Shown here piece after piece: positions 1 through 64,000 of a DNA stretch of 64,000 bases; the stretch's first letter is position 1; each line of letters begins with the position of its first letter. The DNA comes from Shewanella sp. HN-41 (GTDB taxonomy: Bacteria; Pseudomonadota; Gammaproteobacteria; Enterobacterales; Shewanellaceae), in the NCBI RefSeq assembly GCF_000217915.1, contig NZ_AFOZ01000047.1, positions 1 through 64,000 on the forward strand, written 5' to 3'. A program made the translations under genes and the position numbers. Below the pieces are notes generated by a model that was not told the DNA's origin, made no database searches, and saw nothing but the letters and a program-made list of their open reading frames with translations.

Positions 1-269
1 CGGCTCAATGAATTCTGATTTTTCGTTTCTGCTTAAAAGCAAAAACAAACTGTACATATTGCTATGAACACTCTTTATCATTGATTTAATTCTTTGACTG
101 CCAACCCGAAGGCTAAGCAGTTTCGATTAACTCAACACCTGTGAGTGTCCACACAGATTTCTTGTTTTATCTTGTTAAAGAGCAACTCAATCTCAACAGA
201 GAACTTGAGTACCACACTGAGCGTTGAACGCTTCCAGTTGGCTAGGGCTGACTTCTCGTCAACTCAGGG
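1..269 (-). promoter_or_regulatory. Leader of an rRNA operon (16S rRNA starts just beyond the left edge)
   Basis: Read on the minus strand, this stretch carries the boxA antitermination motif and then a conserved TGTGTGGACACTC block. Both are found in that order in the 16S leader of enteric rrn operons. It lies downstream of two strong tandem promoters and runs off the left edge, where the 16S rRNA gene is expected. No mature rRNA sequence is visible here. The 116-codon open frame on the plus strand at 145-495 runs antisense through these signals and is not considered a gene. The identification rests on motif order; the 16S gene itself is inferred. Confidence 0.82.
173..184 (-). promoter_or_regulatory. 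boxA of rrn antitermination system
   Basis: The minus strand reads TGCTCTTTAACA, identical to the E. coli rrn boxA core. BoxA RNA recruits NusB/NusE (S10) and associated factors, so that RNA polymerase escapes Rho-dependent termination across untranslated rRNA. Its position between promoter P2 and the expected 16S start is the usual one. Confidence 0.88.
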
Positions 270-275
270 TCGTGC

Positions 276-303
276 ATTTTACGCATTTCCCGTTTCGCGT
301 CAA
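276..303 (-). promoter_or_regulatory. rrn promoter P2 (sigma70)
   Basis: On the minus strand there is a -35 TTGACG (298-303), a 16 bp spacer and a -10 TAAAAT (276-281). The promoter lies about 130 bp downstream of the stronger P1-like promoter. Tandem promoters are the rule for rrn operons in this group. Confidence 0.72.
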
Positions 304-403
304 GGAGTTTTTGAAAACTTTCTTTTCGCTCATCAATCAGTAAACTCATCGATGAACTGTCACACCAAGCTGCTTTCGCTGTCTGCCGTGTCAGTGGATG
401 CGC

Positions 404-431
404 ATTATAGGGAGCTGTGGATTTTGTGCAA
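404..431 (-). promoter_or_regulatory. rrn promoter P1 (sigma70, GC-rich discriminator)
   Basis: The minus strand has a -35 TTGCAC (426-431), a 16 bp spacer and a perfect -10 TATAAT (404-409), followed by GCGC. A GC discriminator just after the -10 is the hallmark of ppGpp/DksA-controlled stable-RNA promoters. The sequence upstream (432-498 on the plus strand) is AT-rich, fitting an UP element. Confidence 0.8.
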
Positions 432-494
432 GGGCTTTTTATTGCAAACTTGCGATTTGAGATTCAGACGCTTACTTATCAAACAATACGTATA

Positions 495-518
495 AAAAAG
501 GGGCTAAATAGCCCCTTT
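495..518 (-). terminator. Rho-independent terminator of ccoG
   Basis: An inverted repeat, aggggcta (499-506) with tagcccct (509-516), is followed on the minus strand by a run of T (complement of the A run at 494-499). It lies about 65 bp past the ccoG stop and separates ccoG from the rrn promoters. Confidence 0.75.
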
Positions 519-581
519 GTCATCATAAATCCCCCACCTTAGTGATTCGCTATCGTTTAGCACATCACTAAATACTGCTTA

Positions 582-2009
582 TTATGGACTGAAGAAACGT
601 GATTCTTGCTCAACTTCTACTTCTTCACCATCTATATGGGTTTTCACTTTTATCTCAATGTTTGTCACTGAGCGGCTAAGCTCTACCGGATCAACCCCAA
701 CGCTGATTGGCAATGTAAGGACTTCGCCACCAGCAATGGTCACTGAAGTAGGGCCATACCACTTATAGTTGTTTAGGCCTTCGACACTCATAGTGTATTC
801 ATGTGCTGCTTCAGTTTTATTAAGAATCTTCAAGGTAAATGTATTTTCAATCATCCCTTGATTGTTTTCTCTGTATAGCTGATTACGGTCACGAATAATA
901 TCCATCCGAACTGGCGCTATCGTCGCACTGGCATAGATGAAGACTAATATCATGGCTACGAGTACCACACCGTATCCCACTAGTTTGGGGCGGAGCACTT
1001 TCTCTTTAATACCTTCGAGCTTATTTTCTGTGGTGTAACTGATAAGGCCTAATGGATATCCCATACGCTCCATCGTTTGGTCACAGGCATCGATGCAGGC
1101 ACCACAGTTGATGCATTCATATTGCAAACCATTACGAATATCGATTCCGGTCGGACATACCTGAACGCAGAGATCGCAATCAATACAGTCACCTAAGCCC
1201 ATTTCTTTCGGGTCGGCTTTACGGGAACGGGGACCTCGGGTTTCACCACGTTTAGTATCGTAACCCACTATATAAGTGTTCTTATCAAACATCGCCGCTT
1301 GGAAACGAGCATAGGGGCACATATGGATACACATAATCTCACGCATCCAGCCCGCATTACCGTAGGTGGCGAGTGTAAAGAACACTACCCAGAAGTAGAT
1401 CCCACCCGAGGCATTTAATGTAAATACATCAACATAGACTTCTCTACTTGGTACAAAATATGACACAAAGGTCATAGCAGTGAGGAGTGAGAGCAAAATC
1501 CAGGAAGTATGCTTTGCCGCTTTGCGCCAAATTTTATCGAAGCTCCAAGGCATTTGATCTAACTTAATGCGTTTGTTGCGGGCACCTTCGAGTTTTTCCT
1601 CGAACCAAATGAACATAAAGGTCCATACTGTTTGGGGGCATGTGTAACCACACCAAACACGGCCAAGATAGGTTGTTACAAAAAACAGGGCAAAAGCAGC
1701 TATCATAAAGAGTGCTGCAAGTAAGGTAAGATCTTGGGGCCAGATAGTTAAACCAAAAACGTGAAACTTCTGTTCACCTAAATTAAACCATACTGCTTGT
1801 CGGTTTCCCCATGGGATCCAAGGCAGTATAAGAAAGAACAACATTGCGACCCACCCCATGCGGCGGCGTAAAGTGCTCCATAATCCGTCGATGGCTCGAA
1901 CATAAATCCGGTTGCGAGGGTTAAAGCGATCGGCTTTACTCGCATCGGGTTGGTGAATCTTAATTCGATTGGTCTTCGAATAGTCCTTGTTATTAGATTC
2001 TGCGTTCAT
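582..2009 (-). CDS. ccoG: Cytochrome c oxidase accessory protein CcoG (FixG/RdxA family)
   Basis: This is a 475-residue membrane ferredoxin-like protein needed for assembly of cbb3-type cytochrome oxidase; work on the family points to reduction of copper for the oxidase's CuB site. Several membrane helices are evident from about residue 53 on. The FixG signature with WCGYTCPQ comes early, followed by two 4Fe-4S cysteine clusters (CIDCDLCVQVCP, then CINCGACIDAC) around residues 270-305. A further helix and an immunoglobulin-like C-terminal domain follow. Length is normal. The gene stands alone here, with no other cco gene beside it, and ends at its own terminator before the rrn promoters. Confidence 0.95.
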   Translation of the reverse strand: MNAESNNKDYSKTNRIKIHQPDASKADRFNPRNRIYVRAIDGLWSTLRRRMGWVAMLFFLILPWIPWGNRQAVWFNLGEQKFHVFGLTIWPQDLTLLAALFMIAAFALFFVTTYLGRVWCGYTCPQTVWTFMFIWFEEKLEGARNKRIKLDQMPWSFDKIWRKAAKHTSWILLSLLTAMTFVSYFVPSREVYVDVFTLNASGGIYFWVVFFTLATYGNAGWMREIMCIHMCPYARFQAAMFDKNTYIVGYDTKRGETRGPRSRKADPKEMGLGDCIDCDLCVQVCPTGIDIRNGLQYECINCGACIDACDQTMERMGYPLGLISYTTENKLEGIKEKVLRPKLVGYGVVLVAMILVFIYASATIAPVRMDIIRDRNQLYRENNQGMIENTFTLKILNKTEAAHEYTMSVEGLNNYKWYGPTSVTIAGGEVLTLPISVGVDPVELSRSVTNIEIKVKTHIDGEEVEVEQESRFFSP

Positions 2010-2100
2010 CGTTACAGCCTTTTACTGCTTTAATATTGGACGAAAACTGGCTTATTATACCCATATAACTAATGGTTATTCACTTATGTTGGACTAAAAG

Positions 2101-2451
2101 ATGAAAGGTTGGATCATATTAGCGCTACTTTGTGGTGCATTATATTACTTATATACAGAAACCGACAAACTAGATGCGCCTATAGCAAAGACTGAAGAGA
2201 TAGTAAAAAAAATAGAGAACAAGCTCGACTCTATGACGGGCACTAACATCATTAAAATTGATCAAAAATTAGCAAAGGCCAGAAAAGATATCGTTGAGCG
2301 CCTATCCGCCCCCGAGCTTGAGGAATTTAACAAATTTCCGTTAACGCCAGACGCCATCGCTGACTTTAAAGAAATCTATTGCGGCGCTAAATCACCTGAA
2401 CACCCCGTTTTCAGCCGGGACAATCTGCTTTACATTTGCGATAACCTCTAA
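2101..2451 (+). CDS. Small membrane-anchored protein of unknown function
   Basis: This encodes 116 residues. An N-terminal hydrophobic segment (about residues 2-19) is followed by a charged, probably helical stretch rich in lysine and glutamate (residues 25-75). A short C-terminal part contains two cysteines (YCG and YICDN) that could form a disulfide. That arrangement suggests a single-pass protein with its soluble part in the periplasm. It is transcribed divergently from ccoG, with about 90 bp between them, and precedes menB. I do not recognise the family. Codon use looks like that of its neighbours, so it is probably a real gene. Confidence 0.7.
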   Translation: MKGWIILALLCGALYYLYTETDKLDAPIAKTEEIVKKIENKLDSMTGTNIIKIDQKLAKARKDIVERLSAPELEEFNKFPLTPDAIADFKEIYCGAKSPEHPVFSRDNLLYICDNL

Positions 2452-2571
2452 TCACTTTCCTCGGGTTAAAAGGGAATTTTGCCATATAACACTAAGCTTT
2501 GTGCTTAGGTGATTGACCTTATATATGATTCCACCTAGCCTTTGAGACCCGACAGACATAGGCCGAGTACC

Positions 2572-3474
2572 ATGACCCAACAAGTATCAGATATTTTTGA
2601 TCCCACTTTATGGGATGAAGTCAGTGGATTTAATTTTGACGACATCACCTACCACAGAGCCAAAGCCCACGGTACTGTGCGTATTGCCATCAATCGCCCC
2701 GAATGTCTTAACGCTTTCAGGCCCAAAACCGTAGATGAGCTTTACATTGCACTCGACCATGCACGTCAATGGTCCGATGTAGGTTGTGTATTACTCACAG
2801 GCAATGGCCCATCGGCCAAAGGGCAATATTCCTTTTCTTCCGGTGGTGATCAACGCATCCGCGGCAAAGATGGCTATAAATACGAAGGTGCCGAAGAAGG
2901 TAAAGCCGATCTCGCCAGAATGGGACGTTTACATATCCTCGAAGTACAACGTCTGATCCGCTTTATGCCTAAAGTCGTTATCGCCGTTGTCCCTGGCTGG
3001 GCCGTTGGCGGCGGCCATAGCCTGCATGTCGTATGCGATTTGACCTTAGCCTCGAAGGAGCATGCGATATTTAAGCAGACCGATCCCGATGTCGCGAGCT
3101 TTGACTCAGGTTATGGCAGCGCATATTTAGCCAAGATGATCGGCCAAAAACGCGCCCGCGAAATCTTCTTCTGCGGTTTTAACTACAGCGCCGATGAAGC
3201 ATTTGCCATGGGAATGGTCAATAAGTCAGTCCCCCATGCCGAGCTAGAAACTGAAGCATTAATGTGGGCCAAAGAGATTAACTCTAAATCACCTACGGCT
3301 ATGCGGATGCTTAAATACGGCTTTAACATGACCGATGATGGCATGGTTGGCCAGCAGCTCTTTGCCGGGGAAGCCACTCGTTTAGCCTATGCTAGCGCCG
3401 AAGCACAGGAAGGGCGCGATGCCTTCCTCGAAAAACGCGATCAAGATTTTTCAGCATTCCCTTGGCACTATTAA
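2572..3474 (+). CDS. menB: 1,4-dihydroxy-2-naphthoyl-CoA synthase
   Basis: MenB closes the second ring of menaquinone by a Dieckmann-type condensation of O-succinylbenzoyl-CoA. The protein has the crotonase fold, with the oxyanion-hole segment WAVGGGHSLH and the MenB-specific FSSGGDQRIRG region. The frame is open from a TTG at 2542, but the ATG at 2572 (MTQQVSD) gives 300 residues, the usual length of the long proteobacterial MenB, and I use it. Menaquinone is central to Shewanella anaerobic respiration. The gene is not linked to other men genes here and ends at a clear terminator. Confidence 0.93.
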   Translation: MTQQVSDIFDPTLWDEVSGFNFDDITYHRAKAHGTVRIAINRPECLNAFRPKTVDELYIALDHARQWSDVGCVLLTGNGPSAKGQYSFSSGGDQRIRGKDGYKYEGAEEGKADLARMGRLHILEVQRLIRFMPKVVIAVVPGWAVGGGHSLHVVCDLTLASKEHAIFKQTDPDVASFDSGYGSAYLAKMIGQKRAREIFFCGFNYSADEAFAMGMVNKSVPHAELETEALMWAKEINSKSPTAMRMLKYGFNMTDDGMVGQQLFAGEATRLAYASAEAQEGRDAFLEKRDQDFSAFPWHY

Positions 3475-3492
3475 CAGCCACCATCCTGCTAT

Positions 3493-3525
3493 ATAAGGCC
3501 CTCATTCGAGGGCTTTATATTTTTT
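3493..3525 (+). terminator. Rho-independent terminator of menB
   Basis: An 11 bp stem (3493-3503 with 3508-3518, one G-T pair) closed by ATTC is followed by a T-rich run at 3520-3525. It sits 19 bp past the menB stop. Confidence 0.8.
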
Positions 3526-3583
3526 AGCACTTATAGATAGAAAAAACCGTTTAAACTAATCTCAAAATACGGGTTTAAACTTT

Positions 3584-3602
3584 AATGAGAATTGTTATCA
3601 TT
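3584..3602 (+). promoter_or_regulatory. Fur-box-like operator
   Basis: The sequence AATGAGAATTGTTATCATT closely matches the 19 bp Fur consensus, with the core TGAGAATTGTTATCA differing from the 7-1-7 inverted repeat at only a few positions. It lies 40 bp upstream of the DUF2061 start, where a bound repressor could block transcription. Two copies of GTTTAAAC (3549-3556 and 3573-3580) lie just before it. The iron link is inferred from motif similarity only. Confidence 0.6.
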
Positions 3603-3642
3603 TAACTAATCCCAATTGGGGCTAACATTAGAGGATAAGATC

Positions 3643-3846
3643 ATGACTAAGACATTTACTTTTGCCGTATTACATTTCAGCGTTGCCTTCACAGTCACCT
3701 ATTTATTAACTGGCAGTGTGATAGTCGGTGGCGCAGTTGCCTTAGTTGAACCCGCGATTAACACTGTGGTGTTTTACTTCCACGACAAAGTATGGAAACG
3801 AATAGAGGCAAAAAAGCAGCACGAGCTAGATGCGATAACGGCTTAA
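3643..3846 (+). CDS. DUF2061 family small inner-membrane protein
   Basis: The product is 67 residues if the ATG at 3643 is used; a GAGGA ribosome-binding site at 3631-3635 supports this over the longer open frame from 3616. The sequence has two hydrophobic segments with the family features HFSVAFTVTYLLTGS and a glycine-rich second helix, then an amphipathic tail beginning FYFHDKVW. This matches the DUF2061 family of predicted membrane proteins. Function is unknown. The preceding Fur-like site suggests expression under low iron. Confidence 0.82.
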   Translation: MTKTFTFAVLHFSVAFTVTYLLTGSVIVGGAVALVEPAINTVVFYFHDKVWKRIEAKKQHELDAITA

Positions 3847-3887
3847 CAGACTAAGCCACCAGCACATCACTCTAATAAAGCCCCAAT

Positions 3888-3915
3888 AAAAAACCGCCGA
3901 TAAAGGCGGTTTTTT
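3888..3915. terminator. Bidirectional terminator between DUF2061 gene and glmS
   Basis: An 11 bp stem, AAAAAACCGCC (3888-3898) with GGCGGTTTTTT (3905-3915), has A/T runs on both sides and can terminate both convergent transcripts. Confidence 0.88.
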
Positions 3916-3933
3916 ATTTTTCACTAAAGAAAA

Positions 3934-5763
3934 CTATTCTACCGTCACCGATTTAGCGAGGTTACGAGGTTGATCCACATCGGTACCTTTGATTAAGGCT
4001 ACATGATACGAGAGCAACTGTAATGGAATAGTGTAAATCAGCGGTGCCATAAATATATCGCAATGCGGAACAGGAATAACCTTCATGGTTTCGTCGGATT
4101 CAAACTCGGCATCCACATCGGCAAACACATACATTAAGCCGCCACGGGCACGCACTTCTTCGACGTTGGATTTTAGTTTTTCGAGCAGTTCATTGTTTGG
4201 CGCCACCACAATCACCGGCATATCAGCATCGATAAGCGCCAGCGGACCGTGTTTTAGTTCACCAGAGGCATAGGCTTCCGCATGAATATAGGAAATCTCC
4301 TTCAGCTTTAACGCACCTTCCATCGCAATCGGGTATTGATCGCCACGACCAAGGAATAAAGCATGGTGTTTGTCGGCAAAATCTTCGGCAAGTTCTGCAA
4401 TCGCAGCATCTAAGCCTAAAGCTTGTTCCACCTTGGCTGGCATAGATTGTAGGCTTTGAGTGATTTGAGCCTGCATTTGCTCAGACATGCCATTGTGACG
4501 ACCGATCACCGCGGTCAACATTAACAAGCCAGCAAGCTGTACGGTGAAAGCTTTAGTCGATGCCACGCCAATTTCGGCGCCCGCTTTCATCATGTAAGCC
4601 ATGTCAGACTCGCGAACCAGTGATGAACCTGGCGCATTACAAATCGTCAATGTGGCTTTGTAACCCATTTCTTTGGCAAGGCGCATCGCCGCCAGCGTAT
4701 CGGCAGTTTCACCGGATTGAGAAATAGTCACCAACAGGCTATTTGGGAACAAATGCGACTTGCGATAACGGAATTCGGAAGCGATTTCGACATTACATGA
4801 AACACCAGCCCAATCTTCTAACCAGTAACGCGCCGCCATACCCGCATGGTAGCTAGTGCCACAGGCGATGATTTGCACGTGTTTGATATCTTTTAAAAAC
4901 TCTGCTGCTTTTTCACCAAAAGCCGTGTCTAACACTTGTTTGTTGGCGATACGGCCTTCGATAGTGCGCGTCAACGCCAATGGCTGCTCGTAAATCTCTT
5001 TGAGCATGTAGTGGCGATATTCGCCTTTATCACCGGCATCGTGGGTAATTTCAGATTCTTTAATTTCACGCTCAACAGCATTGCCGTTTAAGTCGAATAT
5101 ATTCACACTGCGGCGAGTCACTTCCGCCACATCACCTTCTTCTAAGAAGGCGAATGAGCGAGTTACGGGTAAGAGTGCCAGTTGATCTGAGGCAACAAAG
5201 TTTTCACCCAAGCCATAACCAATCACCAATGGGCTACCAGAACGAGCCACAACCAAACGCTCGCTATCGCGGCGGTCGATAACCACAGTGCCATAGGCAC
5301 CTTCGAGTTGTTTTACTGTGGCTTGTACCGCAGCAAGCAGGGTGTCGTGGCTTTTCAGCTCATGGTGCACTAAGTGACAAATCACTTCGGTATCGGTGTC
5401 AGAACTAAAGTGATAACCAAATTCTTTGAGCATTTCGCGCAGTTTATTATGGTTTTCAATAATGCCATTGTGTACTACGGCGATATCACCCTCTGACAAA
5501 TGGGGATGAGCATTGCGCTCGCTTGGCTCGCCGTGGGTGGCCCAACGGGTATGCGCAATACCAGTGCCACCTGCTAATGGATCGGTTTCAAGCGCAGCAG
5601 ACAGCTCTTGCACTTTACCCACACGGCGAGTGCGGCTCAGTTCACCATTGTGAATAACGGCAACGCCTGCGGAGTCATATCCACGATATTCTAAGCGACG
5701 TAAGCCTTCTACTAGAATTTCAGCCACATCCCTTTGCGCCACGGCGCCTACGATTCCACACAT
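3934..5763 (-). CDS. glmS: Glutamine--fructose-6-phosphate aminotransferase (isomerizing)
   Basis: GlmS makes glucosamine-6-phosphate from fructose-6-phosphate and glutamine, the first committed step to UDP-GlcNAc for peptidoglycan and LPS. The 609-residue protein starts MCGIVGAV, so Cys after the initiator Met is the N-terminal nucleophile of the glutaminase domain (about residues 2-240). Two SIS sugar-isomerase domains follow, with SQSGETADT in the first and the C-terminal [13 protein letters not shown]. Length is normal. It lies 44 bp downstream of a DeoR-type regulator on the same strand and is probably co-transcribed with it. No glmS ribozyme-like element is evident in the short upstream gap. 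Confidence 0.97.
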
Positions 5764-5807
5764 AGTCTTTACCTATAAATTAAAATGAAGTTGTTAAGCT
5801 ATTTTGT

Positions 5808-6578
5808 TTAATGAGCATAGGGCGCTAACATGACTCGCACGCCCTGATCTGAAATTTGTTTTAGCGCACTCTCGTCGATACGTGAGTCGGTCACCAATAC
5901 ACTGACCTTGGCCCACGGCAATTCTAAGTTAGGGATCCGTTTACCGATTTTGTCTGAGTCCACCATAACGATCACTTCGCGGGAAACTTCGGCCATAACT
6001 TTGCTTAAGCCAGTTAACTCGTTAAAGGTGGTGGTGCCGCGTTCGAGATCGATACCATCGGCACCGATAAACAGTTGGTCGAAGTTATAGGAGCGCAACA
6101 CTTGCTCTGCAACTTGGCCTTGAAAGGATTCAGAATGCGGGTCCCAAGTGCCACCCGTCATCAATAGGGTTGGCTCGTTTTCGAGTTCATGGATGGCATT
6201 GGCAAGATGCAAGGCATTGGTCATGACCACCAGCCCACGCTTATCGTTCAACTGTTCAATCAAGCCAGATGTCGTAGTGCCGCTATCTATAATGATGCGA
6301 TTGTGATCTTTAATCAGCTGCGCCGCAGTTTTAGCAATAGACAGTTTATTGGGCGCGATTTTGGCCGAAAATTGTTGGGTCACTTCGTCAGGAATAGCGA
6401 CTGCACCACCGTAACGGCGCAGTAGCAGGCCTGTTTTCTCAAGCGCTGCCAGATCTTTGCGAATCGTCACTTCTGAGGTTTCAAAACGTAACGACAGTTC
6501 ATCAACACTCACTTCACCCTGTTCGTTCAATATGGTGATAATGCTATGGCGACGCTGCTGTGTGTTTCGTTTGTTCAT
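5808..6578 (-). CDS. DeoR/GlpR-family transcriptional regulator, probable regulator of glmS
   Basis: This 256-residue protein has an N-terminal DeoR winged helix (about residues 1-60) including SEVTIRKDLAALEK and the RRYGGA motif. A C-terminal DeoRC sugar-phosphate sensor domain follows, with IDSGTTT and the FIGADGID motif. Members of this family respond to phosphorylated sugars. The position directly upstream of glmS suggests an amino-sugar phosphate as ligand, but this is inference. Repeated TTTCG/CGAAA elements around its own -10 suggest autoregulation. Confidence 0.9.
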   Translation of the reverse strand: MNKRNTQQRRHSIITILNEQGEVSVDELSLRFETSEVTIRKDLAALEKTGLLLRRYGGAVAIPDEVTQQFSAKIAPNKLSIAKTAAQLIKDHNRIIIDSGTTTSGLIEQLNDKRGLVVMTNALHLANAIHELENEPTLLMTGGTWDPHSESFQGQVAEQVLRSYNFDQLFIGADGIDLERGTTTFNELTGLSKVMAEVSREVIVMVDSDKIGKRIPNLELPWAKVSVLVTDSRIDESALKQISDQGVRVMLAPYAH

Positions 6579-6592
6579 AAAACCTTTCAGAT

Positions 6593-6633
6593 AAGTTTCG
6601 ATTCGAAAGATGCATTATAGTGAAACGAAACTT
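6593..6633 (-). promoter_or_regulatory. Promoter and putative autoregulatory operator of the DeoR regulator-glmS operon
   Basis: On the minus strand a perfect TATAAT (complement of 6614-6619) is flanked by TTTCG repeats. There is a perfect 6-1-6 palindrome TTTCGA-T-TCGAAA at 6596-6608, and GTTTCGTTTCA on the other side (6622-6632). The outer arms AAGTTTCG (6593-6600) and CGAAACTT (6626-6633) also form an 8 bp inverted repeat spanning the -10. Tandem TTTCG-type sites are common for DeoR-family repressors, so binding here would block the promoter. No good -35 is seen. Confidence 0.55.
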
Positions 6634-6717
6634 TTTTGCTAGTCATGTGAAACATACTTTTGCATGATCCGAGCAATTTTTTATCTGTCTATCTCGTAAA
6701 CTTGGAAATTAGCCCAT

Positions 6718-6753
6718 AAAAAAGCAGCTTATTCTTTAAGGACAAGCTGCTTT
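6718..6753 (-). terminator. Terminator of the TonB-dependent receptor gene
   Basis: A 10 bp perfect stem, AAAGCAGCTT (6721-6730) with AAGCTGCTTT (6744-6753), is followed by a T run on the minus strand (complement of 6718-6723). It lies 25 bp past the receptor stop. Confidence 0.85.
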
Positions 6754-6777
6754 AAATGAATAAAAAATATAGTGAAT

Positions 6778-8907
6778 TTAGAACTTAGCTTCGACGGCGA
6801 CACTGAAGTTACGGTCTTGACCTATAGTCACCATCTTATCGCTGCCACCGTCTAAATATTCAGTATCGAAGAGGTTTCTGATGTTGGCACGAAGGCTCAC
6901 ATCTTTACCCATGATATCCATAGTGTAGGCAGCACCTATATCGAAACGCACATAACCCTCTTTAGTGATAGTGTTATCAAGATCGGCAAAACGCTCACCC
7001 ACATAGATAGCACCAAAGTTCATCGCAAAGTTGTCGGTCATCTCGTAACGGGTCCAGATATTGGCCGACCACTCTGGGGCGTCGATCGGAGTTTTACCAT
7101 CGAGGTTTTTACCACCAACCTTGCCAGCACCAGTATGATATTCAGCATCTAAAAACATCATAGAAGAGGTCACAAACCAGCTATCACCTAACTGGCCTTG
7201 GGCGCCCATTTCAAAGCCGCGATGTTTCTGTTCGCCGCCTTGATTGGTGATATCGGTATAATCACCAATCGGCGGGGATAACTTTTCTGAAGTTGTGATG
7301 TTTTCTAGTGTGATATCGAATACGGCCGCGGTTAATAACAGACTATCGTCAAACAATTCCCACTTAGTACCGACTTCATATTGGATGCCGTATTCTGGTT
7401 TTAGGTTGGTCCCATAACTAACGTCAGTGATGTCAGTCACTGCACCCTGCGGTGTAAAGCTTTTTGAATAGTTAACGTAAATGTTGCCATTAGTCATTGG
7501 CGAGTAGATCACCCCAAACTTAGGCGATACGGCATAACTATTTCCACCTACACTATCTTTCTTCTGTTCATCGTAACGTACGCCAGCGAGTAATTTCCAT
7601 TGCTCGTTTAAGGTCATTAAATCCTGCAAGTAGAAACCGTAATATTTATATTCGCTTTCAGACTTAGTGGTATCTCGATGATAATCTAAATCGGGTTTTA
7701 CTATAGGCTGGCCAGGAACAACTGTAATAGTGCCTTTAGTCGCAACATCAACGTATCTATCAATATACTGACCATAATAGTAATCGAGGTAATTGGCGCC
7801 AATTAACAACTGATGCTCCATACCTGCTAATGCAAATTCACCGGTGAAATCGGCATAGGCGGTTTTATGCTGCCAATCATCATAACGATCGAAGGGTTTG
7901 ATCTTATAACCATTGGTAAATGGATCTTCAGTATATTGCGGCGCAGAATCAAAACGTTGACGATTAAATTGTTGATCGTTATAACCAATTTTAACTTTCC
8001 AATCGTCACTCATCTGCCAAGTCAGATCGGCACCTAAGTTGGAGACGGTATTATCGGTAAAGGCCCATGGTGCATCCCAAACGGTTTCACGTTCACCGAT
8101 CACATTACCTTGTTTATCTAACCAACCACCCGCATCGATACCCGCTTTATCTTGGGTGTGATCATATTTAACCGACAGCAACAGATCATCGCTTAGGTCA
8201 AATTCTAGGTTTAAGTAACCTAACCAGCGATCACGCTCTTGGTTTTCATCGGTAGTTGAATACTCACGCCAGTATTTAGTATCTTGCTTCACTAATACAC
8301 CGCGGTAACGGATGCTTTGGGCGTCGTTTAAACTGCCACCCGCATCAAGCTGTGCACGGGTAGAACCGTAGCCATCGGTATCAAAACCTAAGTTAAGCAT
8401 TGAATCATAGGTTGGTTTCTTAGTGACCATATTCACTAAACCACCAGGGCCAGATTGACCATACAACATGCTCGAAGGGCCTTTTAATACTTCGACCTGC
8501 TGTAGGGTTTCGATGGGTTGAACGTAATGGGACCATTGCTGATGACCATTGATGAGGTAACCATTACCCGAATCTAACTCGAAGCCACGGATGCTGAAGA
8601 CTTGACGGTTCCAACGGGTAGTACCCGCTGTCACGCTCGAATCGTTAACTAAGACTTCGGCAAGATTAGTCGCTAATTGCTCGTCGGTCACAAAGTCGGG
8701 GATCACATTCACAGACTGTGGGGTATCCATTAAATCGATATCGCCACGCATGGCACCCGATGCACTACCCACTTTGTAGTCGTTAAATGTACGGCCAGTG
8801 ACATTAATGCGCTCAATGTTTGCATCGTTTGGCGCTTCGGCCATAACAGGCATCGCCATTAATGCAGACCCTACGGCCAAACCTACAACTGAATATTTAA
8901 ATACCAT
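6778..8907 (-). CDS. TonB-dependent siderophore receptor
   Basis: This is an outer-membrane beta-barrel receptor for a ferric siderophore, energised by TonB. The ATG at 8907 (MVFKYS) is preceded by GAGG at 8 nt and gives 709 residues; the GTG at 8916 overlaps that site and is unlikely. A signal peptide ends near MPVMA-EA. A plug domain (about residues 45-150) contains DTPQSVNVIP, LKGPSSMLYGQSGPGGLVN and the following NMVTKKP, typical of FhuE/FpvA/FoxA-type receptors. The protein ends in a 22-strand barrel with terminal aromatic residue (VEAKF). The substrate cannot be named. It is a single-gene unit with its own terminator. A weak Fur-like site lies upstream. Confidence 0.93.
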   Translation of the reverse strand: MVFKYSVVGLAVGSALMAMPVMAEAPNDANIERINVTGRTFNDYKVGSASGAMRGDIDLMDTPQSVNVIPDFVTDEQLATNLAEVLVNDSSVTAGTTRWNRQVFSIRGFELDSGNGYLINGHQQWSHYVQPIETLQQVEVLKGPSSMLYGQSGPGGLVNMVTKKPTYDSMLNLGFDTDGYGSTRAQLDAGGSLNDAQSIRYRGVLVKQDTKYWREYSTTDENQERDRWLGYLNLEFDLSDDLLLSVKYDHTQDKAGIDAGGWLDKQGNVIGERETVWDAPWAFTDNTVSNLGADLTWQMSDDWKVKIGYNDQQFNRQRFDSAPQYTEDPFTNGYKIKPFDRYDDWQHKTAYADFTGEFALAGMEHQLLIGANYLDYYYGQYIDRYVDVATKGTITVVPGQPIVKPDLDYHRDTTKSESEYKYYGFYLQDLMTLNEQWKLLAGVRYDEQKKDSVGGNSYAVSPKFGVIYSPMTNGNIYVNYSKSFTPQGAVTDITDVSYGTNLKPEYGIQYEVGTKWELFDDSLLLTAAVFDITLENITTSEKLSPPIGDYTDITNQGGEQKHRGFEMGAQGQLGDSWFVTSSMMFLDAEYHTGAGKVGGKNLDGKTPIDAPEWSANIWTRYEMTDNFAMNFGAIYVGERFADLDNTITKEGYVRFDIGAAYTMDIMGKDVSLRANIRNLFDTEYLDGGSDKMVTIGQDRNFSVAVEAKF

Positions 8908-8949
8908 TGCCAACACCTCAAGTAGACCTTTCGTCTTAGAATTGCAGGC

Positions 8950-8972
8950 AATATAAATGAGAAGTGTTTTTA
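8950..8972 (-). promoter_or_regulatory. Possible Fur-controlled promoter of the siderophore receptor
   Basis: On the minus strand a TATATT hexamer (complement of 8950-8955) could be the -10. It abuts TGAGAAGTGTTTTTA (plus strand 8958-8972), which agrees with the Fur core at about 10 of 14 informative positions. The match is imperfect; the call leans on the receptor's function. Confidence 0.3.
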
Positions 8973-9094
8973 TTTAAAATTCTTTACGTGAATTTACAAT
9001 TCGGTGTGACATAGTTCAAAAAGCTTAAAAATCAATAAATAATGTCCATCACAGCATCATTAACTCAACCTTAAATTCACCATATATAAAAGCT

Positions 9095-9117
9095 AAAAGC
9101 GGCATAGAGCCGCTTTT
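9095..9117. terminator. Terminator of glmU (bidirectional form)
   Basis: Stem AAAAGCGGC (9095-9103) pairs with GCCGCTTTT (9109-9117) around a 5-nt loop, with A/T runs built into the stem base. It sits 25 bp past the glmU stop. Confidence 0.8.
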
Positions 9118-9141
9118 ATATTCTAGATGTAGTTGGATAAC

Positions 9142-10524
9142 TTACTTTTTAATCTTAACTGGGCGTTGCCAACCCGTCAGGTGCTTCTGTTTAACACGAG
9201 TAATGACTAACTCATTCTCACCCACATCACGGGTAATGGTTGAGCCAGCCCCTAAGGTTGCACCTTTACCAATAGTCACAGGTGCCACTAGCTGGGTATC
9301 TGAGCCAACAAAGACATTATCTTCGATAACGGTAAGATGCTTATTCGCGCCATCATAGTTACAGGTAATAGTGCCAGCGCCAATGTTCACGCCATCACCA
9401 ATAACGGCATCGCCTAAATAGGCTAAGTGTCCGGCTTTAGAGCCCACACCGATAACCGCTTTTTTCACTTCGACAAAATTACCTATATGCGCATCTTGTT
9501 TAAGCTCTGCGCCTGGGCGTAAGCGAGCAAAGGGGCCTGCACTGGCAGCGACCCCAAGCTTAGCACCTTCGATAATAGAGTAAGGTTTGATCTCGGCATT
9601 ATCGGCAATCTCGCAATCGATTAAAATCGCGCCAGCGCCAATAGTGACATTATTACCTAAGGTCACTTTGCCTTCGAATATCACGTTGATATCAATCATC
9701 ACATCCATACCGACCGTGACTTCACCACGGATATCAATACGGCTCGGGTCGCGTAGGTTCGCTCCCGCCAACATCAGTTTTTCGGCTTCACGGGCTTGGT
9801 AAGCGCGTTCAAGTTGCGCCAGTTGCATGCGGTTATTGGCGCCTTCCACTTCAATCGCAGATTGTGGTTGGGCAGTATCAATTGCAACACCGTCAGCATG
9901 TGCCATAGCAATAATATCCGTTAGATAATATTCGCCTTGGGCATTGTTATTGGACAAACGACTCAGCCAATTTTTAAGTTGTTTGCCCGGAACCGCCATA
10001 ATGCCTGTATTGATTTCATTGATCAGTAGTTGCTCTGCATTGGCATCTTTCTGCTCAACAATACCGACTACTTTACCCTGATCTTGACCTTCACAAGGAG
10101 TACGGACGATACGGCCATAACCCATAGGATTCGCTAAATTCACCGTTAAGATAGCAACGCCATTTTCAGGGCGGACGGCGAGCAATGCCTCAAGAGTCGA
10201 TGTTTGGATCAACGGCACATCACCGTACAAAATAAGCACAGTATCACTATCATCGATATTTGGAATGGCCTGTGCAACCGCATGACCCGTACCTAATTGC
10301 TCGGCTTGCAATACCCAATTGAGTTGTTGCTCGCCCAAAGCGGATTTTAATTTGTCGGCACCATAACCGTAGACTAATTGAATCGCATCACTGCCAATAC
10401 TATGGGCAGTATCAATCACATGCTGCACCATGCTTTTATGGGCGATAGGATGTAATACCTTAGGAAGATCCGAGCGCATCCGTGTTCCCTTACCTGCCGC
10501 TAAGATCACTACATTTAATGCCAT
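9142..10524 (-). CDS. glmU: Bifunctional UDP-N-acetylglucosamine pyrophosphorylase / glucosamine-1-phosphate N-acetyltransferase
   Basis: GlmU acetylates glucosamine-1-phosphate and then uridylylates it to UDP-GlcNAc, the precursor of peptidoglycan and lipid A. The N-terminal nucleotidyltransferase domain shows [15 protein letters not shown] and the LYGDVPL metal-site region. The C-terminal half (from about residue 250) is a left-handed beta-helix of hexapeptide repeats with GNFVEVKK and NYDGANKH acetyl-CoA site motifs. I choose the ATG at 10524 (MALNVV), spaced 7 nt from AAGGA, giving 460 residues; longer in-frame starts place the Shine-Dalgarno too close. Gene order glmU next to the atp operon is conserved with E. 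coli. Confidence 0.96.
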
Positions 10525-10674
10525 TGCCATATCCTTGAACAAATCCCAAGAGGGTTAAAATTGAGGTCGATTTAGTGGCGCAATTTTAACGGAAAGCCCA
10601 TAGAAAAGCGAAGCGGATAGCAAAATGAATGAGTCCGTGTAGCTAAGGTGTACATTTATCCCAATTTTAGAGAC

Positions 10675-10704
10675 AAAAAAGGCGACCCTATGGCCGCCTT
10701 TTTT
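10675..10704 (-). terminator. Terminator of the ATP synthase operon
   Basis: A 10 bp stem, AAAAAAGGCG (10675-10684) with CGCCTTTTTT (10695-10704), encloses a 10-nt loop. It lies 15 bp past the atpC stop and has T runs on both strands. Confidence 0.9.
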
Positions 10705-10718
10705 CACAAACAATAACC

Positions 10719-11147
10719 TTATCTGGCAATGTTTTTCTTGATGGTTTCAACAACACGTAATTGAGCCATTGCTTTCGCTAACTCAACCATAGCCGCATCA
10801 TAATTGAAGTCAGCCCCTGCAGTTGCCATATGGGCTTCTGCACGACGCTTAGCTTCTAATGCTGCTTGCTCATCAATATCTTTGGCACGCATAACCACAT
10901 CAGCCAATACGGAAACTGAAGAAGGTTGCACTTCCAGTAAACCACCTGAAAGGTAGAACACTTCTTCACTGCCGTCTTGCTTGACGATGCGCGCCATGCC
11001 AGGTTTGATATAGCTTAACAGTGGAGCGTGGCCATACATGATGCCCAACTCACCTTCAGAACCAGTCACTTGTAGGCTAGCTACCCGACCAGAGAAGATG
11101 CTGCTCTCTGCACTTACTATATCAAGATGTACTGTCATGGCTGCCAT
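10719..11147 (-). CDS. atpC: ATP synthase F1 epsilon subunit
   Basis: Epsilon is part of the F1 central stalk and regulates ATP hydrolysis. The 142-residue protein has an N-terminal beta-sandwich ([43 protein letters not shown]) and a C-terminal helical hairpin from about residue 88. Start ATG has AAGGAG at a good distance. It is the last gene of the operon, 36 bp after atpD. Confidence 0.96.
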
Positions 11148-11183
11148 CCCGTTCTCCTTAAAAAACTAAGTATGACTACTTAG

Positions 11184-12605
<1,422 letters not shown>

Positions 12606-12610
12606 CTAAC

Positions 12611-13471
12611 CTAAACCGCAGAGGCACCAGAAACAATTTCCGACAGTTCCTGCGTAATCGCAGCCTGACGGGCCTTGTTATAGACCAGTTGCAAGTCGTT
12701 GATAAGCTCACCAGCGTTGTCTGTTGCCGCCTTCATCGCCACCATACGGGCAGCTTGTTCAGAGGCAATGTTTTCAACAACACCTTGGTAAACCTGAGAT
12801 TCTACATAACGAACCAATAAGGTATCCAAAAGTTCTTTTGGATCAGGCTCGTAGATATAGTCCCAACGATGAGCAACCTCATCATCTTCCGATTTAGGCA
12901 AAGGTAGCAGCTGCTCGATCACAGGAGTCTGCGTCATAGTGTTCACAAACTTGTTGAACACTACATACAGACGATCCAGCTTGCCTTCGTTGTAAGCTTC
13001 TAGCATGACCTGCACAGTACCAATCAAGTCATTTAATTTAGGTGCATCACCTAAACCAGATGCTTGTGCCGATACTTGTCCGCCGAAGCTTTTGAAAAAC
13101 TGCACACTACGAGCACCAATTGGGCAAAATTCAAATTCTGCACCTTGGGCTTTCCAGCTTTTCACGTCTGCGATAACCTTCTTGAAAAGGTTAACGTTCA
13201 GACCACCACAAAGGCCACGGTCGGTTGCTACAACTATGTAACCAACCCGCTTAGCCTCTCTCACCTCTAAATAGGGGTGTTTGTATTCGAGAGAACCTTG
13301 CGCTACGTGACCGATCACCTTACGCATGCTTTCCGCATATGGACGGCTCGCAGCCATGCGTTCCTGCGCTCTGCGCATTTTGCTGGCTGCCACCATTTCC
13401 ATGGCGGACGTGATCTTCTGAGTGTTTTTAACACTCGCGATCTTGGTTTTAATCTCTTTAGCGCCGGCCAT
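12611..13471 (-). CDS. atpG: ATP synthase F1 gamma subunit
   Basis: Gamma is the rotating central shaft coupling the Fo ring to catalysis. The 286-residue protein begins [20 protein letters not shown], with the conserved N-terminal helix carrying [15 protein letters not shown]. The GLCGGLN motif lies in the middle, and the C-terminal helix includes [16 protein letters not shown]. Length is normal. Confidence 0.97.
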
Positions 13472-13521
13472 CTCTACTCTCCAATCTGGACCTGAGGTGT
13501 CTTAAGACACCTCTATCATTG

Positions 13522-15063
13522 TTACCAGGTTTGGGTTGCTACGAACTTGTCGAGGCCAGCTTTTAATTCAGCTTCGATCTCAGCGCTATAATCGCCAGTT
13601 TCGTTAATAAGCTTCATTAAAGCAGCATGCTCGCTGTTCATGAACGAGAGCAGAGCGGCTTCGAAATCACCGATCTTCTTCAGCTCAACACTCTTCAGGT
13701 AACCTTTCTCAGCTGCAAAAATAGACACAGACTGAGCCGCTACGCTCATAGGAGCATATTGCTTTTGCTTCATCAGTTCGGTAACACGCACACCATGCTC
13801 TAGCTGAGCACGAGTTGCATCGTCAAGATCAGATGCAAACTGTGAGAACGCAGCAAGTTCACGATACTGTGCTAGTGCGGTACGAATACCACCAGACAGT
13901 TTCTTGATGATCTTAGTCTGAGCCGCACCACCAACACGAGAAACAGAAATACCTGGGTTAACCGCAGGACGTAGGCCCGAGTTAAATAGATCAGTTTCAA
14001 GGAAGATCTGACCGTCAGTAATAGAAATTACGTTGGTCGGTACGAATGCAGATACGTCACCCGCTTGAGTTTCAATAATAGGCAATGCGGTTAAAGAACC
14101 GGTTTGACCTGTTACTGCACCCTTAGTGAACTTTTCTACATAGATTTCGTTTACGCGTGAAGCACGTTCAAGTAAACGAGAGTGTAGATAGAATACGTCA
14201 CCTGGGTAAGCTTCACGGCCTGGTGGACGCTTCAGCAGTAACGAAATCTGACGGTAAGCAACTGCTTGCTTAGACAGGTCATCGTATACAATCAAAGAGT
14301 CTTCACCGCGGTCGCGGAAGTATTCACCCATAGAACAACCAGAGTATGGCGCTAAGAATTGCAGAGCAGCAGCTTCAGAAGCCGTTGCAACTACAACGAT
14401 AGTGTTAGCTAAAGCACCATGTTCTTCTAGCTTGCGTACTACGTTAGCGATAGTAGAAGCCTTTTGGCCAACCGCTACATACACACATTTAATGCCAGAA
14501 TCTTTCTGGTTGATAATTGCGTCGATCGCCATCGCTGTTTTACCAGTTTGACGGTCGCCAATGATCAATTCACGCTGACCACGACCGATTGGGATCATAG
14601 AGTCAACGGCTTTATAACCAGTTTGTACTGGTTGTGATACTGATTGGCGTTCAATAACACCAGGAGCAATCACTTCAACAGGAGAGAAACCATCGTTATC
14701 GATAGGTCCTTTACCGTCAATAGGTTCACCCAGAGTGTTAACTACGCGGCCCAGTAGACCACGACCGACTGGAACTTCCAGAATACGGCCTGTAGTTTTA
14801 ACTTTTACGCCCTCAGCTAAACCAGCATAAGGACCCATTACTACGGCACCGACAGAATCACGTTCAAGGTTCAACGCGATTGCAAAACGGTTACCAGGCA
14901 GTTCGATCATTTCACCTTGCATAACATCGGCTAGGCCGTGGATGCGGATGATGCCGTCACTTACCGCAACGATAGTACCTTCGTTACGAGATTCGCTAAC
15001 GACTTCGAACTGCTCGATCCGCTGCTTAATCAGATCGCTGATTTCAGTGGAATTCAGTTGCAT
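13522..15063 (-). CDS. atpA: ATP synthase F1 alpha subunit
   Basis: Alpha is the non-catalytic nucleotide-binding subunit. The P-loop GDRQTGKT lies around residue 169, and [18 protein letters not shown] and the family signature ending [14 protein letters not shown] are present. The frame is open from a TTG at 15069, but the ATG at 15063 (MQLNSTEIS) has GGGAG spaced 7 nt and gives the usual 513 residues. Confidence 0.97.
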
Positions 15064-15077
15064 GCTCAAACTCCCAA

Positions 15078-15611
15078 TTACGACTGCAGCTTATCAGACA
15101 GACGCGATAACTTACCGCTGACCGAGCCATCAATGACTAGATCTCCTGCCTTAATAATTACACCGGCGATGAGCGCGGCGTCAGTGCTGCAATTCAGCTT
15201 AACTTTGCGTGCGAGACGTTTCTCTAAAGAAATACCAATCTGCTGTTGTTGTTCAGAGCTCAGCTCAGTTGCAGAAACCACATCGGCTTCTACTTCTTTT
15301 GCCCACTCATTACGGTATTCAGTAAATAACTGAGATACAGCAGGTAGTACCTTTAAGCGACCGTTTTCAGCCATTACCTTTATCAAGTTTTGACCTTGCT
15401 CATTGATTTGCTCACCACACACACTAATAAAGAGTGCGGCAAGTTTTGTACTGGCTAAAGAGCCAGTTAGCAGCGGCTGCATGGTTTCGTTTTCACTGAC
15501 CAGTGCGGCAAACGCGAGCATTTCGGCCCAGTTATCCACTGCATTATGTTCAACAGCAACGTCAAAAGCTGCCTTTGCGTAAGGGCGAGCGATGGTGGTT
15601 AATTCAGCCAT
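15078..15611 (-). CDS. atpH: ATP synthase F1 delta subunit
   Basis: Delta links the top of F1 to the peripheral b-stalk (OSCP homologue). The 177-residue protein has the helical N-terminal domain ([12 protein letters not shown]) and the C-terminal conserved [27 protein letters not shown] precedes the ATG. It sits 14 bp before atpA. Confidence 0.96.
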
Positions 15612-15626
15612 AACTCAACTCCCTTA

Positions 15627-16097
15627 TCAAATTTCAGCGACTAGTTTATTAACTATGTCACTGTGGGCGGCTGGATCAATAGAACGCTCAAGGATCTTCT
15701 CAGCACCCATGATGGCAAGAGTAGCAACCTGCTTACGCAGATCCTCTTTCACGCGATTACGTTCAGCTTCAATTTCTGCTTTACCCTGAGCGATGATTTT
15801 TGCACGCTCAGCGTCTGCTTCGGCTTTTGCTTCTTCAACTATTTGCGCTTTGCGTTTGTTCGCTTGCTCAATAATTTCGTTAGCAGTTACCTTGGCTTCT
15901 TTTAGTTGGTCAGTCGCTTTCGCTTGTGCCAACTCCAGGTCTTTTACCGCACGATCAGCATCAGCTAGACCGTCAGCAATCCTTTTTTGGCGCTCTTCGA
16001 TGGCATTCATCAAAGGGGGCCATACAAACTTCATGCAGAACCACACGAAGATGATAAAGGCGACCGTCTGACCGATTAGGGTAGCGTTGAAATTCAC
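15627..16097 (-). CDS. atpF: ATP synthase Fo b subunit
   Basis: Subunit b forms the dimeric peripheral stalk. The 156-residue protein has one N-terminal membrane helix (about residues 5-27, [21 protein letters not shown]). A long charged coiled coil rich in Ala, Lys and Glu follows. The start codon is GTG at 16097 with AGGAGG 5 nt upstream, the strongest ribosome-binding site in the operon, which fits the need for two copies per complex. Confidence 0.96.
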
Positions 16098-16134
16098 AAC
16101 AGCCTCCTATTTAGAGTTAAGACAGAAGCGTTTT

Positions 16135-16401
<267 letters not shown>

Positions 16402-16449
16402 CTAAATCTAATTAGTTGATGATTTAGTTTAAAATTTCTTCAGCAATCC

Positions 16450-17247
<798 letters not shown>

Positions 17248-17256
17248 TCATCCCAC

Positions 17257-17640
17257 TTAACTTTGCTTGAAGTATAAAGGAGCTGTCCAATGCACGATTA
17301 ACGTCAGCACGTAACAAACAAAAAGTGGCATAAAAGCGACCTTAAGATTGATAAACACTAGCGAAAACATTGCGATGGTTAACAGCAACTTTACCGCTTC
17401 CCCCCAGTAAAAAGTCTTAATGACTTTTGCAGCTGAACTTGCTCCCGTATGGGAGAAAGCGAGGGTCGCGAATACAAAATTAGGGAGCACAGCGATTGAA
17501 CCACCTGCTAACGCAGAATAGCCAAACTGAACTCCCCACACGGCGAAAAAGAGAATTGAAGCACCCCCAGCGACCGCCGCCTGCATCAACACCAATTTAT
17601 AGGCTGACCACCGGCCACGACGCGCTAAAACCTTACTCAA
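17257..17640 (-). CDS. atpI: ATP synthase subunit I (AtpI, ring assembly factor)
   Basis: AtpI is a small membrane protein encoded first in atp operons, thought to help c-ring assembly. The open frame extends to 17712 (151 residues), but the first part is hydrophilic and atypical. A TTG at 17640 (MSKVLARRGRW), preceded by GAGAGG at 5 nt, gives 127 residues, the normal size. Four hydrophobic segments follow. The TTG choice is inferred from length and ribosome-binding site; weak initiation suits an assembly factor needed in small amounts. Confidence 0.88.
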   Translation of the reverse strand: MSKVLARRGRWSAYKLVLMQAAVAGGASILFFAVWGVQFGYSALAGGSIAVLPNFVFATLAFSHTGASSAAKVIKTFYWGEAVKLLLTIAMFSLVFINLKVAFMPLFVCYVLTLIVHWTAPLYFKQS

Positions 17641-17726
17641 CTCATCCTCTCCACATTCATACTTTTTGTTTCGATGACCGGATGACAAATATCCGTATTT
17701 TTGTCGATGCACAAAAAGCTTGCGAA

Positions 17727-17754
17727 AGTATACCTTTTCACGCCTTCATTGCAA
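17727..17754 (-). promoter_or_regulatory. Promoter of the ATP synthase operon
   Basis: On the minus strand there is a -35 TTGCAA (17749-17754), a 16 bp spacer and a -10 TATACT (17727-17732). It lies about 90 bp upstream of the proposed atpI start, in the gap between parB and atpI. No competing promoter is obvious. Confidence 0.6.
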
Positions 17755-17865
17755 CTTTGAGATAAGGAAAAACAACACTTTTAACGTGATATAGCGTCAA
17801 AACAGTCAAAATGTAAAATTAACATTTGTCACAAATTTACATTAAAAACTGTTAATCTACAGACA

Positions 17866-18743
17866 TTAATGAATTTTGCTAAGAATACCGTCTAATTCAG
17901 CCAGATTCTGATAGTTAATTACAATTTTACCTTTGCCCTTACTGCTATGAGCGATGGAAACCTTAGCACCCAATCTTTCAATTAACTGCTGCTCTAAACG
18001 ACAAACATCTTGATCTTTAGTCGTAGTTTCGGCAGGTTTGGGCGGATTTAAGGTTTGGTTAACCAATCGTTCAGTTTCGCGAACGGTTAATTCCTTAGCA
18101 GCCACTAATCTCGCTAAATTTGTCTGTTCTTCACCTTCAATTGCTAATAAAGCGCGAGCATGACCCATATCAATATCGCCATACTCAAGTAAACGCTTAA
18201 CAGGCTCATTCAAGCCGTTTAATCGTAACAAGTTCGATACACTCGCTCGGGATTTTCCCACAACATCGGCAACCTGTTGGTGAGTCAGTTCAAATTCTTG
18301 CATTAAACGTTGCAATGCTATGGCTTCTTCCATGGCATTTAAATCTTCACGCTGGATGTTTTCAATCAAAGCGATAGCGACGGCGGCTTCATCGGGAACT
18401 TGTTTGACAATACAAGGAATTTTACTGATACCCGCCAGTTGTGAGGCGCGCCAACGGCGTTCACCCGCAATGATCTCATACATATCGTTTGCGACTTGTC
18501 TTACTACGATAGGCTGAATAATGCCTTGATTGCGAATAGAGTGTGCCAGCTCTTCCAAGGCTTCGGGAGACATGTCTTTACGCGGTTGATACTTACCCGG
18601 TTGCAGAAGATCCAAATCAAGATGGATAAGTTCTTCTTTTTATCGGTAACTGTCACTTCCTCAGAGTGCTTTTTACTAGCAGCGTGACTGTTACTCAGCA
18701 AGGCATCTAACCCTTTGCCTAATCCTCTTTTCTTTAACGTCAT
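17866..18743 (-). pseudogene. parB: Chromosome partitioning protein ParB, interrupted by a one-base frameshift
   Basis: ParB binds parS, spreads as a CTP-dependent clamp and works with ParA to segregate the origin. The N-terminal part (MTLKKRGLGKGLDALLS, from 18743) is in one frame. The rest, from LDLLQPGKYQPR through the GERRWRAS CTP/arginine motif and the helix-turn-helix THQQVADVVGKSRASVSNLL to the C-terminal dimer domain, is in another. The switch falls at a run of five T on the plus strand (18637-18641). One extra T would restore TDKKEELIHLDLDLL and a 292-residue protein of normal length. Both halves look fully conserved, so an assembly error or very recent deletion is likelier than decay. 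It directly follows parA (9 bp gap). Without correction, the downstream frame could start only at a TTG (18615) and would lack the N-terminal ParA-interaction segment. Confidence 0.92.
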
Positions 18744-18752
18744 GGTGATCCT

Positions 18753-19541
18753 TTACGCTTGCTTAGCCTGAGTTTTCTGTTCTGAACGGCGGATCATTTC
18801 CCCTGCGAGCGCCAAATATGCCTTAGCACCCGCGCTCGACTTATCGTAATACATAGCTGGAGCCCCAAAACTGGGTGCCTCCGCTAATCGAACATTACGC
18901 GGGATCACAGTTCGATATACTTTATCGCCAAAATGTTGTTTTAGCTGATCGGACACATCATTTGAGAGTCGATTACGGGGATCGTACATAGTGCGTAAAA
19001 TCCCTTCGATCCCAAGTCCTGGATTAACAAAAGCCGCTAACTTGGTAATGGTATCAATCAGCGCCGTTAAGCCTTCAAGGGCAAAATACTCACATTGCAT
19101 AGGTACCAATACTGAATCGGCGGCAGACATCGCATTAACCGTCAGCATATTGAGTGAAGGAGGGCAGTCAATAAAGATATAATCGTACTGATCTTTTATC
19201 GGTGCGAGCGCATTACGTAAGCGGATCTCTCTGGCAAAAAACTCCATCAGCTTGATTTCTGCTGCCGTCACATCGCCATTACTGGCGATCAGATCATATT
19301 TACCCGCGGTATTTTTAACGACGATCTCATCGAAGGGTTTATCTTCAACCAGCAATTCGTAAGCCGTATTATCGACATCGTATTTATCGACACCACTGCC
19401 CATAGTGGCATTGCCCTGCGGATCGAGATCTATCAGTAGTACTTTGCGTTTTGTTGCGGCTAACGAAGCAGCTAAGTTAACGCAAGTAGTTGTTTTTCCT
19501 ACGCCACCTTTCTGGTTAGCCACGGCAATTACTTTACCCAC
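18753..19541 (-). CDS. parA: Chromosome partitioning ATPase ParA (Soj)
   Basis: ParA is the ATP-dependent, DNA-binding partner that moves ParB-parS complexes. The 262-residue protein starts almost at the deviant Walker A KGGVGKTT (residues 11-18). It has [12 protein letters not shown], the Walker B segment [11 protein letters not shown], and no N-terminal helix-turn-helix, so it is a chromosomal (Soj-type) ParA rather than a plasmid one. First gene of parAB, following rsmG by 74 bp. Confidence 0.96.
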
Positions 19542-19615
19542 AATATCACCCTGTATGTAAATTCTGGTTTATTGCCTACTTAAAAATCCATAAAATAGAA
19601 GGAGCTTTAAGCCTG

Positions 19616-20236
19616 TTATTCTTTGATTATTTTTAATAAATGTCGCTGTTCATCGAGTTTTGGCACTTTGAGTTCAATGATGTCTTTAACAATAAATCCT
19701 GCGGGGATTTGCCGCATTTCCTCATCATTTAACTGGCCTTTAAGGGCATAGTACAGCCCATTTTCTGCGGGTAAATGATGGCACCAAGTCAACATATCCT
19801 GAATCGATGCGAAGGCACGGCTAAGTACCCCATCAAATTTTTGCTCGGGTTGGTAGGCTTCGACGCGGCTTTCCACCGAACTGATATTGTTAATACCCAA
19901 CTCAAAGGCAACTTGTTTTTGAAAACGGATGCGTTTGCCTAAGCTATCGAGCAGCACAAAGGTTTTATCGGGATTCATTATCGCCAATGGAATGCCGGGT
20001 AAACCTGGACCTGTGCCTACATCGATAAAGCGCTCACCTTGTAAATGCTCTGATACGACTAGACTATCCATGATATGGCGGATCAACATGGACTCGGGAT
20101 CTCTCACCGAAGTCAAGTTATAGGCTTTATTCCACTTGTTGAGCATGCCAACAAAATCAATTAGTTGTTTTTTCTGCTCCGTTGTTGCGGGCAGATTAAT
20201 TGCGGCTAAATAAGCCTCTAACTGGGCTGATAACAC
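19616..20236 (-). CDS. rsmG: 16S rRNA m7G527 methyltransferase
   Basis: RsmG (GidB) methylates G527 of 16S rRNA using S-adenosylmethionine. The 206-residue protein has the RsmG-specific [20 protein letters not shown] region, then the SAM site [17 protein letters not shown] and the SRAFAS motif. It lies between mnmG and parA, the order found widely near bacterial origins. Confidence 0.96.
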
Positions 20237-20298
20237 TGAGCAACCTCAACAAAGATACGATTATGAACGCGAAGGCTATTATGAAGCCCGATAACGTC

Positions 20299-20324
20299 GA
20301 AGGGAAGCATGAATGCTTCCCTTC
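20299..20324. repeat. Perfect inverted repeat between mnmG and rsmG
   Basis: Twelve bases (20299-20310, GAAGGGAAGCAT) are repeated inverted at 20313-20324 with only two bases between. No T run follows on either strand. In the minus-strand mnmG-rsmG transcript it would form a strong hairpin in a 117-nt spacer. It could be a processing or attenuation element; its role is unknown. Confidence 0.6.
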
Positions 20325-20353
20325 TGCGACCAAACTGTCGATTAAGCTAGCAT

Positions 20354-22243
20354 TTACGCACTCTTGCGTAATAAGCCACGCTTTTTAAGGTGAACCAGTA
20401 AAATTGAAATTGCCGCTGGGGTAATGCCAGAGATCCGCGATGCTTGACCTATGGTTTCCGGCTTATGGTTATTCAGTTTTGCGATCACCTCATTTGATAG
20501 ACCTGGAACCTCTTTATAATCGAGGTTTAAGGGTAAGCCGGTGTTTTCATTGCGAACAGCTTTGTTGATCTCTTCTTGCTGACGTTGGATATAGCCAGAA
20601 TATTTTACTTGGATCTGCACTTGCTCTGCGGCTTGCGGATCTTCAAGTCCGGGACCAAAACCGTCGATCTGCATCAACTTACTGTAATCCATCTCAGGAC
20701 GACGCAACAATTCCTCAAAGGAGGCTTCGCGGGAGATCGGTGTATTCAAATGTGGATTTAACACTGGCACTAAGGGCGAATTAGGGTGCACCCACTGAGA
20801 ACGCAGGCGCTGTAATTCTAATTCTATCGATTCCATTTTTTCACTGAATGCAGCCCAACGTGCATCATCCACTAACCCTAGTTCACGGCCCTTGGCGGTT
20901 AAACGTAAATCAGCATTGTCTTCACGCAGTAATAAACGGTATTCCGCGCGGCTAGTGAACATGCGGTAGGGTTCTTTTGTCCCAAGGGTTGATAAATCAT
21001 CAACTAACACGCCCAAGTAAGCTTCGTCACGACGTGGGCACCAAGCCTCTTTGCCTTGAACTTGCAGTGAAGCATTCATACCCGCGAGTAAACCTTGGGC
21101 ACCAGCTTCTTCATAACCGGTTGTGCCGTTGATTTGTCCGGCAAAAAATAAACCATTGATCGTTTTGGTTTCTAATGAATTTTTAAGATCCCGCGGATCA
21201 AAATAATCGTATTCGATCGCATAACCTGGACGAACTATTTCCGCGTGTTCCATGCCTTTGATCGAGCGTACCAGATTTAACTGCACATCAAAGGGCAAAC
21301 TAGTGGAAATCCCATTGGGATAAATTTCAGTCGTATTTAATCCCTCGGGTTCAATGAAGATCTGGTGTGAAGACTTATCTGAGAAACGATGAATTTTATC
21401 TTCAATTGAAGGGCAGTAACGTGGGCCAATACCCTCAATAACCCCTGAATACATGGGGCTTCTGTCTAAACCACCACGGATAATGTCATGGGTTTTTTCA
21501 TTGGTGTGGGTGATATAGCATGAAATCTGTTTAGGGTGATGGCTTACATCCCCCATAAATGACATGACAGGCAATGGAGAATCACCTTTTTGCTCAGCCA
21601 TTTGAGAAAAATCGATTGTGTTTGCATCGATACGTGGTGGTGTACCCGTTTTCAAACGGCCAACACGTATTGGTAACTCGCGTAAACGATGTGCAAGTGC
21701 TATGGCTGGTGGATCACCTGCACGGCCACCGCTGTAGTTTTCTAAACCTATGTGGATCTTTCCGCTTAAAAATGTCCCTGTCGTTAACACGATCGCAGGA
21801 GATTCAAAGGCTAATCCCATTTGCGTAACCACACCGATCACTCGATCGTTTTCAACAATAAGATCGTCTACAGCCTGTTGGAATATCCGTAAATTAGCCT
21901 GATTTTGCAGAATGCTTTGAATTTTATGACGGTATAAAGCACGGTCAGCTTGAGCGCGCGTTGCACGAACGGCTGGGCCTTTACTTGAGTTTAAAGTTCG
22001 AAATTGGATCCCTGCATAATCGGTTGCAACAGCCATGGCACCGCCTAGGGCGTCAATTTCCTTCACTAAATGGCCTTTACCAATCCCACCAATTGCTGGA
22101 TTGCATGACATTTGTCCTAACGTATCGATATTGTGCGTTAGTAATAATGTTTTAGAACCCATTCTTGCAGCTGCCAATGCGGCCTCAGTTCCGGCATGAC
22201 CACCACCAACAACAATAACATCAAACCGTTCATGAAAATGCAT
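20354..22243 (-). CDS. mnmG: tRNA uridine 5-carboxymethylaminomethyl modification enzyme MnmG (GidA)
   Basis: MnmG is an FAD protein that works with MnmE to place the cmnm5 group on wobble uridine 34. The 629-residue protein begins with the dinucleotide-binding motif [12 protein letters not shown] (from about residue 11). It contains [16 protein letters not shown] with its conserved cysteine and the family [11 protein letters not shown]-type segment ([15 protein letters not shown]), and ends with the helical MnmE-interaction domain. It is the left flank of oriC, as in E. coli, and its transcript points away from the origin. Confidence 0.97.
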
Positions 22244-22282
22244 GACACTACCTTTAATAACTTAAGAGACTCAACACGAGCC

Positions 22283-22683
22283 GATCATTTTAGCATTTGC
22301 TTTGAGCTAGGTGAATGATCATTTTACCTTGTTCGATCGGATTGATCCGGACTAATAGATCTTAAGATCTTTATATAGATCTTCTTATTATGTTTACTAT
22401 TAGGATCGCTGTTTTCTGTGGGTAAGGTTTTTTCGCCATATAAATCATAAGGTAACAAAGGTTGTATCCTGTGATCTGATCGCGATCTAATCGGATATAA
22501 GATGGGGATAGATCCGCTACTTATCCACAAGGTGGATCATTGAGCGGATCTGAGTGTGAATAGCACAGAGGTTGATCAGATCTAAATAATAGGTTATCCA
22601 CATATTTATACTTGAAATAAGTAAATTGTGGATAAATAGGATCTAAACTGTGGGTTGATCCTTGGTTAAACTTAATTGCGATC
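22283..22683. other. oriC: Chromosomal replication origin oriC
   Basis: The gap between mnmG and mioC is the oriC position in E. coli and Vibrio. Nineteen GATC sites occur in about 400 bp. The left part (22358-22407) has GATCTT-type AT-rich 13-mer units and ends in TATTAGGATCGC, as does the E. coli unwinding element. Nine bases after that GATC is an R1-like DnaA box TGTGGGTAA (22417-22425), with the same spacing as E. coli. Perfect DnaA boxes lie at 22521-22529, 22594-22602 (both TTATCCACA) and 22627-22635 (reverse). A weaker one is at 22649-22657. The 68-codon open frame on the minus strand here is not a gene. Confidence 0.93.
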
Positions 22684-23124
22684 TTAAATATTATATTGCC
22701 ATTGCGCTAACCATGCTAGGGCTGGGTCTTCTGGCACTGGATCCCGTTGTACATCGATCTGGATCTTATCCACAAATACTTTTGCACCACAGTTTTTAAG
22801 GGCGTCGATTAGCTTTTCTGGACCTTGGCAGAAAGTGTCATAACTGGAATCTCCTATGGCACACAGGGCTAAATTTACGTGGGATAGATCTGGATTTTTT
22901 AGGATAATTTCATTGCAGAAGGGTTGAATATTGTCGGGAAGATCGCCTGCACCGTGGGTTGAGCAAACAACAATCCAGTATGTGTACGAGGCTAATTCGC
23001 TTACGGTAGGACTAAGATAGCAACTGACTTCATGCCCTAAGGTTTTCAATTGATCCATCATTTCATCAGCTATATATTCACTACTGCCTAACGTTGTTCC
23101 TACTAAAATAGCGATCTTTGTCAT
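22684..23124 (-). CDS. mioC: MioC-type flavodoxin
   Basis: This is a 146-residue FMN-binding flavodoxin. The phosphate-binding loop LVGTTLGSSEYIA is at the N-terminus, STHGAGDLPDN in the middle and LCAIGDSSYDTFC later. It flanks oriC, as in E. coli, where mioC transcription runs into the origin; the same orientation is seen here. A perfect DnaA box lies inside its 3' end (22766-22774). The redox partner in the cell is not settled (a role with biotin synthase has been reported for E. coli MioC). Confidence 0.93.
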   Translation of the reverse strand: MTKIAILVGTTLGSSEYIADEMMDQLKTLGHEVSCYLSPTVSELASYTYWIVVCSTHGAGDLPDNIQPFCNEIILKNPDLSHVNLALCAIGDSSYDTFCQGPEKLIDALKNCGAKVFVDKIQIDVQRDPVPEDPALAWLAQWQYNI

Positions 23125-23179
23125 TATTACAGCTCTCTATGGTCGTTAAATTTATGCTATTTGATGGTGTTTACATCGG

Positions 23180-23213
23180 ATTTGCCACATTTTTTGTATA
23201 AATGTGGGCAAAT
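23180..23213. repeat. Imperfect inverted repeat in the mioC / peptide transporter divergent region
   Basis: ATTTGCCACATTT (23180-23192) and AAATGTGGGCAAAT (23200-23213) are inverted with one bulged base and a 7-nt T-rich spacer. The position, 80 bp before the transporter start and 56 bp before mioC, suits an operator for either promoter. Binding protein unknown. Confidence 0.45.
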
Positions 23214-23292
23214 ATGTTCCTCAGTCTGTTAGTGTCTTTGGCTGCCCATACTGGCTTTATAGGTTTTTATAAAAATTATAATAGGATAATCG

Positions 23293-24849
23293 ATGACAGC
23301 TCCCGTTCAGTCGCCTCAGTGGCCACGCCAAATCCCTTATATCATTGCCAGCGAAGCTTGTGAGCGTTTTAGCTTTTATGGAATGCGTAATATTCTAACT
23401 CCCTTCTTGATGACGGCACTCTTGTTATCGGTACCAGAACATCTTCGTGGTGCCATGGCAAAAGATGTGTTTCATTCCTTTGTCATAGGGGTGTATTTTT
23501 TCCCACTATTAGGTGGTTGGATCGCTGACCGTTTCTTTGGAAAATACAATACAATTCTATGGCTTAGCTTAATTTATTGTGTTGGCCATGCTTTTCTTGC
23601 CATTTTTGAACACAGTGTCCAAGGATTCTATACTGGGCTGTTTTTGATTGCCCTTGGCTCCGGAGGTATTAAGCCTTTGGTTTCTTCCTTTATGGGAGAT
23701 CAGTTTGATCAAACGAACAAATCTTTAGCTCAGAAAGCCTTTGATATGTTTTATTTTACGATCAATTTTGGTTCTTTCTTCGCTTCTTTATCTATGCCAT
23801 TACTGTTGAAGAATTTTGGCGCCGCGGTGGCATTTGGGATCCCTGGTGTGCTGATGTTTATTGCAACCGTATTTTTTTGGCTAGGTCGCAAGCGTTATGT
23901 ACATATGCCACCTGAACCTAAAGATCCCCATGGTTTTTTACCTGTAATCCGTACAGCCTTACTGACTAAAGTCGCTGGCCAAGCCAATGTGGGTTTAGTG
24001 CTCGCTTTAATTGGCGGAGTGTCTGCGGCCTATGCCTTAGTGAATATCCCTACTTTAGGTATTGTGGCGGGTTTATGTTGTGCACTGGTACTCGTTATGG
24101 GTTTTACCGGAGTTGGAGCGTCACTGCAGCTTGAAAGGGCTAGGGGGATCCACCCAGATCACGCTGTGGATGGTGTTCGATCTGTGTTGCGTATTTTAGT
24201 GCTATTTGCCTTAGTTACCCCTTTTTGGTCTTTATTCGATCAAAAGGCATCCACTTGGATTTTACAGGCTAACGATATGACTAAGCCTGAATGGTTTGAG
24301 CCTGCAATGATGCAAGCCTTGAATCCATTATTGGTCATGTTATTGATTCCATTCAATAATTTTGTGTTATATCCCATGATTGAGCGGATGGGGATAAAAT
24401 TAACCGCGCTGCGTAAAATGGGGGCGGGGATCGCGATAACTGGCTTAAGCTGGATTGTGGTTGGGGCTATTCAGTTGATGATGGATGGTGGTTCGGCACT
24501 TTCTATCTTTTGGCAGATTATACCCTATGCCTTGCTGACATTTGGTGAAGTATTAGTATCTGCTACGGGATTAGAATTTGCTTATAGCCAAGCACCTAAA
24601 GCGATGAAAGGGAGTATTATGAGTTTTTGGACCCTATCGGTGACAGTCGGAAACCTCTGGGTGCTGTTGGCTAATGTCAGTGTAAAAAGCCCTGCAGTGA
24701 CTGACAAAATTGTTCAGACGGGTATGAGTATCACGGCGTTCCAAATGTTTTTCTTCGCGGGTTTTGCCATTTTAGCCGCATTGATATTCGCGCTCTACGC
24801 CAGATCCTATCAGATGCAGGATCATTATCGACAGGTCCAAGTCGCGTAA
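23293..24849 (+). CDS. Proton-dependent oligopeptide transporter (POT/PTR family, PepT_So ortholog)
   Basis: This inner-membrane proton-coupled symporter imports di- and tripeptides. The 518-residue sequence starts MTAPVQSPQWPRQIPYI and carries the POT ExxER motif as EACERFSFYG (about residues 21-25), followed by fourteen predicted helices. From memory it is nearly identical to PepT_So of S. oneidensis (the first bacterial POT crystal structure), which lies beside mnmE in that genome. It is a single-gene unit between mioC (divergent) and mnmE (convergent), with a shared terminator on the mnmE side. Confidence 0.95.
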   Translation: MTAPVQSPQWPRQIPYIIASEACERFSFYGMRNILTPFLMTALLLSVPEHLRGAMAKDVFHSFVIGVYFFPLLGGWIADRFFGKYNTILWLSLIYCVGHAFLAIFEHSVQGFYTGLFLIALGSGGIKPLVSSFMGDQFDQTNKSLAQKAFDMFYFTINFGSFFASLSMPLLLKNFGAAVAFGIPGVLMFIATVFFWLGRKRYVHMPPEPKDPHGFLPVIRTALLTKVAGQANVGLVLALIGGVSAAYALVNIPTLGIVAGLCCALVLVMGFTGVGASLQLERARGIHPDHAVDGVRSVLRILVLFALVTPFWSLFDQKASTWILQANDMTKPEWFEPAMMQALNPLLVMLLIPFNNFVLYPMIERMGIKLTALRKMGAGIAITGLSWIVVGAIQLMMDGGSALSIFWQIIPYALLTFGEVLVSATGLEFAYSQAPKAMKGSIMSFWTLSVTVGNLWVLLANVSVKSPAVTDKIVQTGMSITAFQMFFFAGFAILAALIFALYARSYQMQDHYRQVQVA

Positions 24850-24876
24850 AATTGAGTTTGTCCATGAAAGGAGTTA

Positions 24877-24903
24877 AAAAAGCCCATTTAAAATGGGCTT
24901 TTT
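24877..24903. terminator. Bidirectional terminator between peptide transporter and mnmE
   Basis: A 13 bp stem, AAAAAGCCCATTT (24877-24889) with AAATGGGCTTTTT (24891-24903), forms a nearly perfect palindrome with A/T runs on both ends, placed between two convergent genes. Confidence 0.9.
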
Positions 24904-24914
24904 ATTTAGATCAA

Positions 24915-26276
24915 TTACTTGCCGATACAGAACGAGCTGAAAATTTTGCCGAGTAGATCGTCGGAGGTGAATTTACCTGTGATTTCAGATAAGGCTAGTT
25001 GTGCCATTCTGAGTTCTTCTGCGAGCAATTCACCCGCGAGGTAAATTTCTAATTGCTCTTTTCCTAGTTGCAGGTGACTTGCGGCTATTTCGAGTGCTTC
25101 GAGATGACGGCGACGGGCGATAAAACCACCTTCGAGATTACTCTGATAGCCCATGAGTGACTTTAAGTGCTGCTTTAGCTCTTCAACCCCCAGTCCTGTT
25201 TTGGCCGAGATCCTATAGACGCTATAACCTTGCTCTTCGGTCATCATTAAGTCTTCACCGGTAAGATCGGCTTTATTACGGATAACCGTTACCCCCAAAT
25301 TTGAGGGCAGGCGATCGATAAAATCGGGCCAAATATCATGGGGATCGACAGCGGCTGTTGTCGTGCCATCTACCATAAACAGTACTCTATCGGCGCTATT
25401 AATTTCATTCCAGGCGCGCTCTATACCAATTTGTTCAACGGTATCAGTGGTGTCGCGTAGACCGGCGGTGTCAATAATATGCAGCGGCATACCATCTAAG
25501 TGGATGTGCTCGCGTAATACATCGCGGGTTGTACCAGCTATTTCGGTGACAATCGCCGATTCTTTACCTGCTAGGGCGTTCAATAGACTGGATTTTCCGG
25601 CATTGGGGCGACCGGCTATAACGACTTTCATCCCTTCACGGATGATAGAACCTTGTTTAGCACTGGCTTGCACTAAGTCGAGTTTGTCGATGATTTTATA
25701 GAGCGCATTGGCAATTTTGCCATCACTTAAAAAGTCGACCTCTTCATCTGGAAAATCAATCGCAGCTTCAACGTATAAACGCAGATTAGTGACTTGATCC
25801 ACCAGCTCATGGACTTCCTTTGAAAACTCACCCTGCAGCGATTGCAGCGCGCTTTTGGCGGCCTGTTCGCTGGTGGCATCGATAAGATCTGCAATGGCTT
25901 CGGCTTGGGTTAAATCCAGCTTGTCGTTCATAAAGGCTTGTTCGCTGAATTCCCCCGGTTTGGCGATGCGAATGCCTTCAACTTCCAATACACGTTTGAT
26001 CAGCATGTCGAGGACTATTTGCCCGCCGTGGCCTTGCAATTCCAATACGTCTTCGCCTGTAAAGGAGTTAGGTCCCTTAAAAAATAGCGCTATACCTTGG
26101 TCTATGACTTGGCCCGAGGCATTTTTAAAATCGCAATAGTCGGCATAACGGGTCTTAGGTTGATGACCTAAAACTGCCATGGCAACATCCGTTGCTTTGT
26201 CACCTGAAATTCGAATTATACCCACGCCGCCACGGCCGGGGGCGGTGGCTTGAGCCACGATAGTGTCAGTTGTCAC
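24915..26276 (-). CDS. mnmE: tRNA modification GTPase MnmE (TrmE)
   Basis: MnmE is the GTPase partner of MnmG in wobble-uridine modification. The sequence shows the N-terminal folate-binding domain and the G domain with [17 protein letters not shown] and NKAD. It ends FCIGK, the conserved C-terminal cysteine motif. The open frame reaches 26306, but a GTG at 26276 ([17 protein letters not shown]) gives 453 residues, the family norm, and GGTGGG lies upstream at 7 nt. It follows yidC on the same strand. Confidence 0.96.
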
Positions 26277-26319
26277 GGAAATACCCACCAAACTAATATC
26301 TACCAAATCATGTAAAGGA

Positions 26320-26344
26320 AAAGGCGGCTAATTAAGCCGCCTTT
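26320..26344 (-). terminator. Terminator between yidC and mnmE
   Basis: A 10 bp stem, AAAGGCGGCT (26320-26329) with AGCCGCCTTT (26335-26344), has a 5-nt loop. On the minus strand it is followed by TTCCTTT, a weak U tract, so read-through to mnmE is possible. Confidence 0.65.
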
Positions 26345-26382
26345 AGTGTTATTTTCACTTTATGCGTTGCTAAAGTTATGGC

Positions 26383-28008
26383 TTATTTTAAGCCTTTTTT
26401 CTCTAGACCTGCATAAATAATCTTCTGCTGGATAATGGCAACTATGTTACCCACTAACCAGTACAGTACTAGACCCGATGGGAACCACAGGAAGAATACG
26501 GTAAAGATCATTGGCATCCATTGCATCATCTTCACTTGCATTGGATCCATCGTCGGTGCAATAGGTTGCATTTTCTGCATCACAAACATAGACGCGCCCA
26601 TCAGCAACGGCAGAATGTAGTAAGGATCTTGTACCGATAAGTCGTGGATCCATAACATAAATGGCGCATGACGCAGCTCGAAGCTTTCTAGCAATACCCA
26701 GTACAAGGCAATGAAGATTGGCATCTGTAGAATGATAGGTAAGCAGCCACCCATAGGGTTAACTTTTTCCTTCTTGTACAGTTCCATCATGGCTTGACCC
26801 ATCTTTTGACGGTCATCACCAAAGCGTTCTTTTAAGTCTTGTAGTTTGGGTTGTAGGTTGCGCATCTTCGCCATTGAGGTGTACTGCGCTTTTGTCAGCG
26901 GGAACAGTAAACCACGAACGGTTAAGGTGATCAGGATAATAGCCATACCCCAGTTACCGACGAATGATTGATAGAACATCAATAGCCAGTGAATAGGCAC
27001 CGCTAACCACCAGAGGAAACCATAATCGACCACTAGGTTTAAGGTTTCTGAAATAGCTGACAGCGCCGCTTGATCCTTAGGACCTACATAGAATTGTGAG
27101 CTAATTTCTTGGCTTGCGCCGGGAGCTATATCGTATACCGCGCCGCGAAAACCAATATTGGCTAAACCACCAGCGCTGACACTTGAGAAAATCGTGTTGC
27201 TATCGGTTGCCGGTGGGATCCAAGCCGAAACAAAGTAATGCTGTAGCATCGCAGCCCAACCGCCTAACGTGGCTTGGTTCAGGTTGCCTTTGGCCATGTC
27301 TTCAAAGTTGTATTTCTCATAACGCACATCTTGCGTTGAGAATGCGCCACCGCGGTAGGTTGGCATCATCATGCTGCTTTCAGATGGTTTAATCGTTTGT
27401 TTAATCTGACCGTACATCTGTACTTGCAGCGGAGCAGCTGAAGTGTTGTTGATTTTATAGTCAATATCTACGTTGAACTTACCGCGATGGAATACAAACA
27501 CTTTAGTGTATGTCACGCCATTGTCGGCTACATAAGTTAACGGCACTTCTAAAGTATCTTGGCCTTCGGCTAAGGTAAATTCAGTCGCAGATGCAGTGAA
27601 TGCTGCACGACCTTTAGCACTGCTATCGATACCATCACGTCCAATAAGACCACTCTGGGCGATATAAGTGTAATCCTTTGTTTGCTCAAGCAATACGAAA
27701 GGTTGGTCTTTACCCTGTTCCATTTTGTGTGAAACTAGTGCTGCAAAAACGATGTCACCACCCACTGGGTTGATCTGCACATCGAGTTGATCCGTTTTTA
27801 CAGTGATAATATTTTGAGTTGCAGCGACGGCTGCTGGCACACCTGTATCAGCTTCTGGAACATCGGCACTGTGAGTACTAGCCGGATTCGCCACTAAGGA
27901 CGATTCGGTTGCAACGGGTTTAGGAGCTTTGTCTGCTTGCCACTGTTGCCACAGCAAAAAGCTGACAAACAGTAGTCCTATGAGCAATATATTGCGTTGA
28001 GATTCCAT
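26383..28008 (-). CDS. yidC: Membrane protein insertase YidC
   Basis: YidC inserts and folds inner-membrane proteins, alone or with SecYEG; the Fo c subunit is a classic substrate. The 541-residue protein has the N-terminal membrane anchor (residues 6-20), a large periplasmic beta domain, and five C-terminal helices including [20 protein letters not shown] and the conserved Arg. The family signature [16 protein letters not shown] is present. Length is normal for gammaproteobacteria. Confidence 0.97.
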
Positions 28009-28011
28009 AGC

Positions 28012-28266
28012 CTATTTATTACACCTGTCATTTTTAGGGGGGACGGGATCGCTACCGCCGGGATGTAAAGGGTGACATTTTAATATGCGTTTCAATGCAA
28101 ACCAACAACCTTTCGCGGTTCCGTGCACTTTTATTGCTTCAATGGCGTAATGAGAGCAAGTGGGATTGAAACGACACCGAGGGCCCAGTATAGGGCTAAT
28201 GAAGATTTGATAGCCACGAATTAACGTGGTCGCTAGCCATTGTAGCGGCGACTGAGTTTGCGCCAT
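28012..28266 (-). CDS. yidD: Membrane protein insertion efficiency factor YidD
   Basis: YidD is a small membrane-associated protein that aids YidC-dependent insertion. The 84 residues show the full family pattern: [26 protein letters not shown], here split as [16 protein letters not shown] and HYAIEAI, then [18 protein letters not shown]. Its start overlaps the rnpA end by 34 bp and its end is 3 bp before yidC, so the three genes are translationally linked. Confidence 0.95.
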
Positions 28267-28589
28267 AGCTTTTCTATCAATTTGTTGATTTCTGCGTTTT
28301 CCATTTCCATCACGCCATTTCTGACCAGCACAACGATATCAAGGTGAGGGATGTCGTGTTGATTTAAACGAAAACTATCTCTGATGACGCGCTTAATGCG
28401 ATTACGTTGATTGGCGCGTTTTACATAGCGTTTAGCAACAGTAAGGCCCAGACGCGGATGTTGTTCCGAGTTAGGAATAGCGAGCAAGGTAATTTCAGCA
28501 GAAGATGCTTTGATGGGGTTGGAGAATACAGATTTAAATTGCGCGGGAGTTAGCAAACGTAACTCCCGCGTAAAGGTATAGCTAGTCAA
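28233..28589 (-). CDS. rnpA: Ribonuclease P protein component
   Basis: RnpA is the protein subunit of RNase P, which matures tRNA 5' ends. The 118-residue basic protein has the RNR motif in [19 protein letters not shown] (about residues 52-70). The start codon is TTG at 28589, as other in-frame starts would remove the conserved [10 protein letters not shown]. It lies 15 bp after rpmH, the standard arrangement. Confidence 0.96.
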
Positions 28590-28604
28590 CTAGTTATCCA
28601 CTTA

Positions 28605-28742
28605 TTAAGCAGATAAACGAGCGCGACCTTTCGCACGACGACGTGCAAGCACCTTACGGCCGCCTACAGTAGCCATACGAGCGCGGAAGCCGTGAGAACG
28701 CTTGCGCTTCAGGTTGCTAGGTTGAAAAGTACGTTTACTCAT
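28605..28742 (-). CDS. rpmH: 50S ribosomal protein L34
   Basis: Reading the minus strand from the ATG at 28742 gives a 45-residue, very basic protein beginning [19 protein letters not shown], continuing [20 protein letters not shown] and ending RARLSA. This is L34 at its usual length. It is followed by rnpA and preceded by a strong consensus promoter. Confidence 0.97.
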
Positions 28743-28818
28743 GATGGCAATCCGTCTTTGTTATTAGTGAACATTCCTTATCTCTAGTTATTAGAGGTAA
28801 GGGCAAAAAAGAGGCCGA

Positions 28819-28847
28819 ATTGTAATCACTTTACTTGTTCCCGTCAA
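28819..28847 (-). promoter_or_regulatory. Promoter of rpmH-rnpA-yidD-yidC
   Basis: The minus strand has a -35 TTGACG (28842-28847), a 17 bp spacer and a -10 TACAAT (28819-28824), close to the sigma70 consensus, about 75 bp before rpmH. Confidence 0.78.
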
Positions 28848-28891
28848 CAACGAAAGTCGGTAAGTGGTTTATTTCTGCCAGCGTGTCCTGA

Positions 28892-29188
28892 GATCCATCC
28901 CCGCAATACACCATAAGATGTGGATAACTCTGTGTACGGCTACTACATCTAGTAGTAAAGGGGATCTTTGACTCGATCAAAGGGCCGCCATTATAGATCA
29001 ATGTGGATCGCTTAATAAAGCGGGATTTGCGCTAATTGTTTAATAAAAGGATCGATTTTGATCTTTGATGATCGAGGATATCCACATAGAATGATCCCGC
29101 TGGGGATAAATATTTTTTAAGGATAGCGATCATTGAGATCTCGCTATAGAATACACCTCTTTTTTGATGATCTTTTGGGGATAACTTA
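28892..29188 (+). promoter_or_regulatory. dnaA control region rich in GATC sites and DnaA boxes
   Basis: Twelve GATC sites lie within about 280 bp. A perfect DnaA box is at 28919-28927 (TGTGGATAA), near-boxes at 29078-29086 (ATATCCACA) and 29101-29109 (TGGGGATAA), and one immediately before the start at 29176-29184. TATAGAAT near 29145 could be the -10. The pattern fits DnaA autoregulation and Dam/SeqA timing of dnaA transcription. The stretch resembles origins of Pseudomonas, where oriC lies here, but the stronger oriC signals are at 22283-22683. Confidence 0.65.
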
Positions 29189-30577
29189 GTGGCTGTTTCA
29201 CTTTGGCAACAATGTATCGGACGACTGCAGGATGAGCTTTCTGCTCAGCAGTTCAGTATGTGGATCAGACCGTTACAAGCCGAAATGGATGGAGATACTT
29301 TGGTGCTTTATGCGCCCAACCGCTTCGTGCTCGATTGGGTCAGAGATAAATACATCAATATCATTAATCAGTTTTTTACTGAGCAAATGGGCAGTGATGC
29401 ACCTAAGCTACGTTTCGACATTGGCAGCCGTCCATCGGCTAAGAAGCCTGAACCTGTGGCTCCTATTGCGGCAACTCGAGTGCCTAATCCTCAGACTAAA
29501 GCGACAGTAGGGACATCTTTTAATACTCAAGCTGAGCCTATCGCGAATGCTAACCATCGCAGCAATATCAACCCAACCTACCAGTTTGATAACTTTGTTG
29601 AAGGTAAATCAAACCAATTAGGTAAGGCTGCTGCATTGCAAGTGGCTGAAAATCCTGGTGGTGCCTATAACCCATTATTCTTATATGGCGGAACGGGTCT
29701 AGGTAAGACCCACTTATTGCACGCCGTTGGCAACGGGATCATTAAAAATAATCCCAATGCTAAAGTGGTTTATATGCATTCCGAGCGTTTTGTGCAGGAT
29801 ATGGTTAAGGCATTGCAAAACAATGCGATCGAAGAATTCAAACGTTACTACCGTAGTGTCGATGCGCTGTTTATCGACGATATTCAATTCTTCGCTAATA
29901 AAGACAGATCGCAGGAAGAATTTTTCCATACCTTTAACGCACTGCTCGAGGGTAATCATCAGATCATCCTGACATCGGATCGTTATCCAAAAGAGATCGA
30001 TGGGGTTGAAGACAGATTAAAGTCCCGTTTCGGTTGGGGTTTAACCGTGGCCATTGAGCCGCCAGAGTTAGAAACTCGAGTGGCGATTTTAATGCGTAAG
30101 GCCCAAGAAAGCGGTATCAATCTACCCGATGAAGTGGCCTTCTTTATTGCTAAGCGATTACGTTCTAACGTCCGTGAGTTAGAAGGGGCGTTAAACCGCG
30201 TGATTGCTAATGCGAACTTTACCGGTCGTCCGATAACGATTGATTTTGTGCGTGAAGCACTGCGTGACCTATTGGCACTGCAGGAAAAATTAGTCACTAT
30301 AGACAATATTCAGAAAACCGTAGCTGAATACTACAAAATTAAGATGGCTGATATGTTGTCTAAGCGTCGTTCGCGCAGTGTTGCGCGCCCTAGACAAGTT
30401 GCCATGGCGTTATCCAAAGAATTAACTAACCAGAGCTTGCCGGAAATTGGTGATGCCTTTGGTGGTAGAGATCACACCACAGTGTTGCATGCCTGTCGTA
30501 AGATTGCTCAGCTACGGGAAGAGAGTCACGACATTAAAGAAGATTACGCTAACTTGATTAGAACTTTATCTTCTTAA
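29189..30577 (+). CDS. dnaA: Chromosomal replication initiator protein DnaA
   Basis: DnaA-ATP binds DnaA boxes and opens oriC. The 462-residue protein starts at GTG (MAVSLWQQC). It has an N-terminal DnaB-interaction domain, a variable linker, the AAA+ domain with Walker [10 protein letters not shown] (about residue 171) and Walker [10 protein letters not shown]. The C-terminal helix-turn-helix has the DnaA signature [18 protein letters not shown] lies 8 nt before the GTG. Confidence 0.98.
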
Positions 30578-30596
30578 AATCAAGGAATTGGACACT

Positions 30597-31697
30597 ATGA
30601 AATTTTCAATTGATAGGGATGCCCTATTAAAGCCGTTGCAATTAGTGTGTGGTGCGGTAGAAAGACGCCATAACTTGCCCATTTTGGCTAATCTCCTTGT
30701 AGAAGTCAGTGGTCACTCACTTAAGTTGACTGGCACAGATTTAGAAGTCGAATTGGTGGGCCAAGCTGTAGTTCATGGCGATATAGAAGAAGGTCGTACT
30801 ACGGTTCCTGCTAAGAAGCTGTTAGACATTGTTAAATCACTGCCCGAACAAAGTGAACTCAAAGTTGAACAACAAGATAATAAGTGGTTGCTGCGTTCCG
30901 GTCGTAGCCGTTTTTCCTTAGCGACGTTGCCCGCAGAAGAATATCCCAATGTTGAAGCCTTCCAAGCTGAGATTGAATTTAGTTTGAAGCAGGGCGTATT
31001 GAAGTCGATTATCGACTCGACGCAATTTTCGATGGCTAACCAAGATGTGCGTTATTACCTCAACGGTTTATTGTTTGAGACCGAAGGTAATGTGTTGCGT
31101 GCTATTGCGACCGATGGCCACCGTTTAGCCTTAAGTCATCGTACAATTGAAGCTCAATTACCTGAAAAACAAGTGATTGTTCCGCGCAAAGGCGTAATGG
31201 AAATGGCGCGTTTATTGGAGTCGGACGATCTCGATATCGCGATCGCCATCGGTGATAATGCCATTCGTGCCACGACCGCCAGCACCGTCTTTACCAGTAA
31301 GTTAGTCGATGGTCGCTTCCCCGATTATCGCCGAGTGTTGCCAAAGGGGGGCGATAAGATTGTTATCGCTAGCCGTAACCATTTAAAGCAAGCACTGACT
31401 CGAGCATCGATTTTATCCAATGAAAAATTCCGTGGAGTGCGTATTCAGCTTGAAGCGGGATTGCTTAAAATCACTGCCAATAACCCCGAGCAGGAAGAAG
31501 CAGAAGAAATCATCGATGTGGATTACAACAATCAGCCACTCGAAATAGGTTTCAACGTTAGCTATTTACTAGACGTGCTCAACAACCTTAAATCCGACGA
31601 TGTGCGTATTACCTTAATTGATGGCAATTCTAGCGCCTTGATTGAAAACCACTTGGAAGAAGATTCCATGTATGTGGTTATGCCAATGCGCTTATAG
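30597..31697 (+). CDS. dnaN: DNA polymerase III beta sliding clamp
   Basis: DnaN forms the dimeric clamp that tethers polymerases to DNA. Three clamp domains fit in 366 residues when the ATG at 30597 (MKFSIDRDALLKPLQLV) is used; the TTG at 30588 extends it needlessly, and AAGGA at 30582 is better placed for the ATG. It ends with the conserved YVVMPMRL. It follows dnaA by 19 bp, so the two are co-transcribed. Confidence 0.97.
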   Translation: MKFSIDRDALLKPLQLVCGAVERRHNLPILANLLVEVSGHSLKLTGTDLEVELVGQAVVHGDIEEGRTTVPAKKLLDIVKSLPEQSELKVEQQDNKWLLRSGRSRFSLATLPAEEYPNVEAFQAEIEFSLKQGVLKSIIDSTQFSMANQDVRYYLNGLLFETEGNVLRAIATDGHRLALSHRTIEAQLPEKQVIVPRKGVMEMARLLESDDLDIAIAIGDNAIRATTASTVFTSKLVDGRFPDYRRVLPKGGDKIVIASRNHLKQALTRASILSNEKFRGVRIQLEAGLLKITANNPEQEEAEEIIDVDYNNQPLEIGFNVSYLLDVLNNLKSDDVRITLIDGNSSALIENHLEEDSMYVVMPMRL

Positions 31698-31736
31698 CTC
31701 ATATCAACAAGCCTGTGTTTACCGGTTTATCTATGC

Positions 31737-31766
31737 CATCTACATCGCCTTGGGGTGGTGTAGATG
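31737..31766 (+). repeat. Stable hairpin between dnaN and recF
   Basis: A 13 bp stem with two G-T pairs (31737-31749 with 31754-31766) is closed by TTGG. No T run follows, so it is not a standard terminator. It sits 40 bp after dnaN and could limit read-through or stabilise the dnaAN message. Confidence 0.45.
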
Positions 31767-31818
31767 CCCTTAAAATGCCTCAGTTATGCTTTCCATTGTT
31801 GAACGGTGGAGTTGCGGT

Positions 31819-31878
31819 ATGATGAGTCCTATACGTTTTTGCCTAAGCCGTTTACTCGGTGTTATGAGTAATGCATGA
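31819..31878 (+). CDS. Possible 19-residue leader peptide overlapping recF start
   Basis: An ATG at 31819 with GGTGGAG 8 nt upstream opens a short frame ([14 protein letters not shown] and five more residues). Its TGA stop (31876-31878) overlaps the recF ATG as ATGA. The recF start itself has no convincing ribosome-binding site. The arrangement suggests translational coupling of recF to this mini-frame. No homologue is known to me; it may be chance. Confidence 0.35.
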
Positions 31879-32957
31879 GCCTGACCCGTCTTAATATCGA
31901 AGCTTTTCGCAATATTCAATTGGCGCAATTGAGCCCAAGTTCTGGTATTAACGTCATTTATGGCCAGAATGGCAGCGGCAAAACCAGTATTTTGGAGGCG
32001 ATTTATTTCCTTGGTATGGGGCGCTCCTTTCGCAGTCATTTATCCCAACGGGTGATCAATAACGACGAGGATAAGCTGACCTTATTCGCCACGTTAAATT
32101 TACCCCGTGGCGACAGTAAAATCGGTTTACGGCGGTTCCGTAGTGGCGAGACTGAAGTGAAAATCGACGGTGAGAAGGTGAAGCGCTTATCGACATTAGC
32201 CGAAACTTTGCCTATCCAAGTCATTACTCCTGAAAGCTTTTCTTTATTGTTTGAGGGGCCAAAATCCCGTAGGCAGTTTATTGATTGGGGTGCGTTTCAT
32301 TCAGATCCGCAATTCTACGGAGCTTGGATGAACGTTCGCCGAGTTCTTAAACAGCGAAATCAATTACTTAGAAACGGTTCGGCCTATGATAGTATTCAAT
32401 ATTGGGACCGAGAGTTTGTTCGTTATACCGAGCAGGTCACCGAAATACGAAACCGTTATGTAGACTCGTTAAATGAGCTACTTAAGGGTATAATCGGGGA
32501 GTTTTTACCGCTGATAGATGTGAAGGTTTCATTTACCCGCGGTTGGGATAGTAAAACGGATTTTGCGGAGTTACTCACAACCCAATATCCCAGAGATTTG
32601 GCCACGGGTCATACCGTCAGCGGTCCCCATAAAGCTGACCTTAGACTTCGTGTAGGCACTTTGCCGGCGCAGGATGCCCTGTCCCGTGGTCAATTGAAAT
32701 TATTAGTCTGTGCACTGCGTATTGCACAGGGAAAGTTGCTCAAACAACAAACAGATAAACACAGTATTTATCTTGTGGATGATCTTCCATCCGAGTTGGA
32801 TGCACAGCATAGGCAGCTATTGCTTAAGCAGTTAACGGATACCGGAGCACAAGTGTTTGTGACCGCCATAGATCCTGCAGCAATAGTCGATTCGTTACAC
32901 ACGCCTCCCAGTAGGATGTTTCATGTGGAACAGGGACGTGTAACGGTAATTGAATAA
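31875..32957 (+). CDS. recF: DNA replication and repair protein RecF
   Basis: RecF helps load RecA at gaps through RecFOR. This SMC-like ATPase of 360 residues has the Walker [10 protein letters not shown] near residue 36, the signature region [11 protein letters not shown] and the Walker [11 protein letters not shown]. It ends [13 protein letters not shown]. The codons for MFHVEQ create a near-perfect parS sequence. Separated from dnaN by 177 bp with a hairpin and possible leader peptide, and followed closely by gyrB (16 bp). Confidence 0.96.
32917..32932. other. parS-like site inside recF (one mismatch)
   Basis: TGTTTCATGTGGAACA differs from the perfect site at 45583 by a single central C-to-T change. 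It lies in the conserved MFHVEQ codons of recF, so it could reflect protein constraint; whether ParB binds it cannot be told from sequence. Confidence 0.5.
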
Positions 32958-32964
32958 CCATTGA

Positions 32965-35391
<2,427 letters not shown>

Positions 35392-35423
35392 TGCACGTTA
35401 AGTGACGTGTTATTAAGTTAATT

Positions 35424-35452
35424 AAGGGAAGGCTTGAGCCTTCCCTTTTTGT
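35424..35452 (+). terminator. Terminator of the dnaA-dnaN-recF-gyrB cluster
   Basis: An 11 bp stem, AAGGGAAGGCT (35424-35434) with AGCCTTCCCTT (35437-35447), is followed by a T run to about 35450. It lies 32 bp after the gyrB stop. Confidence 0.88.
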
Positions 35453-35459
35453 TAACTGA

Positions 35460-36122
35460 TTATCTATCAATACCCGCTTCATCAGCTTCGACAATTTCAG
35501 TCTCTGCCTTAGCCGCATTAATCCACATCTGCATTTCTGGACAACTGAGTACATGTTGCATATAAGCGCGGCTCGCCTGTGAGACTTCAATACCGTAGGT
35601 GATAAAGCGCATCACTACAGGGGCAAACATCATATCGGCAATAGACCAATCGCCGAATAACCAAGTACCTTCAGTATTTGATGGAGCAAACTCTGCCATT
35701 TGTTCTGACCAGATAGCATCGATACGTGCTATATCCCCACGGACAGCATCGGTGAGTTCAACATAACGACTGGCGCGTATATTCATAGGTAAGGCATTAC
35801 GTACAGCGTTAAAGCCAGAATGCATTTCACAGGCGAGGGATCTGGCTTTGGCTTTTTGCTTGGGATCCTGTGGCCAAGCCGTTCCTGACAGATAAGTATC
35901 ATTAATGTATTCACAAATGGATAATGAATCCCACACGGTAATATTACCATCAACCAGAGTGGGGACTTTTAAGGTGGGGGATACAGCCTGAAGCCTTTGA
36001 TAGAAGCTGTCTGTATCGAGTTGAAGGAGGACTTCATTAAAGTTAATTCCTGATTTTGCAGCCATTAACCAAGCTCGAAGTGACCAGCTAGAATAATTTT
36101 TATTGCCTATATAAAGATCCAT
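35460..36122 (-). CDS. Glutathione S-transferase family protein
   Basis: This cytosolic protein of 220 residues has the GST architecture. An N-terminal thioredoxin-like domain (MDLYIGNKNYSSWSLRAWL, with a VPTLVDG cis-proline loop and the DSLSICEYI glutathione gamma-glutamyl site) is followed by a helical domain with the capping-box region WLFGDWSIADMMFAPVV. Tyr and Ser near the N-terminus (NYSSWS) are candidates for the thiol-activating residue. The substrate is unknown. Single gene, divergent from the HDOD gene. Confidence 0.9.
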   Translation of the reverse strand: MDLYIGNKNYSSWSLRAWLMAAKSGINFNEVLLQLDTDSFYQRLQAVSPTLKVPTLVDGNITVWDSLSICEYINDTYLSGTAWPQDPKQKAKARSLACEMHSGFNAVRNALPMNIRASRYVELTDAVRGDIARIDAIWSEQMAEFAPSNTEGTWLFGDWSIADMMFAPVVMRFITYGIEVSQASRAYMQHVLSCPEMQMWINAAKAETEIVEADEAGIDR

Positions 36123-36256
36123 TTTTAACCTTTCTATTATCAGTAGTGCTATTCACAGAAGAATTAGCCGCTCAAACAATGCCAATATGTTATGCTTATT
36201 TTGCCAGCGACGGGACGTTATAGTTGAGCATATAAATTGCAGTGGATGCCTTTTAG

Positions 36257-37336
36257 TTGTTTCTTAACTGTCTATTTATCATAGGTTGGTATTTTTTGAT
36301 CAAGTCATTTTTTTACAAAATATTTAATATTCATGAAGAAACAAGCCTTGAGCGGCCTAAGAGTTTTACTAAGATAGATCTTGGTAAGCCAATAAGCTCT
36401 GCGTCTCCTAAACAGACGGAGACAGAGTACAATATGACGGTGTGTGTTGATTTAGATGCGCTGTTTTATAGTTTATTATTTTCCGCTCGTGCTAAAGACA
36501 CTGGTGGTGTTGCAAATAACCTAGAACGTCGGGTTATGCTGGAAATAGAACAGGCATTAGCATCGCCCCAAATCATCGCCGAGACAGTGTTAAAGCTGCC
36601 CTCAAAGGTACTAGAGTTAGATCGTAAGCTTACCGATCCACTGTTTGAAACTAAGGATTTACTTGCTCTGATAGAGAAAGATCCCCTGCTCAGTGTGGAA
36701 GTCCTCAAACTCTGTAATTCACCGGCTTTTAAGCGTGCGGGAAAAGATATTACCAGTCTTCAACAAGCCTTAGTGCAATTAGGTCGTGAGCAGTTAAGGT
36801 ATTTTGTTACTAGTTGCTTAGTGCGTGAGATGTTAGATATTAAGCCTATTTATTTTCGGCGTTTTGGGGCTGAGATTTGGCGTCACTCAATGCAAGTGGC
36901 TTTTTTAGCGAGTGAATTAAGCGAAGAGGATCGAGATACTACCTTCTTGCTTGGCTTATTACATGATGTGGGTAAACTTGCGATTTTTAAGATATTACTC
37001 GATGCATTTGTACAGGCAGAACCTGGCGAACAACCTAATTCTTGGTTATTTAGACAAGTGATGACGGCGAAATCGCTCACCTTAAGCGCATTGCTCGCTA
37101 AATATTGGCAATTACCCAGTACCTTCGAAACAGAGCTAGATAAGCTTGCCAATATCAATGCGCGGCCCAAATCAGGGCTCGCTGCGATTGTGTGGCGGGC
37201 GAATGTGATCAGTGAAATATCTATGCTACATCAAGCGGGTAAGTTATCTGCTGAAGTGCTCTCGAATTTATTAGCCCAAGTGATGCTAGATAAAACCCAG
37301 TTTGATGAGTTACATCAGAAGCTACAGCAGTTTTAA
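36257..37336 (+). CDS. HDOD domain-containing signalling protein
   Basis: The 359-residue protein has an N-terminal hydrophobic segment (about residues 2-22). The HDOD domain follows (from about residue 110: LPSKVLELDRKL, then SVEVLKLCNSPAF), with an intact HD pair in GLLHDVGKLAIF. HDOD proteins take part in signalling linked to cyclic nucleotides, motility or stress; the role here is unknown. The TTG start at 36257 is uncertain: there is a GTGGA about 10 nt upstream, but starting inside would remove the membrane anchor. Its terminator is shared with convergent glyS. Confidence 0.8.
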   Translation: MFLNCLFIIGWYFLIKSFFYKIFNIHEETSLERPKSFTKIDLGKPISSASPKQTETEYNMTVCVDLDALFYSLLFSARAKDTGGVANNLERRVMLEIEQALASPQIIAETVLKLPSKVLELDRKLTDPLFETKDLLALIEKDPLLSVEVLKLCNSPAFKRAGKDITSLQQALVQLGREQLRYFVTSCLVREMLDIKPIYFRRFGAEIWRHSMQVAFLASELSEEDRDTTFLLGLLHDVGKLAIFKILLDAFVQAEPGEQPNSWLFRQVMTAKSLTLSALLAKYWQLPSTFETELDKLANINARPKSGLAAIVWRANVISEISMLHQAGKLSAEVLSNLLAQVMLDKTQFDELHQKLQQF

Positions 37337-37356
37337 TTCGTTTGAATTAAGCGAAT

Positions 37357-37384
37357 AAAAAACGCGCTCAAGAGCGCGTTTTTT
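37357..37384. terminator. Bidirectional terminator between HDOD gene and glyS
   Basis: A perfect 12 bp stem, AAAAAACGCGCT (37357-37368) with AGCGCGTTTTTT (37373-37384), has a CAAG loop and serves both convergent genes. Confidence 0.92.
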
Positions 37385-37403
37385 AATGATGCTTACCCAC
37401 AAT

Positions 37404-39473
37404 TTATTGCAGCAGTGATATATCCGCTACGTGCAGGAACTGTTCGCGTAGATTATTAAGCAAAGCTAAGCGATTGTTTTTCAAAGCTTCATCATCCGCC
37501 ATTACCATCACATCTTCGAAGAACTGATCCACGCTTTCACGTAGGCCGGCTAACAAAGTTAAGGCTTGTTGATAATCGGCATTGGCAAACAAAGGCGCCA
37601 GCAGTGGTTGTAGCTCGTTCAACTTAGCCGCTAATGCTTTTTCTGCGGCTTCGGTTAACAGACTCGCATTGATCGTTGTCGGTAAAGTACCTTCAATCTT
37701 AGCCAGAATGTTGGATACGCGTTTGTTCGCCGCTGCAAGTGCGCTAGAAGCTTCTAGGCTTCTAAAGTGTGATACCGCATTGATACGGCTATCAAAATCA
37801 GCAGGGCGCGTTGGGCGACGTGCTAACACAGCTAAGATTACATCAACATCAATGCCTTTATCTTGATACCAAGCGCGGAAGCGAGCCATTAAGAACTCTA
37901 ATACTTCATCACTTGCATTTGCGTTGCTTAAGTTAGTGCCATGCAGTGCTTGTGCTTTAGCGATAAGATCAACTAAATCAAGTGGTAGCTTATTTTCTAC
38001 TATGATACGTAGCACGCCTATTGCTGCGCGGCGTAGGGCAAATGGATCGGCTGCGCCCTTAGGAGCTTGGCCAATACCAAAGATACCGACTAAAGTATCG
38101 AGCTTGTCTGCTAATGCGACTGCGCAAGATACACCTGCACTTGGCACTGTATCGCCAGAGAACTTAGGCTTATATTGTTCTTCCATGGCTAACGCAACGG
38201 CTTTGGTTTCACCATCGAGGCGGGCGTAGTGCATACCCATAGTGCCTTGAGTGTCGGTAAACTCCATCACCATATTGGTCATTAGGTCAGCCTTAGACAG
38301 TAGACCCGCACGGGCAGCATCGACCGTATTCGCACCAGTTTGCTCGGCAATAAAGGCGGCTAGGGCAGAGATACGATTTACTTTGTCTTTTAAGGTTCCT
38401 AGCTGCTGTTGGAACAGGACTGTTTCTAGGCTAGGTAAACGTGATTCCAGCGTGTGCTTTTTATCGGTATTAAAGAAGAACTCTGCATCAGCTAAGCGTG
38501 GACGAACCACTTTCTCGTTACCAGAGATAATTTGCGTTGGATCTTTAGATTCGATGTTGGCCACAAAGATAAAGTTTGGCAGTAACTTGCCTGCATCATC
38601 AAAGACAGGGAAGTATTTTTGATCACCTTTCATGGTATAGACCAAAGCTTCAGACGGGACGCTTAAGAATTTTTCTTCGAAGCTGGCGGTCAATACCACT
38701 GGCCATTCAACCAAAGAGGCGACTTCTTCAAGTAGGCTTTCTTCGATATCGGCTGTACCACCAATCTTAGCGGCGGCTTTTTCGGCATCGGCTTTGATTA
38801 ACGCTTTACGGCTTTCGTAATCGGCGATGACTTTGCCTTTCTCTTTCAGATCGGCAAGGTAGTGATCAGCATGGGCTAATTCAAACTGCTTGAGTCCCAT
38901 AAAGCGGTGACCGCGAATTGTGCGCGCCGATTTGATACCCAGCAATTCACCTTCAATCAACTCACTGCCTAATAACATAGTGGCGGTATGCACAGGGCGA
39001 ATGAATTGGGTTTTATTGTTACCCCAACGCATTGGCTTAGGAATGGGTAATTTATCGAGTGCACGTTGAGCCATAGCAGCGATTAAACTTTTGGTTTCGA
39101 CGCCTTCAACTTTGGCGTTATAAACCAGCCATTCGCCTTTATCTGTGACTAAACGCTCGGCTTGTTCAACAGTAATGCCATTACCCCGTGCCCAACCTTC
39201 GGCGGCTTTCGTCGGTTTACCTTCAGCATCGAAGGCTGAACTCACCGCTGGGCCGCGTTTCTCAACCACTTTGTCGGCTTGTGCTAGGGCCAGTTCAGTG
39301 ATGTTAATTGCAAGACGACGTGGCGCTGCGTACCAAACGGCTGAGCTAAAGGCTAAATCGGCTTTGGTGAGTTCTTCGGTAAAGTTAGCTAAAAAGGATT
39401 CAGCCAGTTTACGCAGTGACTTAGGTGGTAACTCTTCGGTGCCTAACTCTATGAGTAAGTTTTCAAAATTCAT
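37404..39473 (-). CDS. glyS: Glycine--tRNA ligase beta subunit
   Basis: GlyS is the large subunit of the bacterial alpha2beta2 glycyl-tRNA synthetase and binds tRNA. It begins [21 protein letters not shown]. The gene has the GlyS B3/B4-like and HD-like domains and ends with an anticodon-binding-like DALR region. The open frame extends to 39506, but the ATG at 39473 has AGAGG 8 nt upstream and gives 689 residues, as in relatives. It lies 10 bp after glyQ. Confidence 0.96.
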
Positions 39474-39483
39474 GTTTTTACCT

Positions 39484-40389
39484 CTACTTACACATTGGGA
39501 AGCCAAGCGCTTCGCGTGCCTGATAATAAGATTCAGCGACCGCTTTTGCCATGGTACGAACGCGTAGGATGTAGCGCTGGCGCTCAGTCACTGAAATGGC
39601 ATGGCGGGCATCGAGTAAGTTGAAAGCGTGTGAGGCCTTCATCACTTGCTCGTAGGCGGGCAGAGGTAAAGGTTTTTCCAGTGACAATAAATGCTGACAC
39701 ATTTTTTCGCACTGATCGAACAGGGTGAACATAAAGTCCACATCGGCGTGCTCGAAGTTATAGGTCGATTGCTCGACTTCGTTTTGATGGAACACATCGC
39801 CGTAGGTGATTAGGCCCATTGGGCCATCGGTCCAAACGAGATCATAAACGCTATCAACACCTTGGATATACATTGCCAGGCGTTCTAGGCCATAGGTTAT
39901 TTCACCTGTGACTGGGCTGCATTCGATGCCGCCAACCTGTTGGAAGTAAGTAAACTGAGTGACTTCCATACCGTTAAGCCAGACTTCCCAGCCTAAGCCC
40001 CAAGCTCCTAATGTCGGTGATTCCCAGTTATCTTCCACAAAGCGGATGTCGTGGATTTGAGTATCGATACCCAGTGCTTGCAGTGAGCCTAAATACAGCT
40101 CTTGAATATTGTCAGGCGAAGGCTTTAACACGACTTGGAATTGGTAGTAGTGCTGCAGACGGTTAGGGTTTTCACCGTAACGACCGTCCGTAGGGCGGCG
40201 CGATGGCTGCACATAGGCACTGCTCATAGGTTCGGGCCCTAAAGAACGTAGGAAAGTTTGCGGGTGGAATGTACCTGCGCCGACTTCCATATCTAAAGGT
40301 TGAACAATTGCACAGCCTTGCTGCGCCCAATATTCCTGCAGGGTAAGAATGAAACCCTGAAATGTTTTTACGTCGTGTTTTGTCGTCAT
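39484..40389 (-). CDS. glyQ: Glycine--tRNA ligase alpha subunit
   Basis: GlyQ is the catalytic class II subunit. The 301-residue protein has [20 protein letters not shown] at the N-terminus and the characteristic [17 protein letters not shown] and [20 protein letters not shown] segments. It pairs with GlyS, which follows at 10 bp. Divergent from tag. Confidence 0.97.
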
Positions 40390-40506
40390 GTCTACTTGTC
40401 TACTGCCGTCAGCCTGAATAGAAAATGGGTTCGATTATACCTTGTAGATATCTGCTTATGTAGGTTATTTTTTACCTTCTTAATTAAAACAATAAGGTTA
40501 TATGTC

Positions 40507-41109
40507 ATGGAAGAGATCCGTTGTGGCTGGGTAAGTGATGATCCTCTATATCGTGAGTATCACGACAAAGTGTGGGGGCGACCTGTTTATGATCCAAAGG
40601 AGCTGTTTGCTAAGTTGTGTTTAGATGGCCAACAGGCCGGATTATCTTGGATTACGATCCTGAAAAAGCAACAAAACTATGAACAGGCCTTTGCCAATTT
40701 TGAACCTGAGATTATTGCGACTTTCGATGAGGCGAAAGTAGAGGATCTCATGTTGAATCCCGGTATAGTGCGCAATCGCTTGAAGGTGAATTCTATCATC
40801 AAGAATGCCAAAGGTTATTTAGCCTATACTGCCGATGGGAAGGATTTCTCTGCATTTTTATGGAGCTTTGTGGGCGGTAAACCCATAGTTAATCAGATTA
40901 CGGCAATGTCGCAGGTTCCGGCACAAACACCAGAATCTGAAGCCATGTCAAAAGCGTTGAAGAAACTCGGATTCAATTTTGTCGGCCCAACCATTTGTTA
41001 TGCCTTTATGCAGGCGGTGGGCATGGTGAACGATCACCTTGTCGAGTGTATTTCCTATCAGGCCTGTGTTGATTCCTGTGCCGGACAACATAACCACGAG
41101 CAACATTAA
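40507..41109 (+). CDS. tag: DNA-3-methyladenine glycosylase I
   Basis: Tag removes 3-methyladenine from alkylated DNA. The frame is open from 40300, but that part overlaps glyQ and its promoter region; the ATG at 40507 (MEEIRCGWVSDDPLY) gives 200 residues. The zinc-snap ligands are visible: Cys6 and His19 near the N-terminus (YHDKVWG) and HLVEC near the C-terminus. The HhH-type region with GLSWITIL and the pattern GFNFVGPTICYAFMQAVGMVNDH are conserved. Confidence 0.95.
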   Translation: MEEIRCGWVSDDPLYREYHDKVWGRPVYDPKELFAKLCLDGQQAGLSWITILKKQQNYEQAFANFEPEIIATFDEAKVEDLMLNPGIVRNRLKVNSIIKNAKGYLAYTADGKDFSAFLWSFVGGKPIVNQITAMSQVPAQTPESEAMSKALKKLGFNFVGPTICYAFMQAVGMVNDHLVECISYQACVDSCAGQHNHEQH

Positions 41110-41174
41110 TCGTAGAGCTTGCCGATATTGAAGTAGGGTTTGGGACTTGTTGTGGTATTAGAAGTCCAGAGATA

Positions 41175-41206
41175 AAAAAGCATGTTCCACGTGGAACATG
41201 CTTTTT
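41175..41206. terminator. parS: tag terminator built around a perfect parS site
   Basis: A perfect 32 bp palindrome: five A and GCA, the 16 bp parS core TGTTCCACGTGGAACA (41183-41198), then the mirrored half ending in five T. As RNA it would be a long hairpin ending in a U run, placed 66 bp after tag. As DNA it is a consensus ParB site. Both functions are consistent with the same bases. Confidence 0.85.
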
Positions 41207-41290
41207 GTTATTCGCAGGAGTTATTTACTCTTAGAAAGTCTAAATGGCCATATAGAAAAGCGACAATTTCATTTTTCCTTGAGGTCGAAC

Positions 41291-44200
41291 TTAGTTTTTC
41301 TCAAAGAAAAATGGCTTACGCTGTTCTTTATCCCCATTAAGTTCATTCATAGTCTCAGCATTAAAAAGCTTACCATTGACCATAGTATGAGTGACTCTGT
41401 CGGTGACTCGAATGTCGGCTAATGGATCACCATCAATAACGATCAAGTCTGCGAGCTTACCTTCTTTAATCGAACCGAGTTGCTGTTCCATACCAAAGGT
41501 CATAGCCGGATTAATGGTGGCCGTTTTCAATACTTCCATATTGCTCATGCCACCTTGGGCGAACATCCACATTTCCCAGTGTGCCGCTAAACCTTCACGC
41601 TGACCGTGGGCGCCGATATTAGGGTGAACCCCTAACTTATTGAGCTCATTAGCAACCTTAGCAACATTGAAATGATTGTAGTGGCCATCTGGTGCATGGG
41701 GTCGTCGCATTGATCTCGCTTGCAAAATATCGGCTGGCACATACATGGATAGGCGTGGATGGGCCCACACATCGGTTTTATCATACCAGTAGTTTTCACC
41801 GGATATGCCACCATAGGCGACCACTAAGGTTGGCGTGTAACCAACTTTAGTCTGGCTCCAAAACTGTTTGATATCGTTATAGATTGAACCAACGGGGAGT
41901 GAGTGCTCAATCGTAGTATGGCCATCGGCGACCATAGTGAGATTGTGTTGTAGCAAACTGCCACCCTCAGGCACGACCATCATTTCAAGTTCACGCGCTG
42001 CGGCTATGACTTGCTGTCTCTGATTGCGGCGCGGTTGGTTGTAGCTTTTTACGCTGAAGGCTCCGACTTTTTTCAGGCGTTCAAGATGAAACTTGGCATC
42101 ATCCAGTGAGTCTATGTGCGATGTGTAGCCAGGCGCATTCGCTCCATAAAGTATAGTTCCGGTAGAGAATATTCGTGGGCCAACAATATTGCCTGCTTTT
42201 TGTTGCTCAGATGCGGCAAATATTTCTGTAGTGTCATTCGATGGATCGTGAATAGTGGTGACACCTAAGGAAAGGCCAGAATACAGCGCCCAGTTCTGTT
42301 GCGGCACAATTTCATCATCTGCTTGCGGTCCATGGGCGTGGGCATCGAATAGTCCTGGCATAATGGATTTGCCTTTGATGTCGATGATCTGCGCATCCTT
42401 AGGAATCGCGATATTGGCATCACCTACGGCGACAATATGATTATCTTTGACTATGACCACGCCATTGTCGATGACTTGATCGTTTTCCATCGTAATCACT
42501 TTGCCACCGACGAAAGCGATTGTTCCACGTGGAACATCGGCCTTTTCGGTAAAGCCTAAATTGATAATGCTTGGCTGAGCCTTTTCATCTTTATTGAGAT
42601 ATTGAGTATCAACCTTGGCTTGATAAAGTTCAGGGCCAAGCGTCCAATACAGTTGGTTGCTTTTACTGTTCCAACTAATACTTTCACCGGCGCGGACACT
42701 CAATTGGCTTACAGGTAAATTGTTGGCATTGGGGCCGATCTCAACTGTTTCGCCGTGTTTAGCAAAAGGTGTCACCCAAACCTTAAAGCGCTCTGCGAAG
42801 GCGAGTTGCTCACCATCGGGTGAAACCCTAAACTCAGTCGCATGCTTGCTACTGTAATGAACTCGCTTATCGAAGCCATCTAAGTTGATAGATGCTAACT
42901 GTGGCGTTTCATCTTCGCTGCTATTCATAAAAAAGACACGATCGGCATTTGCACCAAATTGAGCTTGGTAGCCATCGGCACTGATCTTCTTATTTTGTTT
43001 GCCTTTGATATCGACTCTATATAGTCCAGGCTCCTGCGACCAAGTTCTAGGTGTGAGGTTGCCTCCCTGAGTTTTGCGATACACCACGAGTTCACCATCG
43101 GGTGAAAAGGTGGGTTCGACGTACTTTCCTGGCTCAGATGTTAGCTGCTTAGGTTTGCCCCCTTTGGCACTAATGACTTGTACTGTACCTTGGTCTTGGT
43201 CATTCCAAGTGGTGAAAACAATATTTTTGCCATCACGGGACCATTGAGGATACAGTTCTTCAATATCATCATTGAGTTCAGTTAAGCGCGACATCTTGCC
43301 ATCGGGCAATGATTTTAACCAAATCTTACCCAGTGCTTCGAAGGCGACTTTGCTGCCATCGGGCGATATTTGTGTCATCCGCAGCATTTTTACATCGAAA
43401 ACATCTTTATCTATATTTTGCTTAAAGCGCACTGAGGGTTGCACCGCTAACTCAGTTTTTACGCTGAAGGGGATATCTGTGAGTGTTTTACTGGCAACAT
43501 TCAGGCGGTTAATCTTTCCCTTCGCCCAGAAGAAAATATCCTTGTTATCTTGAGTCCACGCCATTGTCGGGTAGACGCCATGAATCGCCCAAGTTTCTTG
43601 CATATCACGGTCTAGCTCGCCAAACAGTTTAGTGGTTTCACCAGACTTAAGGTCGAGCAGGTAGAGTGATGACTTAAAATCATCACGCTTTATATAGGCG
43701 AGTTTAGTGCCATCTGGACTCGGTGTTGGTCGAATCGCACCACCCGTGCCTTCAATCAAGATTTCTATATCACCGGTTTGGGTATCATAGCGTTTGATTT
43801 TGTAGATACCGTTAACCGAGTCCTTTGAATAGTGGAATGTTTTGCCTGGCGTATCATCTTGGCTAAAGTAGATATAACGGCCATCTGGTGAGTACGCGGG
43901 TTCGCCTAAATCTTTCTCATCATTTGGGCGTTCAGTCAGTTTGACGCCTTCGCCACCTGCTACGTGGTATAACCACACTTCACCCGCACCTAAACTGCGG
44001 CTGGCGGTAAAATGCTTACGGGCCACAAGGTATTGGGAGTCTGGGCTCCAAGCGGGACTGTTTAATAGTCGGAACGTTTCTTGGGTGACCGTTCGTGGAT
44101 TGCTGCCATCGGCATCCATGATCCAAATGTTATCGCCACCATCTCCATCCGAAGTAAAAGCAATGTGCTTGCCATCTGGGCTATAGACGGGCTGCATCTG

Positions 44201-44479
44201 CCAAGCAATGCCTTGGGCCAATGGTTTAGCTTCACCACCTGTTACTGGAATTTGGTAAATATCACCGAGTAAGTCGAAGACGATATGCTTGCCATCTGGA
44301 CTAACACTTAAGTTCATCCAAGTGCCTTCATTTACGTCTATTTTGACTTGTTCTAGGGGGGCATTCTCTGGAGCGTTAACATTCCATTTCAATTCCTTAG
44401 TGTCAGCAGCATTGGCCGCGAGGGTATTCATCCCCAGCGTGAGGGCGATGTAAAGTGGGGTCAGCTTGGATTTCAACAT
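41291..44479 (-). CDS. Periplasmic amidohydrolase with N-terminal TolB-like beta-propeller
   Basis: This large exported protein has 1062 residues. A signal peptide ends near ANA-AD (about residue 25). Residues about 50-600 contain repeated PD40/TolB-type blades (SPDGKHI, SPDGRYIYFS, SPDGSKVAFEA, SPDGELVVY), a beta-propeller. From about residue 655 an amidohydrolase domain starts (FVGGKVITM), with the metal-binding DAHAHG near residue 712, further His residues (EHS, HGQREG) and a closing KEGKLADLIVIDGDPL. Such fusions are annotated as amidohydrolases or imidazolonepropionase-like; the substrate is unknown. It is a single gene. Codons for DVPRGT contain a perfect parS site. Confidence 0.9.
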   Translation of the reverse strand: MLKSKLTPLYIALTLGMNTLAANAADTKELKWNVNAPENAPLEQVKIDVNEGTWMNLSVSPDGKHIVFDLLGDIYQIPVTGGEAKPLAQGIAWQMQPVYSPDGKHIAFTSDGDGGDNIWIMDADGSNPRTVTQETFRLLNSPAWSPDSQYLVARKHFTASRSLGAGEVWLYHVAGGEGVKLTERPNDEKDLGEPAYSPDGRYIYFSQDDTPGKTFHYSKDSVNGIYKIKRYDTQTGDIEILIEGTGGAIRPTPSPDGTKLAYIKRDDFKSSLYLLDLKSGETTKLFGELDRDMQETWAIHGVYPTMAWTQDNKDIFFWAKGKINRLNVASKTLTDIPFSVKTELAVQPSVRFKQNIDKDVFDVKMLRMTQISPDGSKVAFEALGKIWLKSLPDGKMSRLTELNDDIEELYPQWSRDGKNIVFTTWNDQDQGTVQVISAKGGKPKQLTSEPGKYVEPTFSPDGELVVYRKTQGGNLTPRTWSQEPGLYRVDIKGKQNKKISADGYQAQFGANADRVFFMNSSEDETPQLASINLDGFDKRVHYSSKHATEFRVSPDGEQLAFAERFKVWVTPFAKHGETVEIGPNANNLPVSQLSVRAGESISWNSKSNQLYWTLGPELYQAKVDTQYLNKDEKAQPSIINLGFTEKADVPRGTIAFVGGKVITMENDQVIDNGVVIVKDNHIVAVGDANIAIPKDAQIIDIKGKSIMPGLFDAHAHGPQADDEIVPQQNWALYSGLSLGVTTIHDPSNDTTEIFAASEQQKAGNIVGPRIFSTGTILYGANAPGYTSHIDSLDDAKFHLERLKKVGAFSVKSYNQPRRNQRQQVIAAARELEMMVVPEGGSLLQHNLTMVADGHTTIEHSLPVGSIYNDIKQFWSQTKVGYTPTLVVAYGGISGENYWYDKTDVWAHPRLSMYVPADILQARSMRRPHAPDGHYNHFNVAKVANELNKLGVHPNIGAHGQREGLAAHWEMWMFAQGGMSNMEVLKTATINPAMTFGMEQQLGSIKEGKLADLIVIDGDPLADIRVTDRVTHTMVNGKLFNAETMNELNGDKEQRKPFFFEKN
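42521..42536. other. parS: parS centromere-like site inside the amidohydrolase gene
   Basis: TGTTCCACGTGGAACA is a perfect 16 bp palindrome identical to the core at 41183 and to the parS consensus of gammaproteobacteria. It falls in codons for Asp-Val-Pro-Arg-Gly-Thr at the propeller/amidohydrolase junction (about residues 648-653). Confidence 0.85.
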
Positions 44480-44696
44480 GTCACTTCCTGTTTTCGTTCT
44501 TATGGACTGTTTGAGTTAGTTAATAGCAATATAAAATATGTTAATACTTGCGTAGTTATCGCACAAATAGGCAAGAAGGAAAACGTAAATACTGTTTCAA
44601 TTGATGAACGAGCGAAGGGGAAATCGATTTGAAAGGCCGAGGTTGAATATAGAACCAAGCTGCTTGGCTCTATTGGAATATTGGGAATTAACTCGA

Positions 44697-45150
44697 TTAG
44701 CTAGGAGTAGGTGTGAAGATTGTTATCTCATCACCTAAATGGATCATTGCATCATTTAATACCTTGCATGTTACGCCACCTCGCCAATCTGGAGTGAGTG
44801 CGGCTTCTAAACCTGCCTGGGCTATTTCCATTTTTTTTACAGGGATCGGTTTCACCCGTGATTTCAAGTCGTAACTCACCGATCTGTAAATGTTTACCAA
44901 CATCGGCGCTGCTAAATACGAGATCATCAACCAGCAGATTTGCTCTGCGAGTCGTCCAAGGTAAATCTACCTCGATACTATGGCAGGCCTGTTGCCACTG
45001 AAGTTTGGAAAGTACAGTGACTTGGCGTTTGCCTGGACGACCAAACACATCGTTCTCTACGCCACAGAGTTGGGTGACATTGGCACAGAGAACTTCATTC
45101 ATCGGGCCACACTTTGCCGTTTTATAGGCAATCGCCAGTAGTTTTGACAT
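44697..45150 (-). pseudogene. MOSC domain protein, interrupted by a one-base frameshift
   Basis: The N-terminal part (MSKLLAIAYKTAKCGPMNEV through QIGELRLEITGETDPCKK) is in one frame. The C-terminal part (KMEIAQAGLEAALTPDWRGG, then VTCKVLNDAMIHLGDEI) is in another. The switch is at a run of eight T on the plus strand (44831-44838); seven would give DPCKKMEIAQAG and a protein of about 150 residues. MOSC domains carry activated sulfur on a conserved Cys, here that of DPCKK, in molybdenum-cofactor-related or related chemistry. A TusA-like sulfur carrier lies 41 bp upstream. Start at ATG 45150 is chosen; a GTG at 45159 is possible. Both halves are intact, so sequence error or a very recent insertion is likely. 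Confidence 0.88.
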
Positions 45151-45190
45151 AGTTTTCACATCCTCTGTTCTGCTTTAAGCATTCTGTGGC

Positions 45191-45436
45191 TTAAAGCCCC
45201 TTTTTTATCAAATATTGGTAAGGGGTTTGTGTCGTATTGCTGGCGATAAGCGTGTGATCCATAAATTCGCAAAAGCTTGGAATATCTCGGGTTGTTGCTG
45301 GATCATCGGCAATAATAAGCAATGTTTCACCGGCGGCCATCTGCCTTACGGTTTTACGCACCATCATCACTGGCTCTGGGCAGCGTAGACCAAGGGCATC
45401 GAGTTTATGTTGAGCAGTTGAGAAAGCGTCGTTCAT
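45191..45436 (-). CDS. tusA: TusA/SirA-like sulfur carrier protein
   Basis: The 81-residue protein has the TusA signature [17 protein letters not shown] with the active Cys19, then the compact alpha/beta fold ending [11 protein letters not shown]. TusA accepts persulfide sulfur from IscS and passes it into the 2-thiouridine relay of tRNA and to other sulfur pathways. The N-terminal dozen residues are slightly longer than average. It lies just upstream of the MOSC gene on the same strand, so a shared sulfur-transfer role is plausible. Confidence 0.88.
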
Positions 45437-45582
45437 ATAACCTCTAGTGAACGATTTAACAGAATTGGCTAATATTACTCCAGTGGGTATGAGAAACCAA
45501 GTTGAGTAGGGGGAATTTGTGACCTGTTCATGGCTCTATGCACTTATTTATCGGCGAGTGATTATTTATAGGTTTATGTGGA

Positions 45583-45598
45583 TGTTTCACGTGGAACA
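45583..45598. other. parS: parS site between the TusA-like and diguanylate cyclase genes
   Basis: TGTTTCACGTGGAACA matches the universal parS consensus (TGTTnCACGTGnAACA). It is intergenic, 25 bp past the diguanylate cyclase stop. The third consensus site within 4.5 kb. Confidence 0.86.
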
Positions 45599-45622
45599 TA
45601 ACAACAGTCGAGGGGGCATCCT

Positions 45623-46786
45623 CTATTCAACAGCCTTCTTAATCATTTGAGATTGAATTGGGTGGTTCTCGGCTTGATGAGTGTTTTCAGTTTTTATCTC
45701 ATTGGCTGTAACGGTATTTTGCTGTTGAAGTTTTGACGCCCGTTTAAAGCTATACATTTTTTGGTCTGCCTTATGGATCAGACTATTTGCATCATCATAG
45801 TCATAGGGGCCAGTATCCACAATTCCATAGCTTAATGAGATGTTATTTAGGCTCTGATTAATTTTTTGATTAAACCGAGTTACAAAATTATCCTGAGCTT
45901 GCACCTCTCGGCAGTTAGGCATAATGATACAAAACTCATCTCCACCATAGCGAAAGCTGTAATCTTCTGCTCGCGTACTCTCTTTTATTGCCTGCGCAAC
46001 GGCACAGAGAACATCATCTCCAGATCTGTGTCCCTGAGTATCGTTAAATAATTTAAAATCATCCACATCTAAGTAGATCACGCTGACGGGCTCGGCACGC
46101 CTTTGGGCCGCTCTTAGAATGCGTGTCGCGGTTTCTTGTAGGTGTCTCACATTGAGTAAACCTGTTAAGGGATCAGTTTGCGACAGTTCTTCTAACTGCT
46201 GTGTCCGCTCTTTGACTTTGCTTTCCATGCTTTGGGCATATTTTTCGGCTTTATCCTTGGCGTTCTCAATCTCGGATACTAGGCTGCGAATATAGGTATC
46301 GAATACCAATGTAACATCAAATAGCACCAGTTTATCTATGGCTACTCGGATACTTTCGCCTTGATGTGTATCTTGCACTGAACTGTTGATCACGGCGTAG
46401 ATAAGTTCTTTTAGTGTGTGTACCGCAGACAGGTAAAGTTTCGGCTCGACGCCAATTCGCTTGTGGACTAAACCAATCCGCAGGCGATTGTTTACGTATT
46501 CAAGATCATAAACACCATTAAATAAATCAAGCACATATCTTCTCTGTGCGGTACGTAAGCGGGCAAGGGTGTCTGAGTCCCCGATCAAGAGCGCAATTTC
46601 TGACACGCTCGTTTGTAGGCCGTAAAAATCGTCAACGATTTTATCTATGTTTTCTTCGATGATGGGTTTAAAAGACAGCAGTGCTTTTACATCTGCCAAG
46701 GTAAAAGAGAAGAGTGCCTTACGGAACTCGATCTCGAGCTCAGTGATCCGCATTTGTTCGAAAAGGGTCTGTTCCGTTTGAAGCAT
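45623..46786 (-). CDS. Globin-coupled diguanylate cyclase (heme-based oxygen sensor)
   Basis: This enzyme would make cyclic di-GMP under control of a heme-bound gas. Residues about 1-165 form a globin-coupled sensor domain (proximal His108 in LVHKRIGVEPKLYL). A coiled-coil linker follows (about 170-205). The GGDEF domain from about residue 206 has DPLTGLLNVRHL, the metal Asp in VIYLDVDDFKLFND, and an intact active site RYGGDEF (281-285). An RxxD inhibitory site (RAED, 272-275) lies exactly five residues before it, implying product inhibition. No EAL domain. Comparable proteins are DosC of E. coli and other GCS-DGCs; this one is single-gene. Confidence 0.92.
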   Translation of the reverse strand: MLQTEQTLFEQMRITELEIEFRKALFSFTLADVKALLSFKPIIEENIDKIVDDFYGLQTSVSEIALLIGDSDTLARLRTAQRRYVLDLFNGVYDLEYVNNRLRIGLVHKRIGVEPKLYLSAVHTLKELIYAVINSSVQDTHQGESIRVAIDKLVLFDVTLVFDTYIRSLVSEIENAKDKAEKYAQSMESKVKERTQQLEELSQTDPLTGLLNVRHLQETATRILRAAQRRAEPVSVIYLDVDDFKLFNDTQGHRSGDDVLCAVAQAIKESTRAEDYSFRYGGDEFCIIMPNCREVQAQDNFVTRFNQKINQSLNNISLSYGIVDTGPYDYDDANSLIHKADQKMYSFKRASKLQQQNTVTANEIKTENTHQAENHPIQSQMIKKAVE

Positions 46787-46970
46787 TCATCTCTCCTCAA
46801 TTGCATGATACAACTGCATCCTTGTCCACTATTTGGGCCTAAGGTCTACTATGGATGTAGTACTTTACGATGCCCTTAGAAGTTAAGTTGATAACTAACC
46901 AATTATCAACTCAAGGTTTAGGTTTTAGAGGCATATTAATCTTATAATTTCAGAGCTTAAGATAGGAGAG

Positions 46971-47010
46971 CCAATAAAAAAGCCAGAATAAATTCCGGCT
47001 TTTTTATTGG
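46971..47010 (-). terminator. Terminator of fadBA
   Basis: A perfect 14 bp stem, CCAATAAAAAAGCC (46971-46984) with GGCTTTTTTATTGG (46997-47010), has further internal pairing (GAAT with ATTC). It lies 17 bp past the fadA stop. Confidence 0.88.
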
Positions 47011-47026
47011 TGATTCGAGTAACGAA

Positions 47027-48208
<1,182 letters not shown>

Positions 48209-48212
48209 CTAA

Positions 48213-50363
48213 TTAGGCTTGGTAGTAGCTACCGTTATTGGCTGCGAGTGCGCGCATCGCATCGGTCACTTGATACAGGCCGCCCAAGTGAGCGTATTTG
48301 TCAGCTAAGGCCACAAAGTTTGCGACTCCCATAGTATCTAAGTAACGGAACACGCCGCCTCTAAATGGTGGGAAACCTAAGCCATAAACTAGGCCCATAT
48401 CCGCTTCGGCAGGCGATGCGACAATACCTTCTTCTAAACAGCGCACGGTTTCGATGATCATAGGGATCATAGTACGGGCAATAATGTCATCGGCTTCAAA
48501 GGCTTTTAACTCGCCAAAGGCATCTTTCAATAGGCCGTAGCTCGTTGGATCGACATCTTTCTTCGGCTTACCACGGCTATCGATTGAATAAACATAGAAA
48601 CCTTTGCCATTTTTCTGGCCAAGACGCTTGTTCTCAAACATCACATCAATCGCATCAGTGCCAGATTTACCCATGCGATCAGGGAAACCTTCGGCCATTA
48701 CTGCTTGTGCGTGGTGGCCTGTGTCTAAGCCTACTACGTCGAGTAGATAAGCTGGACCCATTGGCCAACCGAATTGTTTTTCCATCACTTTGTCGATTGC
48801 AGCAAAGTCGCCACCTTCGGCAAGTAAGCCGTTAAAGCCGGCAAAGTAAGGGAAGAGTACGCGGTTAACGAAGAAGCCTGGGCAATCATTAACAACGATT
48901 GGGGTCTTGCCCATTTTGCTGGCATAAGCCACAACAGAGGCGATGGTTTCTTCGGAGCTGTGCTCGCCACGGATAACTTCGACCAACGGCATTTTGTGCA
49001 CTGGGTTGAAGAAATGCATACCGCAGAAACGCTCGGGTTTCTTCATGCTCTTAGCGAGCAAGTTGATTGAAATTGTTGAAGTGTTTGACGCGATAATCGC
49101 ATCTTCACTCACATAGCCTTCAACTTCGGCTAAAACCTGTGCTTTGATTTTTGGATGCTCAACAACGGCTTCAACTACCACATCGGCATGCTTAATTGGC
49201 GCATACTCTAATGCAGGGGTAATGTTGTTAAGCACTTTGGCCATTTTTTCTGGCGTTGAACGGCCACGGGCGACTTGGGCTGACAGCAATTTAGCGGCTT
49301 CATTGAGGCCTAAATCTAATGCTGGCTGGGCAATGTCTTTCATAACAATGGGGGTGCCTTTGCTGGCGCTTTGGTAAGCGATGCCGCCGCCCATAATGCC
49401 TGCGCCTAATACGGCCGCGTTGTTGACTTCTTTCGCTAACTTGCCAGCTTTCTTGGCTTTACCTTTAACAAATTGATCGTTAAGGAAGATACCGATAAGC
49501 GCTTTAGCAACGTCAGTTTTAGCCAGTTTGATAAAGGCTTGATGTTCGATTTGTAATGCTTCAGCACGACCTTTAGTCGATGCTTGCTCAATTACGCTGA
49601 CAGCAGCCATTGGAGCAGGGTAGTGTTTACCTGCAACCGCAAACACCATGCCTTTGGCTGTGGTGAATGACATCATAGCTTCAAGTTTTGACAGCGTTAG
49701 CGCAGACAATTTGCGATTACGACGCGCTTGCCAATCTAGCTTTTCAGCAACGGCGTCTTTCAGCATTTGAATCGCAGCGGCTTCTAAGGCTTGTGGCGCA
49801 ACTACGGCATCCACTGCACCGACTTTCAATGCATCTTCAGCACGTTGCTCTTTGCCAGTAGTGATCCACTCGAGTGCGTTATCTGCACCAATCACACGTG
49901 GCAAACGAACCGTGCCGCCAAAACCTGGAATGATGCCGAGTTTAGTTTCAGGTAAACCTATTTTGGCCGTGGTATCTGCGATACGAAAATCCGTTGCCAG
50001 AATGGTTTCACAGCCGCCACCTAAGGCAAAGCCTTTGATTGCTGATGCGGTTGGGAAAGGCAAGTCTTCGAGTTTGTTGAAGACTGCGTTGGCTTGTTCA
50101 ACCCAAGAGAGCAGTACGGCGTCATCCTGTGCGAACAGGCCTAAAAATTCGGTAATGTCGGCGCCCACAATAAAGGTATCTTTACCTGAGGTCAGCACTA
50201 ACGCTTTGATATTGGAATCTTGCTTGATGCTGTCTAATGCCGCATCGAGCGAGGAGAGAGTTTCTCTGTCGAATTTGTTCACCGAACCAGGTGCGTTAAA
50301 GCACAGCTTGGCAATATTATCCTCGAGTAACTCAACCTGAATTGTAGGACTTTGGTAGATCAT
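48213..50363 (-). CDS. fadB: Fatty acid oxidation complex alpha subunit
   Basis: FadB combines enoyl-CoA hydratase, isomerase and 3-hydroxyacyl-CoA dehydrogenase. The N-terminal crotonase domain shows [10 protein letters not shown] and [17 protein letters not shown], with [20 protein letters not shown]. The dehydrogenase domain has an NAD site [13 protein letters not shown] (about residue 320) and the [17 protein letters not shown] signature. 716 residues is normal for the FadB type. Upstream is a PsrA-like operator. Confidence 0.97.
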
Positions 50364-50507
50364 TGCTTGCTTCCTTTTGGCTTAAAAGTGATACCCACCA
50401 TTATCAATTGGTGTTAGTACGACTCTCTATCTCACAGCAGCTTCGGCCATCATTTGACCAGTTGTGTGCCAGTGTGCTTCGAAATTCGATAAATTACAAC
50501 ACCCAAT

Positions 50508-50523
50508 TTAAACGACTGTTTAA
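50508..50523. promoter_or_regulatory. PsrA-like operator in the fadB/pepQ divergent region
   Basis: TTAAAC-GACT-GTTTAA is a perfect 6-4-6 inverted repeat fitting the PsrA pattern GAAAC-N4-GTTTC in its AAAC/GTTT core. PsrA is a TetR-family fatty-acid-responsive repressor reported to control fad genes in Shewanella-type bacteria. A half-site similar to FadR (AACTGGTC on the minus strand, 50456-50463) lies nearby. The rest of the 322 bp gap (50364-50685) shows nothing else I can support. Confidence 0.5.
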
Positions 50524-50682
50524 TTTCTTGTCGGCTAGAGTGATTTTTCACCTTTGTGATACACTGCACAGAGTGTAGAACAGCCTGATGACTTTAAAGA
50601 TTTTTCCCTGAGGAATTCATTCGTTAGTCGTCACAGTTAAATTCGGTTTTATTTATTCACCATTATTGATTACAGGATATGA

Positions 50683-52005
<1,323 letters not shown>

Positions 52006-52021
52006 GTTTTAGGACGAATTG

Positions 52022-52636
52022 GTGCTCGAAAGTTACCTTATTCCCAGTGAAAATTTGCAGATCGAAGAAGAGATAAAGCATAGCCACTTTATCTCTTTGC
52101 TGTTTCATTGCGATAGCATTGATAAATTGAAGTTAGTGCTCACTGACATAAAGCGCGATTATCCCGGTGCAAGCCACTACTGCTATGCCTTTATCGCCAG
52201 CGCTCCAACCGACACTGTATTGATTGGCTCAAGCGATGATGGTGAGCCCACGGGTAGTGCGGGCCGACCTATGTTAGCTGTGTTGCAAGGGTCGGATTTA
52301 GGTGAGGTGGGTGCCGTGGTGGTGCGCTATTACGGAGGCACTAAGTTGGGTGTGGGAGGCTTGGTTAGGGCTTATACTTCGGGATTAAGGCAAGGGTTAA
52401 CCAAACTTGCTACTCAAATGAAACAACTTCGCTATCCAGCAAAGTTGCAGTGTGACTATTCGCAGCTAAGGGATGTAGAGCATCTGTTTCAACAGGTGGA
52501 TGCGATTGTTACCAATAAGCAGTTTGCTGAAGCTGTGAATATTGAATTTGAAATTGGAAAACATCAGCGAGCAAAATTTAGTGAATTATTGACAACTTTA
52601 AGCCAAGGTAGACTAAGGGCTGTGTTTGACCTGTGA
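52022..52636 (+). CDS. yigZ: YigZ/IMPACT family protein
   Basis: The IMPACT family is conserved in bacteria and eukaryotes; its eukaryotic member inhibits Gcn2, while the bacterial role is unclear. The 204-residue protein (GTG start at 52022, AGGA at 7 nt) has an N-terminal UPF0029 domain with SSDDGEPTGSAGRPML and VVVRYYGGTKLGVGGLVRAY, followed by a DUF1949 ferredoxin-like tail. An in-frame TTG lies three bases earlier. It follows pepQ by 16 bp. Confidence 0.92.
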   Translation: MLESYLIPSENLQIEEEIKHSHFISLLFHCDSIDKLKLVLTDIKRDYPGASHYCYAFIASAPTDTVLIGSSDDGEPTGSAGRPMLAVLQGSDLGEVGAVVVRYYGGTKLGVGGLVRAYTSGLRQGLTKLATQMKQLRYPAKLQCDYSQLRDVEHLFQQVDAIVTNKQFAEAVNIEFEIGKHQRAKFSELLTTLSQGRLRAVFDL

Positions 52637-52713
52637 TGCTTGTGCAAACTATGCCAAAATAGCCCCCATGCTGAAAATACCTTTACAGCCAATGGAATGA
52701 TTGAACCAGCTTA

Positions 52714-54171
52714 ATGCAATATAAAACCATAATAAGAATCATAGGTCTGTTAATCGGCTTATTTTCCATCACTATGCTGCCACCAGCCCTGATCGCCATT
52801 TGGTATAACGATGGTGGAGGCACAGCATTTATGCAGGCATTTTTTGTGAGTCTGTTTATTGGTTTTTGGCTCTGGTATCCCAATCGTCGTTGCAAAGAAG
52901 AATTACGTACCCGGGAAGGGTTTCTTATCGTAGTACTGTTCTGGACTGTGCTTGGCTCTATCGGCGCCTTGCCATTTATCTTCTCAAGTCAGCCTGATCT
53001 CACTTGGACTGATAGTTTCTTCGAATCCTTTTCAGCATTAACCACTACCGGAGCCACAGTGATTGTTGGGCTCGACTCCCTGCCCAAAGCCATTCTATTT
53101 TATCGACATATGCTGCAGTGGCTCGGCGGTATGGGGATTATTGTGCTGGCAGTGGCGATTTTACCAGTGCTTGGCGTAGGGGGGATGCAGCTCTATCGCG
53201 CCGAAATTCCGGGGCCGGTCAAAGATAGTAAGATGACTCCACGGATTGCCGAAACCGCTAAAGCTTTATGGTATATCTATTTATTGTTAACTATTGCCTG
53301 TGCTGGGGCTTATTGGCTGGCGGGAATGAGCCTATTTGATGCCGTGTGCCATTCGTTTTCAACTATCGCCATCGGTGGGTTTTCAACCCACGATGCAAGT
53401 ATGGGGTACTTCGACAGCCCAGTAATTAATTTGATTTGCGTGTTCTTTTTAATCGTTTCTGCGGTGAACTTTAGCGTACATTTTGCGGCATTTTCCCGTC
53501 GAGGTATTAACGTTAAAGTGTATTTTAGAGATGCTGAATTTAAGATGCTGGTGGCTATTCAGCTTATTTTGACGGCGATTTGTTTTTTAACACTTTATCA
53601 TTCAGGTATTTATGACTCGCCGGAAGAAACCTTAGACCATGCTTTATTTCAGGCGGTTTCTGTGGCAACCACGGCTGGGTTTGGAACCGAAAGCTTCCAT
53701 ATGTGGCCATTATTTTTGCCAATGTTATTAATCTTCTCGAGTTTTATCGGTGGTTGTGGTGGTTCAACTGCGGGGGGGATTAAGGTGATCCGGGTTATCC
53801 TGCTGCTGTTGCAAGGTTCACGTGAACTTAAACGCCTTGTTCACCCTAAGGCAATGTTCTCGATTCGTATCGGCTCCAAGGCATTACCTGACAGGGTTGT
53901 CGATGCCGTGTGGGGATTTTTCTCCGCCTACGCCTTAGTCTTCGTGTTGTGTATGTTGGCATTGATGGCCATGGGGCTGGACGATATTACCGCCTTTAGT
54001 GCCACGGCGGCCTGCTTAAATAACCTCGGTCCGGGTCTTGGGGAAGTAGCAAGTAACTACGCCAGTATTGGTGATGGCGCCAAATGGGTGCTGGTGGTGG
54101 CCATGTTATTTGGTCGCCTTGAAGTGTTTACCTTATTGATTTTGTTTACGCCAACTTTTTGGAAAAATTAA
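52714..54171 (+). CDS. trkH: Potassium uptake protein TrkH (first copy)
   Basis: TrkH is the channel-like membrane subunit of the Trk potassium system. The 485-residue protein contains four pseudo-repeats with filter glycines: TTTGATVIVG, IAIGGFST, ATTAGFGTE and NNLGPGLG. It lacks frameshifts. Its stop (TAA at 54169-54171) overlaps the next ATG, so the hemG product is translationally coupled. The cognate TrkA is encoded about 3 kb away at 57314. Confidence 0.96.
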   Translation: MQYKTIIRIIGLLIGLFSITMLPPALIAIWYNDGGGTAFMQAFFVSLFIGFWLWYPNRRCKEELRTREGFLIVVLFWTVLGSIGALPFIFSSQPDLTWTDSFFESFSALTTTGATVIVGLDSLPKAILFYRHMLQWLGGMGIIVLAVAILPVLGVGGMQLYRAEIPGPVKDSKMTPRIAETAKALWYIYLLLTIACAGAYWLAGMSLFDAVCHSFSTIAIGGFSTHDASMGYFDSPVINLICVFFLIVSAVNFSVHFAAFSRRGINVKVYFRDAEFKMLVAIQLILTAICFLTLYHSGIYDSPEETLDHALFQAVSVATTAGFGTESFHMWPLFLPMLLIFSSFIGGCGGSTAGGIKVIRVILLLLQGSRELKRLVHPKAMFSIRIGSKALPDRVVDAVWGFFSAYALVFVLCMLALMAMGLDDITAFSATAACLNNLGPGLGEVASNYASIGDGAKWVLVVAMLFGRLEVFTLLILFTPTFWKN

Positions 54172-54698
54172 TGATGAAGACGTTAATAATTTATTCGACG
54201 ATAGATGGCCAAACATTGGCAATTTGCCAAAAGATGAAGACGCTTGCCGAGCAAGCGGGAGAGCAGGTGTCCCTGGTCACTTTGGAGCAGGCCGAGGCCT
54301 TGAGCCTAGCGGATTTTGATAAAGTACTGATAGGTGCAAGTATCCGTTATGGTAAGCATAGGCCTGAGCTTTACCAGTTTGTGAATCGACACCATGCCGT
54401 GTTAGACACTAAAATTAACGGCTTTTTTACTGTGAATGTGGTGGCGCGTAAACCCTTAAAAAATATCCCCGAAACCAATCCCTATATGCAAAAGTTTCTA
54501 AAACTTTCTCTATGGCAACCACAACAGTTAGCCGTCTTTGCTGGCAAGATTGACTATCCTAAGTACGGCTTTTTCGATCGCACTATAATACGTTTTATTA
54601 TGTGGATGACTAAGGGACCTACCGATATTAAGGGAACCTTCGAGTTTACCGATTGGGATAAGGTCGATGCCTTTGGAACGCACTTTAGCAAGCTATAA
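54171..54698 (+). CDS. hemG: Menaquinone-dependent protoporphyrinogen IX dehydrogenase HemG
   Basis: HemG is a long-chain flavodoxin that oxidises protoporphyrinogen IX to protoporphyrin IX with quinone. The protein has the flavodoxin phosphate loop IIYSTIDGQT, the GASIRYGKHRP segment and the FFTVNVVARKP sequence with the family insert, then FDRTIIRFIMWMTKGPTD. About 175 residues, matching E. coli HemG. ATG at 54171 overlaps the trkH stop; a second ATG at 54174 is equally possible. The trkH-hemG pairing is as in E. coli. Confidence 0.93.
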   Translation: MMKTLIIYSTIDGQTLAICQKMKTLAEQAGEQVSLVTLEQAEALSLADFDKVLIGASIRYGKHRPELYQFVNRHHAVLDTKINGFFTVNVVARKPLKNIPETNPYMQKFLKLSLWQPQQLAVFAGKIDYPKYGFFDRTIIRFIMWMTKGPTDIKGTFEFTDWDKVDAFGTHFSKL

Positions 54699-54702
54699 AA
54701 AT

Positions 54703-54734
54703 AATAAAGCCCTAGTCTCAGCTAGGGCTTTATT
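54703..54734. terminator. Bidirectional terminator between hemG and arsR-family gene
   Basis: A perfect 13 bp stem, AATAAAGCCCTAG (54703-54715) with CTAGGGCTTTATT (54722-54734), has a 6-nt loop and is shared by convergent genes. Confidence 0.88.
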
Positions 54735-54752
54735 GTTACTGCATTGCACGAT

Positions 54753-55073
54753 TTATACGGCGCAGTAACGGCTGTGTAGAATGGAAATCACTTGAGTGAC
54801 TTCTTCATTCTTAAGCTTGTAATACACAATCTGCGAACTCTTACGAGTATCGACTAGATCCTCTGAGCGTAAAACCGCTAAATGCTGCGATAATGCCGAT
54901 TGGCTTAAGGGGACTGTGGCATTTAGCTCGGTTACACTTAATTCTTTATCCAGCAGTAGGCACAAAATCATTAGGCGATAAGGATTCGCTATGGCCTTGA
55001 GCCATTTAGCCGCACTTTCCGCATTAGTTACCATTGCATCTACATCTATGTCATTTTGCATAAGGTTACTCAC
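54753..55073 (-). CDS. ArsR/SmtB-family repressor, YgaV/BigR/SqrR-like
   Basis: This winged-helix repressor of 106 residues has the ArsR core NPYRLMILCLLLDKELSV and the recognition helix SQSALSQHLAVLRSEDLV. It has two widely spaced cysteines, Cys38 (in MILCLL) and Cys104 (in SRYCAV). The same pair marks the dithiol persulfide sensors YgaV, BigR and SqrR. No metal-site motif of the ArsR or SmtB type is seen. Start GTG at 55073 is uncertain; ATG at 55061 is an alternative. It is divergent from the second hemG, a plausible target, but that is inference. Confidence 0.85.
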   Translation of the reverse strand: MSNLMQNDIDVDAMVTNAESAAKWLKAIANPYRLMILCLLLDKELSVTELNATVPLSQSALSQHLAVLRSEDLVDTRKSSQIVYYKLKNEEVTQVISILHSRYCAV

Positions 55074-55261
55074 TGTATCGCTTTTGATTAGATAATTCTA
55101 ATTGAACACTTCAATATACGCAATCATACTGCTCAGTAATATAGATCTCAATTTTTGCATGACAGAATATGAGATACCGCCGATTTGTGATCCTATTAGA
55201 GGTTTATTGAACCGAATATGGCCACAATGATGACATTACTTTAGTGGATCGGAAATACCCT

Positions 55262-55816
55262 ATGACACGGATTTTGGTGCTGTATTTTACCCGCGGTGGC
55301 CATACGGCCAAGATTGCCAATGCCATTGCCGACCAATTAATGTCTCGGGGAGCACAAGTCGATCTCGTCGATATCAATAGTGCTGCTGCCACTTGTATTA
55401 ATTGGCCCGATTATGATGTCGTCGCCTTCGGTGCCTGCGTACTCTATGGCACCTATGATAAGAGCGTATTCCAATTTATTGAGCAGCATGCCCAAGCATT
55501 AGCGGCATTATCGAACAGTTTCTTCTGCGTCAACGTGGTGGCGAGAAATCCTGAAAAACGTATTCCCAAGAACAATAAATACCTACAAAAATTTATTATG
55601 CTATCGCCTTGGACCCCTATGGATTTAAAAATTATTGCCGGCAAAGTAGATTACCCATCATGGCCTTGGTATGACAGGTTAATGATCCAGTTGATTATGA
55701 AAATAACCAAAGGTCCAACCGATCCTAAAACGGTCATCGATTATACCGACTGGGAAGATGTGAAGGTCTATGCTGATCATCTGCTGGCGTTGGCCGAAGT
55801 AGCTGAACCCGCCTAA
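55262..55816 (+). CDS. Second HemG-like flavodoxin (protoporphyrinogen oxidase family)
   Basis: This 184-residue paralog of HemG shares its architecture: LVLYFTRGGHT phosphate loop, FGACVLYGTYDKS, FFCVNVVARNPEKR and YDRLMIQLIMKITKGPTDPKT. Sequence identity to the first copy is moderate, so it is an old duplicate or a different import rather than a recent copy. The ATG at 55262 (MTRILVLYF) is chosen over the GTG at 55244 by analogy with the first copy. It is convergent with trkH2. Whether both copies act in heme synthesis cannot be told. Confidence 0.88.
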   Translation: MTRILVLYFTRGGHTAKIANAIADQLMSRGAQVDLVDINSAAATCINWPDYDVVAFGACVLYGTYDKSVFQFIEQHAQALAALSNSFFCVNVVARNPEKRIPKNNKYLQKFIMLSPWTPMDLKIIAGKVDYPSWPWYDRLMIQLIMKITKGPTDPKTVIDYTDWEDVKVYADHLLALAEVAEPA

Positions 55817-55817
55817 T

Positions 55818-55849
55818 AAAAATGCGCTTAATAGGTTAAGCGCATTTTT
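55818..55849. terminator. Bidirectional terminator between hemG2 and trkH2
   Basis: A perfect 13 bp stem, AAAAATGCGCTTA (55818-55830) with TAAGCGCATTTTT (55837-55849), lies immediately after the hemG2 stop and 10 bp before the trkH2 stop. Confidence 0.88.
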
Positions 55850-55858
55850 TATTCAATC

Positions 55859-57302
55859 TTAATACTTCCAGAAACTCGGATGGAATAACACCGCCACGGT
55901 TAAGATTTCTAAACGACCGAGCAGCATTCCGAGGGACAATGCCCATTTAGCCACATCGGGCAGCGTCGAAAAATTACCCGCAGGACCAATAATCGGGCCT
56001 AAACCTGGCCCCACGTTGGTGACAGCTGTGATAGCACCGGTAAAACTGGTCATGGGATCTAGGCCTGTTAGCACTAAAATCACGGATAACCCCACAATCA
56101 CCATCATAAAAAGCAGCATAAAGGTGATTAGCGAGCGCACAATATCTTCGCTGATGATGCGATTATTATAGCGTTCCCTAAAGATACCATTCGGATGACA
56201 TTGCTGTTTCAACTGTTCGCGCATAATAGCGCCAGCGATTTGAAAACGAAAAATTTTAATTCCGCCAGAGGTTGAGCCAGAGCAGCTGCCGACAAACATT
56301 AAAAATAAGAAAGCGATATTGGCAAACGCCCCCCAAGCTCCGTAATCCGTTAAGCCATAACCTGTGGTTGTCACTACGGAAACGACGTTAAAACTGGATA
56401 AACGCAGTGCATCGAGCAGTTCAATATCGCGGGTTTGCCATAGCCAAAAGCCAATAAAACAAGAGACAAAAGTCAGGAAAAATAAAAAGCCTTTTACTTG
56501 AGCATCGTTCCAAACCTGAAGATCCCTCTGTTGTATGGTTTGTACAAACATCAGTAGCGGCAAACCGCCCGCCGCCATAAAGAAGATTCCAACCCAGTGG
56601 GCCGAGTTTGAGAAAGCCGCCATAGAGCTGTCAGAGGTGGAGTAACCACCTGTCGATAGGGTCGTCATGGCGTGGTTGATCGCCTGAAACCAAGTCATGC
56701 CTGCAAGGTGATAGGCAAGGCAGCAGGCAGCCGTGAGCAAAACATAAAATAAAAAACAGGTGTTTAGCCATGCTTTGGGTGCGAGGTACTGCTTTATCAC
56801 TCCAATCGGAGGACTCTGTACGGAATAATCGCATCCCACCGACGTTTAAGAAGGGGAGAATCGCTACCGCCATCACGATAAAGCCAATCCCACCTAGCCA
56901 TTGCAATAAAGAACGCCAGATCAAGATACTGTGATCCATAGTATCTAAGCCTGAGAGGACTGTAGAGCCGGTTGTGGTAATACCGGACATGGTCTCGAAA
57001 AAGGCGTCCGTATAACCAATACCGTGATACAAGGTAAAAGGCATAGCGGCAAATAGACTCACAATCAACCAGGTTAGGCTGGTTAGCAAAAACATATCGC
57101 GAATATTGAGGTGGATAGTTTTGCTTTGGCCGTTATGCAGACAGAGGCTGGCGCAAATTCCTGTTGCCAAGGCTGATAGCATGAATGACCCCACTGTCTC
57201 TTCACCATTGAAAACGGCGACGAGGAGTGGAGCAAACATAAAGGCTGTTAACATCGATAGAAACAGCCCCAAAATAAATAATAGTGGTCTAAAGTTCAGC
57301 AT
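55859..57302 (-). pseudogene. trkH: Second TrkH potassium transporter subunit, interrupted by a one-base frameshift
   Basis: Residues from MLNFRPLLFILGLF through the first filter TTTGSTVLSG to VPRTQSMAKHLFFI are in one frame. The remainder (YVLLTAACCLAYHLAGM onward, with STGGYS, TTTGYG and NVGPGLG filters) is in another. The switch is at a run of four A on the plus strand (56746-56749); three would restore LFFIYVLLTAACC and a normal protein of 480 residues. Both parts are well conserved. It lies 11 bp downstream of trkA, so trkA-trkH2 would form a Trk unit. As written, only the first half plus an aberrant tail would be made. Confidence 0.9.
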
Positions 57303-57313
57303 AAGATGATGAC

Positions 57314-58723
57314 TTAGAAGAAGAAGGCGCTAGGTTGGAAAAGTTTTTCGACTTCGCCGACAAACTTTTTGTTCACGAGGAACAGAATCACGTGGTCCCC
57401 TTGTTCTATGACTGTCTTATCGTGGGCCATTAACACTTCTTCATTACGCACTATGGCACCTATGGTCGTCCCTGGTGGTAATTTAATCTCTCCAATCGCC
57501 TTACCCACCACCTTAGAAGTGCTGGAGTCCCCATGGGCAATGGCTTCAATCGCCTCGGCGGCACCACGACGTAGGGAGTAAACGTTACAGATATCTCCCT
57601 GACGTATATGGGTCAATAGGGCTGAAATCGTCGCCTGCTGGGGTGATATCGCGATATCGATATTGGCTTCTTGGACTATATCCACATAGGCTTCGCGCTG
57701 GATCAGCACCATGACCTTTTTTGCGCCCATACGCTTTGCCAGCAGCGCCGACATAATATTGGCTTCATCGTCGTTAGTAACCGCAATAAACACGTCGGTT
57801 TGGTCGATATGTTCTTCGAGGAGCAGCTCCTGATCCGAAGCGTCACCGCAAAATACTGTCGTGTTTTCAAGCTGCTCCGAGAGGGATTCTGCTCGCTCAA
57901 ACTTATGCTCTATAAGCTTGACTGAATGAGTGCGCTCGAGGCGCTTAGCGAGGCCTAAACCTATATTGCCACCACCGGCGATCATAATGTTGCGATAGGA
58001 ATTATCCAGCTTTTGCATCTCACTCATCACAGCGCGAATATGGCGGCTGTCGGCGACGAAGAAGACTTCATCATCGGCCTCGATGATGGTGGTACCGCGC
58101 GGCATGATAGGGCGACCTTGACGGAAAATAGCCGCCACCCGGGTATCAATATTCGGCATATGCTCGCGCAGTGCCGCTAATGCATTTCCCACCAGTGGGC
58201 CACCATAATAGGCGCGCACGGCAACCAGACTTAGGCGGCCCTCGGCAAATTCGAGCACTTGCAGTGCGCCCGGATATTCAACCAGACGTTGAATGTAAGC
58301 GGTCACTAACTGCTCGGGGGCAATTAATTCATCGATGACAAAACCGCCGCGGGGGCGACCATCGCTGTTTTTGGTCTCGCTGTCGATAAAAAGCTTATCG
58401 CGCAATGCCAGATAGGGTTCAGAGCGGATTCGGGCGATTTTAGTGGGAGTGCCAAAGAGACTGTAGGCCATTTGGCAGGCGACCATGTTACATTCATCGC
58501 TGTTGGTTACAGCAATCAGCATGTCGGCATCTTCGGCGCCCGCTTCCTTTAGTACATCGGGGTGGGCACCATGTCCCGCCACGACACGAAGGTCATATTT
58601 ATCCTGCAGGGCGCGTAATCTGGATTTGTCGCTATCGACTATGGTGATGTCATTGTTCTCACCGACCAAATTCTCGGCCAAAGTTCCCCCAACTTGACCC
58701 GCACCTAATATGATAATTTTCAT
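57314..58723 (-). CDS. trkA: Trk potassium uptake regulator TrkA
   Basis: TrkA is the cytosolic NAD(H)/ATP-binding gating ring of the Trk system. The 469-residue protein has two RCK_N domains ([15 protein letters not shown] at residue 4 and [16 protein letters not shown] at about 235), each followed by an RCK_C domain. E. coli has the same order def-fmt-rsmB-trkA. It lies 15 bp after rsmB. Confidence 0.96.
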
Positions 58724-58738
58724 GGCCTTACTTACTTC

Positions 58739-60028
58739 CTAATGGGTCGCTTTCAATAAACGGGCGTAATAAAACCCATCCATATTGTCTTGTCCCGGCG
58801 TGATTTGCCAACCAATATCTTGGGTTGAAGCCTGCTGGGTGAGTGTGTCTAGCTTAGCATCAGCGGTTCTGGCCAAAAATGCATTGATTTGGTCGCGGTT
58901 TTCCTGCGGTAAAATCGAACAAGTGGCATAAAGAAGCGTGCCGCCAGGCTTTAGCCACTTCCAGCAATGATCGAGAATTTGCTGTTGCAGTTCGGCGAGT
59001 TCTTCTATGTCATGATTTTTACGTAACCACTTAATATCAGGATGACGACGGATCACGCCTGTGGCCGAACAGGGTGCGTCCAGTAAGATACGATCAAATT
59101 GCTCACCATGCCACCATGAGTCAATATTGGCCGCATCACCATGGATAAGTTTTGCCGTTAATGACAATCGGTCAAGGTTCTGTTGCACACGCTCGAGACG
59201 TTTTGCATCGAAATCGACGGCAACCAGTTTGATGCTTGGCTCTAGCTCAAGTAGATGACAGCTTTTGCCTCCGGGGGCTGCGCAGGCATCGAGGATCAAC
59301 TCATTAGCTTTAGGTGCAAGCAGGGTTGCTGCCCACTGGGCAGCACCATCTTGTACCGATGCTGCACCTTCATGGAAGCGCGGCAGTGTGGCTACATCCT
59401 TTGGATGAGCCAGCAGAATGGCATCATCACTCAATCCGGCACTGGCTTCTATCTCAAGCTCACTCAGGGCTGCAAGGTATTCGTCGCGGCTTTGGGAAAG
59501 GCGATTATTGCGTAGCCACATCGGCGGGCGCTCATGGCTCTGTTGGATTATCTCTTGCCAATTATCGGGATAGGCGGCTTTTAAGCGCTTAATTAACCAG
59601 CCAGGCGTGTTGTAGCTTAAGGTTTCCGACTCGGTACTTAGCGGGGTTAATTGACGCTGAATATTACGTAGCACGCCGTTAACTACTTTGACCATGCCTT
59701 CAAATTTTAACTGGCGGCAGGCCTCGGCGGTTTCTGAAATCGCGGCATGGCTAGGGATGCGGGTGAAGTACAACTGGTAACAGCCCACAATTAATAGCTG
59801 ATGAATGATCCGCTGTTTGCCTTTCAATGGCTTTGCGAGGCACTCACTGATGCGTTTTTCTATTTGTGGTAGGGTGCGCATTACGCCGTAGCAAAGTTCG
59901 GCGAGCAGGGCCTTATCTTTGCCGCTGGTAAGGTGTTTTTGCTGTTCGGGTAGGGCGACCGAGAGTGACACGCCCTTTTCCAATACCTCGAAGATGGCTT
60001 TCGCCGCCAGCGCGCGCAAGTTCATCAT
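58739..60028 (-). CDS. rsmB: 16S rRNA m5C967 methyltransferase
   Basis: RsmB (Sun/Fmu) methylates C967 of 16S rRNA. An N-terminal NusB-like domain (residues 1-130) precedes the methyltransferase domain with LDACAAPGGKSCHLLEL, DAPCSATGVIRRHPDIKW and the catalytic Cys motif YATCS. The ATG (60028) overlaps the fmt stop in TAATG, so translation is coupled. 429 residues is normal. Confidence 0.96.
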   Translation of the reverse strand: MMNLRALAAKAIFEVLEKGVSLSVALPEQQKHLTSGKDKALLAELCYGVMRTLPQIEKRISECLAKPLKGKQRIIHQLLIVGCYQLYFTRIPSHAAISETAEACRQLKFEGMVKVVNGVLRNIQRQLTPLSTESETLSYNTPGWLIKRLKAAYPDNWQEIIQQSHERPPMWLRNNRLSQSRDEYLAALSELEIEASAGLSDDAILLAHPKDVATLPRFHEGAASVQDGAAQWAATLLAPKANELILDACAAPGGKSCHLLELEPSIKLVAVDFDAKRLERVQQNLDRLSLTAKLIHGDAANIDSWWHGEQFDRILLDAPCSATGVIRRHPDIKWLRKNHDIEELAELQQQILDHCWKWLKPGGTLLYATCSILPQENRDQINAFLARTADAKLDTLTQQASTQDIGWQITPGQDNMDGFYYARLLKATH

Positions 60029-60984
60029 TATTGTGCCTCGCAGTTTAGGCGAGTATTAGGACTAAACCACTCGCTGCGAGCATTGAGAATATCGGCAACA
60101 TTCAGTGGTTTTTTCCCTGGGAGTTGCATACTGAGTAAGCTTAACACCCCATCCCCGGTAGCGACTTCAATGCCTTTTTTACTGGCGCTGATAATCGTGC
60201 CTGGCGCAGCATTGCTGGTGGTCGTACTGACTTGAGTCTGCCACACTTTAATCGTATTACCTTGGTGCTCAAAATAGCTCACAGGCCAAGGATTAAAGGC
60301 GCGCACTTCTTGCCATAGTTGCTTAGCGGATTTATTCCAGTCGAGTCTGGCTTCTTCTTTGCTGAGTTTTTCTGCGTAGTTCGCTAGGGCTTCATCTTGC
60401 TTTTCAGCGGCTAAGGTGCCGTTTGCTAAACCTTCAAGGGCCTGTAATAGGGCGACGGGACCTTGCTCTGCGAGTTTTTCATAAAGGCTGGCCGAAGTGT
60501 CATCATCTTCAATCGGTAGCGTCGTTTTGAGCAGCATGTCGCCCGTGTCTAGGCCTACATCCATCTGCATAATGGTCACACCCGTTTCTTTATCGCCCGC
60601 CCAGAGTGCACGCTGGATCGGTGCCGCTCCTCGCCAGCGTGGCAAAATTGAACCATGCACGTTGATACAACCTAAACGCGGTGTATCTAGGACGACTTTA
60701 GGCAGGATCAGACCATAGGCGACGACTACCATGATATCGGCATTGAGTGCGGCGAGTTCCTGTTGTGCAGGTTCTTTGCGAAGTGAACCTGGTTGGTAAA
60801 CTTGAATATTATTGGCGAGCGCGAGTTCTTTTACTGGACTGGCGGTCAGTTTCTTGCCGCGCCCAGCGGGTCTATCGGGCTGAGTGTAAACGCCAATCAC
60901 ATTATGGTGTGAGTCGAGCAGCGCCTGTAAATGGCGAGCGGCAAAATCCGGTGTTCCGGCAAAGATGATGTTGAGTGGTTTCAA
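60028..60984 (-). CDS. fmt: Methionyl-tRNA formyltransferase
   Basis: Fmt formylates initiator Met-tRNA using 10-formyl-tetrahydrofolate. The 318-residue protein has the catalytic segment [17 protein letters not shown], with the Asn, His and Asp triad completed by [12 protein letters not shown], and a C-terminal OB domain. It lies 8 bp after def. Confidence 0.97.
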
Positions 60985-60992
60985 ATCTGATC

Positions 60993-61505
60993 CTATGCTT
61001 CTTTGGCGTCCAATCGGGCCGCTTTTTCAAGTTTCTGTTTGATCCGTTGACGCTTTAAAGGCGACAGGTAATCGACAAACAATTTGCCTTTCAGGTGATC
61101 CATTTCATGTTGGATACAAATGGCAAACAGCTCATTGGCTTCAACTGTAAATTCGTTACCATTTCTATCTAAGGCTTTGACTGTGACAAACTCTGCGCGA
61201 TCGACCTTGGCATAAATCCCTGGGACAGATAGACAGCCTTCTTCATTACAAAAATCACCACTACTGGCAATAATTTCAGGGTTGATAAATACCTTCGAAC
61301 GTTCAACATCATCTTGTAAATCGATGACGATCAGTTGTTTATGGTAATCGACTTGAGTTGCAGCCAGACCAATACCTTTTTCTTGGTACATGGTCTCGAA
61401 CATATCATCGATTTGAGTTTGCAGCTCAGCATTAAACTCTGTGATAGGTTTTGCTTGGGTTCGCAATCTTTCATCGGGAAAGCGTAAAACTTTTAACAGT
61501 GCCAT
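60993..61505 (-). CDS. def: Peptide deformylase
   Basis: Def removes the formyl group from nascent N-termini. Motif 1 GIGLAATQ, motif 2 EEGCLSVPG and motif 3 QHEMDHLKG supply the Cys and two His metal ligands. The frame is open to 61532, but the ATG at 61505 ([15 protein letters not shown]) gives 170 residues and matches the family. It is first in def-fmt-rsmB-trkA-trkH2 and divergent from the LysM gene. Confidence 0.97.
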
Positions 61506-61643
61506 ACTTAAAACTCTTAACAAGTCTGTCAAATCTCAGCCAGTTGGTTATACTGACTGAGGCTAATGGGTTAATTTTAATCTTTAGTGCCTATCAATAA
61601 CAGTAAAAGCTCGATTTAAGAGCCAAACAACATGGACCGCACC

Positions 61644-62756
61644 ATGAAACGGTTAATTTTACTCGCGTTAATGACATTCAATTGCACGTTTGTTTCCGCA
61701 GATACCCTTACGCTTAAAGCGGGGCATCCCGAGTCATATGTGGTAAAAAAGGGCGATACCCTTTGGGATATTTCAGCGACTTTTTTAAATGATCCGTGGA
61801 AATGGCCGCGTCTATGGGATGTTAATCCACAGATCGCAAACCCCCACCTTATTTATCCCGGCGACCAGCTCACCTTAGTCTTTATCGACGGTCAACCCAG
61901 ATTAGTGCGTAATGGCTCCAATGAAGGTAAACCCCATATCAGAAAGAGTCCTGAGGGTCGTATCATTGCCAAAAATGATGCTGTGCCCGCCGTTGATCTG
62001 GCTCTGATTGAGAACTATCTGGTTCAAAATCGAGTGGTTGATTCGCAGTGGCTCGCCGCACAACCTATGGTGCTCGCGGGTGAAAGCCCTTCACGTCACC
62101 ATGTATTGGGTGATGTGATTTATATCGACAGCGAATTACCTTTAAATAAAAAATACGGCGTCTATGAACATGGTCGTGAATTTTTCAATAAGGAAACCGG
62201 TGAAGCCTTAGGGCAGGAAGCGATTCTAGCATCAACTGGTCAAGTTATTGAGTCTGGTAAGGTTTCTAAAATTAAACTGCTGAGTAATTACCGTGAGACT
62301 AAGGCCGGTTTTAGAGTTCTGCCGATGGAAGATGATTCTTTAATGTCTGCCTATTTCACCCCTAAACCCGCGGATTTAAAGACACCTGCTACAGTGTTAG
62401 CCATTGAGTCTAGAATGCGGGAAGCGGGTAAGCTGAATGTCGTGTACTTAGATAAAGGTAAACAGGATGGCGTTGATCCTGGTGAAGTGTTCTCTATTTA
62501 CCGTGATGGTGAAGAGATAGTTATCAGCCATGATGGCTTACCCGTACCCGCCATCGAACGTACGGCCTATGACAATATTGTCGCATCGATTTCATCGGAT
62601 CGAGCGATAAAAATGCCTGATATCTACCATGGCAGCCTGCTCGTTTTTAAAGTGTTTGATAAGGCAAGCTTAGGATTAATTGTCGCTAATGAACGTCCAG
62701 TTCGGGTTGACGATAAGCTAGTAGCTCCCGACTCTTTAGCCTATAGAGGTCAATAA
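61644..62756 (+). CDS. LysM domain protein, exported, next to def and dprA
   Basis: The 370-residue product (ATG at 61644, MKRLILLALM) has a signal peptide ending near FVSA-DTLT. One LysM domain follows (about residues 30-78: YVVKKGDTLWDISATFLNDP, then NPHLIYPGDQLTL). The longer C-terminal part contains no enzyme motif I recognise. LysM binds peptidoglycan, so a cell-wall-associated role is likely. The def/LysM/dprA neighbourhood is conserved in many gammaproteobacteria. An in-frame ATG lies 12 bp earlier (61632). Confidence 0.88.
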   Translation: MKRLILLALMTFNCTFVSADTLTLKAGHPESYVVKKGDTLWDISATFLNDPWKWPRLWDVNPQIANPHLIYPGDQLTLVFIDGQPRLVRNGSNEGKPHIRKSPEGRIIAKNDAVPAVDLALIENYLVQNRVVDSQWLAAQPMVLAGESPSRHHVLGDVIYIDSELPLNKKYGVYEHGREFFNKETGEALGQEAILASTGQVIESGKVSKIKLLSNYRETKAGFRVLPMEDDSLMSAYFTPKPADLKTPATVLAIESRMREAGKLNVVYLDKGKQDGVDPGEVFSIYRDGEEIVISHDGLPVPAIERTAYDNIVASISSDRAIKMPDIYHGSLLVFKVFDKASLGLIVANERPVRVDDKLVAPDSLAYRGQ

Positions 62757-62767
62757 TTTCTGCACAC

Positions 62768-63862
62768 TTGGTCGATTGGTTAGTTGTTAGTGCTGTATCT
62801 GGGCTTGGACCCGCTCAGATCCAACAATTATTAAAACACATGGATGTGGACGATCTCAGGCAGAGGTTAGAGCATGAAAGACAAGCCCTACCTTTATCGG
62901 ATCAACGGCTCCATAGCCTTGTTATTGATTATCAAAAAGTGGATCTTGCCCTTGAGTGGCAACAGCAGTCTGAGTTCAATCATTTAATTTGTTTCTCCGA
63001 TCCCCTTTATCCTCCCTTACTAAAACAATTGTCCGATCCACCTACAGTGCTATTTGTTAAAGGATGCTCAGAGGCATTGGTTTTACCTTATCTCGCCATT
63101 GTCGGGAGTCGAAATGCTTCGCCTGGTGGTTTGCAGGTGGCTTATCAATTAGCGAGTGAAATGTCCGCCCTTGGGTTTGGCATTTGTAGTGGTATGGCAA
63201 TGGGGATTGATGGTGCCGCCCATAAGGCCTGTGTCGATCAGAGTCGAAGGACGATTGCTATACTGGGAACCGGTATTGATACTATTTATCCCCGTAGACA
63301 TCGACAGCTTTATGAGAATATTCAGCAGCAAGGCTGTATACTCAGCGAGTTTTGGCCGGATGTTGGGCCGTTTGCGGGGAATTTCCCGAAACGGAATCGC
63401 ATTATTAGCGGTCTTTCTCTCGGTACGCTAGTGGTAGAGGCCTGCCGAAAAAGTGGTTCCTTGATCACTGCCAGACTGGCAATGGAACAAGGGCGTGAGG
63501 TGTTTGCCGTTCCCGGTTCTATTCTTGGTGGCTATCATCAAGGTTGCCATGATTTATTGCGTGATGGCGCAAAACTTGTGGAAACCGCGGCCGATATAGT
63601 AGATGAGTTGGCAAGTTTGACCGCTTTCCACCTTGAAGAATTGGAGTTATGCCACCATATACAGCTACAGCAAGGTGAGATTTGTCATTTGCCATTTTCG
63701 TCGCTGTTAGCTAGTGTAGGTTATGAGGCTACAACAATTGATGCTGTAGTTGAACATAGTGGAAAAACGATAGATCTGGTGTTAGAACAAATGCTTGAAC
63801 TTGAGTTGCAAGGTTGGGTTGTTGCAGTACCCGGTGGTTACGTCAGAGTAAAGAGGAGCTAG
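62768..63862 (+). CDS. dprA: DNA processing protein DprA (Smf)
   Basis: DprA binds single-stranded DNA and loads RecA during natural transformation. The protein has an N-terminal SAM-like domain ([15 protein letters not shown]). A Rossmann-like core carries [46 protein letters not shown] and [19 protein letters not shown], and a winged-helix C-terminal domain follows. The start is uncertain: TTG at 62768 has no near ribosome-binding site, and ATT upstream is a poor alternative. About 364 residues is normal. Confidence 0.92.
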
Positions 63863-63864
63863 CC

Positions 63865-64000
63865 ATGTTTGATATCCTCATGTATCTATTTGAAAACTAT
63901 GTTCACAGTGAAGTTGAACTATTAGTGGATGAAGACGAGTTAACCAAGGAACTCACTCGTGCTGGTTTCCACCAGTCCGAAATTTTAAAAGCGTTAACTT
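63865..64000 (+). CDS. smg: Smg (DUF494) protein, 5' part only
   Basis: The frame opens at ATG 63865 with AGAGGAGC just upstream. It begins [18 protein letters not shown] and continues [17 protein letters not shown], matching Smg/DUF494, which follows dprA in many proteobacteria. The gene runs off the right edge after 45 codons. Function unknown. Confidence 0.9.

Follow-up and report, generated by a model that had tools for sequence, protein, structure and literature searches.

A parS palindrome of Shewanella sp. HN-41 predicted to double as a two-way transcription terminator

A 32-bp palindrome of Shewanella sp. HN-41 is very likely one DNA element with two jobs, a predicted parS and a predicted two-way terminator. 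It lies between the convergent genes tag and a gene for an amidohydrolase protein, in a 64,000-nucleotide stretch of DNA that we analysed as a whole (the window). As double-stranded DNA, its 16-bp centre would be a chromosomal parS that loads ParB. Transcribed from either side, the same bases would form a hairpin of 14 pairs that has ACGU as its loop and a U-tract at its end, and the transcripts of both genes would stop there. The outer arms would be kept for pairing and the centre for sequence, and no regulatory link between the two jobs would be needed.

Results

Sequence and fold of the palindrome

The original prediction described a perfect 32 bp palindrome with the 16 bp parS core at its centre and A5/T5 ends, and this proved exact. 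The stretch 41175-41206 reads A5-GCA-TGTTCCACGTGGAACA-TGC-T5, in which the centre (41183-41198) is parS, with six A on the left (41174-41179) and five T on the right (41202-41206). The inverted-repeat listing gives two arms of 16 nt each (41175-41190 and 41191-41206), 100% complementary and with a spacer of 0 nt; the four further inverted repeats listed between 40000 and 46000 reach only 9-12 per arm. The features to which we refer are as follows.

40507..41109, plus strand: tag, DNA-3-methyladenine glycosylase I, 200 aa (TIGR00624, 250.6 bits, cut-off 232.5)
41175..41206, no strand: 32-bp palindrome, parS within complementary arms AAAAAGCA / TGCTTTTT (fold, inverted repeat, compensatory change)
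41175-41188 with 41193-41206 as stem and 41189-41192 as loop, no strand: predicted bidirectional intrinsic terminator hairpin (RNA fold)
41183..41198, no strand: 16-bp parS core TGTTCCACGTGGAACA, predicted ParB loading site (consensus match, conservation)
41202..41206, plus strand: T5 tract, predicted U-tract of the tag transcript (sequence, conserved T in flanks)
41174..41179, minus strand: A6 on the plus strand, predicted U6-tract of the amidohydrolase transcript (sequence, conserved A in flanks)
41291..44479, minus strand: TolB-like beta-propeller plus amidohydrolase protein, 1062 aa (partial matches below curated cut-offs)
42521..42536, no strand: second exact parS, within the amidohydrolase gene and without complementary arms, an internal control (consensus match)
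45583..45598, no strand: third exact parS, TGTTTCACGTGGAACA, with one complementary base past the core (consensus match)
32917..32932, no strand: parS-like site one base off the consensus, within the 3' portion of recF (consensus match)
17866..18615, minus strand: parB (ParB/Spo0J family), frame shortened in this assembly (profile match)
18753..19541, minus strand: parA-like partition ATPase gene (matches below curated cut-offs)

As RNA, the 32-mer folds into 14 pairs closed by the ACGU loop at -18.6 kcal/mol, against -3.84 +/- 2.12 kcal/mol for shuffled versions, of which 0/200 equalled it. The surrounding 52-mers fold at -20.4 kcal/mol on the plus strand and -19.2 kcal/mol on the minus strand. 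This hairpin, with its 4-base loop, begins 65 bases past the tag stop codon and lies 84 bases from the stop codon of the convergent amidohydrolase gene. It carries T5 on the plus strand and T6 on the minus strand, tracts which are mostly paired with the opposite A-tract. A simple consensus terminator scan of the window returned five sites (5.2 expected by shuffling) without the palindrome, we believe because the T run was counted inside the stem and not after it. A known RNA family was ruled out by an Rfam search of 40400-42700, which gave 0 matches above the gathering score. A chance palindrome was ruled out by the fold relative to shuffles and the perfect arms, together with the conservation and the two-sided changes described below.

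Partition genes and other parS sites

Sites were scored against TGTTTCACGTGAAACA / TGTTYCACGTGRAACA, which we take to be the parS consensus. The window holds four parS-like 16-mers (at most 3 mismatches from TGTTTCACGTGAAACA) where 0.38 are expected, and 0/100 shuffles reach four. Across the whole genome, exact matches to TGTTYCACGTGRAACA occur only at 41183, 42521 and 45583, all within 4.4 kb; the near-matches are 32917, with one mismatch, and two further places with two mismatches. The parA and parB genes lie ~22 kb from the exact trio, and recF nearby fits a putative near-oriC placement. The 16-bp consensus, the clustering of sites and the presence of parA and parB in the window are as in chromosomal ParABS systems. 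The parB open frame is 257 aa here and 293-322 aa in 17 other genomes with a match, a shortening that may be a sequencing error or a real loss; in the parB region (17866-18750, minus strand), an N-terminal GLGKGLDALL stretch is out of frame with the remainder.

Conservation across Shewanellaceae

Among 146 Shewanellaceae genomes, at least 144 contain an exact parS and 144 contain Tag. We analysed 143 tag loci in two batches (30 and 113), leaving out G117, where tag is at a contig end, and the second Tag paralogue of G061, and keeping G014 although its Tag is only 46% identical. An exact parS lies downstream of tag in 128/143 loci, and the stretch read contained none in the other 15. At the first parS after tag, 110/128 sites have at least five contiguous complementary bases beyond the 16-mer, compared with 5/156 of the other parS in the same loci, which rules out the palindrome as a requirement of every parS. 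Three of the 18 first sites without five contiguous pairs are the intragenic site. In genus g2 (L167-L176 and others), the amidohydrolase region carries a parS-like word, GGTTCCACGTGGAACA or GGTTTCACGTGGAACA, ~1.3 kb past tag.

The sequence of the arms varies between species and their complementarity stays. Over the 128 first sites, the commonest arms are aaaggg/cccttt (24), aaagga/tccttt (19) and aaggca/tgcctt (12), followed by aaagca/tgcttt, aaaagg/cctttt and aaagag/ctcttt at eight sites each, and further variants exist. Each of the flank positions 1-5 pairs in 119-123 of these sites, with three or four kinds of pair. In the outer arms, A predominates to the left and T to the right: at offsets 5-8, A is found in the left flank of 109-119 and T in the right flank of 98-112 of the 128. 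The median predicted folding energy is -18.8 kcal/mol for first sites and -9.8 kcal/mol for other parS.

Compensatory changes in the arms

We examined covariation in 121 distinct rows, in which 94.2% of cells are paired. There are 185 two-sided changes against a shuffle mean of 41.7, with 0/500 shuffles having as many, and the covariation score is 0.315 against 0.123 for shuffles and at most 0.146 for slid partners. Of the five measures, one stays within chance: pairs showing at least one two-sided change number 9, against 7.4 expected, and 63/500 shuffles reach that value. To allow for kinship, a tree was calculated from the C-terminal part of the amidohydrolase; its 113 rows had been chosen beforehand to have no fewer than 4 complementary bases among the 6 of the flank, so that its result leans towards pairing. 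On this tree, the minimum numbers of changes at flank pairs 1-4 are 12, 12, 9 and 15. Along supported branches, the left base made 5, 5, 6 and 8 independent switches between A/T and G/C type, and the right base followed the same way in 4.6, 4.8, 4.0 and 8.0 of them and the opposite way never. Flank position 4 alone reaches p<0.05 by itself (0.0078), and flank pairs 5 and 6, with only 2 and 3 independent switches, display no clear concert. The pair counts and the tree together indicate that the stem has been kept by compensatory changes. Mispairs in the arms (122 rows) comprise 13 A.C on the plus strand, equivalent to G.U on the minus strand, 5 of the reverse kind and 9 other mismatches. This hints that the minus-strand hairpin matters more, and we draw no conclusion from it because the rows are related.

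Conservation of the core within the hairpin

We also searched each locus from -40 to +1700 relative to the tag stop for any hairpin of 14 pairs and a 4-base loop with at most two mispairs, whether or not it held parS. This search, run without a shuffle control, found a hairpin in 120/143 loci. The core is an exact parS in 108 of the 120, has one mismatch in 3 and has at least eight in 9. The 111 parS-like cores (108 exact and 3 one-off) are thus conserved against drift; with mismatches of 0-1 or at least 8 and hardly anything between, pairing holds the arms and sequence holds the core. L069 and L111 have CA in place of the central CG, inside the RNA loop (CACATG), with the hairpin retained, and in L061 an end base of the core is altered. 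The hairpins without parS in L166 and L178, more than 1300 bases away, may be chance.

These one-base core changes in three genomes, the other parS that remain nearby and the shortened parB frame of this assembly would all suit an element that is only a terminator, its 16-mer no longer serving as parS. We regard such a loss as highly improbable, the least probable of the readings weighed here, since the core is exact in 108/111 while the adjacent arms changed many times, and the mismatch counts leave no drift between the two extremes.

Position relative to the two converging genes

The original prediction had the parS palindrome double as the Rho-independent terminator of tag. A double role on the same bases is what the comparison across loci favours; the assignment to tag is too narrow. 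The site is found 23-162 bp past the amidohydrolase stop in 118/121 measurable loci (22/143 were unmeasurable), and these distances rule out a terminator of tag only. The exceptions are L069, L111 and L166, where the first exact parS is more than 1.2 kb inside the amidohydrolase gene; in L069 and L111, the altered hairpin is still present near tag. Some species have open frames between the element and tag, and the element stays by the amidohydrolase gene. Furthermore, the A-tract that would serve the minus strand is no worse than the T-tract for the plus strand. Because of the U-tracts on both strands, the steady amidohydrolase distance and the open frames before tag, we predict a terminator that acts two ways; the element is best called a putative shared terminator of the convergent pair, tied more steadily to the amidohydrolase gene than to tag.

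Possible origin of the element

Some relatives display, at this spot, arrangements that resemble earlier steps. In L165 and L167, an ordinary hairpin and T run lie 19-20 bases past tag, without parS (outer arms AAAAAAGG/CCTTTTTG in L167), and L171 and L175 have a hairpin at that spot without a clean T run. L147 and L162 have, 1-3 bases past tag, a parS whose flanks contribute 0 and 3 complementary bases and which adjoins a separate terminator hairpin. In L153, L154, L107 and L123, parS lies 717-881 bases past tag, next to a separate hairpin. The occurrence in relatives of an ordinary terminator, or of a parS next to one, suggests that parS replaced the inner stem-loop: parS probably first settled at a terminator and only afterwards displaced that stem-loop, an order that we infer from an unrooted comparison.

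Palindromic arms of other polarity

Some sites have complementary arms that do not look like a terminator. In genus g16 of family f12, the site L189:2988 carries T in the left arm and A in the right arm, the reverse of terminator polarity, and in the window's own genus L123 has 13-base arms of the wrong polarity at a site 25 bases past tag. Some palindromic arms therefore have another cause, and those studied here could in part serve DNA symmetry. The L189 site adjoins a separate downstream hairpin, and similar sites are among the matches listed for the related genomes G156 and G199. For the other genera, the patterns ended in H with D or B and so missed some sites, and the counts from that survey are samples. 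Viral contigs gave 0 matches to the pattern of terminator polarity and 0 to that of reversed polarity, and hence no polarity control.

Together with four later parS that have 7-8 complementary bases and no T run (L069, L072, L079 and L124), the arms in g16 and L123 would fit a palindrome that is only parS, in which the extra symmetry would act at the DNA level, by aiding ParB binding or a cruciform, and the hairpin would be irrelevant to transcription. This seems very unlikely given that arms are uncommon at the remaining parS of these loci, that the A-left/T-right polarity prevails at first sites and that a gene end is nearby in nearly all measurable loci. It would also leave unexplained why L069 and L111 keep the hairpin despite an altered core, and why parS has no or short arms where it lies beside a separate terminator (L147, L162).

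Occurrence in other bacteria

To get a picture beyond Shewanellaceae, we scanned a collection of genomes from 84,980 species once with the pattern AAAGSN-parS-NSCTTT. The scan found 84 stretches, 80 of which are listed as loci: 36 in Shewanellaceae and 44 elsewhere. The latter include Acinetobacter, Rossellomorea/Bacillus, Clostridia, Ligilactobacillus, Bacteroidota, Eggerthellaceae, Brevinema, Chloroflexi, Akkermansia, Comamonas, Sedimentisphaerales and more. In 43 of these 44 matches, the exception being L255, the unconstrained S and N positions are complementary, for which the chance is ~1 in 8 each. Six of the 44 (L227, L231, L232, L236, L245 and L255) lie inside frames that run for 120 codons or more without a stop, and thus may not be terminators. 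Ten neighbour genes were chosen for annotation: three belong to the ParB family, two are mnmG, and metG, argS, an amidase, an aromatic transaminase and a threonine-synthase-like protein (below cut-off) occur once each. At L235, L243 and L264, all from Bacillota, the predicted parS-terminator is directly 3' of a parB-family gene.

In 12 non-Shewanellaceae genomes from the scan, 15/39 parS combine a U-tract with arms of 4 bases or more, and 12 of the 15 are the matches that selected the genomes. In the genus of Acinetobacter modestus (G623; 41 genomes), arms of at least 4 occur in 20/78 listed sites, and these belong to 15 of the 32 genomes for which any site is listed. Four genomes of this genus (G623, G637, G640 and G674) each have two different parS with such arms, some of these sites being candidate one-sided terminators in which a T run comes after TCGG or TAGG.

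Closer to the window, the sampled loci gave one positive site in 47 for the class, the window's own, and 1/50 for the order in the arm-and-U-tract test, and from these sequences the predicted parS-terminator is not general in either. The R1 model matched 11 of 369 class genomes, the window's own among them. Among eleven further places, L211, L215, L220 and L221 are without a parS-like core, L214, L217 and L218 are inside open frames, and L212, L213 and L219 show 5-base arms and no clear U-tract, L212, which directly follows a short open frame, being arguable. The eleventh is a clean case, L216:1515 (G401), GCCCGA-parS-TCGGGCTTTTG, 28 bases past a 367-codon open frame, and it is apparently an independent gammaproteobacterial case. 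That open frame itself contains a parS. Predicted parS-terminators seemingly arose separately in other bacteria. That they form a recurrent bacterial class of repeated origin, one that halts polymerase at the centromere and lets ParB loading and local transcription affect each other, is a broader proposal that we consider improbable, if somewhat less so than any of the rival readings of the Shewanella element.

Discussion

Reuse of a recognised DNA word in a terminator is already known. Neisseria DNA uptake sequences, when arranged as inverted repeats, act as Rho-independent terminators (PMC2397512), and there, as here, a recognised word is reused as the stem of an intrinsic terminator. The two cases differ in that the Neisseria stem consists of two copies, in a closely spaced inverted repeat, of a word that is abundant in the genome, whereas a single palindromic, centromere-like site forms the predicted inner stem in Shewanella, with a different protein and a different purpose. 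The element also resembles the bidirectional intrinsic terminators found between convergent genes, having a stem, a short loop, an A-tract before and a T-tract after, and acting in both directions by prediction. However, the inner stem and loop of ordinary bidirectional terminators drift, and here they are fixed in sequence by another constraint.

A full-text search of open-licence papers returned no report of parS as a transcription terminator in the accessible portions of PMC7022226, PMC12779278, PMC6090056, PMC5521831, PMC5815017 and PMC7414963; the accessible text of PMC5521831 uses 'terminator' twice, both times for cloning terminators. Within the parts of the open-licence papers that were searched, the parS version of word reuse appears new.

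The original prediction further proposed that a ParB-bound terminator could couple transcription to partition complex loading. As a selected switch, ParB loaded at the palindrome, or sliding from it, would alter termination, or termination would spare ParB from being stripped by RNA polymerase. Both functions sit on shared bases between convergent genes, similar elements occur in distant bacteria, and ParB bound to the intergenic parS3 and parS4 of Pseudomonas aeruginosa represses PA0011 and PA0013 (PMC7022226). The P. aeruginosa sites are alike in being intergenic parS that affect transcription; they act upstream of genes and through ParB, whereas in Shewanella the action is predicted for the RNA, at the ends of genes. 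A terminator-like hairpin is absent from most other parS in the genomes that carry the element, which indicates that insulation is not required for a parS, and economy alone explains the pattern. Our results lend no support to coupling, each of them also being explained by economical co-option, and we consider a selected switch unlikely, although less so than a palindrome that is parS only.

The distribution of parS was reportedly treated in a comparative paper by Livny and co-workers in 2007, which may mention parS-terminators. For the Shewanella element, two constraints on the same bases can be told apart by comparison alone, as sequence in the core and pairing in the arms, and the suggested origin is a terminator whose inner stem-loop became parS. 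The element would offer a natural test case for how transcription across parS bears on ParB loading and spreading, and for how loaded ParB meets RNA polymerase at gene ends. Finally, its recurrence in other phyla suggests that partition sites can settle in terminators, as the uptake words of Neisseria have done.
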